Position numbers and translations under genes: made by a program | Assembly: GCA_027365385.1 (NCBI GenBank) | Contig: DAHXNN010000240.1 | Coordinates: 1 to 40,025 of the forward strand | Reading direction: 5' to 3' | Length of the DNA stretch: 40,025 nt | Source: Acidimicrobiaceae bacterium | GTDB taxonomy: Bacteria > Actinomycetota > Acidimicrobiia > Acidimicrobiales > Bog-793 | Shown: one piece after another, positions 1 through 40,025 of the stretch | Layout of the letters: each line of letters starts with the position of its first letter | Numbering within the stretch: the stretch's first letter is position 1 | Notes under the pieces: generated by a model | The model's database searches: none | Told to the model about the DNA's origin: nothing | Seen by the model: only the letters and a program-made list of their open reading frames with translations

Positions 1-1
1 G

Positions 2-583
2 ACCGATGCGATCAGGTTCGCGAATCTCGCTCCGCTCGGGTCCCCACCCGGGGCCGGCATGAACGCTATGGCACGCAGCTTCGAGGGTCTCACGACGTGG
101 GACGACCTCGCCTGGATCCGAGACGCGTGGAAGGGTCCGCTTGCGGTGAAGGGGATCCTCGCGCCCGGGGACGCGGTGCGCGCAGCGGGCATCGGAGCCG
201 ACGCGGTCGTTGTGTCCAACCACGGCGGTCGCCAGCTCGACCACGTCCCCGCTGCCATCGACGCGCTACCGGGCGTCGTGGACGCCCTCGGTGGCGCAGC
301 GGAGGTCCTCTTCGACGGTGGGATCCGCCGCGGCACGGACATCTTGATGGCGCTCGCTCTCGGTGCGCGTGCGTGCCTCGTCGGCCGGGCACACGTCTAC
401 GGGCTCGCCGCGGCGGGCGAGGCGGGCGTCTCGACGGCGATCGAGATACTCGCCGCAGAGCTGCGCACGGCGATGGGGTTGTGCGGGGTGGCGCGGCTCA
501 CGGATCTCGACACGAGCTATGTCCGCCACCGCCGGGGCGAGTGTGGCACGGGTGGCGCGCTTGGCGAGGGCGTGCGTCGGTGA
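2..583 (+). CDS. FMN-dependent 2-hydroxy-acid dehydrogenase, C-terminal part (cut by window start)
   Basis: The frame is open from base 2, so the N-terminus lies outside the window. What remains is the C-terminal half of an FMN (S)-2-hydroxy-acid dehydrogenase/oxidase (lactate, glycolate, mandelate family), which oxidises a 2-hydroxy acid to the 2-oxo acid. The family signature SNHGGRQLD, carrying the catalytic His and substrate Arg, is visible. It is followed by LFDGGIRRGTDI and ALGARACLVGR, the FMN phosphate-binding strands at the end of the TIM barrel. Just upstream of the signature, AVKGI contains the conserved active-site Lys. The stop overlaps the next GTG start by 4 bp, so it belongs to an operon with a transporter and a ThDP enzyme. 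The exact substrate cannot be told. Confidence 0.9.
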   Translation, partial: TDAIRFANLAPLGSPPGAGMNAMARSFEGLTTWDDLAWIRDAWKGPLAVKGILAPGDAVRAAGIGADAVVVSNHGGRQLDHVPAAIDALPGVVDALGGAAEVLFDGGIRRGTDILMALALGARACLVGRAHVYGLAAAGEAGVSTAIEILAAELRTAMGLCGVARLTDLDTSYVRHRRGECGTGGALGEGVRR

Positions 584-1863
584 GCGACCTCGACGCCACG
601 CCGGCGCCCGGGCGGGAGCAGGCCGCCCCCGGTGCTCCGCCGGCATCCGCGCGTCTCCGGCCCCCGGCGCGGCGCCTGCTCGGGAGCGGTGGGCTCGTCA
701 ACGTCGGCCTCGCGACGTCAAACGTCTTCGTTTCGTTGTTCTTCTATGTCACGAGTGGCAGCATCGGGAAGATGGCCCTGTACGCGGTGGGACGCTACGC
801 CGGCCTCATCTGCATGTCGATGCTCGTCATGCACCATTTTCCCGACACCCCGCCGCGCCGGCTGTTCCGGGTGGGCCTCACTCTGACGGCGTCGTTCTTC
901 TGCTTGCTCATACTGCTCGGCCACCGGGCGAGCCCTCTGGCCTTGCCGCTCGGACTCTTCAACGGGGCGGCCGCCGGGACGTACTGGTTCGGGAACAACA
1001 CATTGGTCTACGACGTCCTGCGTCCCGGGGAGCGAGGCCGCTACTACGGTCTGAGCTTCGCGATCGTGAGCGTGCTCAATGTCGTCATGCCGCTCACCGC
1101 TGGCTTCGTCATCGCGCGCGTCGGTGGCGAGCGTGGGTACGCGACCGTCTTCTCCATAGCCCTCGTCTGCTACGTCGCCGCGTTCCTCGCGGCCCGCGGG
1201 CTAGGTGGCGTCCGTGGCGTCGGGGGAGTCTCCGTCCGCCGCGCGCTTGCGTTTCCGCTCGCTCGGGCCGGATGGGGCCGGATGTGGGTCGCGCTCGCGT
1301 TGCGTGGCTACAAGCAGGCAGCGGGGAGCATCGGGCTGATCGTGCTCGTGGCAGCGGCGACGCACAGCTCCGAGGCGCAGGGCGAGTTCGCAGCGGTTGC
1401 GTCTCTCGCGGGGGTCGGGACGTCGATCGTCGCGGGGCGGGTGGCGCCGGAGCGGCGCGCCGTGGCGATGTGGACGGGTGCTCTCGGGTTCCTCGCGGCG
1501 ACAGTCCTCTTGTTCCTGCGTGCCGACCTGGCGATGCTTCTCGTCTACGGTCTCGTCAGTGGGTTCATCTACCCTGGCCTTATGGTCCCGCTGTCGAGCA
1601 TCGTCCTCGAGGCGATCGACGGTGATCCCGAGGGCCGCGAGCACCGTGGTGGCTACATCTTGTCCCGAGAGATAGCAGCGAACGTCGGGCGGCTCCTCGC
1701 AGTCGGTCTCCTTTTCGTCCTTCTGGAGGTGCTGCCGGCCACCCACGCCGTGTTGGGCGTCCTCGCGACCGCAGCGTGCTTCCAGCTCGTCGTGGCGCAT
1801 CTCGGAGCGACCGCAGACGCGCACGTCTCGCGCGGAGCGGTGCTTCGCTCGGCGTCCTCGTGA
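580..1863 (+). CDS. MFS-type transporter, 12 TM
   Basis: A 427-residue integral membrane protein. I count 12 hydrophobic segments in two blocks of six, separated by a short Arg/Gly-rich cytoplasmic stretch near residue 210, which is the layout of a major facilitator. I chose the GTG at 580 because it overlaps the preceding stop (GTGA) and the hydrophilic N-terminus before TM1 is only about 35 residues. The open frame continues far upstream, but that part is a shadow of the dehydrogenase gene. Loop residues such as YWFGNNTLVYDV after TM4 are distinctive but I cannot assign a substrate. Lying between a hydroxy-acid dehydrogenase and a hydrolase, it probably moves an organic acid or sugar derivative. 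This is inference. Confidence 0.82.
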   Translation: MSDLDATPAPGREQAAPGAPPASARLRPPARRLLGSGGLVNVGLATSNVFVSLFFYVTSGSIGKMALYAVGRYAGLICMSMLVMHHFPDTPPRRLFRVGLTLTASFFCLLILLGHRASPLALPLGLFNGAAAGTYWFGNNTLVYDVLRPGERGRYYGLSFAIVSVLNVVMPLTAGFVIARVGGERGYATVFSIALVCYVAAFLAARGLGGVRGVGGVSVRRALAFPLARAGWGRMWVALALRGYKQAAGSIGLIVLVAAATHSSEAQGEFAAVASLAGVGTSIVAGRVAPERRAVAMWTGALGFLAATVLLFLRADLAMLLVYGLVSGFIYPGLMVPLSSIVLEAIDGDPEGREHRGGYILSREIAANVGRLLAVGLLFVLLEVLPATHAVLGVLATAACFQLVVAHLGATADAHVSRGAVLRSASS

Positions 1864-3002
1864 CCGGCGCGCGCTGCACGGATAGCGCCGTGTCCTACGA
1901 GGACCTCGGTCCCTACAGCGACTGGGTCGACCGGGTGCGACGCGACGAGAGCCGGCGGCCCGGCTGGATGGACGCGACGCTCCGGCGACCCGAGGAGCTC
2001 CGCGCCCTCGCCTGCGACATCCTCGGTCCCGCGGATGGCGAGGCGCGACCACGCGGTGTGCGGGTGGAGGCGTCGTGGCGCGACGACGAGGCGGGGGTCT
2101 CCGGCGAGCTGGTCACCTGGGACGTCGGGTACGGACCGCGCACGGAGGCCTACGTCCTCCGGCCAAGCAGCGGCGACGGACCCTGGCCAGGTGTCGTTGC
2201 GCTCCACTGCCACGGAGGGTTCACCTACTACGGCAAGGAGAAGATCGCAGACGGTCCCGCCGGCCACGACCCCGTCCTCGACCCCGTCCGTCACGAGCTC
2301 TACGGTGGCCGCGCCTATGCGAACGCGCTGGCGCGCCAGGGTGTCGTCGTGCTCGTCCACGACGTCTTCACCTGGGGGAGCCGGCGGTTCGTGCTTGCCG
2401 ACTCGCGCGCAGACTCGGCTCACGCAGACGAGGTCGCGCGCTACAACGCCGCCGCGTCTGTCCACGAGCACGTCGTCGAGAAGTACTGCCGGCTTCTCGG
2501 CACGACGTTCGCCGCTGTCGTCGCGCACGAGGACCGGGCGGCGCTCGCGTACCTCGGCTCCCGGCCGGACGTCGCCACCGGGCGCATCGGCTGCGTCGGC
2601 CTCTCTGGCGGTGGGATCCGCGCAGCAATGCTGCAGGCGACGAGCGACGTCGCCGCGACCGTCGTGGTGGCGATGATGTCGACCTACGAGGGCATGCTCG
2701 ACCGGCACGTCGCGAGCCATACGTGGATGCTGTACCCCGAGCGCTGGCCGACTTACGGCGACTGGCCGGACCTCGTCGCCTGCCGGCCCAGCTCGCCGCT
2801 CCTCGTGCAGTACCAGCGCGGTGACCGGCTCTTTTCCGCAGAAGGGATGGACGAAGCGCACCGCATGATCGCGGCTGTCTACGCCAGCGCTGGCAACGCG
2901 TCGGGCTACGAGGCGCAGCACTACGACGGCCCGCACTGCTTCGACGTCGCGATGCAGGAGGCCGCGTTCGCGTGGCTCCGTGCTGCTCTCGACCGGGCCT
3001 GA
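1860..3002 (+). CDS. Alpha/beta hydrolase (dienelactone hydrolase / acetyl-xylan-esterase-like)
   Basis: A 380-residue alpha/beta hydrolase. The nucleophile elbow GLSGGG places Ser249. Asp322 in YQRGD and His359 in YDGPHCFD complete a plausible triad with normal spacing. The strand HCHGGF near residue 120 supplies the oxyanion region. No signal peptide is seen, so it should be cytoplasmic. I took the GTG at 1860, which overlaps the MFS stop by 4 bp; a GTG at 1890 is the alternative. The length and the long N-terminal part before the HCHGG strand fit the large esterase branch (Abhydrolase_7-like) better than small dienelactone hydrolases. In this operon it probably opens an ester or lactone of the transported compound, which is inference. 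Confidence 0.8.
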   Translation: MTGARCTDSAVSYEDLGPYSDWVDRVRRDESRRPGWMDATLRRPEELRALACDILGPADGEARPRGVRVEASWRDDEAGVSGELVTWDVGYGPRTEAYVLRPSSGDGPWPGVVALHCHGGFTYYGKEKIADGPAGHDPVLDPVRHELYGGRAYANALARQGVVVLVHDVFTWGSRRFVLADSRADSAHADEVARYNAAASVHEHVVEKYCRLLGTTFAAVVAHEDRAALAYLGSRPDVATGRIGCVGLSGGGIRAAMLQATSDVAATVVVAMMSTYEGMLDRHVASHTWMLYPERWPTYGDWPDLVACRPSSPLLVQYQRGDRLFSAEGMDEAHRMIAAVYASAGNASGYEAQHYDGPHCFDVAMQEAAFAWLRAALDRA

Positions 3003-3012
3003 GGTGACCTCG

Positions 3013-4830
3013 ATGCGACTGACTGCCGGCCAGGTCATCGTGGACACCTTGGCGGAGCTCGGTGCTCGGCACTACTACACGGTTCCCGGCGAGAGCTTCC
3101 TCGACGTGCTCGAGGCGACGAGGAGCAACCCCTCGACGACGCTCGTGTCGACGCGTCACGAGTCCGGCGCGGCGTTCATGGCCGACGCGGATGCGAAGCT
3201 CACCGGCATACCCGCCGTGGCGGTGGCGACGCGCGCGCCTGGCGCGGCGAACCTCGCGATCGGCGTGCACACGGCATTCCACGACTCGACGCCGATGGTC
3301 GTCCTCCTCGGTCAGGTCGACTCCCACCTCTACGGGGCTGGGCTCGCCTTCCAGGAGATCGACCTCGCAGCGTTCTACCGCCCGATCACGAAATGGAGCG
3401 CCACGTTGTCCCGGTCCGGCGACGTCGCCGATCTCGCGTGCCGAGCCTTCGCCGCAGCGACGACCGGACGCCCCGGGCCCGTCCTGGTCGTGCTGCCGAG
3501 TGACGTCCTCGCCGAAGAGGTGGACTCGGGCGGTCGCTTTGCGAGCGGAGGGCTCGAGGCTGCCGGCGCGGTCGACACGGGCACGGTACCTCCCGAGTCG
3601 CCCGGTGCTGCGAGGCAGCCCGCCCCGGACGTCGTCGCCCGCCTGCGCGGTCTCCTCGAGAGCGCAGCCGCGCCTGTCATGGTCGTCGGCGGGCGCACCT
3701 CCGGGTTGTCGCCTGAGCTCGTCGCGCTAGCCGAGCGGTACGGGATCGGCGTATACAGCGCATTCCGGCGACAGGACCATTTCCCGAACGATCACCCGGC
3801 CTACCTCGGCCACCTGACTCTCGCTCCCGCGCAGGAGACCGTCGTCGCACTTCGCTCGGCGGACCTCGTCGTCGCTCTCGGCTGCCGGCTCGGCGAGGTG
3901 ACGACGCAGCGCTTCTCGTTGCCGTCCGACCGGTCGTACCTTGTCCACGTCGACCCCGACGCGGGTGGCGCTGCGGCCGTAGACCCTACGAGCACGCCGG
4001 GACACGTCAGGCCGGGTCGTGAGCCGGACCTGGCGATCCCGGCCGACGTCGGCGCCGTCGTCGCATCGCTGCTCGCGGGTCGCGTGGCTCCACTCGGGTC
4101 CGATCGATGGGCGGGTGCTCACCGGGCCTATGTCGAGGACTCGACGCTCCCCGCCGGGCGCGCCGGCACGCCGCTCGACCCGACCTCTGTCGTGGAGGTG
4201 ATGACCGAGGTCGTCCCCGCGGACGCGATCGTGACGAACGACGCCGGCAACTTCTCGATCGCCCTCCACAGGTTCTGGCGTTTCCGCTTCCCGCACACCC
4301 AGCTCGCGCCGACGAGCGGCGCGATGGGGTACGCGGTGCCCGCGGCGGTCGCCGCCGGTCTCGTCCGTCCGAGCCAGCTCGCAGTCGCGGTGGTGGGCGA
4401 CGGGGGCTATCTCATGACGGGACAGGAGGTCGAGACGGCTGTGCGCTACGGGGCGAAGGTCGTCGCGCTGGTAGTCCGCAACGGTCTCTACGGCACCATC
4501 GCCATGCACCAGGCGCGCACGTTCGGCACCACGTGGGGCGTCGACATCGGTCCTGTCGACATTGCCGCGCACGCGCGGAGCCTCGGGGCGGCTGGCTTCA
4601 CGGCGACAGATCCTGCGTCGCTTCGCGAGGCGCTCGTCTCCGCTGTCGGCGCGCCGGGTCCTGCGGTCGTCGACGTCGTCGTCGACCCGGACGCGATCAC
4701 GCCGACGGCTTCGCTCGCGGCGCTCGCGTCCGAGTCACGGGGACGCAGCCCGCACGGCGGGACCGAGGGACCTATCGGCACACGACGGGCCCGCGTAGGG
4801 CGGGCCCGCACCGGACAGGGAGGAACGTGA
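3013..4830 (+). CDS. Thiamine-diphosphate-dependent enzyme (acetolactate synthase / decarboxylase family)
   Basis: A 605-residue ThDP enzyme with the usual three domains. The catalytic Glu that activates the cofactor is Glu50 in TRHESG. The cofactor motif runs from GDG at 462-464 to Asn490 in VVRNG, the usual GDG-X(n)-N spacing. A full SD (GAGGTGA, 3001-3007) sits six bases before the ATG at 3013, which is why I prefer it over the upstream in-frame ATG at 2980. It could be an acetolactate-synthase-like carboligase or a 2-oxo-acid decarboxylase; the family cannot be split by eye. Preceded by a 2-hydroxy-acid dehydrogenase and followed one base later by an aldo-keto reductase, a route hydroxy acid to oxo acid to aldehyde to alcohol is a reasonable guess. 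The C-terminal 30 residues are Arg/Gly-rich and look unstructured. Confidence 0.87.
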   Translation: MRLTAGQVIVDTLAELGARHYYTVPGESFLDVLEATRSNPSTTLVSTRHESGAAFMADADAKLTGIPAVAVATRAPGAANLAIGVHTAFHDSTPMVVLLGQVDSHLYGAGLAFQEIDLAAFYRPITKWSATLSRSGDVADLACRAFAAATTGRPGPVLVVLPSDVLAEEVDSGGRFASGGLEAAGAVDTGTVPPESPGAARQPAPDVVARLRGLLESAAAPVMVVGGRTSGLSPELVALAERYGIGVYSAFRRQDHFPNDHPAYLGHLTLAPAQETVVALRSADLVVALGCRLGEVTTQRFSLPSDRSYLVHVDPDAGGAAAVDPTSTPGHVRPGREPDLAIPADVGAVVASLLAGRVAPLGSDRWAGAHRAYVEDSTLPAGRAGTPLDPTSVVEVMTEVVPADAIVTNDAGNFSIALHRFWRFRFPHTQLAPTSGAMGYAVPAAVAAGLVRPSQLAVAVVGDGGYLMTGQEVETAVRYGAKVVALVVRNGLYGTIAMHQARTFGTTWGVDIGPVDIAAHARSLGAAGFTATDPASLREALVSAVGAPGPAVVDVVVDPDAITPTASLAALASESRGRSPHGGTEGPIGTRRARVGRARTGQGGT

Positions 4831-4831
4831 C

Positions 4832-5827
4832 ATGGAGTACCGACAGCTCGGGCGAACCGGTGTGCAGGTGAGCGAGCTCTGCCTCGGCGCCATGATGTTC
4901 GGTGGCCCGACCGACGAGGCAGCGTCAATACCGATCATCGATGCCGCGCTCGACGCCGGGGTCAACTTCGTCGACACAGCCAACGTCTACAGCCGAGGGC
5001 GTAGCGAGGAGGTCGTGGGCGCGGCCCTCGGAGCGAACGCAAAGCGCGATCGGGTCGTGCTCGCGAGCAAGGTCCACGGGCGCATGGACGACGACGACCC
5101 GAATGCCGCTGGCAACAGTCGCCGGCACATCGCTGCGCAGTGCGAGGCATCGCTGCGCCGGCTCGGCACCGACTGGATCGACCTCTACCAGATACACCGC
5201 CCGAGCCCAGCCGTGCCGATCGACGAGACGTTGCGTGCGCTCGACGACCTCGTCCACGCGGGGAAGATCCGCTACATCGGCTTCTCGACGTTCGCCGCGT
5301 GGCAGATCGTAGAGTCCCTCTACGTCGCGAAGGAGCTCGGCTGCAACCGCGTCGTCTGCGAGCAACCGCCCTACCATCTCCTCGACCGCCGCATCGAGAG
5401 GGAGCTCGTCCCGGTCGCGCAGACCTACGGTCTCGCGCTCATCCCGTGGTCGCCGCTCGCGAGCGGCTTCCTCACGGGCAAGTACCGGCGCGGTGAGCAG
5501 AATCCGGACGACTCCCGTCTCGCTCGCCAGCAGGGTGGGACCCGCGAGTACGGTGAAGCCGCCTTCGCAGTGCTGGACGTCGTCGAGGCGATCGCCACGG
5601 AGAAGGGTTGCACGCCATCGCAGCTCGCCGTCGCGTGGTGCGCGGCGCAGCCTGCGGTCACGAGCCCGATCATCGGCCCGCGCACGATGGCCCAGCTCGA
5701 GGACAATCTCGGCTCGATAGCGGTGGAGATCACGGGAGAGGACAGCGCCCGTCTCGACGCCGTCTCGCCACCGGGTGGGTCGATCGTCGACTACTACCAG
5801 GCGGACTTCGGACCGTCGGCCCGCTGA
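4832..5827 (+). CDS. Aldo/keto reductase
   Basis: A 331-residue NADP(H)-type aldo-keto reductase. The tetrad is complete: Asp48 and Tyr53 in FVDTANVY, Lys80 in LASK, His122 in YQIHRP. The C-terminal IIGPRTMAQL segment is the cofactor-phosphate-binding region. The N-terminal MEYRQLGRTGVQVSELCLG is typical of the IolS/YajO-like AKR branch that acts on sugars and aldehydes. An AGGGAGGA SD ends eight bases before the ATG, and only one base separates it from the ThDP gene. It is the last gene of the 1-5827 operon. A second enzyme of the same branch lies at 20397. Confidence 0.9.
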   Translation: MEYRQLGRTGVQVSELCLGAMMFGGPTDEAASIPIIDAALDAGVNFVDTANVYSRGRSEEVVGAALGANAKRDRVVLASKVHGRMDDDDPNAAGNSRRHIAAQCEASLRRLGTDWIDLYQIHRPSPAVPIDETLRALDDLVHAGKIRYIGFSTFAAWQIVESLYVAKELGCNRVVCEQPPYHLLDRRIERELVPVAQTYGLALIPWSPLASGFLTGKYRRGEQNPDDSRLARQQGGTREYGEAAFAVLDVVEAIATEKGCTPSQLAVAWCAAQPAVTSPIIGPRTMAQLEDNLGSIAVEITGEDSARLDAVSPPGGSIVDYYQADFGPSAR

Positions 5828-5861
5828 CGGGCGCCGGGACGCCCTCGCCGGCGGTGCTGAT

Positions 5862-5877
5862 CCCCCGCCTGCGGGGG
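5862..5877. terminator. GC stem-loop between convergent genes
   Basis: CCCCCG-CCTG-CGGGGG forms a six-pair all-GC hairpin with a four-base loop, placed between the aldo-keto reductase stop (5827) and the convergent D-tartrate dehydratase stop (5882). No T-run follows on either strand, which is common for high-GC actinobacteria, so I call it a possible bidirectional terminator. Confidence 0.4.
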
Positions 5878-5881
5878 CGTC

Positions 5882-7048
5882 CTATCGGTGCAGCGCGCGC
5901 AGCGCCGAGTAGAGAGCGGCCTTTTCCTCGAGCCCGATGCCCGGAGACGTCGGGAGAGCGAGTCGTCCCTTCTCGACGACCGCTCCGTCGGAGAAGCCTC
6001 CGGCTGGGTAGAACTCGCCGGGATAGGACTCGTTGCCGCCGAGCTTCAGCGCAGCCGCGACATGCAGGGCGAACTGGTGGCCGCCGTGGGGGATGCACGA
6101 GCGCCTCGACCAACCGTGCGCATCGAGCATCGCGAGGGTCCGCAGGTACTCGACGAGCCCGTAGCTGAGTGCCGGGTCGAACTGCAGGATGTCCCGGTCC
6201 GGTCGGACCCCGCCGTAGCGGACGAGGTTCCTCGCGTCCTGCGACGAGAACAAGTTCTCGCCCGTCGCGATCGGACCCTCGTAGGCCGAGGTGACGAGCG
6301 AATGGGTGAGGTAGTCGAGCGGGTCGGAGGGCTCCTCGTACCAGGCGAGCCCGTAAGGCTCGAGAGCCCGGGCGTACGCGAGGGCGGTCTCGAGGTCGAA
6401 CCGGCCGTTCGCGTCGACCGCGAGGCTCTCGCCTGAGCCGACCACTGCGAGGGCCGCCTCCACGCGCGCGAGGTCGTCGGCGAGCTCGGCGCCACCGATC
6501 TTCATCTTCACCCGCGTGTAGCCCGCGTCGAGGAAGCCACGCATCTCGTCCTCGAGGCCCCCGATCCCCTTGCCCGGCTCGTAGTAGCCGCCCGCCGCGT
6601 AGACGGCGACGTCGCCGTCGGGGGCCCCGTCGCCGTAGCGCTCAGAGAGCCATTGCCACAAGGGCATGCCGGCGATCTTCGCGACGAGGTCGAAGAGTGC
6701 CATGTCGACCGCGCCGACGGCGACCGACCGCTCGCCGTGACCGCCGGGCTTCTCGTTGGCCATCATCGCCGCCCATGTACGCGAGGGGTCGAGGCTCTCG
6801 CCGTCGTCGGCGAGCAGGTCACCAGGCGGGGCGGCGAGCAGGCGCGGTACGAGCCGGCGCCGGATGATGTCACCCTGGCTGTACCGACCGTTCGAGTTGA
6901 AGCCGTAGCCGACCACCGGCCTACCCTCGCGCACGACGTCGGAGACGACGGCGACGATCGAGCAGTCCATGGTCGTGAAGTCGATCCAGGCGTTGCGGAT
7001 CGTGGAGCTGATCGGCAGACGCGCCTCGAAGATGTCGACGATTCGCAA
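5882..7048 (-). CDS. tarD: D-tartrate dehydratase (mandelate racemase/enolase superfamily)
   Basis: A 388-residue enolase-superfamily dehydratase that removes water from D-(-)-tartrate to give oxaloacetate. The residues line up, one position earlier, with the set I recall for the characterised Bradyrhizobium enzyme: Lys181 and Lys183 in VKMKIGG, metal ligands Asp212, Glu238 and Glu264, and His321 in IPHGGHQ. Long blocks such as GYGFNSNGRY and NEKPGGHGERS are specific to this subfamily. The start is a TTG at 7048: it gives MRIVDIFEAR, like the family N-terminus, and has GAGGAG (7056-7061 on the complementary strand) seven bases upstream. The ORF open to 7222 adds a non-homologous Arg-rich extension and should be discarded. 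It stands alone on its strand. Confidence 0.92.
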   Translation of the reverse strand: MRIVDIFEARLPISSTIRNAWIDFTTMDCSIVAVVSDVVREGRPVVGYGFNSNGRYSQGDIIRRRLVPRLLAAPPGDLLADDGESLDPSRTWAAMMANEKPGGHGERSVAVGAVDMALFDLVAKIAGMPLWQWLSERYGDGAPDGDVAVYAAGGYYEPGKGIGGLEDEMRGFLDAGYTRVKMKIGGAELADDLARVEAALAVVGSGESLAVDANGRFDLETALAYARALEPYGLAWYEEPSDPLDYLTHSLVTSAYEGPIATGENLFSSQDARNLVRYGGVRPDRDILQFDPALSYGLVEYLRTLAMLDAHGWSRRSCIPHGGHQFALHVAAALKLGGNESYPGEFYPAGGFSDGAVVEKGRLALPTSPGIGLEEKAALYSALRALHR

Positions 7049-7156
7049 TGCTCGGCTCCTCGCTTCGTTGGCGCTGCGCCGCGTGCCGCTACGAGGCGTC
7101 GACGCTACGGGTGCTCCGGTGAGACGACAGGAAGAAGCTACCAGTGGGAACGTGCC

Positions 7157-7246
7157 GCCCGCCCGCCCGCCCGCCCGGCGCGTTGGCGGGATCGCCCGGC
7201 GCCTGCCCGGCGCGTGCGACACTCGTGCGCGGGGTGCTTCGGCACC
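7157..7246 (+). promoter_or_regulatory. Repeat-rich leader between tarD and the lactonase gene, with UUCG hairpin
   Basis: This divergent gap (7049-7319) holds five tandem GCCC units (7157-7176). Three exact copies of GCCCGGCGC follow at 7173, 7194 and 7205, spaced 21 and 11 bp and thus on nearly the same DNA face. A perfect GGTGC-TTCG-GCACC hairpin (7233-7246) has the extra-stable UUCG loop, 73 bases before the lactonase start. No clear -35/-10 pair is visible. The arrangement suggests an operator array plus a leader RNA structure. Confidence 0.4.
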
Positions 7247-7319
7247 GTCAGGGCCCGAGCACCGCGACGCGGAGCCCTGGGCCAGTCGAGGTGAACGAGT
7301 CGGCGAGGAGAACCAGTAC

Positions 7320-8387
7320 GTGAGCCAGTCGGCGAGACATGTCTACGTGGCATCGAAGGGCACCCACGGCGACCGCGACGGCATACACCTGCTCGCGCGC
7401 GACGTCGCGAGTGGCTCTCTCGCTCTGGCCGGTGTCAGCGTGCCGAGCCCGGCGGCTTCGTTCCTCGCGCTCCACCCCGACGGAGCCCATCTCTACGCGA
7501 CGAGCGCGCTCGACGAGGGGGCGGTGGCAGCATTCCGGATCACGACTGGCGCCCGTCTCCATCCGCTCGGCGTCGTGGCCACTGGAGGATCGCGTCCGTG
7601 TCATCTCGCCGTGCACCCGTCCGGGCGCTTCCTCCTCACGGCACACTACGGGAGCGGTCATGTGGCGGTCCACCGCATCGGCCGCGACGGTGCTGTCGGC
7701 GAGCTCTGCGACCTGGTGCTCTCGAGCGGCCGCGGGCCGGTGCCCGGGCGCCAGGAGCACGCCCACGCGCACTTCGTCCTCGCGGAGCCTGCCGGGCACT
7801 ACGTCGTCGTCGCGGACCTCGGGACGGACTCGATCACGACGTACGAGATCGACGAGGTGACCGGCCGGCTCGGTGTGGTCGCGCGGGCGCAGGCGGAGCC
7901 GGGATCCGGGCCGCGCCACCTCGTCGCGCACCCGGAAGGGTTCCTCCTCGCGACCGGGGAGCTCGCCTCGAGGCTGCTCGTGTTCGACGTCGACGCTGAG
8001 ACCGGAGCGGCGCGCCAGCGGGGGAGCGTCCCGGCGACGGTCGCGGAGACGAGCGGCGAGAACGCTCCGTCGGAGCTCGCGCTCGGGCCGACCGGGCGGT
8101 ACTGCTACGTGGCGAACCGCGGTGCCGACTGTGTCAGCGTGTTCGAGCTGCGCGGCGGCCACCCGGTCCCCGTCGCCGACGTATCGACCCGGGGCAAGAC
8201 GCCGCGGCACCTCGCAGTCGTCGGCGGGTACCTCTACGTCGCGAACCAGGACTCCGCGACGATCGTGACCTTCGAGCTCGACAGCGGGACCGGGCTGCCA
8301 CGCGCGACCGGCAATGTCGTCGAGGTGGAGCGCCCCTACTGCATCCTGGCCACCCGAGCGACGGTCGGGGACGGCTCCCAGCGGTAG
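7320..8387 (+). CDS. Lactonase family protein (seven-bladed beta-propeller, YbhE/Pgl-like)
   Basis: A 355-residue beta-propeller of the 6-phosphogluconolactonase (YbhE) type, which hydrolyses sugar lactones. Blade repeats are visible as recurring LAVHPSGRFLL, LVAHPEGFLL and LALGPTGRYCYVANR strands. The conserved His-rich AHAHFVLAEPAG segment corresponds to the PHHA active-site block of the family. The GTG at 7320 has GAGGAG (7304-7309) ten bases upstream; the ORF extending to 6969 runs over the tarD start and is not real. No signal peptide is visible. Because the window also encodes uronate dehydrogenase, whose product is an aldarolactone, this enzyme may supply the lactone-opening step, though it is 20 kb from that gene. 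It abuts the MMPL gene directly. Confidence 0.85.
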   Translation: MSQSARHVYVASKGTHGDRDGIHLLARDVASGSLALAGVSVPSPAASFLALHPDGAHLYATSALDEGAVAAFRITTGARLHPLGVVATGGSRPCHLAVHPSGRFLLTAHYGSGHVAVHRIGRDGAVGELCDLVLSSGRGPVPGRQEHAHAHFVLAEPAGHYVVVADLGTDSITTYEIDEVTGRLGVVARAQAEPGSGPRHLVAHPEGFLLATGELASRLLVFDVDAETGAARQRGSVPATVAETSGENAPSELALGPTGRYCYVANRGADCVSVFELRGGHPVPVADVSTRGKTPRHLAVVGGYLYVANQDSATIVTFELDSGTGLPRATGNVVEVERPYCILATRATVGDGSQR

Positions 8388-10589
8388 GTGCGGACTGTGC
8401 TCGGGCGCTTCACCCGCTCGATGCTGCGCTTCCGGTGGCTGGTCCTCGTCTGCTGGGGCGTCGCGGTCGCAGCCGGTGCCTTCTCGGCCGGACGGCTTCC
8501 CGGTCTCCTCTCCACCTCGCTCGCCGTGCCGGGGACGGGCTCACAGCACGCGGACGCGATCATGTCGCGGAGCTTCGGCGAGAATGCCGAAGGAACGTTC
8601 ACCGTCGTCCTGCGGCGGGCGCACGTGCCTGCCAGATCGCTCCGCACGCTCGACCACGATCTCGCCTCGGCGGCGAGGGTGGTGCCGACGGCTCGCTCGA
8701 CGGCACTCCAGCCGGGCGACGGCGTCCTCTACGCGGATGTCGGCACGTCCCTCGACATCCAGGCCGCCGCGTCCTATACGGGCACGCTCCGCAGGGCCCT
8801 CGCGCGCAGCGGGCTTTCCGGCGCGCTCGTCACCGGCGCGCCTGCCCTCCAGCACGACGTCACCCCGATCCTCGCGGCCAACCTGCACCGTGGCGAGGTC
8901 ATTGCCGTCGTCGCCGCGCTCGTCCTCCTCGCGCTCTTCACCGGCATCTCGCTCGCGCTTCTCGTCCCGTTCGCCGTCGCCGCGTGCACGACGGCAGCAT
9001 CGCTCGTCGTAGTCTACGGCCTCGCGCACGTGGTCGTGACGGCGCTCTACGTCCCGAACCTCGTCGAGCTCGTCGGGCTGGGGCTCGCGATCGACTACTC
9101 ACTGCTCGTCGTGTTGCGATTCCGGGAGGAGCTCGAGGCCGGGACCGGCACGGTCGACGACGCCGTCACGAGGACGATGTGCTCGGCGGGCCGGACCGTG
9201 CTCGTCTCCGGCACGGCGGTGGCTGTCGGGCTGTCGGCGTTGCTCATCGTGCCAGTACCATTTGTCCGGTCGCTCGGCCTCGCAGGGCTTGTCGTCCCAT
9301 TCGTCTCGCTCGGCTCGGCGCTCACGCTCCAACCGGCTCTGCTCTCGCTGCTCGGGCGGCGGGCATCGCGCGGGCTCGCTCGCCCTGGCAACCGGCGAGG
9401 CGCCCCCGGCGAGGCGCTCTGGGCCGGACTCGCCAGGCTCGTCGTGCGCCGTCGTGCTGCGGTGCTCGCCGGGTCGACGATGCTGCTTCTCGTGCTCGCG
9501 TCACCACTGGCGTGGCTCGAGCTCACTCCCGGATCGATCACGGCGATACCGCGCACCATGTCTTCGGCACGCGGGCTCGAGCTCGTGCGGGAGCACGTCG
9601 GGCCCGGTGTCGTCACCCCGATCGACGTCGTCGTCGACTCGGGGAGAGGTGGGCGAGCGAGCGCTCCGGCGATCGCAGATGCCACGCTCCGCCTCGCGCA
9701 CGAGCTGCTCGCCGACCCCGAGGTCTTCGTCGTGGCGATCGGGACTCGCCCGCCTTACGTGGACCCGTCGGGCCGCTACGGACGCGTGATCGTCATCGGT
9801 CGCCACGACTTCGGCGACGAGAGGACCCAGCGGCTCGTCAGGGAGCTTCGCAGCCGCTTCGTCTCCCGTGCCCGATTCCCGGCAGGAGTGCACGTCTTCG
9901 TAGGTGGGGCCCCGGCACAAGGAGTCGACTTCATCGAGCGCGTCTACGGCGTCTTTCCCTGGGCCGTCCTCGTCGCGCTCGTCGTCTCGTACCTCGTCCT
10001 CGTGCGGGCTCTCCGGTCGGTCCTTCTGCCCGCTGTCGCCGTGCTGCTCGACGTCGTCTCGGTCGCGGCGACCTACGGCCTGCTCGTCGTCGTCTTCCGA
10101 TTCGGGATCGGCGCGGATGTGCTCCACCTCTATCGCGTCACGCAGATCTCCGCATGGGTGCCGGTCGTGCTGTTCGCGATGCTGTTCGGACTGTCGATGG
10201 ACTACGAGGTCTTCATCGTCGCTCGGATGCGGGAGTGCTGGGAGGGTGGAGCCGACGCGGCGGGCGCTGTCGCCGACGGGCTCGCGCGTACGGGGGGGAT
10301 CGTGAGCGTTGCGGCGCTCGTCATGGTCGGGGCGCTCGGCGGCCTCGTCGGCGGCCAAGTGGTCGACCTGCAAGAGCTCGGTGTCGGGTTGGCTCTTGGC
10401 GTGTTGCTCGATGCAACCGTCGTACGCGGTCTGCTCATGCCGAGCGTCATGGCGCTTCTCGGGCCGTGGAGCTGGTGGCTCCCGCGCCCGTTCCGACGAC
10501 TCGCCGGGGCCCCGTCCCCGCCCCCTGCTCGGAGCGGGAGGCGAGGTGGGAGCGGCGGCAGCCAGCAGTCGATCACTTCACCACGGTGA
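8388..10589 (+). CDS. MMPL-family RND transporter
   Basis: A 733-residue membrane protein of the MMPL family, proton-driven exporters of lipids and other hydrophobic molecules in actinobacteria. It is internally duplicated: TM1, an extracytoplasmic loop of about 135 residues, TM2-6, then TM7 near residue 365, a second loop and TM8-12. The two proton-relay Asp-Tyr pairs are present, Asp236-Tyr237 in GLAIDYSLLV and Asp605-Tyr606 in GLSMDYEVFI, so it should be functional. The start is the GTG immediately after the lactonase TAG, with no gap. Its 3' end overlaps the convergent secreted-protein gene by 17 bp. The cargo is unknown, and no lipid-synthesis genes are nearby. Confidence 0.9.
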   Translation: MRTVLGRFTRSMLRFRWLVLVCWGVAVAAGAFSAGRLPGLLSTSLAVPGTGSQHADAIMSRSFGENAEGTFTVVLRRAHVPARSLRTLDHDLASAARVVPTARSTALQPGDGVLYADVGTSLDIQAAASYTGTLRRALARSGLSGALVTGAPALQHDVTPILAANLHRGEVIAVVAALVLLALFTGISLALLVPFAVAACTTAASLVVVYGLAHVVVTALYVPNLVELVGLGLAIDYSLLVVLRFREELEAGTGTVDDAVTRTMCSAGRTVLVSGTAVAVGLSALLIVPVPFVRSLGLAGLVVPFVSLGSALTLQPALLSLLGRRASRGLARPGNRRGAPGEALWAGLARLVVRRRAAVLAGSTMLLLVLASPLAWLELTPGSITAIPRTMSSARGLELVREHVGPGVVTPIDVVVDSGRGGRASAPAIADATLRLAHELLADPEVFVVAIGTRPPYVDPSGRYGRVIVIGRHDFGDERTQRLVRELRSRFVSRARFPAGVHVFVGGAPAQGVDFIERVYGVFPWAVLVALVVSYLVLVRALRSVLLPAVAVLLDVVSVAATYGLLVVVFRFGIGADVLHLYRVTQISAWVPVVLFAMLFGLSMDYEVFIVARMRECWEGGADAAGAVADGLARTGGIVSVAALVMVGALGGLVGGQVVDLQELGVGLALGVLLDATVVRGLLMPSVMALLGPWSWWLPRPFRRLAGAPSPPPARSGRRGGSGGSQQSITSPR

Positions 10590-12135
10590 TGGCGAGGCGC
10601 ATCGCCGGGAGCTCGTAGCCGAGCGCAAGTGCCGGGTCGTCCTCGGCGTAGCTGAGGATCGGAACCATGCCGTAGGGAGTGTTCGCGAACGACGGCGACG
10701 CGGTGTAGAGCATCGGGTAGATGTCGATGATGTGTGTCCCCGGGGCACCCGTCGCGTGCAGGCGGAGCAGGACGTCCCCGTTGGAGTTGAAGCCGCACCC
10801 GTAGCCGACGTAGCTGTTGTCGTAGTCGACGGCCACCGTGTTGTCGAGCTGCGTCCAGCCCACACCTTTCAGGTGAACCGTGAAGGGCTGCCCCTGCTTG
10901 ACCACGACGGCGGACACCCCGCGCCCGACGATGCTCTCCTGCACGTAGAACGGAACCTGGGCGACGACCTTGCCCCCCTCGCTCAGCTGCACGACGTGCC
11001 AACCACCGAGGCCGTCGGGCACCGAGAGGCGCAGCGTCACCGAGCCGCCGGTGGCGGTCGCGCTCGCAAGGGGAACCGTTACGAAGCTCCAGCACACGCT
11101 GTTGCAGTCGACGCGGCTGCCGACGACGGTCGACCACTCGGCATCGACGCGCGCCCCCGAATCCAGCCCCGTGGCCGTGAGCTCGAAGCGCTGTCCCACC
11201 CGACCGCTCGTCGACGAGAGTGCCGTGCTGACGCCCGACGAGGTGGAGAGCCCGCTCGCCTGGAGCGTCGTGCGGGCGCTGACCGTGGGGGTGACGCTCA
11301 CCGGCCAGTCGATGGACGGTGCCGGGGGCCCGTCGTCGGCAGTCGTCGTGAACGTCGCGGTCGCGCCGTTGGCAAAGGGCAGCGGGGACTGGGGGAGGTT
11401 GAGGTACAAGAAGCTGATGGCGTCGCCGACCTGGATGAGGTGCGGACCGACCGGCCCCGCGGCCCGGATCGTCACTCGCGCGGTGCCGCGCGTCCAGTTC
11501 GCCATGAGCTCGCCGACGTAGTGGTTGTCCCACAGGAGAGACCCACCACCGGGGTAGAGCTGAGAGCCGAGACCGCTGTAGGTGATCGTGATCGGGGTCC
11601 CGATCGGACCGCTCGTCGGGCTCACGGTGACGGACCGGGTGAGGACGAAGCCGCCATGGGCGTCCTCCACCCCTCCGACGACCGCGTAGATGTCGTGGAT
11701 CCCGCCCCAGTCGTCGGGTGCCGGAAGCTTCACTGCGAACGAGCCGCTCGCGCTCGTCGTCACCTTTTCGAGCACGACTGCGAAGTCCTTCGCTGAGCGC
11801 CCTAGATAGTTGACCGTGTCGGGCTCGGGGTCGACGACCCAGCTCACGTCGGCCGTCGACCACGTCAGCTCGACGCTCTCGTCGGCCGGGAGGTGCGAGC
11901 CGGAGATCGTCAGCGGGGTGCCAGCGACGCCCTGCTCGGGCGTCACGTCGAGCAGCCCCATCGTCGGACTTGGCGTCGCGGCCGCCGCTACGGGCCCGGG
12001 GAGCGGTGACACTCCAGGGATTGCGGGCGGCGCCAGCGTCGTAGGGCTCGCGCTGGCCGGTGCGGCGAGGAGCATGGCTCCTGCGAGCACCCCGACCAGC
12101 GTGAGCCCGAGCCGCGCCAATGGGCCTTTGTGCAT
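10573..12135 (-). CDS. Secreted protein with repeated Ig/IPT-like domains
   Basis: A 520-residue exported protein of unknown role. Residues 1-30 are a Sec signal peptide (basic start, long Ala/Leu core, APASAS cleavage region). The rest is made of several beta-sandwich-like repeats that restart with the pattern V-x-P-x-x-G-x-x-G-T-P-(L/I)-T-I, seen clearly at TPEQGVAGTPLTISG and SPTSGPIGTPITITYSG and again more weakly as TSGRVGQRFELTATG. This resembles IPT/TIG-like folds. Two Cys pairs (one in DCNSVCW) may be disulphides. I chose the ATG at 12135 over the ORF start at 12240 because only it exposes the signal peptide and it has GGAG upstream. It ends inside the convergent MMPL gene. I do not recognise a family and assign no function. 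Confidence 0.75.
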   Translation of the reverse strand: MHKGPLARLGLTLVGVLAGAMLLAAPASASPTTLAPPAIPGVSPLPGPVAAAATPSPTMGLLDVTPEQGVAGTPLTISGSHLPADESVELTWSTADVSWVVDPEPDTVNYLGRSAKDFAVVLEKVTTSASGSFAVKLPAPDDWGGIHDIYAVVGGVEDAHGGFVLTRSVTVSPTSGPIGTPITITYSGLGSQLYPGGGSLLWDNHYVGELMANWTRGTARVTIRAAGPVGPHLIQVGDAISFLYLNLPQSPLPFANGATATFTTTADDGPPAPSIDWPVSVTPTVSARTTLQASGLSTSSGVSTALSSTSGRVGQRFELTATGLDSGARVDAEWSTVVGSRVDCNSVCWSFVTVPLASATATGGSVTLRLSVPDGLGGWHVVQLSEGGKVVAQVPFYVQESIVGRGVSAVVVKQGQPFTVHLKGVGWTQLDNTVAVDYDNSYVGYGCGFNSNGDVLLRLHATGAPGTHIIDIYPMLYTASPSFANTPYGMVPILSYAEDDPALALGYELPAMRLAITVVK

Positions 12136-12230
12136 GGGAGATCTCCGTCTCGTTCCGGTGGAAGAAATGCTGGGGGGCAGCATCAAGGGCAGGGCGATGG
12201 CGGGAGGGCGGCCATGTCCGAGCCGGGCCA

Positions 12231-12254
12231 GGTGGGTCATGGTCGAGACCCACC
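12231..12254 (-). terminator. Stem-loop terminator downstream of the 184-aa secreted protein gene
   Basis: GGTGGGTC (12231-12238) and GACCCACC (12247-12254) are a perfect eight-base inverted repeat with an eight-base loop. It lies about 57 bases beyond the stop of the leftward gene ending at 12311 and before the next leftward gene, so it probably ends that transcript. Confidence 0.5.
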
Positions 12255-12310
12255 GGCCAGAGCGGTGCAGGGAGCCCGTCTGACCGGTGGGGAGGCGGGC
12301 AGCGCCGAGG

Positions 12311-12865
12311 TCAGGTGATCGTCAGCTGCGAGGTCGGTGCGGTCCCTGCCTCGGAGAAGACTGTGCTCTGTGCGGGAATCGCAGCGTGCAGCACGGTCTT
12401 CGGGATCGGCTTCGCGACGACGGTGACGGTGAAGTTCACGATCCCAGGGGGATAGCCCTTCGTGGACCACGCCGCGCTCCAGAACGCCACCTTTCCGTGG
12501 GCGCCGTAGGTGAGCGGTATCGGCGCGGAGAGGCCGGGAATGTGGACGAAGGCCTTCTCGACGTTCTTCTGGGTGAGCGCGAGTCCTCCCGTCGTGGCGT
12601 CGATGCCCCACATCCGGAAGACGACGAGCTGTCCCGGCGCGAACAGGTTCGTCATCGCGCAGGCCGCAGCTGGTGCCGGGTTGCCGCCGGCCCCCTCGAC
12701 CGTGTCGACGTAGAGGAAGAGCGGGTGGTGGCTGTTGGTCTGGATGGGCGGGGCCGTGACCGGTGGACTGGTCGTCGTGGTCGCTGATGCACCTGCGACG
12801 ACCCCTGCAGTCAGGCTTGCGGTCGTGAGCAAGCCGACGGCGGCGTGCGTGATGAGCTTTCTCAT
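12311..12865 (-). CDS. Small secreted protein, unknown function
   Basis: A 184-residue exported protein. The ATG at 12865 gives MRKLITHAAVGLLTTAS, a standard signal peptide ending near residue 28 (AGASAT), with a purine-rich SD (GAGAGGGA) upstream. A Thr/Pro-rich linker (TTTTSPPVTAPP) follows, then one compact domain containing FRMWGIDATTGG, HIPGLSAPIPLTYG and GIVNFTVTVVAKP, whose alternating hydrophobic pattern suggests an Ig-like beta-sandwich. The larger ORF in the same frame reaching 13465 reads back through the upstream gene and is not real. It is 41 bp downstream of the 205-aa gene, so the two are probably cotranscribed. No family recognised. Confidence 0.7.
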   Translation of the reverse strand: MRKLITHAAVGLLTTASLTAGVVAGASATTTTSPPVTAPPIQTNSHHPLFLYVDTVEGAGGNPAPAAACAMTNLFAPGQLVVFRMWGIDATTGGLALTQKNVEKAFVHIPGLSAPIPLTYGAHGKVAFWSAAWSTKGYPPGIVNFTVTVVAKPIPKTVLHAAIPAQSTVFSEAGTAPTSQLTIT

Positions 12866-12906
12866 GCTTGGTTCCCTCTCTCTTCTATGGATGCGAGATC
12901 TACGTC

Positions 12907-13524
12907 TCAGCCCTTCAGGGCGAGGTGGCCGGAGACCGTGACCGTGAAGTCGCCCTTTTGAGATCCGCTCGTGTTGCCGAGCTTGAGCGATCCCTTGAAC
13001 ACGAGGCTGCCGGACACGCCCTTGGCCTTGCCAGTCCCGCCGGTCGCCTTCGCGATGCCCTTGAAGGTCACGGTGACGGGCCCGCTCTCTCCGCTCGAGC
13101 AGCCTTGCGAGGTCGAGCTCGTCACGAGGAAGTCGATCCGTGCCGTCGGTCCGGCGATGCTCCCGGTTCCGCCGAAGGGATCGCACTGGGCGGATGCCGA
13201 TGCGGATCCCTTGCCGGAGACGGTGCTCGGTCCGACCAGGGTGCCGCTGCCCTTGCCGGCGACGGAGGAGATCGTGACACGGCTGTTGTCGATCAGCACG
13301 GCGACGTTCCCCGAGTAGCGGCCGGAGAAGGCAAGCGCCTTCGTGGCGGTGGCCCTGGTGCTCGGGACCGACGCGCTTGCAGCCGGCGCGCCGACGACCG
13401 TCGGACCGGCGGCGAGGCCGGCTGCCGCTGCGGCAGCGAGCGCAGCGAGCGCTCGCGGGGTCCATCCAGCACGGCGCGCGCGACCCGGCTCCGGGCGCGG
13501 ACTGTTCGTGATGCTCCTGGCCAT
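12907..13524 (-). CDS. Small secreted beta-rich Gly/Ser protein, unknown function
   Basis: A 205-residue exported protein starting at the ATG 13524, with AGGAGAG about eight bases upstream. The N-terminus is Arg-rich, followed by an Ala-rich hydrophobic core (residues about 22-48) ending in APAASAS, a likely signal peptide. The mature part is rich in Gly, Ser, Thr and Lys with short beta-like strands. It contains the pattern ATGGTGKAKGVSGSLVFKG, which resembles repeats seen in secreted beta-barrel proteins of actinobacteria, and two Cys that could form a disulphide. It is the first gene of a leftward pair with the 184-aa protein. I assign no function. Confidence 0.68.
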   Translation of the reverse strand: MARSITNSPRPEPGRARRAGWTPRALAALAAAAAAGLAAGPTVVGAPAASASVPSTRATATKALAFSGRYSGNVAVLIDNSRVTISSVAGKGSGTLVGPSTVSGKGSASASAQCDPFGGTGSIAGPTARIDFLVTSSTSQGCSSGESGPVTVTFKGIAKATGGTGKAKGVSGSLVFKGSLKLGNTSGSQKGDFTVTVSGHLALKG

Positions 13525-13670
13525 GGAAGTACTCTCCTGTCTCGTCCTGCGGTGACGTATCGCCTGTGGATGCGACGGGCGGTAGGTGTCCGTATGCGTC
13601 GCTGCCGTCTTCGACTCGGTCAGGTCCGTTGGCACAAGGTCATCGAACCACCCAGGAGAGACGTCGGATA

Positions 13671-13698
13671 GGGCCCAAGGACCCCGGTCCAACGGCCC
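13671..13698 (-). terminator. Nested stem-loop downstream of the SDR gene
   Basis: GGGCC (13671-13675) pairs with GGCCC (13694-13698). Inside, after a symmetrical three-by-three internal loop, GGAC (13679-13682) pairs with GTCC (13687-13690) around a CCCG loop. It lies 40 bases beyond the stop of the leftward SDR and is a good candidate terminator for it. Confidence 0.5.
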
Positions 13699-13737
13699 AT
13701 ACTGGCCGCAGTGAGCACCGCGGCCGCTCGACTCGGT

Positions 13738-14508
13738 CTACGCGACGCTCCAGCCACCGTCGACGGTCAGGCTCTCGCCGGTGACGTAGGCCGCCGCGTC
13801 CGAGGCGAGGAAGGCCACGGCGTTGCCGACCTCTTCGGCTGTGCCGTGCCGGCCGAGGGGGACGCGCGACGTGATGGCGATGCGCTCGGGGGTGTCGTCG
13901 ACGTCCCGCGTCAGCTCGGTCCGGACGAATCCGACGAGGACCGCGTTCGTGCGGATCTCGTAGGGTGCCCACTCGACCGCGAGGGTCCGCACGAGGCCGA
14001 GGAGGCCGCTCTTCGCGGCCGAGTAGGCGACCGTGTTCGCAAGCCCGGCGCGCTGGCTCGTCATGGACCCGACAAAGACGAGGCTTCCGGGACGGCGTAC
14101 CCCGACGAGGTGGCGCCCGACAGCCTGTGCCAGTGCGAAACCGGCGCGCAGGTGCAGCCCGACCACGGCGTCGAAATCCTCGAGGGAGAGATCGAGCGCC
14201 GGTTTGCGCACCTGGTTGCCTGCGGCATGGACGAGGACGTCGACCCGGCCGGCCAGATCGACGGCGCGGTCGACGAGCAACGAGGCCCCGTCACCCCGAC
14301 CGATATCCGCGACCATCGTGTGGACGGGAGGCCCCACGCCGACGAGGTCCTCCTCGGCCCGCCGGAGACGCGCTGCATCCCGGCCGACGAGCACGACGCC
14401 GGCGCCCGCTCGCAGGAGGGCGGACGCGGCACCGGCCCCGATGCCACTGCCGCCACCCGTCACGAGTGCGACGCGGCCTGCGAGATCTGGCGCAGGTCCA
14501 GAGGGCAT
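13738..14508 (-). CDS. SDR family oxidoreductase
   Basis: A 256-residue classical short-chain dehydrogenase/reductase. The nucleotide motif TGGGSGIG is at 17-24, HAAGN (variant of NNAG) at 94-98, a Ser near 148 and YSAAK at 162-166, with YVTGESLTVDGGW at the C-terminus. The Asn usually found in helix alpha4 (NLxG) appears to be replaced by His in GLHLRAG, which is unusual. The ORF continues upstream into 15372, but that part is antisense to the DapA-family gene. Both ATG 14508 and ATG 14526 lack a clear SD, so the start is uncertain. It is divergent from the DapA/semialdehyde dehydrogenase pair and probably oxidises the same sugar or sugar acid, by context only. Confidence 0.82.
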   Translation of the reverse strand: MPSGPAPDLAGRVALVTGGGSGIGAGAASALLRAGAGVVLVGRDAARLRRAEEDLVGVGPPVHTMVADIGRGDGASLLVDRAVDLAGRVDVLVHAAGNQVRKPALDLSLEDFDAVVGLHLRAGFALAQAVGRHLVGVRRPGSLVFVGSMTSQRAGLANTVAYSAAKSGLLGLVRTLAVEWAPYEIRTNAVLVGFVRTELTRDVDDTPERIAITSRVPLGRHGTAEEVGNAVAFLASDAAAYVTGESLTVDGGWSVA

Positions 14509-14667
14509 GGCCGATGATCGCAGCATCGCCCGTGCGGGGCAAGGGCCTGTGGCGTGCCTCCGGCCTAGGGTAGACAGGACGAGTGCAATTGCGTCGCGAT
14601 CTCGGCGTAGCCAGGTAGGCGCAGACCTCGAGGACAGGGACGAAGAGAGACGGAGGGCAGCGAACCG

Positions 14668-15597
14668 ATGCCGAACGACGAGGCACTCACGCCAGGAGAG
14701 CTCGCGACCGTGGTGGCGATCACGGTGACGCCGTTCGAGAGCTCGGGGGCTCTCGACGCGCCAGCCCTCGGTCGCGTCGTCGACCGGCTCGTCGAGGGCG
14801 GCATCTCGGTCCTCGTACCCGCTGGCAACACGAGCGAGTTCCACGCGCTCTCCGGAGAGGAGTGGCACGAAAGCGTCGCACTCACGGTCGAGCGCGCCGG
14901 CACGTCGGCAGTCGTCATGCCGGGAGTCGGCCGCGACCTCGCGACGGCGGTCCTCCAGGCGCAGAGCGCTCGGGAGCTCGGGTGTCGCGCCGTCATGGTG
15001 CACCAGCCCGTCGACCCGTTCGTCTCGACGGAGGGCTGGTTGGCCTACCACGAGCGCATCCATGGAGCGGTCCCCGACATCGCTCTCGTCGCCTACGTGC
15101 GCGATCCCCGCCGCAGCGTCGCCGACGTCGCCCGCCTCGCGGAGCTCGACGGTATCGTCGGCGTGAAGTACGCGATCGGCGACCCGCCATCGTTCGCCGA
15201 GCTCGCCGCCGTGGTGGACCCGGTCAGCGTGGCGCTCGTCTGCGGCCTCGCGGAGCGCTGGGCGGTGTCCTTCGCGGCGTCGGGGGCGACCGGCTTCACG
15301 TCCGGGCTGGCGGGCATCGCGCCCCGCCTCTCGCTCGACATCGCAGCGTGCCTCGACGCAGGCGACTTCCAAAAGGCCCGTGAGCTCGTCGCGGTCACGT
15401 CGGGGCTGGAGCTGCTCCGTGCCCGAGACGGCTCGGCATACAACGTCGCGGCAGTGAAGGAAGGGCTCGCACAGCTCGGCATCTGCGGCCGGGCCGTCCG
15501 CCCGCCCGCGTCGGAGCTGCCCGTCGAGCTACGGTCCGTGGTGACCGATTTCCTCCGTGGTGCAGGGCTCGTCGACGGCGAGAGGACGCGGTCGTGA
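14668..15597 (+). CDS. DapA-family lyase, probably 5-keto-4-deoxyglucarate or 2-keto-3-deoxypentonate dehydratase
   Basis: A 309-residue class I DHDPS/NAL-family TIM barrel. Schiff-base Lys167 sits in GIVGVKYAIGD and the partner Tyr143 in LVAYVRD. PAGNTSEFHALSGEE replaces the GTTGE motif of true DHDPS. YVRD corresponds to YNRD of 5-keto-4-deoxyglucarate dehydratase (KdgD), and the C-terminal AVKEGLAQLGICGRAVRPP also looks KdgD-like. The gene overlaps an alpha-ketoglutarate-semialdehyde dehydrogenase by 4 bp. That pairing fits a dehydratase making the semialdehyde from a C6 (with CO2 loss) or C5 keto-deoxy acid. A GGAGGG SD precedes the ATG. Which substrate is used cannot be fixed from sequence. 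Confidence 0.82.
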   Translation: MPNDEALTPGELATVVAITVTPFESSGALDAPALGRVVDRLVEGGISVLVPAGNTSEFHALSGEEWHESVALTVERAGTSAVVMPGVGRDLATAVLQAQSARELGCRAVMVHQPVDPFVSTEGWLAYHERIHGAVPDIALVAYVRDPRRSVADVARLAELDGIVGVKYAIGDPPSFAELAAVVDPVSVALVCGLAERWAVSFAASGATGFTSGLAGIAPRLSLDIAACLDAGDFQKARELVAVTSGLELLRARDGSAYNVAAVKEGLAQLGICGRAVRPPASELPVELRSVVTDFLRGAGLVDGERTRS

Positions 15598-17117
15598 GCG
15601 CCGCCGTCGATCCGAGGACTGGCGAGTCGTTGCCCCTCGTCGCGGCGGACTCGACAGACGCGGAGATCGACGCCATCTGCGCGCGAGCAGAGCGGGCGGG
15701 TGCCGAGCTCGCTGTCCTCGGACGCGAAGGGCGAGCCCGGATGCTCGAGGCGATGGCCGACGCCCTCGAGGAACGACGTGACCGGCTCGTCGAGACCGCA
15801 GACCGCGAGACGGCTCTCGGCGCCCAGCGGCTCGGCGGCGAGCTGACGCGTACCGAGTTCCAGCTGCGGCTCTTCGCGGAGGTGCTTCGGGAGGGCTCCT
15901 ACCTCGAGGCGATCGTCGATCATGGGGGACCGACAGCTATGGGACCGCGTCCCGACGTCCGGCGCATCCTCCGTCCGATCGGTACCGTCGGTGTGTTCGG
16001 CGCGAGCAACTTCCCACTCGCGTTCTCCGTCCCCGGCGGCGACACGGCGTCGGCCCTCGCGGCGGGCTGTCCGGTCGTTGCGAAGGCGCACCCGTCGCAC
16101 CCGGCGACCTCCGTGCTCGCCCACGAGGCGCTCCTTGCCGGAGCGGGCGCTTCGGGGCTCGCCACCGCGCCGGTCTCGCTCGTCTTCGGCGTCGAGGCAG
16201 GAGCACGGCTCGTCGGGCATGCCGCCGTCCAGGCCGTGGGCTTCACCGGCTCGCTCGCCGTCGGCCGGCTCCTCGCGGACGTCGCGGCCGCGCGAACGTC
16301 GCCGATCCCCTTCTACGGCGAGCTCGGTGCTTTGAACGCTGTCGTGGTGCTTCCCGCGGCGGCTGCCGCTCGCGCGGAGGAGATCGGGCACGGTCTCGTC
16401 GCCTCCTTCACCCTCGGCGTCGGCCAGTTCTGCACGAAGCCCGGGCTGGTCCTCGTCCCTCGAGGTGACGTAGGGAGCGCGCTCGTCGAAGCGCTCGTGT
16501 CTGCAGCCGGAGCCGTGCCTGCCGGAGTGATGCTCGGTCCCTCCATCGCTGACCGGTACTCCGAGCGGGCGGCGGAGATCGCTGCTTCTCCGGGTATCAC
16601 CGTTCTCGCCCGGGGCGGGAGCCCGCTGCTCGAAGGGAGCGCTTCGGGAACCCCGGTGGTCGTGCGCGCCGACGTCGGCGCGCTGCGGGGGATCGCCCTC
16701 GAGGAGTGCTTCGGGCCGATGCTCGTCGTGGCGACCTACGACGGAGCGGAAGGGCTCGCAACCCTCGTCGATCTGCTCGGGCCGGCGCTTACGGCGACGG
16801 TCCACGCCGAGCTGCAGGACGAGGGAGAGGCGCGAGACCTGCTCGACACCCTGGCGGCGCGGGTCGGGAGGATCGTGTGGAACGGCTACCCGACGGGCGT
16901 CGCCGTTTCCTGGGCGATGCACCACGGAGGGCCGTACCCGGCCACGACGAGCTCGCTGCACACCTCGGTGGGCGCGACGGCCATCCGTCGCTGGCTCCGA
17001 CCGGTCGCCTACCAGGACGTCCCGGAGCAGCTGCTGCCCGAGGAGCTGCGAGACGTGCCCGGGGCCGGAGCGACCGTGCCCCGGCGGGTCGACGGCGTGC
17101 TCGTCCTGCCGGGTTGA
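15594..17117 (+). CDS. Alpha-ketoglutarate semialdehyde (2,5-dioxovalerate) dehydrogenase, NADP-type
   Basis: A 507-residue aldehyde dehydrogenase of the KGSADH group, oxidising 2,5-dioxovalerate to 2-oxoglutarate. General base Glu243 is in YGELGALN and catalytic Cys280 in GQFCTKPG. The C-terminal blocks GYPTGVAVSWAMHHGGPYPATT and VGATAIRRWLRPV are characteristic of this group rather than of succinate-semialdehyde or betaine-aldehyde enzymes. The GTG at 15594 overlaps the DapA-family stop (GTGA), so the two are translationally coupled and act as consecutive steps. It is the last step of the oxidative uronate, glucarate and Weimberg pathways and delivers carbon to the TCA cycle. Confidence 0.92.
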   Translation: MSAAVDPRTGESLPLVAADSTDAEIDAICARAERAGAELAVLGREGRARMLEAMADALEERRDRLVETADRETALGAQRLGGELTRTEFQLRLFAEVLREGSYLEAIVDHGGPTAMGPRPDVRRILRPIGTVGVFGASNFPLAFSVPGGDTASALAAGCPVVAKAHPSHPATSVLAHEALLAGAGASGLATAPVSLVFGVEAGARLVGHAAVQAVGFTGSLAVGRLLADVAAARTSPIPFYGELGALNAVVVLPAAAAARAEEIGHGLVASFTLGVGQFCTKPGLVLVPRGDVGSALVEALVSAAGAVPAGVMLGPSIADRYSERAAEIAASPGITVLARGGSPLLEGSASGTPVVVRADVGALRGIALEECFGPMLVVATYDGAEGLATLVDLLGPALTATVHAELQDEGEARDLLDTLAARVGRIVWNGYPTGVAVSWAMHHGGPYPATTSSLHTSVGATAIRRWLRPVAYQDVPEQLLPEELRDVPGAGATVPRRVDGVLVLPG

Positions 17118-17118
17118 G

Positions 17119-17161
17119 CCCGCGGCATCGTTCGACTCACGCGTTCCAACGCGACCGCGGG
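17119..17161. terminator. Nested stem-loop between convergent genes
   Basis: CCCGCGG (17119-17125) is the exact complement of CCGCGGG (17155-17161). Inside it CGCGT-TCCA-ACGCG (17140-17153) forms a second hairpin. It starts right after the semialdehyde dehydrogenase stop and before the convergent IlvD-type stop at 17197, so it is a likely bidirectional terminator. Confidence 0.55.
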
Positions 17162-17196
17162 ACGTTCGGCGGTCGATCGGGTGGTGGTCTGCGGGC

Positions 17197-18924
<1,728 letters not shown>

Positions 18925-18980
18925 CGGCTCAGCCTCGCGCGTCGGCATGCACGGCGTCCACGGCGAGTCGTTGCACCACG

Positions 18981-19009
18981 TTGACAGAGCGGGCGTCGAC
19001 GCGTAACAT
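18981..19009 (+). promoter_or_regulatory. Sigma-70-type promoter for the 19208 operon
   Basis: TTGACA (18981-18986), a 17-base spacer and TAACAT (19004-19009) make a near-consensus housekeeping promoter reading rightward. Transcription should begin near 19016, giving a leader of about 190 bases before the ATG at 19208. The -35 is perfect and the -10 keeps TA---T. Confidence 0.7.
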
Positions 19010-19018
19010 ACCGCTGTC

Positions 19019-19057
19019 TACATATGCGAACGATATCTAGATATGTGATCGCATGTA
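19019..19057. promoter_or_regulatory. Extended dyad, likely operator
   Basis: A perfect 12-base palindrome ATATCTAGATAT (19033-19044) is flanked by ATGCGA (19024-19029) and TCGCAT (19049-19054) and by TACAT and ATGTA at the outside, all nearly concentric. It is strikingly AT-rich for this genome and lies right over and after the start of transcription from the 18981 promoter, where a bound repressor would block it. It shares AGATATGTGA with the dyad at 22238. The divergent IlvD-type gene may be controlled from the same site. Confidence 0.6.
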
Positions 19058-19207
19058 AGTAGTGGCAGATGTTCCGACAGGTGGCGCAACGGGGGTCCGT
19101 CGACCGTGTCGCCGCGAGCGACGCGTGGTGGGGTCGCGCCGCTCGAGTGCCCGTCGACGTCGGGCGAACGTGGGTCGGACTGGTCGAGCGAAGGGGGAAG
19201 ACGGGCG

Positions 19208-20368
19208 ATGGGCGCGAGGATCGAGCAAGTCGAGGTGCGGGTGTTTGCGACTCTCGACTGGACGACGAAGGACTCCGACGGCCACACCCATCCGGGTCCT
19301 GAGCGGAGAGCCGAGCACGCGCTCCTCACCGTTCGTGACGGCGACGGCGCCGAAGGGCACTGCCTGTGCAGCGGCGAGGCGCTCCGTCCGTCGGTCCTCG
19401 ACGGCTTCGTGCGCAAGGTGGCGATCGGCGAGGATCCGTTCATGCGCGAGCGCATGTGGAACCGTCTCTACCGCATGCAGCGGGGGAGCGGCGGTCAGCT
19501 TACCGATCGGGCGATCGGCTACCTCGACCAGGCATTGTGGGACCTCGCTGGGCGCAAGCTCGGTGCGCCGGTGTGGCAGCTCCTCGGCGGCGCACGCTCG
19601 ACGGTCCCTGCGTACGCGAGCACGATGTGTGGCGACGACATCGAGGGCGGGCTGCGTACGCCCGAGGACTACGGACGCTTCGCCGAGACGCTCGTCGCGG
19701 CGGGATACTCCGCTGTCAAGCTCCATACGTGGATGCCGCCCGTGCCCGGTGCACCCGACCCGGGCATGGATGCCCGTGCCTGCGCGGCGGTGCGCGAGGC
19801 GGTCGGCCCCGACGTGCCGCTGATGCTCGACGCCAATCACTGGTACACGAGGACCCAGGCACTAGCACTCGGTCGCGCGCTCCAGCAGCTCGACTACTAC
19901 TGGTACGAGGAGCCGATGGAGGAAGCCTCGATAAGCTCCTACCGTTGGCTCGCCGAGCAGCTCGAGATACCGGTGATCGGCCCTGAGACGGCGTTCGGTC
20001 GAGTCCACACGCGGGCCGAGTGGATCGGCCAGGGTGCGTGCGACATCGTCCGGGTCGGGGTCAACGACACGGGTGGCATCACGCCGGCGATGAAGATCGT
20101 CCACCTCGCCGACGCGTTCAACATGGACGCCGAGGTGCACGGCGGGGGATCGGGGAACCTTGCCATCCTCGGCGCGATGGAGAACGGCCGCTGGTACGAG
20201 CGGGGTTTGCTGCACCCGCACTTCGACTACGACGCGGTGCCTCCGCACCTCAGCTCCGCGGTCGACCCGATAGACGAGCACGGCAACGTCCAGATGCCGG
20301 AGTCGCCTGGGCTCGGGGACGACCTGTGCTTCGGGTACATCGACGAGAACATCGTCGCCCGCTGGTAG
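19208..20368 (+). CDS. Mandelate racemase/muconate-lactonizing family protein, acid-sugar dehydratase candidate
   Basis: A 386-residue enolase-superfamily protein. Metal ligands are Asp208 (LMLDANHW), Glu234 or Glu235 (YWYEEP) and Glu260 (IGPETAFG). His311 in EVHGGG is the likely C-terminal general base. The usual K-x-K on strand beta2 is K-x-H here: Lys171 and His173 in AVKLHTW, so it is not a standard mandelate racemase, glucarate or tartrate enzyme and its substrate is open. I chose the ATG at 19208, preceded by GGGGGAAG; the 34-residue extension to 19106 is non-homologous. It heads an operon with an aldo-keto reductase and an SDR behind a strong promoter and operator. Confidence 0.85.
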   Translation: MGARIEQVEVRVFATLDWTTKDSDGHTHPGPERRAEHALLTVRDGDGAEGHCLCSGEALRPSVLDGFVRKVAIGEDPFMRERMWNRLYRMQRGSGGQLTDRAIGYLDQALWDLAGRKLGAPVWQLLGGARSTVPAYASTMCGDDIEGGLRTPEDYGRFAETLVAAGYSAVKLHTWMPPVPGAPDPGMDARACAAVREAVGPDVPLMLDANHWYTRTQALALGRALQQLDYYWYEEPMEEASISSYRWLAEQLEIPVIGPETAFGRVHTRAEWIGQGACDIVRVGVNDTGGITPAMKIVHLADAFNMDAEVHGGGSGNLAILGAMENGRWYERGLLHPHFDYDAVPPHLSSAVDPIDEHGNVQMPESPGLGDDLCFGYIDENIVARW

Positions 20369-20396
20369 CCGCGGCGCGAAGGGACGGGAGCACACC

Positions 20397-21365
20397 GTGG
20401 ATCGACGCGATCTCGGAGGGACGGGCCTCGTGAGCTCGAGGATCGTGCTCGGCACGATGACGTTCGGTTCGCAGGTGGACCAGGCGGGAGCCGACGCGAT
20501 GGTCGCGGCCGCGCTCGAGGCCGGTGTCGACCATTTCGACACGGCGAACGTCTACAACCATGGCGCTGCCGAGGCGATGCTGGCGAGAGCCCTCGGATCT
20601 CACCGTTCCGACGTGAGCATCGCGACGAAAGTCCGCAACCGGATGGACGATGCGCCAGACGGTGCCGGACTCGGGGCGGCCGCGATCCGGCGCGCTATCG
20701 ACGAGAGCCTCGCTCGCCTGGGCACCGACCACGTCGACCTGTACTACCTGCACTCTCCCGACAGATCCGTGCCGGTAGCGGACACGCTCGGCGCGATGTC
20801 GGAGCTCGTCGAGGCCGGGAAGGTTCGCCACGTCGGGTTCTCCAACTACGCCGCCTGGCAGGTCGTCGAGATGCTCCACCTGTCGGGGGATCGCGGGTGG
20901 CCACCACCTCGGATAGGCCAGCAGCTGTACAACCCCATCAGTCGCGGCCTCGAGGAGGAGTACTCGGAGCTTTCCGCCACCCACGGCCTCGCGACACTCG
21001 TGTACAACCCGCTGGCAGGCGGGCTGCTCACCGGCAAGCACCGCGGCGTCGTGTCGCCGCCGCCCGGGCGCTTCTCCGCGAGCCCCAACTACCGTGACCG
21101 GTACTGGTCGCAGGCCCAGGCCGACGCCGTGGGGCGCCTGACAGCAGTGTCTGAGTCGGCCGGGCTCTCGCTGGTCGAGCTGAGCCTACGATGGCTGCTC
21201 GCTCAGCCGGTGGTCGACGGCGTCATCCTCGGTGCCTCGAGCCTCGAGCAGCTGCAGGTCGATCTGGCAGCGGCCGGCGGGCCTGCTCCCGACGAGGCGA
21301 CGTGCGCTGCGATGGACGGCGTCTGGCGGGAGCTGCGCGGTCCTTTCCCCCGCTACAACCGGTAG
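20397..21365 (+). CDS. Aldo/keto reductase
   Basis: A 322-residue aldo-keto reductase. The tetrad is visible: Asp and Tyr in HFDTANVYNHG, Lys in IATKV and His in YYLHSPD. The C-terminal VILGASSLEQLQ is the NADP-phosphate region. It begins at GTG 20397 with a GGGAG SD, 28 bp after the enolase-family gene. It is in the same branch as the enzyme at 4832 but diverged, so the two are not a recent duplication. In this operon it probably interconverts a sugar aldehyde or ketone related to the enolase-family substrate. Confidence 0.88.
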   Translation: MDRRDLGGTGLVSSRIVLGTMTFGSQVDQAGADAMVAAALEAGVDHFDTANVYNHGAAEAMLARALGSHRSDVSIATKVRNRMDDAPDGAGLGAAAIRRAIDESLARLGTDHVDLYYLHSPDRSVPVADTLGAMSELVEAGKVRHVGFSNYAAWQVVEMLHLSGDRGWPPPRIGQQLYNPISRGLEEEYSELSATHGLATLVYNPLAGGLLTGKHRGVVSPPPGRFSASPNYRDRYWSQAQADAVGRLTAVSESAGLSLVELSLRWLLAQPVVDGVILGASSLEQLQVDLAAAGGPAPDEATCAAMDGVWRELRGPFPRYNR

Positions 21366-21412
21366 CCGGTGCCTGACGCCAACAACGTGCGATCCTCCCG
21401 TGAGGAGTTGCG

Positions 21413-22180
21413 ATGGACGTGAGCTTTGCAGGAAAGGTCGTCCTCGTGACCGGGGCGAGCAGCGGGCTCGGAACCGCGCTCGTGCACGCGTTCGCCACGA
21501 GTGGAGCCCAAGGCGTGGCCGTGCACTTCCACAGGCATGCCGAGGGAGCGGAGCGGGTCGTGGAGAGGGCGCGCGCCGCGGGCGCGGATGCGCGTGGATT
21601 CCAGGCAGACCTCTCGAGGCTAGGTGCGCCCGAGAACCTTGTCGCCGACGTGCTCGCGGGCTTCGGCGCGATCGACGTCCTTGTCAACAACGCAGGTGCG
21701 ATGGTGCAGCGCTCGGCCGTCGAGGACGCTCCCGACGCACTCTTCGACGCGGTCCTCGATCTCAACTACCGGGCAGTCTTCGCCACGTGCCGTGCAGTCG
21801 TACCGATCATGGCGCGCCGAGGTGGAGGAGCGATCGTCAACGTGTCGTCGTCGGCAGCTCGCAACGGTGGTACGGGCGGGTCGGTCCTCTACGCGGCGGC
21901 GAAAGCGGCTGTCAGCACCTTCAGCCGTGGCCTGGCCGCAGAGGTTGCCCGCCACGGGATCAGGGTCAACGTGGTCGCCCCCGGACTGTTCGACACCGCC
22001 TTCCACGACGACGTCACCTCGCGCGCACAGCTGGACCGGATCGGCACGACGATCCCGCTCGGTCGGGCGGGCCGACCCGAGGAGTGTGTCGGTCCCGTGC
22101 TGTTCCTCGCGCACGACGTCGCAGCCTCCTACGTGACAGGTCATTCGCTCGAGGTGAACGGCGGGCGGTTGATGCCGTGA
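21413..22180 (+). CDS. SDR family oxidoreductase (FabG-like)
   Basis: A 255-residue classical SDR: TGASSGLG at 13-20, NNAG at 92-95, Asn118 in DLNYR, Ser near 147 and YAAAK at 160-164, with YVTGHSLEVNGG near the end, so the catalytic tetrad is complete. The SD before the ATG (GAGGAG, 21402-21407) lies within a perfect five-pair hairpin TCCTC-CCGT-GAGGA (21393-21406), so translation start may depend on opening that structure. It is the third gene of the operon from 19208 and likely oxidises or reduces the sugar acid or keto-acid handled there. Substrate not assignable. Confidence 0.88.
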   Translation: MDVSFAGKVVLVTGASSGLGTALVHAFATSGAQGVAVHFHRHAEGAERVVERARAAGADARGFQADLSRLGAPENLVADVLAGFGAIDVLVNNAGAMVQRSAVEDAPDALFDAVLDLNYRAVFATCRAVVPIMARRGGGAIVNVSSSAARNGGTGGSVLYAAAKAAVSTFSRGLAAEVARHGIRVNVVAPGLFDTAFHDDVTSRAQLDRIGTTIPLGRAGRPEECVGPVLFLAHDVAASYVTGHSLEVNGGRLMP

Positions 22181-22196
22181 CCGTGGTCGAAAGATC

Positions 22197-22225
22197 TTGA
22201 CACCTTGCCGGGCGGAGCGTACCTT
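22197..22225 (+). promoter_or_regulatory. Sigma-70-type promoter for the CUT1 importer operon
   Basis: TTGACA (22197-22202), 17 bases, TACCTT (22220-22225). Same perfect -35, spacer and TA---T -10 as at 18981. It begins 17 bases after the SDR stop, and transcription should start near 22232, just before the dyad at 22238. Confidence 0.7.
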
Positions 22226-22237
22226 GACGTCCTACAA

Positions 22238-22278
22238 GGTGTTCACATAGGCGTTCAAGATACAGATATGTGAACACC
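22238..22278. promoter_or_regulatory. 12-bp perfect inverted repeat, likely operator
   Basis: GGTGTTCACATA (22238-22249) and TATGTGAACACC (22267-22278) are exact inverted copies separated by 17 bases. The dyad follows the -10 of the 22197 promoter directly, in the position of a repressor roadblock. AGATATGTGA (22264-22273) recurs in the dyad at 19019-19057. The IclR-family regulator encoded at 27225 is the nearest candidate binder, by inference. Confidence 0.65.
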
Positions 22279-22302
22279 CGATCCACTCGGGGGAGGGGGA
22301 GC

Positions 22303-22404
22303 GTGGAGCACCAGCCGCGCGGGGAAGTGGTGTCCGGCGAAGGGGGACGAGGCATCCGATCCGGCTGCGATGCGGGGCCGCTGACCGTGGCGCGGGCGAG
22401 ATGA
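22303..22404 (+). CDS. Possible 33-aa leader ORF coupled to the first permease
   Basis: A GTG at 22303 follows a very strong purine SD (GGGGGAGGGGGAGC). The frame runs 33 codons and its TGA (22402-22404) overlaps the permease ATG (22401) as ATGA. The permease ATG itself has no good SD, so reinitiation from this ORF would explain how it is translated. The peptide has no recognisable domain. In GC-rich DNA such an open frame can arise by chance, so this is only a candidate. Confidence 0.3.
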   Translation: MEHQPRGEVVSGEGGRGIRSGCDAGPLTVARAR

Positions 22405-23378
22405 GCCTGGGATCGCGGGCTCTCGCCATCACGCAGCCGGTGCCACTCGCGCCGCACGACCGCGGTGCGGAGCGCCACGGCCGTGCGCGTCGGCGACGCA
22501 AGGCGCTCGTGCCGTACGCGATGCTCACGCCGCTCGTCCTGCTCATCCTGGGCTTCGTCGCGTACCCGGTCCTCAATGTCGTCTACTACAGCTTCCAGAA
22601 CTACAACGTCGTCGAGCCGTTCCTCAACGGTTTCGCCGGATGGAGCAACTACTCCACGATGTTCCGGCACGACCCGCTGTTCTGGACGAGCCTCGAGTTC
22701 ACGGCGAAGTGGGTGTTCGCCGAGGTGTTCCTCCAGCTCGTCTTCGGTCTCGTCCTGGCGCTCATCCTCAACTCCGCCTTCCGGGGACGGGCGATCGCTC
22801 GAGCGCTCGTCTTCGCTCCCTGGGCCGTCTCGGGAGTGCTGACGACGACGATCTGGCTCCTCATCTACGACCCGCAGGCCGGCCTCATCGGCTACCTGAG
22901 CGACCTCGGACTCACCCCTCACGGCTTCACGATCCTCGCCGACACACACACCGTATTCTGGGCAGCGATCCTCGCGGAGCTCTGGCGCGGGCTCCCGTTC
23001 TTCGCGATCATCCTGCTAGCGGACCTCCAGAGCATCCCGACCGAGCTGATCGAGGCGGCAAACTGCGACGGGGCCAACGCGTGGACACGCTTTCGCTACA
23101 TCGTGGCGCCGCACCTCCGTGACGCCGTCATCCTCTCGACGCTCCTGCGCTGCGTGTGGGAGTTCAACAACGTCGACCTGCTCTACACACTGACCAACGG
23201 CGGACCGGGGACCGAGACGACCACGCTGCCGCTCTATATCGCACGCCAGGCGATCACCGAGCACAACTTCGGCTACGGATCGGCGCTCACGATGGCCGGA
23301 TTCGTCATCCTGCTCGTCTTCTCGGTCGCCTACTTGAAGTTCAGCAAGTTCGGCGCGTCGCGTGGTTACGCACCGTGA
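22401..23378 (+). CDS. Sugar ABC transporter permease (CUT1, MalF/UgpA type)
   Basis: A 325-residue permease. After a basic N-terminus of about 35 residues there are six hydrophobic segments in the MalF/UgpA layout. The cytoplasmic EAA loop that docks the ATPase is at about 218 (EAANCDGANAWTRFRYIVAPHLRDA region), with the family's Gly spacing. FNNVDLLYTLTNGGPG is the conserved periplasmic-proximal block of CUT1 sugar permeases. Its ATG overlaps the stop of a short leader ORF. The stop codon lies in an exact 12-bp tandem duplication (23369-23392). It works with the permease at 23452 and binding protein at 24407; no ATPase is encoded in this operon. Confidence 0.92.
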   Translation: MSLGSRALAITQPVPLAPHDRGAERHGRARRRRKALVPYAMLTPLVLLILGFVAYPVLNVVYYSFQNYNVVEPFLNGFAGWSNYSTMFRHDPLFWTSLEFTAKWVFAEVFLQLVFGLVLALILNSAFRGRAIARALVFAPWAVSGVLTTTIWLLIYDPQAGLIGYLSDLGLTPHGFTILADTHTVFWAAILAELWRGLPFFAIILLADLQSIPTELIEAANCDGANAWTRFRYIVAPHLRDAVILSTLLRCVWEFNNVDLLYTLTNGGPGTETTTLPLYIARQAITEHNFGYGSALTMAGFVILLVFSVAYLKFSKFGASRGYAP

Positions 23379-23451
23379 GCCGCACCGTGAGCACGGCGGC
23401 TGCCGGCGTGGCCGGTGGCAGCCGGGCATCGAGAGAGCAAGGGGAGCGACC

Positions 23452-24303
23452 GTGAGCGCTGCACCGCTGGGCATCGCCGGCGAGCTGGCACGCCGCTGGG
23501 AGCGATCGCGGCTCTATCTCTGGGTGCCGCTCGGACTCTTCATGCTCTTCACTCTCGTCCCGTTCTACTGGATGATCGTCTTCGCCTTTCGGCCGGACGG
23601 ATCCACACACCCGTACCCGTGGCCGGTGACGCTCGCGAACTTCAAGCTCGTCTGGAACGTCCTCGGCTTCGGGGTGTTCTTCAAGAACAGCGTCCTCGTC
23701 GGCGTCGGGACATTGGTCGGCGTCAACGTCATCTCGGCGCTCTCGGGGTACGCGCTCGCCCGCTTCAGCTTCCGAGGCCGGGGCTTCCTCGTGGTCGGCC
23801 TGCTATGCACCCAGTTCGTCCCCGGCGTGATGCTATTGATCCCGTTGTTCATAATCTTCCGCCATCTCGGGCTCATCGACAACCTCCTCGCCCTCGTCAT
23901 AGGGGATACGGTCTTCCAGCTGCCGCTGACGACGCTGCTCATGAGCGGCTTCATCCGGAGCGTCCCAGTGGAGCTCGAGGAGGCGGCGATGGTGGACGGC
24001 TGCTCGCGCCTCAAGGCGTTCCGGGCAGTCACCCTGCCGCTGCTCCGGCCGGCATTCGTGGCCATCGGCTCGTTCGCCTTCGTCGGCAGCTGGAATAACT
24101 TTCTCTTCGCCCTCATCTTCATGAACAGCCAGGACCACTTCACACTTCCGGTAGGTCTCGACTACACGATCGGTGAGTTCAGTGTGAACTTCGGGGCACT
24201 TGCGGCCGGCGGTGTTCTCGCAGCCGTGCCCGTCGTCCTCGTGTTCGCCATCGTGCAGCGATATCTGGTGCAAGGGCTCACTGTCGGAGCGATCAAGGGA
24301 TAG
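23452..24303 (+). CDS. Sugar ABC transporter permease (CUT1, MalG/UgpE type)
   Basis: A 283-residue permease starting at GTG 23452 with AAGGGGAG nine bases upstream; the ORF extending to 23362 lacks an SD. Six hydrophobic segments are present, with NSVLVGVGTLVGVNVISALSGYALARF near the second and third as in MalG homologues. The EAA loop is at about 177 (EEAAMVDGCSRLKAFRAVTLPLLRPA region) and SWNNFLFALIF follows. It pairs with the 22401 permease to form the membrane channel. The TAG stop is part of TAGGAGG, an ideal SD for the 15-codon ORF that follows. Confidence 0.92.
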   Translation: MSAAPLGIAGELARRWERSRLYLWVPLGLFMLFTLVPFYWMIVFAFRPDGSTHPYPWPVTLANFKLVWNVLGFGVFFKNSVLVGVGTLVGVNVISALSGYALARFSFRGRGFLVVGLLCTQFVPGVMLLIPLFIIFRHLGLIDNLLALVIGDTVFQLPLTTLLMSGFIRSVPVELEEAAMVDGCSRLKAFRAVTLPLLRPAFVAIGSFAFVGSWNNFLFALIFMNSQDHFTLPVGLDYTIGEFSVNFGALAAGGVLAAVPVVLVFAIVQRYLVQGLTVGAIKG

Positions 24304-24309
24304 GAGGTC

Positions 24310-24357
24310 ATGGGGAAAAAGGAGAGATACGAGGTCCTGACGACCGACAACGGATAG
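24310..24357 (+). CDS. Possible 15-aa ORF between permease and binding protein
   Basis: ATG 24310 is preceded by TAGGAGG (24301-24307), which includes the permease stop. The frame encodes MGKKERYEVLTTDNG and ends in TAG. It is Lys/Glu-rich, and this 103-bp gap is less GC-rich than its neighbours. The SD is better than that of most genes here, so ribosomes may well translate it. No function can be inferred; it could be a leader peptide tuning expression of the highly needed binding protein. Confidence 0.3.
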   Translation: MGKKERYEVLTTDNG

Positions 24358-24406
24358 CGACAGTAGAACAGCATCGTCCAGCACCACGACGACAAGGGGG
24401 AAACAG

Positions 24407-25780
24407 ATGAGCCAACATCGAGCATGGCGTCACACCCGGCGCATCGGCACGGCTGTGGCCGCGACGGGAATGTTGCTTGCTGGAGGGGGCATCGCCAGCG
24501 CGACTGCGGCGACAGCCAAGCCACACTCTGCCAAGCCACACTCTGCCAAGCCACACTCCTCGAGTGTCACGATCACGTTCTGGGACGACAACGGTGGTCC
24601 CCGGACGCCTATCTACATGCACCTTATCCCCATCTTCGAGAAGGAGAATCCCGGGATCAAGGTGAAATATGTGGGGATCCCGGATCCCTCGGTGCTCGAG
24701 AAGTACGACACGGCCATCGCGGGCGGCGATCCTCCGGACATCGGCGCGATCCCTGGCGGCGACCTCGCAGCCATTGTCGCCCAGAGTGCGCTCGTGCCGT
24801 TGAACAAGCTCTACCAGTCGAGCCCGCTCAACGGCAAGCTCCTTCCGACCCTGCTCACCGCGACCGCGGCCTCGTCGTCGAACGACAAGACCCTCTGGGC
24901 TCTTCCGTTCTCCGGTGTGCCGTCCACCCTCTGGTGCAACATGGTGCTCTTCCGCGCTGCGCACCTGACGTGCCCGACCACGTGGAACGCGTTCTTCACG
25001 GATGCGAAGGCGCTGACGAACAGCTCGAAGGGCCAGTACGGTCTCACGATGCGCGGTGCCGGGGGCTCCACCAACCAGCTCACCGACGAGATGGTCTCCT
25101 ACGCGGGGCTGACTAGCTACTTCACGAAGAACGGAAAGAGCACCTTCGACAGCCCGCGGGCAGTGGACTTCATCAAGAGATTCGCCGCGATCGAGGGCGT
25201 CGACACGCCGAATGACGTCGACAACGGCTACTTGCAGATGGTGGCCGAGTTCGACTCGAAGAAGATCGGCATGATGCTCCACAACCTCGGCTCCTACGCG
25301 AGCAACGTCAGCGCGCTGGGGGGTGCCTCGAACGTCGTGGGGCTCACCGAGCCACAGGGGCCGTACAACAAGCCCGGAGTGCTCAACATGGTGGCGCCCG
25401 GCCTCGACACCTACGGGATATTCAAGGCGAGCAAGAACCAGGCGGCTGACTGGAAGTTCGAGGAGTTCCTCCTGTCGGCTCAGGCCAACGGCTACTGGAA
25501 CCAGCAGGTCGGCCAGCTCCCCGGCAACTCCGACGTCTTGAAGCAGGCATGGGTTGCCAAGCAGCAGCCGATCAAGTCCATGCTCGCAGCGCTCGCGAAC
25601 CCGAAGACGGTCGTCGTCCCGGCGCCGAACTACCTGCCGCAGCTCGGCACGATCGTTACGAACATGGACACGCTCTGGCAAGAGGTGCTGACGAAGCAGA
25701 TCACGCCGCAGCAGTGGTGCTCAACCTACGCGAGCCAGCTGACGAGCGCGGAGTACCTCTGGACACACGGTCACCGTTGA
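24407..25780 (+). CDS. Extracellular sugar-binding protein of CUT1 ABC importer
   Basis: A 457-residue solute-binding protein (family 1 type). Residues 1-36 are a signal peptide (HTRRIGTAVAATGMLLAGGGIASATA), without a lipobox Cys. A threefold AKPHS repeat (37-51), encoded by three 15-bp tandem units, forms a linker before the mature domain. Typical motifs are VTITFWDDNG at the start, AGGDPPDIG near residue 110 and YWNQQVGQLPGNSD near the C-terminus. An AAGGGGGAAA SD precedes the ATG. It delivers the ligand to the 22401/23452 permeases. Sugar type is not clear; the island context favours a uronide, oligouronide or related sugar. Confidence 0.9.
   Translation: MSQHRAWRHTRRIGTAVAATGMLLAGGGIASATAATAKPHSAKPHSAKPHSSSVTITFWDDNGGPRTPIYMHLIPIFEKENPGIKVKYVGIPDPSVLEKYDTAIAGGDPPDIGAIPGGDLAAIVAQSALVPLNKLYQSSPLNGKLLPTLLTATAASSSNDKTLWALPFSGVPSTLWCNMVLFRAAHLTCPTTWNAFFTDAKALTNSSKGQYGLTMRGAGGSTNQLTDEMVSYAGLTSYFTKNGKSTFDSPRAVDFIKRFAAIEGVDTPNDVDNGYLQMVAEFDSKKIGMMLHNLGSYASNVSALGGASNVVGLTEPQGPYNKPGVLNMVAPGLDTYGIFKASKNQAADWKFEEFLLSAQANGYWNQQVGQLPGNSDVLKQAWVAKQQPIKSMLAALANPKTVVVPAPNYLPQLGTIVTNMDTLWQEVLTKQITPQQWCSTYASQLTSAEYLWTHGHR
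24515..24559 (+). repeat. Three 15-bp tandem units encoding (AKPHS)3
   Basis: GCCAAGCCACACTCT occurs at 24515, 24530 and (last base C) 24545. It is in frame and lies at the signal-peptide/mature boundary of the binding protein, so copy-number change would lengthen or shorten a linker without a frameshift. Confidence 0.85.
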
Positions 25781-25836
25781 CGGCCAGGCACGCGCCGGCT
25801 GCGGGTGTACCGGAGAGGGCGCGTGCTCTTGACCGG

Positions 25837-25881
25837 CACGCCAGGGCGGAGGTGGGTACGGCCCGCCTCCGCCCCGGCGTG
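25837..25881 (+). terminator. Strong 20-bp stem-loop after the CUT1 operon
   Basis: Arms 25837-25856 and 25862-25881 pair over 20 positions with one A/C mismatch and one G-U, around the loop TACGG. It starts 57 bases beyond the binding-protein stop. No T-run follows. It is by far the strongest hairpin in the window and should end the importer transcript or protect its 3' end. Confidence 0.75.
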
Positions 25882-25950
25882 ACCGGTCCGTGGATGCCCG
25901 TGAGCCGGCTGCGGTGGCAGGCGCCGGACGAGCAGATGGAGGATGTGCAG

Positions 25951-26016
25951 GTGAGCACGGCGTGGGCACAGTGGAGTGGACTCCGTCGCCGGCAGACGGG
26001 ACTGGGACGTTCGTGA
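25951..26016 (+). CDS. Possible 21-aa leader ORF coupled to the 26016 gene
   Basis: GTG 25951 has an excellent SD (GGAGGA, 25938-25943, spacing seven). The frame runs 21 codons and its TGA (26014-26016) shares the A with the downstream ATG (TGATG). The downstream ATG has only a weak SD. The peptide is Trp- and Arg-containing with no known motif. Alternatively the downstream gene starts at GTG 25890 and this ORF is not used. Confidence 0.28.
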   Translation: MSTAWAQWSGLRRRQTGLGRS

Positions 26017-27218
26017 TGCGCACGAGCACCGCGCTCTATCCGTTCGACGTCGTCGGTGACCCCGAGGCCGCCGGAGCTGTCGCGGCTCTCGGGGTCGGCG
26101 AGGTGAGCCTCGCAGCCTCGTACCACGCCGTGCGCGCTGTCACCCCCCGCCATCCGCGCCACAGGATCGTGACGGCGCAGCGGAGCGCGGTGTACTACGC
26201 GCCGGACGCGCCGACGTGGAGCGGCCGCTACCTCCAGCCGTCGCGTGCCGAAGGAAAGGGGGTCCGGGACAGCTTCGGCCCCGCCCTCGACGAGCTGCGA
26301 GCGGCTGGTCTCGGCGTGAACGCCTGGGTCGTGCTCGCGCATTGCTGCGGGACCGGTGGCGAACAGGCGGCTAGTCACGTGACGAACGCATTCGGCGACA
26401 GCTACCCGTGGGCATTGTGCATAGCGCGCCCCGAGGTCGTCGAGTACGCAGCGACGCTCGCGGGCGAGATCGTCGGGCGCTTCGCGCCCGACGGCGTCGA
26501 GCTCGAGGCCTGCGGGTGGTACGGCTTCGACCACCTGAGCGCGCACGACAAGGTCCATGCCGAGCAGTTGAGCGCGGCAGAACGGTACCTGCTCTCCGTC
26601 TGCTTCTGCGAGGCATGTGCCGGTCTCTACCGAGCGGGCGGAATCGACCTACGGCACTTGCGCGAGGTGGTGACGGGGTCGCTGCGTGACGGCGACGGCC
26701 GGCCGGGCCCAAACGGCTCGATCGGCAGTGTCGGGGCCGAGGACGAGATCCGCGAGCGCCTCGGAGGTGACCTCGCCGACGCGCTGCTCGGTGTGCGCCT
26801 CGCTGCGGCCGACCGGATGCGGCGTGCGGTCGTGTCTGCCGTCCGTGCCGCTGCGCGAGGGCGGAGCATGTTCCTATGGCTCCACGCGCAGGGTGCTCGG
26901 CACGGGGTGGGCGGCAATGTCGGTGTCGACCCCTCCGAGGCGTTGGCGGATGTCGACGGCCTGCTTTACGGGGTCCCTGCGGACAGTCCGGCTGTGATCG
27001 CCGAGGCTGCGAGCGTCGCTCTCGAGCTGTCCGGGCGACGTGTCGGCATCGTCGTCGACGTGCTCGGCGCGAAGGACGACGGTGGCGCGCGGCTGGCGGA
27101 GATGGTGGGGGACGCCCGTGACGCAGGCGCGACCGACCTCCACCTCTACCATGCTGGTCTGGCATCGGCAGAGGGTCGGCGGATCCTCGCCGGTCTGGTG
27201 GACGGGTTCGGGAGCTGA
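26016..27218 (+). CDS. Unrecognised protein, possible TIM-barrel hydrolase-like fold
   Basis: A 400-residue protein I do not recognise. No signal peptide or membrane segment is seen. Alternating beta/alpha pattern is consistent with a (beta/alpha)8 barrel: strands at VNAWVVLAHCC (about 101-111), GVELEACGWYGFDH (160-173), SMFLWLHAQG, VGIVVDVLG and DLHLYHAG. Acidic residues Glu162 and Glu164 at a strand end look catalytic-site-like, as in glycosidases. A Cys cluster CFCEAC (196-201), with HCC (109-111) earlier, could bind metal or be structural. ATG 26016 is preferred because the domain begins there; GTG 25890 is possible. It sits between the importer and its likely IclR regulator and uronate dehydrogenase, so it probably processes the imported compound. 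This is inference. Confidence 0.65.
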   Translation: MRTSTALYPFDVVGDPEAAGAVAALGVGEVSLAASYHAVRAVTPRHPRHRIVTAQRSAVYYAPDAPTWSGRYLQPSRAEGKGVRDSFGPALDELRAAGLGVNAWVVLAHCCGTGGEQAASHVTNAFGDSYPWALCIARPEVVEYAATLAGEIVGRFAPDGVELEACGWYGFDHLSAHDKVHAEQLSAAERYLLSVCFCEACAGLYRAGGIDLRHLREVVTGSLRDGDGRPGPNGSIGSVGAEDEIRERLGGDLADALLGVRLAAADRMRRAVVSAVRAAARGRSMFLWLHAQGARHGVGGNVGVDPSEALADVDGLLYGVPADSPAVIAEAASVALELSGRRVGIVVDVLGAKDDGGARLAEMVGDARDAGATDLHLYHAGLASAEGRRILAGLVDGFGS

Positions 27219-27224
27219 GCGGAC

Positions 27225-28082
27225 ATGGCGGATGGCAAGAGACGGGTAGCGAAGGCTCCTGAGCCGGCGGAGGAGCTCTCGGTCGTCCACCAACCCGTGA
27301 AGTCTGCAGCGAGGACCGTCGAGCTTCTCGAGCACCTGTCACGTGCTGGAGGCATGCACAGCCTCCGGGACATCCAGGAGGTGCTCGGTCACCCGAAGAG
27401 CAGCCTTCACGCGCTCCTGCGCACTCTCGTCGATGCCGGCTGGGTGGAGTCCGACCGCACCGGCACCCTCTACGGCATGGGTCTTCGCGCCCTTCTCGTG
27501 GGCATGTCGTACATCGACGGGGACGAGACGGTCGCGCGGGCAGCGTCGTCGCTCACCTGGCTCGCTACCGAGTCCTCCGAGACGATCCACCTCGCGCGCC
27601 TAGACGGGGCAGATGTCGTCTATCTCGCGACGCGGGACTCTACCCACGAGCTGCGTGTGGTGTCCCGGATCGGGCATCGCCTCCCCGCACACTCGACCGC
27701 GCTCGGCAAGGCTCTCCTCGCCGAGCGGAGCGACGAGGAGCTGAGAGAGCTGCTCCCGAGGCGGCTCGAGGCGCTCACCCCGCATACGGTCACGGACAGG
27801 GCGAAGCTCCTCGCCGAGCTCGTCGAGACGCGCGAGCGGGGCTATGCCGTCGATCGCCAGGAGAACACGATCGGGCTGCGCTGTGTCGGCCTCACGATCG
27901 GCCGGCACGGTCCAGCCCGCGATGCGATCAGCTGCTCCGTGCCGCTCAGTCGCATGGACGACGAGAGAGAGGCTTCCCTCGTGCTGCTCCTGCAGGCTGC
28001 CCGGGAGCGGATCGAGCGTGAGGGCTGGACGCTCGGCCCGGCTCGTGACGAGACGTCGACCTCGAGCCGGAAGGGGAGCTAG
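27225..28082 (+). CDS. IclR-family transcriptional regulator
   Basis: A 285-residue regulator. The N-terminal winged helix (about 25-90) has the IclR pattern: VKSAARTVELLEHLS, then recognition region LGHPKSSLHALLRTLVDAGWVE. The C-terminal effector domain holds LPAHSTALGKALLAE and YAVDRQENTIGLRCVG, the ligand-pocket signatures of the family. It starts six bases after the 26016 gene and is two bases before uronate dehydrogenase, inside the catabolic operon. IclR proteins of such clusters usually respond to the sugar acid and act on the operon and transporter. The dyads at 19019 and 22238 are its most likely targets, by position only. Confidence 0.93.
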   Translation: MADGKRRVAKAPEPAEELSVVHQPVKSAARTVELLEHLSRAGGMHSLRDIQEVLGHPKSSLHALLRTLVDAGWVESDRTGTLYGMGLRALLVGMSYIDGDETVARAASSLTWLATESSETIHLARLDGADVVYLATRDSTHELRVVSRIGHRLPAHSTALGKALLAERSDEELRELLPRRLEALTPHTVTDRAKLLAELVETRERGYAVDRQENTIGLRCVGLTIGRHGPARDAISCSVPLSRMDDEREASLVLLLQAARERIEREGWTLGPARDETSTSSRKGS

Positions 28083-28084
28083 GC

Positions 28085-28888
28085 GTGCCTGTTGCACTCG
28101 TCACCGGAGCCGCGGGGAGGATCGGTCGTTACTTGCGTGCCGATCCGCCACGAGGCTGGGAGCTCCGCCTGCTCGACCGCGTCCCGATACCGGAGGTTCC
28201 CGGCGCGGTCCTCGCCGACGTGTGCGATGTCACGGCGTTGCGTGCGGCCGCCGAGGGCGCCTCGGCAGTGGTCCATCTTGCCGGAGCGATCAGTCCGGCC
28301 GACTCTTTCCAGGAGGTGCTTGCGTCGAACATCGACGGGACCTATCAGGTATTCGAGGCGGCGCGTCTTGCAGGGGTCGAGCGCGTCGTCTTCGCAAGCA
28401 GCAACCACGCGAACGGCTTCGCACCTCGGTCGGCAGCGACCGCTCCAGGTTGCGGAGACCGCCCGGACTCGTACTACGGCGTCTCGAAGCTTTTCGGCGA
28501 GGCGCTCGGCCGGCTCTACTCCGACCGCTACGGCATCCGGGTCGCGTGCTTGAGGATCGGCTCTTGCTTCGACACGCCGACTGCGCCGCGCATGCTCGGG
28601 AGCTGGCTGAGCCCTGCCGACTGCGCGCGCCTCGTCGGCGCCTGCCTGGCGAGCCCAGATCTCACCTACGCGGTCGTCTACGGGATCTCGCGGAACACTC
28701 GCCGGTGGTGGGACCTCGGCCCGGCCGAAGCGCTCGGCTACGAGCCGCTCGACGATGCGGAGGAGTACGCGGCCGGGCTTCTCGCACCGTACGGAGGTCT
28801 CGACCCGTCGAGCCCAGACGAGCCGCAAGGTGGTGCCACTGCCGCGTGGCGTGGAGCCCGGCCGTCCATGCAGGAGGCACTGTCATGA
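28085..28888 (+). CDS. udh: Uronate dehydrogenase (NAD-dependent, extended SDR)
   Basis: A 267-residue NAD-dependent dehydrogenase that oxidises D-glucuronate or D-galacturonate at C1 to the aldarolactone. The Rossmann motif GAAGRIG is at 8-14. The uronate-dehydrogenase signatures are all there: FASSNH (103-108), YGVSKLFGE with Tyr131 and Lys135, LRIGSC, RMLGSWLS, and RRWWDL near the C-terminus. Length (about 265) and order match the Agrobacterium and Pseudomonas enzymes I recall. GTG 28085 is two bases after the IclR stop. Its TGA overlaps the ATG of glucarate dehydratase (ATGA), which gives strong functional support for an oxidative uronate pathway. Confidence 0.9.
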   Translation: MPVALVTGAAGRIGRYLRADPPRGWELRLLDRVPIPEVPGAVLADVCDVTALRAAAEGASAVVHLAGAISPADSFQEVLASNIDGTYQVFEAARLAGVERVVFASSNHANGFAPRSAATAPGCGDRPDSYYGVSKLFGEALGRLYSDRYGIRVACLRIGSCFDTPTAPRMLGSWLSPADCARLVGACLASPDLTYAVVYGISRNTRRWWDLGPAEALGYEPLDDAEEYAAGLLAPYGGLDPSSPDEPQGGATAAWRGARPSMQEALS

Positions 28889-30147
28889 CGAAGATCTCGG
28901 GAGTCACGATCACGCCGGTCGCGTTCCGTGACCCTCCCCTTCTCAACTCGAACGGCGTCCACGAGCCGTTCGCCCTGCGGGCGATCGTCGAGTGCAGGAC
29001 CGACGACGGGCTCGTCGGGCTCGGAGAGACCTATGGCGAGCTCGTCCACCTCGATCGGCTCCGGGCCGTCGCCCCGGCGATCGAGGGTCTCGATCCGTTC
29101 GCCCTGAACGAGCTGCACCACAAGGTCGCGGAGGCTCTCGGCGAGGTGCCCGCCGGCGCGCCGCCGGCACGGAGCCACTGGTCGCGCCCCGCCGAGGAGA
29201 CTTTCGGGGCCTTCGAGGTCGCCTTCTTCGACATCCAGGGCAAGGCTACGGGTCGCACCGTGGCGGAGCTGCTCGGTGGCGCCGTGCGCACCGAGGTTCC
29301 CTATAGCGCCTACCTCTTCTACCGGTGGGCAGAGCACCCGGCGGATCCGGGCTACGAGCCTGACGACTGGGGAGCGGCGCTCGACCCGGCGGACATCGTC
29401 GCCCAGGCGAGCCGGATGGTCGAGCGGTACGGCTTCACCTCCTTGAAGCTCAAGGGTGGGGTGTTCCCCCCCGCTGAGGAGGTCGAGGCGATCCATGCGC
29501 TGCATACGGCATTCCCCGACTACCCACTGCGCATCGACCCGAACGCAGCCTGGTCCGTGGAGACCTCGATAGCGGTGGCGCGCGCTCTCGACGGTGAGCT
29601 CGAGTACCTCGAGGACCCGACCGACGGCATCGACGCGATGGCGGCCGTGGCCGCTCGATCTTCGATGCCGCTCGCGACGAACATGTGTGTCGTCGAGCTC
29701 TCCCACGTCCCACCTGCCGTCGAGAAGAAGGCCGTGGGGATCGTGCTCGCCGACCATCACTACTGGGGAGGACTCTCTGGATCGAGGCGGCTCGCCGGGA
29801 TCTGCGAGACCTTCGGCGTCGGCCTCTCGATGCACTCCAACTCCCACCTCGGCATCAGCCTCGCTGCGATGACCCATCTCGCGGCCGCGACATCCAACCT
29901 CGGCTATGCCTGCGACACGCACCGGCCCTGGCAGGCCGGTGAGGACGTCGTCGCACCTGGCGTGCTCGAGCTCCGGGACGGCTCGGTAGCCGTGCCGAAA
30001 GGACCGGGTCTCGGGGTCGAGCTCGACCGAGACGCACTTCGCGAGCTGGCTGAGCAGTACGAGCGTTGCTCGGTGCGCAGGCGCGACGACACCGGTTACA
30101 TGCAGCGGTTCGACCCGAGCTACGTCCGCCTGCGGCCCCGGTGGTGA
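28885..30147 (+). CDS. gudD: Glucarate dehydratase (enolase superfamily)
   Basis: A 420-residue glucarate dehydratase, D-glucarate to 5-keto-4-deoxyglucarate. Lys188 and Lys190 lie in SLKLKGGVF, Asp218 and Asn220 in RIDPNAAWS, Glu243 in EDPTDG, Asn266 in LATNMCVV, Asp290 in VLADHHYWGG and His317 in SMHSNSHLGISL. The last two blocks and DTHRPWQAGED are specific to glucarate dehydratase rather than to other members of the superfamily. A CAGGAGG SD precedes ATG 28885. The stop codon is inside an exact 12-bp tandem duplication (30137-30160). It acts directly after uronate dehydrogenase; a lactone-opening step or spontaneous hydrolysis is needed between them. Confidence 0.92.
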   Translation: MTKISGVTITPVAFRDPPLLNSNGVHEPFALRAIVECRTDDGLVGLGETYGELVHLDRLRAVAPAIEGLDPFALNELHHKVAEALGEVPAGAPPARSHWSRPAEETFGAFEVAFFDIQGKATGRTVAELLGGAVRTEVPYSAYLFYRWAEHPADPGYEPDDWGAALDPADIVAQASRMVERYGFTSLKLKGGVFPPAEEVEAIHALHTAFPDYPLRIDPNAAWSVETSIAVARALDGELEYLEDPTDGIDAMAAVAARSSMPLATNMCVVELSHVPPAVEKKAVGIVLADHHYWGGLSGSRRLAGICETFGVGLSMHSNSHLGISLAAMTHLAAATSNLGYACDTHRPWQAGEDVVAPGVLELRDGSVAVPKGPGLGVELDRDALRELAEQYERCSVRRRDDTGYMQRFDPSYVRLRPRW

Positions 30148-30160
30148 CCCCGGTGGTGAC
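30137..30160 (+). repeat. 12-bp tandem duplication over the gudD stop codon
   Basis: CCCGGTGGTGAC occurs twice without a gap (30137-30148 and 30149-30160). The first copy contains the TGA stop of glucarate dehydratase. Just downstream, CGCGCCG (30161-30167) and CGGCGCG (30182-30188) form a hairpin that could end or stabilise the transcript in this 100-bp gap. Confidence 0.8.
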
Positions 30161-30247
30161 CGCGCCGCCGCTCCGGTCGGACGGCGCGTCTTGGTCGGGA
30201 GCCGGGGCGCTCACGCGCCGGGCTGAGAAGAGAGAGGGAGACTGACA

Positions 30248-31054
30248 GTGGAGCATTTCTTGCGGGAGTCGTGGAGATCGGGACAGCCCGCGCTCGGGCT
30301 GTGGTGCACGGTCGGCAACACGCTCGTCGCCGAGGCGCTCGCCTCGGTCGAGCCGGACTACGTCTGTGTCGACATGCAGCACGGCAGCTCCTACGAGGGG
30401 AACCTCGTCGGGATGCTCCAGGCCGTCGAAGCCGGTGGGAGCTCGCCGGTCGTGCGGGTGCCGGAGAACAACCCCGCCTCGATCATGAAGGCGCTCGACG
30501 CGGGGGCGAGAGGTGTCATCGTGCCGCTCGTCGAGAGCGGCGAGCAGGCGGCTCGTGCGGTCGAGGCGTGCCGCTTCCCCCCCTACGGGAGCCGTTCGTT
30601 CGGGCCGTTCCGCGCGTCCATCCACGCGAGGACCTCGGACCCGCGCGAGCTCGAGAAGGTCGCCTGCGTCGTGATGGTCGAGACCCGCGCCGGCATCGAC
30701 CACCTCGACGAGATCGTCGAGACCGACGGGCTGACGGCTGTCTACGTGGGTCCGTCGGACCTGAGCATCGCGCTCGGTCTCGCACCGGGCTCGGTCGAGG
30801 ACCCCGGGTTCGTCGCGGTCCTCGAGGAGATCCGCGCCGCGTGTGCCGCGCACGACGTCGTGCCCGGCCTGCACTGCTACGACGGCAGGACCGCGAGGCG
30901 CGCCGTCGAGCAGGGGTTCGGGATGGTCACCGTCGCCGTCGAGCTCCGGGCGCTGCGCGCGGCGCTCGGCGTGGAGCTCGCCGAGGCGCGATCCGCGGTG
31001 CTCCCCGCGGCGGCGACGTCCGCGGCGACACCGGTGACAGGGACGGTGGCGTGA
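30248..31054 (+). CDS. HpcH/HpaI-family class II aldolase (GarL-like)
   Basis: A 268-residue metal-dependent aldolase that splits a 2-keto-3-deoxy or keto-deoxy-aldarate into pyruvate and an aldehyde. Asp42 and His45 (VDMQHG), Arg70 (VVRVPENN), Glu145 (MVETRAG) and Asp171 (GPSDLS) are the catalytic base region, substrate Arg and metal ligands in family order. The start is GTG 30248 behind a GAGAGGGAGA SD. In this operon, after glucarate dehydratase and before tartronate-semialdehyde reductase, 5-keto-4-deoxyglucarate is the natural substrate (GarL activity). Rhamnonate-type keto-deoxy acids are an alternative given the CUT2 importer downstream. The Ala/Thr-rich last 20 residues look disordered. 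Confidence 0.88.
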   Translation: MEHFLRESWRSGQPALGLWCTVGNTLVAEALASVEPDYVCVDMQHGSSYEGNLVGMLQAVEAGGSSPVVRVPENNPASIMKALDAGARGVIVPLVESGEQAARAVEACRFPPYGSRSFGPFRASIHARTSDPRELEKVACVVMVETRAGIDHLDEIVETDGLTAVYVGPSDLSIALGLAPGSVEDPGFVAVLEEIRAACAAHDVVPGLHCYDGRTARRAVEQGFGMVTVAVELRALRAALGVELAEARSAVLPAAATSAATPVTGTVA

Positions 31055-31980
31055 TGGCGGGCTTGCGCTTCGAGGCGAACATCTCGATCCTTTTCACCGA
31101 GCTCCCCCTGCTCGAAAGACCCGCCGCGGCCAAGGCTGCCGGCTTCGACGCAGTCGAGCTCTGGTGGCCCTTCGCGGACCCGGTGCCGCCTGCCGCGGAG
31201 CTCGACCGTCTCGAGGCCGCGCTCCGCGGGGCCGGTGTCGAGCTCGTCGGGCTCAACGTCGACGGTGGTGATCTCGGTGCAGGCGAGCGGGGCCTGCTCT
31301 CGCTGCCCGACGCCGGCGCGCGCTTCGAAGACAACGTCGCCTGTGCGGTCTCTTTCGCCGGGTCTCTCGGGACGACGGTGCTGAACGCCCTCTACGGCAA
31401 CCGGGTCGACGGCGTCGCGCCCCAGGCCCAGGACGAGATCGCGCTCGAGCGGCTCGCGTATGCAGCCGGCGCGGCGGCACGTGTCGGGGCGCGGGTCGTG
31501 CTCGAGACCCAGAACCACCTCGACAGCCCCAGCTACCCGCTGCGAGACCCAGCACAGGCGGCCGCGATCGTCGAAGAGATGCATGCCGACGGCCACGAGA
31601 ACGTCGGCCTCCTCTGCGACTACTACCACCTCGCGGTCGAAGGCTACGACCTCGTCGGCTCGACCGACGCCTTCTTCGCCCTGATCGACCACGTCCAGAT
31701 CGCCGACGCGCCGGGCCGGCACGAGCCGGGCACTGGCGGCATCGACTACGAACGGGTCCTCGGCCATCTCGCAGGCGTCGGCTACGGCGGGTGGGTCGGC
31801 TGCGAGTACCGCCCGAGCGGGAAGAGCGCAGATAGCTTCGGGTGGCTCGAGAGCTTTCGCAGTGACCGACCAGCAGTGCCCGACCAGCAGTGCCCGACCA
31901 GCAGTGCCCGACCAGCAGTGCCCGACCAGCAGTGCCCGACCAGCGATGACCGACCAGTGATGACGGAGGACGTGCGATGA
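31054..31980 (+). CDS. hyi: Hydroxypyruvate isomerase family protein with repeat-encoded tail
   Basis: A 308-residue xylose-isomerase-like TIM barrel of the hydroxypyruvate isomerase group, which interconverts hydroxypyruvate and tartronate semialdehyde. Glu151 (LETQNH) and Glu251 (GCEYRPSG) are the catalytic pair; CDYYH and VQIADAPGRHEPGTGGIDY are hallmark blocks. The core ends near residue 268, the usual family length. The last 40 residues come from a 14-bp tandem repeat (31868-31965), giving a PAVPDQQCPTSSAR-type tail that is surely not conserved. ATG 31054 shares its A with the aldolase stop (TGATG). Its stop overlaps an ATG (31977) inside a 17-bp duplication leading to the next gene. Confidence 0.88.
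   Translation: MAGLRFEANISILFTELPLLERPAAAKAAGFDAVELWWPFADPVPPAAELDRLEAALRGAGVELVGLNVDGGDLGAGERGLLSLPDAGARFEDNVACAVSFAGSLGTTVLNALYGNRVDGVAPQAQDEIALERLAYAAGAAARVGARVVLETQNHLDSPSYPLRDPAQAAAIVEEMHADGHENVGLLCDYYHLAVEGYDLVGSTDAFFALIDHVQIADAPGRHEPGTGGIDYERVLGHLAGVGYGGWVGCEYRPSGKSADSFGWLESFRSDRPAVPDQQCPTSSARPAVPDQQCPTSDDRPVMTEDVR
31868..31965 (+). repeat. 14-bp minisatellite, five perfect plus two degenerate copies
   Basis: GACCAGCAGTGCCC repeats exactly at 31868, 31882, 31896, 31910 and 31924, then degenerates at 31938 (GACCAGCGATGACC) and 31952 (GACCAGTGATGACG). As 14 is not a multiple of three, each copy reads in a different frame and any copy gain or loss changes the C-terminus of the isomerase. 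Confidence 0.92.
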
Positions 31981-32003
31981 CGGAGGAAGTGCGATGACAG
32001 AGG
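31960..32003 (+). repeat. 17-bp tandem duplication carrying SD and start codon
   Basis: ATGACGGAGGACGTGCG, ATGACGGAGGAAGTGCG and ATGACAGAGG begin at 31960, 31977 and 31994, exactly 17 apart. Each copy has an ATG, and the first two have a GGAGGA SD for the next ATG. The third ATG starts the reductase gene. The middle copy makes a six-codon ORF bridging two ATGA overlaps. Confidence 0.85.
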
Positions 32004-32911
32004 TCGGGTTCGTCGGGCTCGGCATCATGGGTGCCCCGATGGCGTCGAACCTCGTGAAGGCGGGCTTCGACGTCGTGGGCTACGACCCGGTCCCGAAAGG
32101 CGTCGAGAGGCTCGTCGAGGCCGGTGGCCGCGCGGCGACGAGCATCGCCGAGGCGGTCGGGACGGCGGACGTCGTCGTGACGATGCTGCCCGACTCCCCG
32201 CAGGTCGAGCAGGTCGCGCTCGGGCGGGACGGCGTCCTCGACCACGCGCGAGGCGGCATCTTGTACATCGACACGAGCTCGATCGCGCCGGAGGTGTCGC
32301 GCCGCGTGAGCAAGGCGGCACGTGAGCGCAACATCCGCCCGCTCGACGCGCCGGTGAGCGGGGGCGAGGCGGGGGCGGTCGAAGGCTCGCTCTCGGTCAT
32401 GGTCGGCGGCGAGCCGGCCGACTTCGCCGCGGCGCGCCCCGTGCTCGACGTCGTCGGAGCGACGGTGGTCCACGTCGGCGGTGACGGTGCGGGTCAGACC
32501 GTGAAGGCAGCGAACCAGCTCGTCGTGGCCGGTGTCATCGAGCTCGTCGCCGAGGCGATCGTGCTGCTCGAGGCGTGCGACGTCGACGTCAAGGCTGCGC
32601 TCGACGTGCTCGCCGGCGGGCTCGCGGGCAACAAGATCCTCGACCGCAAGCGCGCGTCGATGCTCGCCCGCGACTTCCGCCCGGGCTTCCGGGTCGACCT
32701 GCACCACAAGGACCTCGGGATCATGCTCGCGACAGCACGCGAGGCCGGCGTCCCGCTTCCCCTCGGGGGCCTCGTCGCGCAGCTCATGGCGGCGCTTCGT
32801 GCCCGAGGCGGTGGGTCGCTCGACCACTCGGCGCTCCTGCTCCTCGTCGAGGAGCTCGCGGGGCGCGGCTCGGGCCGGACGGTGGCGCTACCCGAGGGCT
32901 CCCCGTCGTGA
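31994..32911 (+). CDS. garR: 2-hydroxy-3-oxopropionate (tartronate semialdehyde) reductase
   Basis: A 305-residue beta-hydroxyacid dehydrogenase. The NAD(P) motif GLGIMGAPM is at 8-16, the substrate loop DAPVSGG at 118-124 (Ser122), catalytic Lys171 in GQTVKAANQ and HHKDLG further on. These are the four family blocks. With a GarL-type aldolase and hydroxypyruvate isomerase directly upstream, reduction of tartronate semialdehyde to D-glycerate is the likely role; 3-hydroxyisobutyrate dehydrogenase is the main alternative by sequence alone. ATG 31994 has GGAGGA five bases upstream within the 17-bp duplication. The C-terminus is rich in Gly and Ala. Confidence 0.88.
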   Translation: MTEVGFVGLGIMGAPMASNLVKAGFDVVGYDPVPKGVERLVEAGGRAATSIAEAVGTADVVVTMLPDSPQVEQVALGRDGVLDHARGGILYIDTSSIAPEVSRRVSKAARERNIRPLDAPVSGGEAGAVEGSLSVMVGGEPADFAAARPVLDVVGATVVHVGGDGAGQTVKAANQLVVAGVIELVAEAIVLLEACDVDVKAALDVLAGGLAGNKILDRKRASMLARDFRPGFRVDLHHKDLGIMLATAREAGVPLPLGGLVAQLMAALRARGGGSLDHSALLLLVEELAGRGSGRTVALPEGSPS

Positions 32912-32924
32912 GGAGCGCGGCCCG

Positions 32925-33656
32925 ATGAGCGACGTGGACGAGCTGCTCGAGCGCCTCGCTGTCTACGACAGCCCGACGCTGTCGAACGCGATCGAGGCCT
33001 TCGGCGTCCGCTCACAGGCCGAGGGCTTCGCAGGTCCGTCGTGTGCCCGGCTCGTCGGCGGACCGGCACCGACGGTCGGACGTGCGGTGACGGCGACGAT
33101 GGGCTCACGCGCACCTCGCAGCGATGCGGCGCAGCGTGCAGCGCTCTACGAGCAGGTCCGCGACACCGACGGCCCTGTCGTCCTCGTCGTGGTTGACATC
33201 GACGAGGAGCCCGGGCACGGGGCCTTCCTCGGCGAGATGCAGGCGACGCTGTTCTCGAAGCTCGGGGCGGTCGGGATCGCCACGAACGGCGCGATCCGCG
33301 ACCTCGAGCAGCTCCGCGCGATGGGCTTTGCCGCGTTCGCCGGCGGCGTCTCGGTGTCCCACGCCTACGCTCACCTCGTCGAGGTCGGCGTCCCGGTCGA
33401 GCTCGCGGGGCTGCGCGTCGCCCCCGGTGACGTGCTGCACGGCGACGAGCACGGCCTGCTCGGCGTGCCGGCGGGGCTCGTCGACGCACTTTCCCCGGTC
33501 GCCGACGCGATCGTCGAGGCGGAGAGGGCGGTGCTCGCCTGGGTCACGTCCGCAGACTTCGCGGCCGGCGAGATCCTCGAGCGGCTGGCGACGGTGAGGT
33601 CGGCAGCAGCCTCGGCAGCTGCCCCCGCTAGCGCGGCACCGCTGCGGGCGGGTTGA
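32925..33656 (+). CDS. RraA-like protein (HMG/CHA aldolase-type)
   Basis: A 243-residue member of the RraA/4-hydroxy-4-methyl-2-oxoglutarate aldolase fold. The segment GEMQATLFSKLGAVGIATNGAIRDLEQL (103 onward) carries the Gly-Glu and Arg125-Asp126 of the active-site motif, and PGDVLHGDEHGLLGVP contains the Asp-rich partner loop. The presence of the R-D pair suggests a metal-dependent lyase or decarboxylase rather than an RNase E inhibitor. ATG 32925, with AGGAG shortly upstream, is 13 bp after the reductase stop; it ends the operon. Homologues in sugar-acid clusters have poorly known substrates, so I leave the reaction open. Confidence 0.82.
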   Translation: MSDVDELLERLAVYDSPTLSNAIEAFGVRSQAEGFAGPSCARLVGGPAPTVGRAVTATMGSRAPRSDAAQRAALYEQVRDTDGPVVLVVVDIDEEPGHGAFLGEMQATLFSKLGAVGIATNGAIRDLEQLRAMGFAAFAGGVSVSHAYAHLVEVGVPVELAGLRVAPGDVLHGDEHGLLGVPAGLVDALSPVADAIVEAERAVLAWVTSADFAAGEILERLATVRSAAASAAAPASAAPLRAG

Positions 33657-33701
33657 CCGGTAGGCCCCCGCGTCCGGCCCTCCGGCTCTGGTCGGCGTCG
33701 C

Positions 33702-34793
33702 TCAACGGGATCGACGGATCTTCGGGACCTTTGCCGCCGTGCTGGACGCGCGCACCACGAGCTCGGGCTCGAAGCGCACCTCGCGGTGCACGTGGCGCGG
33801 GTCGCGTGACTCCTCGAGGAGCAGCTCCGCCCCGGCTACGCCCAGCTCGAACTTCGGCTGGCGCACGGACGTGAGCGCGGGGGAGAGCATCGCGGCGAAT
33901 GCGACGTCGTCGTAGCCGACGACTGCCATCGCGTCGGGCACCGAGACCCCGAGTCCGTCGAGACCCCGAAGCATGCCGAGAGCAAGGAGGTCGTTCGCGC
34001 ACATGACGGCGTCGACCCCGCCTGCCCTTTCGAGGACGCGCCGTGCAGCCAGCTCGCCGTGCTCGTCGGTGAGAGCGGGCACCGAGATCTCGACGATTGC
34101 CCGGTCCGGGTCGAGACCGAGCCGGCGCGCTGCGCGACGAGCGCCGCGGCGCCGGTCCGCGCACTGGCGTATCGACGGTGGCCCGTTGACGAACGCGACC
34201 CGCTCGCGCCCGTCCGCCAGCAGGTGCGCAGCGGCAAGCTCCCCGCCCCGCACGTCGTCGACGGTGACGGAGCAGAGCGACCGGCCGGGGGCCGCCCTGT
34301 CGAGCAGCACGGTCGGGATGCCGCGGCTAGCGAGTGCCGAGACGTGGGTCAGGTCGCGCTCGGCAGGGGTGACGAGGATCCCCTCCACGCGGTGCTCTTC
34401 GAGCAGCCCGAGATAGTGGCGCTCGCGCGTTACTGATTCGTCGGTCGAGCAGAGCACGAGGACGAAGCCGTCGTCACGCAGTGCGTGCTCGGCACCGCGG
34501 ACCATTTCGGTGAAGAACGGGTTGGACACGTCGAGGATGACGACGCCGATCGACCGGTTCCGCCCGCCGCGGAGCTGGTGCGCCGCCGTGCTGCGCACGA
34601 AACCGGTGGACTCGATCGCGGCGAGCACCCGGTCGCGTGTAGCAGAGGCGACGATCGACGGGTTGTTCAGCACGTTGGACACGGTGCCGATCGACACAGC
34701 GGCCAGCTCGGCCACCTCTCGGATCGTGACGCGTCGCGATGCGAGCGGTAGGCCCGGCGACGGTGGCTGTCGTTGACGCGTGCTCCTGCTCAT
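33702..34793 (-). CDS. LacI-family transcriptional regulator
   Basis: A 363-residue LacI/GalR repressor. The helix-turn-helix and hinge occupy about 22-75 (VTIREVAELAAVSIGTVSNVLNNP, then AHQLRGGRNRSIGVVI). The sugar-binding domain follows, with NPFFTEMVRGAE, DDVRGGELAAAHLL, AVMCANDLLALGML and VVGYDDVAFAAMLSPALTSVRQP. ATG 34793 gives a 20-residue lead before the HTH; its SD is weak, and the ORF running back to 35096 is not homologous. It is divergent from the CUT2 importer, whose promoter carries a GTTTAAAC dyad over the start of transcription, so local repression of that operon is very likely. Confidence 0.92.
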   Translation of the reverse strand: MSRSTRQRQPPSPGLPLASRRVTIREVAELAAVSIGTVSNVLNNPSIVASATRDRVLAAIESTGFVRSTAAHQLRGGRNRSIGVVILDVSNPFFTEMVRGAEHALRDDGFVLVLCSTDESVTRERHYLGLLEEHRVEGILVTPAERDLTHVSALASRGIPTVLLDRAAPGRSLCSVTVDDVRGGELAAAHLLADGRERVAFVNGPPSIRQCADRRRGARRAARRLGLDPDRAIVEISVPALTDEHGELAARRVLERAGGVDAVMCANDLLALGMLRGLDGLGVSVPDAMAVVGYDDVAFAAMLSPALTSVRQPKFELGVAGAELLLEESRDPRHVHREVRFEPELVVRASSTAAKVPKIRRSR

Positions 34794-34946
34794 GCTTGCT
34801 GTCTCGGATGGAGCGGCACGCCACCTCCACTCACGGTGCGGCTGCGTCTCGTTCGCAGCGGGCGGGATATCTCTCTGTCCGTGCTCCACTCCCGCCGCCG
34901 GCATCGCTTCTCCACGCGCGAGGCAGGGTAGCCGCTGCGAGCGTCT

Positions 34947-34975
34947 TCCCGACAGAGGGTTCCGATGAGTCGGGA
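34947..34975. other. Seven-base inverted repeat upstream of the importer promoter
   Basis: TCCCGAC (34947-34953) and GTCGGGA (34969-34975) are exact inverted copies 15 bases apart, just upstream of the -35 at 34986 and in the leader of the divergent lacI-type gene. It could be a second protein site or a hairpin in the leftward transcript. The rest of the 34794-35089 gap shows no gene. Confidence 0.35.
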
Positions 34976-34985
34976 TCGAGCACCC

Positions 34986-35014
34986 TTGACACTCCCAGGC
35001 GGTCGGTTTAACGT
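34986..35014 (+). promoter_or_regulatory. Sigma-70-type promoter for the CUT2 importer operon
   Basis: TTGACA (34986-34991), 17 bases, TAACGT (35009-35014). It has the same architecture as the promoters at 18981 and 22197. The start of transcription should be near 35021, about 70 bases before the GTG at 35090. Confidence 0.7.
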
Positions 35015-35027
35015 GACGCCCGCCGAA

Positions 35028-35035
35028 GTTTAAAC
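35028..35035. promoter_or_regulatory. GTTTAAAC dyad, candidate LacI operator
   Basis: GTTTAAAC is an eight-base perfect palindrome a few bases after the expected transcription start. GGTTTAACG (35005-35013), overlapping the -10, is a similar half-site 23 bp upstream. Such AT-rich sequence stands out here. The neighbouring LacI-family gene makes this its probable operator. Confidence 0.5.
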
Positions 35036-35089
35036 GATTCATTTCTGGGGACATCGGGATCTGCGCTCGTCGCGAGGGGGGTAGGAGGA

Positions 35090-36640
35090 GTGGCACCGCT
35101 AGCGGATGTTGACGAGGCCTCGGCGCCTGCTCCTCCTGCTGTCGCTGTGCTGAGCCTCCACGCGGCTCGTAAGTCGTTTGGCGCCGTGCGTGCGCTCGTG
35201 GACGGATCGATCGACCTCTACCCCGGCGAGGTCCATGCGCTGCTCGGAGAGAACGGCGCCGGCAAGTCGACGATGGTCAAGATCCTCGCCGGAGTCCATC
35301 GACCCGACGGTGGCGAGGTCCTCATCGACGGGCGACCGGTCGTCTTGAGCGATCCGGCGGCGGCACGAGACGCGGGGATCGCGATCATCTATCAAGAGCC
35401 GAACCTCTTCCCCGATCTTTCTGTCGCGGAAAACGTCTTCATGGGCCGGCAGCCGCTCAGGAGCGGTCGTCGTATCGACACTTCAGCCATGCACGACCAG
35501 GTCGAGGCGGTGCTAGAACGTCTCGGCGTTCGACTCGACCCGGGCCGGATCAGCCGCGGGCTCTCGATCGCGGACCAGCAGATCGTCGAGATCGCCAAAG
35601 CGCTGACCCTGCGTGCGCGTGTGATCGTCATGGACGAGCCGACCGCAGCCCTCTCTGCCGTCGAAGTAGACCGGCTATTCCGGGTCGTCAGCGCGCTACG
35701 TGCCGACGGCGCGGCCGTGATGTTCATCTCTCATCGCCTCGAAGAGGTCTTCTCGCTGTGCCAGCGCGTCACCGTGATGCGAGACGGCCGGCATGTCGTC
35801 ACGAAGTCCATCGGCGAGCTGACGGTGGACGAGATCGTGCGCGCAATGGTCGGTCGGGAGCTCGTCCAACGAGACGTCGTTACCAGGGCGGAGACGGGGA
35901 AGACCGTGCTGCGCGTCGAGCGTCTGAGCCGCGAGGGTGCATTCACCGACGTCACGTTCGAGGTGCGAGCCGGCGAGATCGTGGCGCTCGCAGGACTTGT
36001 GGGTGCGGGCAGGAGCGAGGTGGCGTGCACGATCTTCGGCATAGACCGGCGAGATGCCGGCTCGGTGACCGTCGCCGGGAGGGTGCTCAAGTCCGGGTCG
36101 CCCAACGATGCGATGGCTGCAGGAGTCGGCTTCGTTCCCGAGGATCGGCGCCAGCAGGGGTTGGTCATGTCGATGTCCATCGAAAGGAACATCGCTCTCG
36201 CATCCCTCGGCAGACTACGTCGTCACGGCATCGTGCTCCGAGCAGTCGAGCGTAGCTTCGCTGCCGACTGGGGCGCGCGCCTCCACCTCAAGTACGGGCG
36301 ACTCTCCAACGCAGCATCCACCCTGTCGGGTGGCAACCAGCAGAAGGTCGTGCTCGCGAAGTGGCTGAGTCGTGAGCCGCAGGTTCTCATCGTCGACGAA
36401 CCGACCAGGGGCATAGACATCGGCACGAAGGCCGAGGTTCATCGTCTGCTCGTCGAGCTCGCGGACAGCGGCGTGGCCATCTTGATGATCTCGTCCGAGC
36501 TGCCGGAGGTACTTCGCCTCGCGGACCGCATCCTCGTGATGCGCGAGGGGCGCCTTGTCGCCGACTTCACAGGAGCCGAGGCGACAGAGGAGCTGGTCGT
36601 CGGCGCGGCGACCGGGCAGCCGTCAGGAGCTCGACGGTGA
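35090..36640 (+). CDS. Sugar ABC transporter ATP-binding protein (CUT2, tandem ATPase)
   Basis: A 516-residue double ATPase of the RbsA/XylG/RhaT type. Domain 1 has Walker A GENGAGKST (53-61), Q-loop YQEPNLFPDLSV, a weakened signature LSIADQQ and Walker B VIVMDEPTAAL. Domain 2 has a degenerate Walker A (GLVGAGRSE), intact signature LSGGNQQKV and VLIVDEPTRGID. A decayed second Walker A is normal for this family. GTG 35090 follows GAGGGGGG, although GGAGGA lies very close to it. Its TGA overlaps the next GTG by 4 bp. It energises import through the 36637/37676 permeases. Confidence 0.94.
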   Translation: MAPLADVDEASAPAPPAVAVLSLHAARKSFGAVRALVDGSIDLYPGEVHALLGENGAGKSTMVKILAGVHRPDGGEVLIDGRPVVLSDPAAARDAGIAIIYQEPNLFPDLSVAENVFMGRQPLRSGRRIDTSAMHDQVEAVLERLGVRLDPGRISRGLSIADQQIVEIAKALTLRARVIVMDEPTAALSAVEVDRLFRVVSALRADGAAVMFISHRLEEVFSLCQRVTVMRDGRHVVTKSIGELTVDEIVRAMVGRELVQRDVVTRAETGKTVLRVERLSREGAFTDVTFEVRAGEIVALAGLVGAGRSEVACTIFGIDRRDAGSVTVAGRVLKSGSPNDAMAAGVGFVPEDRRQQGLVMSMSIERNIALASLGRLRRHGIVLRAVERSFAADWGARLHLKYGRLSNAASTLSGGNQQKVVLAKWLSREPQVLIVDEPTRGIDIGTKAEVHRLLVELADSGVAILMISSELPEVLRLADRILVMREGRLVADFTGAEATEELVVGAATGQPSGARR

Positions 36641-37686
36641 CGGTTCCGCTAGCCAAGCCCGGAGGGGGGCTCACAGCGAGCTCCGCCGAGAACCCAAAGA
36701 GGCTTGCCGACGCGATATTCCGCGCTCGGGAATTCGGCATCGTCGCCGTTCTCGTCGGGTTCGTAGCCGTTACTACTACGATTCAGCATCGCTTTCTCGA
36801 GGCACAGAACATCAAGTTCATCTTTCTCGATGCCACGATCTTCGCATTGTTGGCGCTTGGCGAGACGATGGTCGTCGTCAGCAGGAACGTCGACCTCTCC
36901 GTCGGCTCAGTGCTCGGGCTCTCGGCCTACCTGTCCGCCAGCCTGTTCGGCCATGTCCACGGCATTCCCATTCCGGTGGTATTTCTTGCCGGACTGGGGA
37001 TCGGGACGGCATGTGGAGTTGTCAACGGTGCCATCATCGCTGTCGGTCGCGTTCCGAGCCTGGTCGTCACGCTGGCGACTCTGTACATCATTCGCGGTGT
37101 AGACGTCCTGATCGTCGGTGGCAACCAGGTCGTCGTATCGTCCCTGCCGGACTCCTTCATCGCTATCGGGCAGTCGACGCTTCTCGGCGTTCCCGACGTG
37201 ACCCTCGTCGTCGCGGCATTGATCGGCGCGGGGGCCTATTACCTCCGCACGTTTCGGTCCGGCCGCGAGTTGTACGCGATTGGCTCGAATCCCGACGCGG
37301 CGAGGCTCGCTGGGATCCCGACAGCCAGGAGGATCTTCACGTCGTTTGTCCTGAGCGGCGCGATTGCCGGGATCGCCGGTGTCGTCTGGGCTGCGTACTA
37401 CGGCACCGTCGACTCCACTGCCGGTACCGGCTACGAGCTGACCGTCGTCTCTGCCGTCGTAGTGGGTGGTGTGGCAATATTCGGTGGAAGTGGCAGCGTG
37501 ATCGGTGCAGCGTTCGGCGCGCTCCTTCTCGAGACGATCAATACAGCGCTCTACGTCCTCGGAATATCCGCCTTCTGGGACCAGGCAATCGCCGGGTTCT
37601 TATTGATATGCGCCATAACACTCGACCACGGGATCACCGTGATGCTTACCTCCGCGCTGCGACGGAGGAGCCCACGTGGCGCGTGA
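36637..37686 (+). CDS. Sugar ABC transporter permease (CUT2), first
   Basis: A 349-residue permease of the RbsC/RhaP type with about eight to ten hydrophobic segments. LGETMVVVSRNVDLSVGSVLGLSAY is the conserved block around TM2-3, GVVNGAIIAVGRVPSLVVTLAT follows, and GSNPDAARLAGIPTARR is the cytoplasmic loop contacting the ATPase. Start GTG 36637 overlaps the ATPase stop (GTGA) and has CAGGAG upstream. The operon encodes two different permeases, as in rhamnose (RhaP/RhaQ) and AI-2 (LsrC/LsrD) systems but unlike ribose or xylose systems with one. Confidence 0.92.
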   Translation: MTVPLAKPGGGLTASSAENPKRLADAIFRAREFGIVAVLVGFVAVTTTIQHRFLEAQNIKFIFLDATIFALLALGETMVVVSRNVDLSVGSVLGLSAYLSASLFGHVHGIPIPVVFLAGLGIGTACGVVNGAIIAVGRVPSLVVTLATLYIIRGVDVLIVGGNQVVVSSLPDSFIAIGQSTLLGVPDVTLVVAALIGAGAYYLRTFRSGRELYAIGSNPDAARLAGIPTARRIFTSFVLSGAIAGIAGVVWAAYYGTVDSTAGTGYELTVVSAVVVGGVAIFGGSGSVIGAAFGALLLETINTALYVLGISAFWDQAIAGFLLICAITLDHGITVMLTSALRRRSPRGA

Positions 37687-38782
37687 CGTGCTCGGCGCCG
37701 AGACCACACCAACCCCCGCAACCCTCGCCGGATCCGGCGACCTCGGTTCGACGAGTGGATCGCAGGGTAGGCACGTCCCCCGGGACGGTCGTATCAAGTC
37801 ACTGGTCCGCTGGGAAGGCGGGCTCGTCGTCTGCCTCGTAGCTGTCCTCGTCCTTGGAGTCGTCGTCTCCCCGGCATTTCTGTCGAGTGCAAATCTATTG
37901 AACATGGGTCTCTCGAACGGCGAGATCTCCATCATGGCGTTGCCGATGACGCTCGTGGTGATCTCCGGCGAGATCGACCTCTCGGTGGCCTCGACGCTCG
38001 GCCTCTCGAGCAGCATGATCGGCTATCTGTGGCTCCACGGTTGGCCGATGCCTGGGATCATCCTGACTGTCCTGGTGATGGGGGTCGGCCTCGGTGCCGT
38101 CAACGGGCTTCTGGTCACCCGCCTCGGCCTACCCTCCCTCGCTGTGACGATCGGCACGCTGACGCTCTACCAGGGCGCCGGCATCATCATCCTCGGATCG
38201 ACGACCGTCGCGAACTTCCCTTCGGCGTACACGAACATCGGAGTTGCAGCCTTTCCTCATACCGACCTTTCGTGGTCGACGGTGATCTTCATCGTGCTCG
38301 CCTTCGTCTTCGGGGTCGTGCTACACGCCACCAAGGTCGGGCGCTCGATCTTTGCCATAGGCGCGAACAAGGAAGCTGCCATCTATGCTGGCATCAGGGT
38401 AAAGCGCATCAAGACGAGCCTGTTCGTTGTCTCTGGATTCGTCTGCGCGCTTGCCGGCGTCTTGTACACCTTCCGCCTGTCTACTGCAGAGTACGACAAT
38501 GGAACAGGACTCGAGCTCAACGTTGTCGCCATCGTTCTCCTTGCCGGAGTTTCGATCTTCGGAGGGACTGGAACGATCATCGGCGTCGTGCTGTCTGCCC
38601 TCGTGTTCGCCGGCATCCAGAACGCATTGTTCCTCACCAGCTTTCCCCAGGAAGCCCTGGGAGTCGTCATCGGTGGACTTCTTCTCGCGAGTGTCCTCGC
38701 ACCCGGTAGCGCCGAGTTGGTGCAGCGGGTCCGTCTGGCCGTGGGGTCGATCCGCAGACGGACGGGAGCGCGGACGCGATGA
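37676..38782 (+). CDS. Sugar ABC transporter permease (CUT2), second
   Basis: A 368-residue permease. After a hydrophilic N-terminus of about 45 residues, hydrophobic segments begin with GGLVVCLVAVLVLGVVVSP. PMTLVVISGEIDLSVASTLGLSSS, VNGLLVTRLGLPSLAVTIGTLTLYQG and GANKEAAIYAGIRVKRIK are the RbsC-family blocks. GTG 37676 with GGAGGAG upstream starts 11 bp inside the first permease. It is distinct from that permease, so the channel is probably a heterodimer. The Arg-rich C-terminus (VGSIRRRTGARTR) is cytoplasmic. Confidence 0.92.
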   Translation: MARDVLGAETTPTPATLAGSGDLGSTSGSQGRHVPRDGRIKSLVRWEGGLVVCLVAVLVLGVVVSPAFLSSANLLNMGLSNGEISIMALPMTLVVISGEIDLSVASTLGLSSSMIGYLWLHGWPMPGIILTVLVMGVGLGAVNGLLVTRLGLPSLAVTIGTLTLYQGAGIIILGSTTVANFPSAYTNIGVAAFPHTDLSWSTVIFIVLAFVFGVVLHATKVGRSIFAIGANKEAAIYAGIRVKRIKTSLFVVSGFVCALAGVLYTFRLSTAEYDNGTGLELNVVAIVLLAGVSIFGGTGTIIGVVLSALVFAGIQNALFLTSFPQEALGVVIGGLLLASVLAPGSAELVQRVRLAVGSIRRRTGARTR

Positions 38783-38845
38783 CGGGTGGTGGCCCAGCTC
38801 GTTCGCAGAGGATGGTGGTTGGATCTCATCTCGAGTCGCATAGTG

Positions 38846-38888
38846 GGGCCTACGGCCCGGAAAGGGGGAGGTCGGCCGTTGCCGGCCG
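38846..38888 (+). terminator. Two adjacent hairpins before the binding-protein gene
   Basis: GGGCC-TAC-GGCCC (38846-38858) is followed by CGGCCG-TTGC-CGGCCG (38873-38888), in the 180-bp gap between the second permease and the binding protein. They could attenuate or protect the transcript and so adjust the ratio of binding protein to membrane components. A weak dyad GATGT/ACATC (38921-38936) lies closer to the gene. I see no convincing separate promoter. Confidence 0.4.
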
Positions 38889-38962
38889 GGGGGAGCTCGG
38901 CGAGCTGGATGCCGAGAGCCGATGTGGTGTTACATCAGTGAATGATTGAAAGGACTTGCTCC

Positions 38963-39997
38963 ATGAAGATCTCTCCGAAGCACGCGGGTGTGTGGGTATC
39001 GATCGCGTCGTGCGCGGCGGTTGCGGCGCTTGCTGCCGCTCCGATAGCGAACGCGTCGGCGACGACGACCTTCAAGAAGGGCTTGAAGGTCTTCGTCATA
39101 CCGAAGAACCTTGGAAACTCGTACTTCACGACGGCAGACTCCGTGAAGTCAGGCGGCGCGCTCGCCGCGCTCAAGCTGTTGGGCGAGAGCGGCACGGAGA
39201 CGAGCGGCACCGCAGCGACCCCCGCTTCGCAGCTTCCGGCCATTCAGGCCGCTATAAGCAAAGGGGCCAACGCACTCATCGTCTCCGCGACCGATCCGAG
39301 CGCGCTCTGTCCCACGCTTGACGCGGCGATGAAGAAGGGCATCACGGTCGTCACCTACGACTCCGACGCTCCTGCGTGCCGCTCCATGTTCATCAACCAG
39401 GCGAGCACGGCGGCGATCGGCGAGAGCGAGGTGTCGTTGCTCGCGTCCGAGATCCACAGCACCGGCGAGATCGCCATCGTGTCCGCGGAGGCGTCTGCGA
39501 CCAACCAGAATGCCTGGATCAGGTACATGAAGCTCGAGCTCAAGAAGTACCCGAAGATGAAGCTGGTGTCGATCGTCTACGGTAACGACGATCCAACCAC
39601 GGCGACTCAGGTGACACAGGGTCTGCTGTCGCAGTACCCACACCTCAAGGGGATCATCTCGCCGACGACCGTCGGGATCCTCGCAGCTGCCCAGGTGGTC
39701 GACACTCCGCAGTACCGGGGGAAGATCGCCGTGACCGGGCTTGGGACGCCAGACGAGATGAAGAAGTACGTGGCTGACGGGACAGTGAAGGCCTTCGAGC
39801 TCTGGAACCCGGCGAATCTCGGCTATCTCGCGGCCTACGCAGCTGTCGGATTGGCGTCGCACGCGTTCACGGCAGCCAAGGGCCAGACCTTCTCGGCTGG
39901 CAAGCTCGGCAAGTTCACCGTCGGCGCGGACCACACGGTGCTCTTGGGAGCGCCGTACGTGTTCAACAAGTCGAACATCAACAGCTTCAACTTCTAA
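38963..39997 (+). CDS. Sugar-binding protein of CUT2 importer, rhamnose (RhaS)-like
   Basis: A 344-residue periplasmic-binding-type protein. ATG 38963 (AAAGGA upstream) gives a signal peptide of about 32 residues ending in ANASA, without lipobox. The mature domain closely follows what I recall of rhizobial rhamnose-binding RhaS and, more distantly, LsrB. Shared blocks are VIPKNLGNSYF, LIVSATDPSALCPTL, SAEASATNQNAWI, VSIVYGNDD, SPTTVGILAAAQVV and ELWNPANLGY. With two permeases and one ATPase upstream, the order (ATPase, permease, permease, binding protein) makes a full importer. L-rhamnose or a similar deoxy sugar is my best guess; AI-2-like ligands are the alternative. Confidence 0.9.
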   Translation: MKISPKHAGVWVSIASCAAVAALAAAPIANASATTTFKKGLKVFVIPKNLGNSYFTTADSVKSGGALAALKLLGESGTETSGTAATPASQLPAIQAAISKGANALIVSATDPSALCPTLDAAMKKGITVVTYDSDAPACRSMFINQASTAAIGESEVSLLASEIHSTGEIAIVSAEASATNQNAWIRYMKLELKKYPKMKLVSIVYGNDDPTTATQVTQGLLSQYPHLKGIISPTTVGILAAAQVVDTPQYRGKIAVTGLGTPDEMKKYVADGTVKAFELWNPANLGYLAAYAAVGLASHAFTAAKGQTFSAGKLGKFTVGADHTVLLGAPYVFNKSNINSFNF

Positions 39998-40025
39998 CGA
40001 GAGGTGGTGTCGGGGTGTCGGCGTC

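Follow-up and report, generated by a model that had tools for sequence, protein, structure and literature searches.

A 14-bp tandem array in the tail of a hydroxypyruvate isomerase-like gene differs by four units between sister species and moves the stop before the adjoining reductase gene

Repeats at gene junctions in described systems

In the literature that we searched on tandem repeats at operon stop/start junctions, the only analogues were mycobacterial. As at the locus studied here, Mycobacterium VNTR/MIRU loci consist of tandem units between co-oriented genes. According to PMC12548453 (citing Supply et al. 1997), MIRUs hold a short ORF that is coupled to the following gene at a spacing of -4 nt; they measure 40 to 100 bp per unit, occur dispersed through the genome and seem to be mobile. 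In M. tuberculosis, the length of the ETR-F VNTR, located between rnc and fpg1 and upstream of fpg1, correlated modestly with the fpg1 mRNA level (PMC2734929), so that a small effect at the present locus is conceivable. Tandem repeats in M. tuberculosis promoters have a phase-variable copy number that is obscured by short reads and is a source of variation; these repeats alter transcription (PMC12817950), whereas the 14-bp array described here lies inside a co-oriented gene run and could affect only the protein tail or the coupling of the next gene. Mycobacterial VNTRs are thus the closest relatives in kind.

Typical phase-variable repeats are built from much shorter units and switch surface-structure genes on or off from a position close to the promoter or the 5' end. 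The phase-variable (contingency) genes of Neisseria and Haemophilus (PMC5084427, PMC2651432) share with our locus a repeat within the reading frame whose unit is not a multiple of three, but in our case only the last residues after a complete enzyme core change. With regard to translational coupling, the review literature reports that it is usually best at -4 to +3 nt and 3- to 10-fold lower by approximately +40, with systems differing widely, and that some studies find a strong dependence on spacing that extends to +13 nt (PMC12548453).

The 14-bp array and the isomerase-like tail

We analysed a window of 40,025 nucleotides (the whole stretch of DNA, numbered from its first base) from an Acidimicrobiaceae draft genome. 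Its forward strand carries an HpcH/HpaI-type aldolase gene (30248–31054; PF03328, E = 1e-30) that lies directly upstream of a hydroxypyruvate isomerase (HPI)-like gene (31054–31980; 308 aa) in the same gene run, their stop and start codons sharing one base. The HPI gene, which opens with ATG at 31054 and closes with TGA at 31978–31980, encodes a core (residues 1–269) and a tail (residues 270–308). On the same strand follow a 2-hydroxy-3-oxopropionate (tartronate semialdehyde) reductase gene (31994–32911; TIGR01505, E = 5.5e-109), with a score of 363.9 bits that exceeds the curated cut-off of 340.75, and, next downstream, an RraA-like aldolase gene (32925–33656; PF03737, E = 9.4e-24). TIGR03234 was the best-scoring family for the HPI gene (E = 1.6e-84, matching up to residue 266), although its 283.2 bits fall below the curated cut-off of 353.45; together with the tartronate semialdehyde reductase as neighbour, this family match makes the name hydroxypyruvate isomerase probable.

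Several observations delimit the HPI core from its tail. PF01261 matched residues 24–267, the solved homologue 3ngf aligned to residues 5–270 only, and AlphaFold pLDDT values exceeded 90 through most of the core and were under 50 for residues 276–308; the tail encoded by the array is accordingly modelled as disordered. Many of the HPI relatives that we fetched stop at approximately residue 265–270, and those with tails carry unrelated ones of different lengths, such that no conserved peptide tail was found among them. The core is complete upstream of the 14-bp array, whatever the frame.

The array itself (31859–31957, forward strand) comprises 7.1 copies by TRF (period 14, 95% matches, score 170). 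We re-read it directly and confirmed five exact copies of the perfect unit GACCAGCAGTGCCC at 31868–31937, flanked by degenerate copies, as a sequence-only reading of the window had described; the perfect units are central and the degenerate ones lie at both edges, the unit directly after the five perfect copies having three mismatches. The same reading had stated that none of the three frames meets a stop within the perfect copies; this also held, with first stops thereafter (TGA 31947, 31958, and 31978) within 2 bases of those it gave. In simulated 40-kb sequences (Markov-1, n = 200), the maximum TRF score was 90 versus 170 for the array, which is therefore not due to chance; its near-identical head-to-tail units are those of a VNTR or minisatellite. 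The two-unit pattern had no second site in the 2.39-Mb draft genome, and no tandem array resembling the unit was found elsewhere in it. Against the genome background, for which we used a 248-kb sample, the array ranked first by score among short tandem arrays. Periods not divisible by three were found in 18 of the 62 arrays of this sample and in 14 of 57 in a sample of the sister genome; this scarcity fits a removal of frame-breaking arrays from gene interiors, and codon periodicity contributes to the bias.

Elsewhere in the window, a perfect 15-bp tandem repeat, GCCAAGCCACACTCT (24515–24558; 2.9 copies, TRF score 88), lies in frame close to the 5' end of a gene for a sugar-binding protein (SBP_bac_1, 24407–25780), probably just 3' of the signal peptide.

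A second array, a mini-ORF and the sister species

Adjoining the 14-bp array is a 17-bp tandem array, GATGACGGAGGAAGTGC (31959–32003, forward strand; TRF, 2.6 copies), which the earlier reading had not mentioned. In each unit a Shine-Dalgarno sequence, GGAGG, serves the ATGA at the head of the unit that follows, and GGAGG sits seven bases 5' of both ATG 31977 and ATG 31994. The former had been proposed as the next gene's start, but we rejected it as the reductase start: direct reading showed that ATG 31977 opens only a six-codon mini-ORF, MTEEVR* (31977–31997, forward strand). The reductase starts at ATG 31994, since the protein begins MTEVGFVGLGIMGAPM. The mini-ORF derives from the 17-bp array. 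Its start overlaps the HPI stop (ATGA, 31977–31980), and its own stop (TGA, 31995–31997) overlaps the reductase start (ATGA, 31994–31997), whereas the HPI stop itself lies 13 nt upstream of the reductase ATG and overlaps the mini-ORF start only. MTEEVR*, with its -4 nt overlap with the start at 31994, resembles the short ORF of MIRUs. In contrast to MIRUs, however, the 14- and 17-bp units are found at one site only (no further copies of the 17-bp unit were detected elsewhere in the source genome), and the 14-bp array is part of a coding tail; a MIRU-like or dispersed element was thus rejected. The 17-bp part functions much as a very small MIRU would, yet it does not qualify as one, lacking both the dispersal and the length.

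We compared the junction with that of the nearest genome, a sister species (G001; JA2.bin26), in which both flanks have 92% DNA identity to the source and the alignment breaks at the array. The sister retains the 14-bp period, but its unit, GCGACCCACCAGAA (2.9 copies), has diverged; the shared 17-bp array comes next. Between the last core codon and the 17-bp array lie 101 bp in the source versus 45 bp in the sister, a difference of exactly 56 bp (4 × 14), whereas the reductase ATG follows after a further 32 bp in each. Copy number therefore differs between lineages by four units, at the level of species. A 10.5-kb pairwise alignment with the sister contained seven indels, of which the 56-bp array difference is the largest, and all seven lie at gene ends or in likely intergenic stretches. 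The second largest, a 29-bp insertion in the sister at 34827, lies in the likely upstream region of a divergent LacI-family regulator gene. Another sister contig (L128; G001:C70) holds a long tandem repeat cluster at 16788–19263 with units of 120, 159, and 234 bp; the 15-bp periodicity inside the units is reminiscent of a pentapeptide-type repeat gene.

The exactness of this difference bears on whether the copy number might partly be an assembly product, the array having been collapsed, expanded or strain-mixed in a short-read metagenome bin. The source genome is a 243-contig draft, and nearly identical 14-bp units are easy to miscount; against this, the separately assembled sister has the 14-bp period, the 17-bp array and a difference of exactly four units, the frame is consistent with an ORF ending at ATGA, and the array spans only ~100 bp, so that ordinary reads can cross it. 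We regard such an artefact as quite improbable. Divergence between the species likewise bears on the idea that the repeat is itself functional, as a repeated DNA or RNA binding site or as a selected repeated peptide tail, RPAVPDQQCPTSSA. Each 14-bp unit can pair imperfectly (83%) with the reductase coding start (32012–32023); yet the sister differs in both unit and peptide (GDPPEATHQKRPTSEDGGSA), a third genus member (G002) has neither, no similar tandem occurs elsewhere in the genome, the junction RNA folds no better than its shuffles (z = 0.12), and no promoter- or terminator-like patterns were found at the junction. We give this idea very little credence.

A difference of 56 bp, which is not divisible by 3, does not preserve the frame, and HPI therefore ends at a different stop in the two species: in the sister (L021), the TGA at 2395–2397 overlaps the reductase ATG (ATGA, -4 nt), compared with +13 nt in the source. 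G002 also has ATGA at this junction, with its own short tandem GGCAGCC repeat in the tail, and the -4 spacing is found at the HPI/reductase junction of many relatives. The sister and G002 thus share the ATGA (-4 nt) overlap of termination-reinitiation (PMC12548453), whereas in the source the HPI stop lies at the upstream duplicate ATGA, with the six-codon mini-ORF between the genes. As judged from these three genomes, the -4 overlap is probably ancestral and the shifted stop derived. The 17-bp duplication of the reductase Shine-Dalgarno sequence and start (31959–32003; L021, 2357–2403), with its chain of ATGA overlaps and mini-ORF, is common to the source species and the sister and absent from G002. 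In G002, 11 bp of the reductase start, GACGCAGGTCG, recur 43 bp farther upstream (L022, 2883–2893 and 2926–2936), perhaps as a trace of an older duplication, perhaps by chance.

Copy number, stop position and coupling to the reductase

Since 14 is not a multiple of three, each unit gained or lost shifts the exit frame of HPI and, with it, the terminal residues and the stop position of the protein. When we changed the copy number in silico by adding or removing perfect units, the source sequence yielded three tails and stops, and the stop-to-start spacing cycled through +13, +33, and +44 nt without ever reaching -4. No functional part was truncated and no on/off state arose, the stops lying 13–44 nt before the reductase. 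For the sister sequence, copy change gave -4, +13, or no stop at all; more specifically, removal of one unit abolished all stops and produced an in-frame HPI-reductase fusion of 595 codons. The predicted opening energy of the reductase ribosome-binding site remained at 4.9–6.2 kcal/mol across 0–8 copies with no trend and, given this flat accessibility and the fold z of 0.12, RNA structure was rejected as the agent.

These results bear on the claim that copy-number change moves the HPI stop and thereby switches coupling to the reductase. The first half of it stood between species (four units, -4 versus +13 nt), but not the supposed overlap with a reductase start at 31977. The switch did not bear out: the spacing never becomes -4, the reductase has its own GGAGG, and access to its ribosome-binding site is flat. 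A contingency locus, in which 14-bp slippage would toggle coupling (in the sister, an HPI-reductase fusion) and create heritable variation in enzyme ratio, would agree with a unit length not divisible by three, five perfect copies, the real four-unit difference with its shift from -4 to +13, the fusion reached by the sister on loss of one unit, and the dependence of coupling on spacing (PMC12548453); the spacings available to the source and the intact Shine-Dalgarno sequence with unchanged predicted access speak against it, and we consider it unlikely. A pair of housekeeping catabolic enzymes would, moreover, be atypical as contingency genes. It is very improbable that the locus is a slippage-driven tuner of enzyme stoichiometry, whose stop would cycle through spacings, including the fusion state of the sister, with the mini-ORF from the duplicated Shine-Dalgarno sequence and start as a relay. 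Given the published fall of coupling with distance, an effect of copy number on reductase output is possible and, if present, most likely graded.

The reading we favour, and think likely, is neutral minisatellite turnover in a dispensable HPI tail without a selected switching role. A VNTR-type array would have arisen, and would turn over by slippage or unequal recombination, in the dispensable, putatively disordered C-terminal tail, where HPI borders the co-oriented reductase gene; at least one copy change (56 bp, four units) has taken place since the split from the sister. Reductase expression is probably buffered by its own Shine-Dalgarno sequence and by a mini-ORF relay: the mini-ORF is joined by an ATGA to the HPI stop on one side and to the reductase start on the other, so that a ribosome finishing one frame can pass to the next. 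That slippage is the cause, that the turnover is neutral and that reductase translation is buffered are our inferences. Counted against neutrality is that the tail has stayed open and the ATGA/Shine-Dalgarno units have been kept in two species; this retention, together with the published spacing sensitivity at +13 nt, makes an effect on expression conceivable.

The array and its turnover are best read as being of a known kind (minisatellite/VNTR). The two sister genomes form a clean natural pair, in which a non-triplet repeat that differs by exactly four units moves a stop at an operon-like junction, and the case shows that duplication of a ribosome-binding site can place a mini-ORF between two coupled genes. 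If expression is sensitive to these changes, the locus would offer a rare example of translational coupling controlled by a VNTR in a catabolic gene cluster; if not, it illustrates how repeat turnover is tolerated where genes end.
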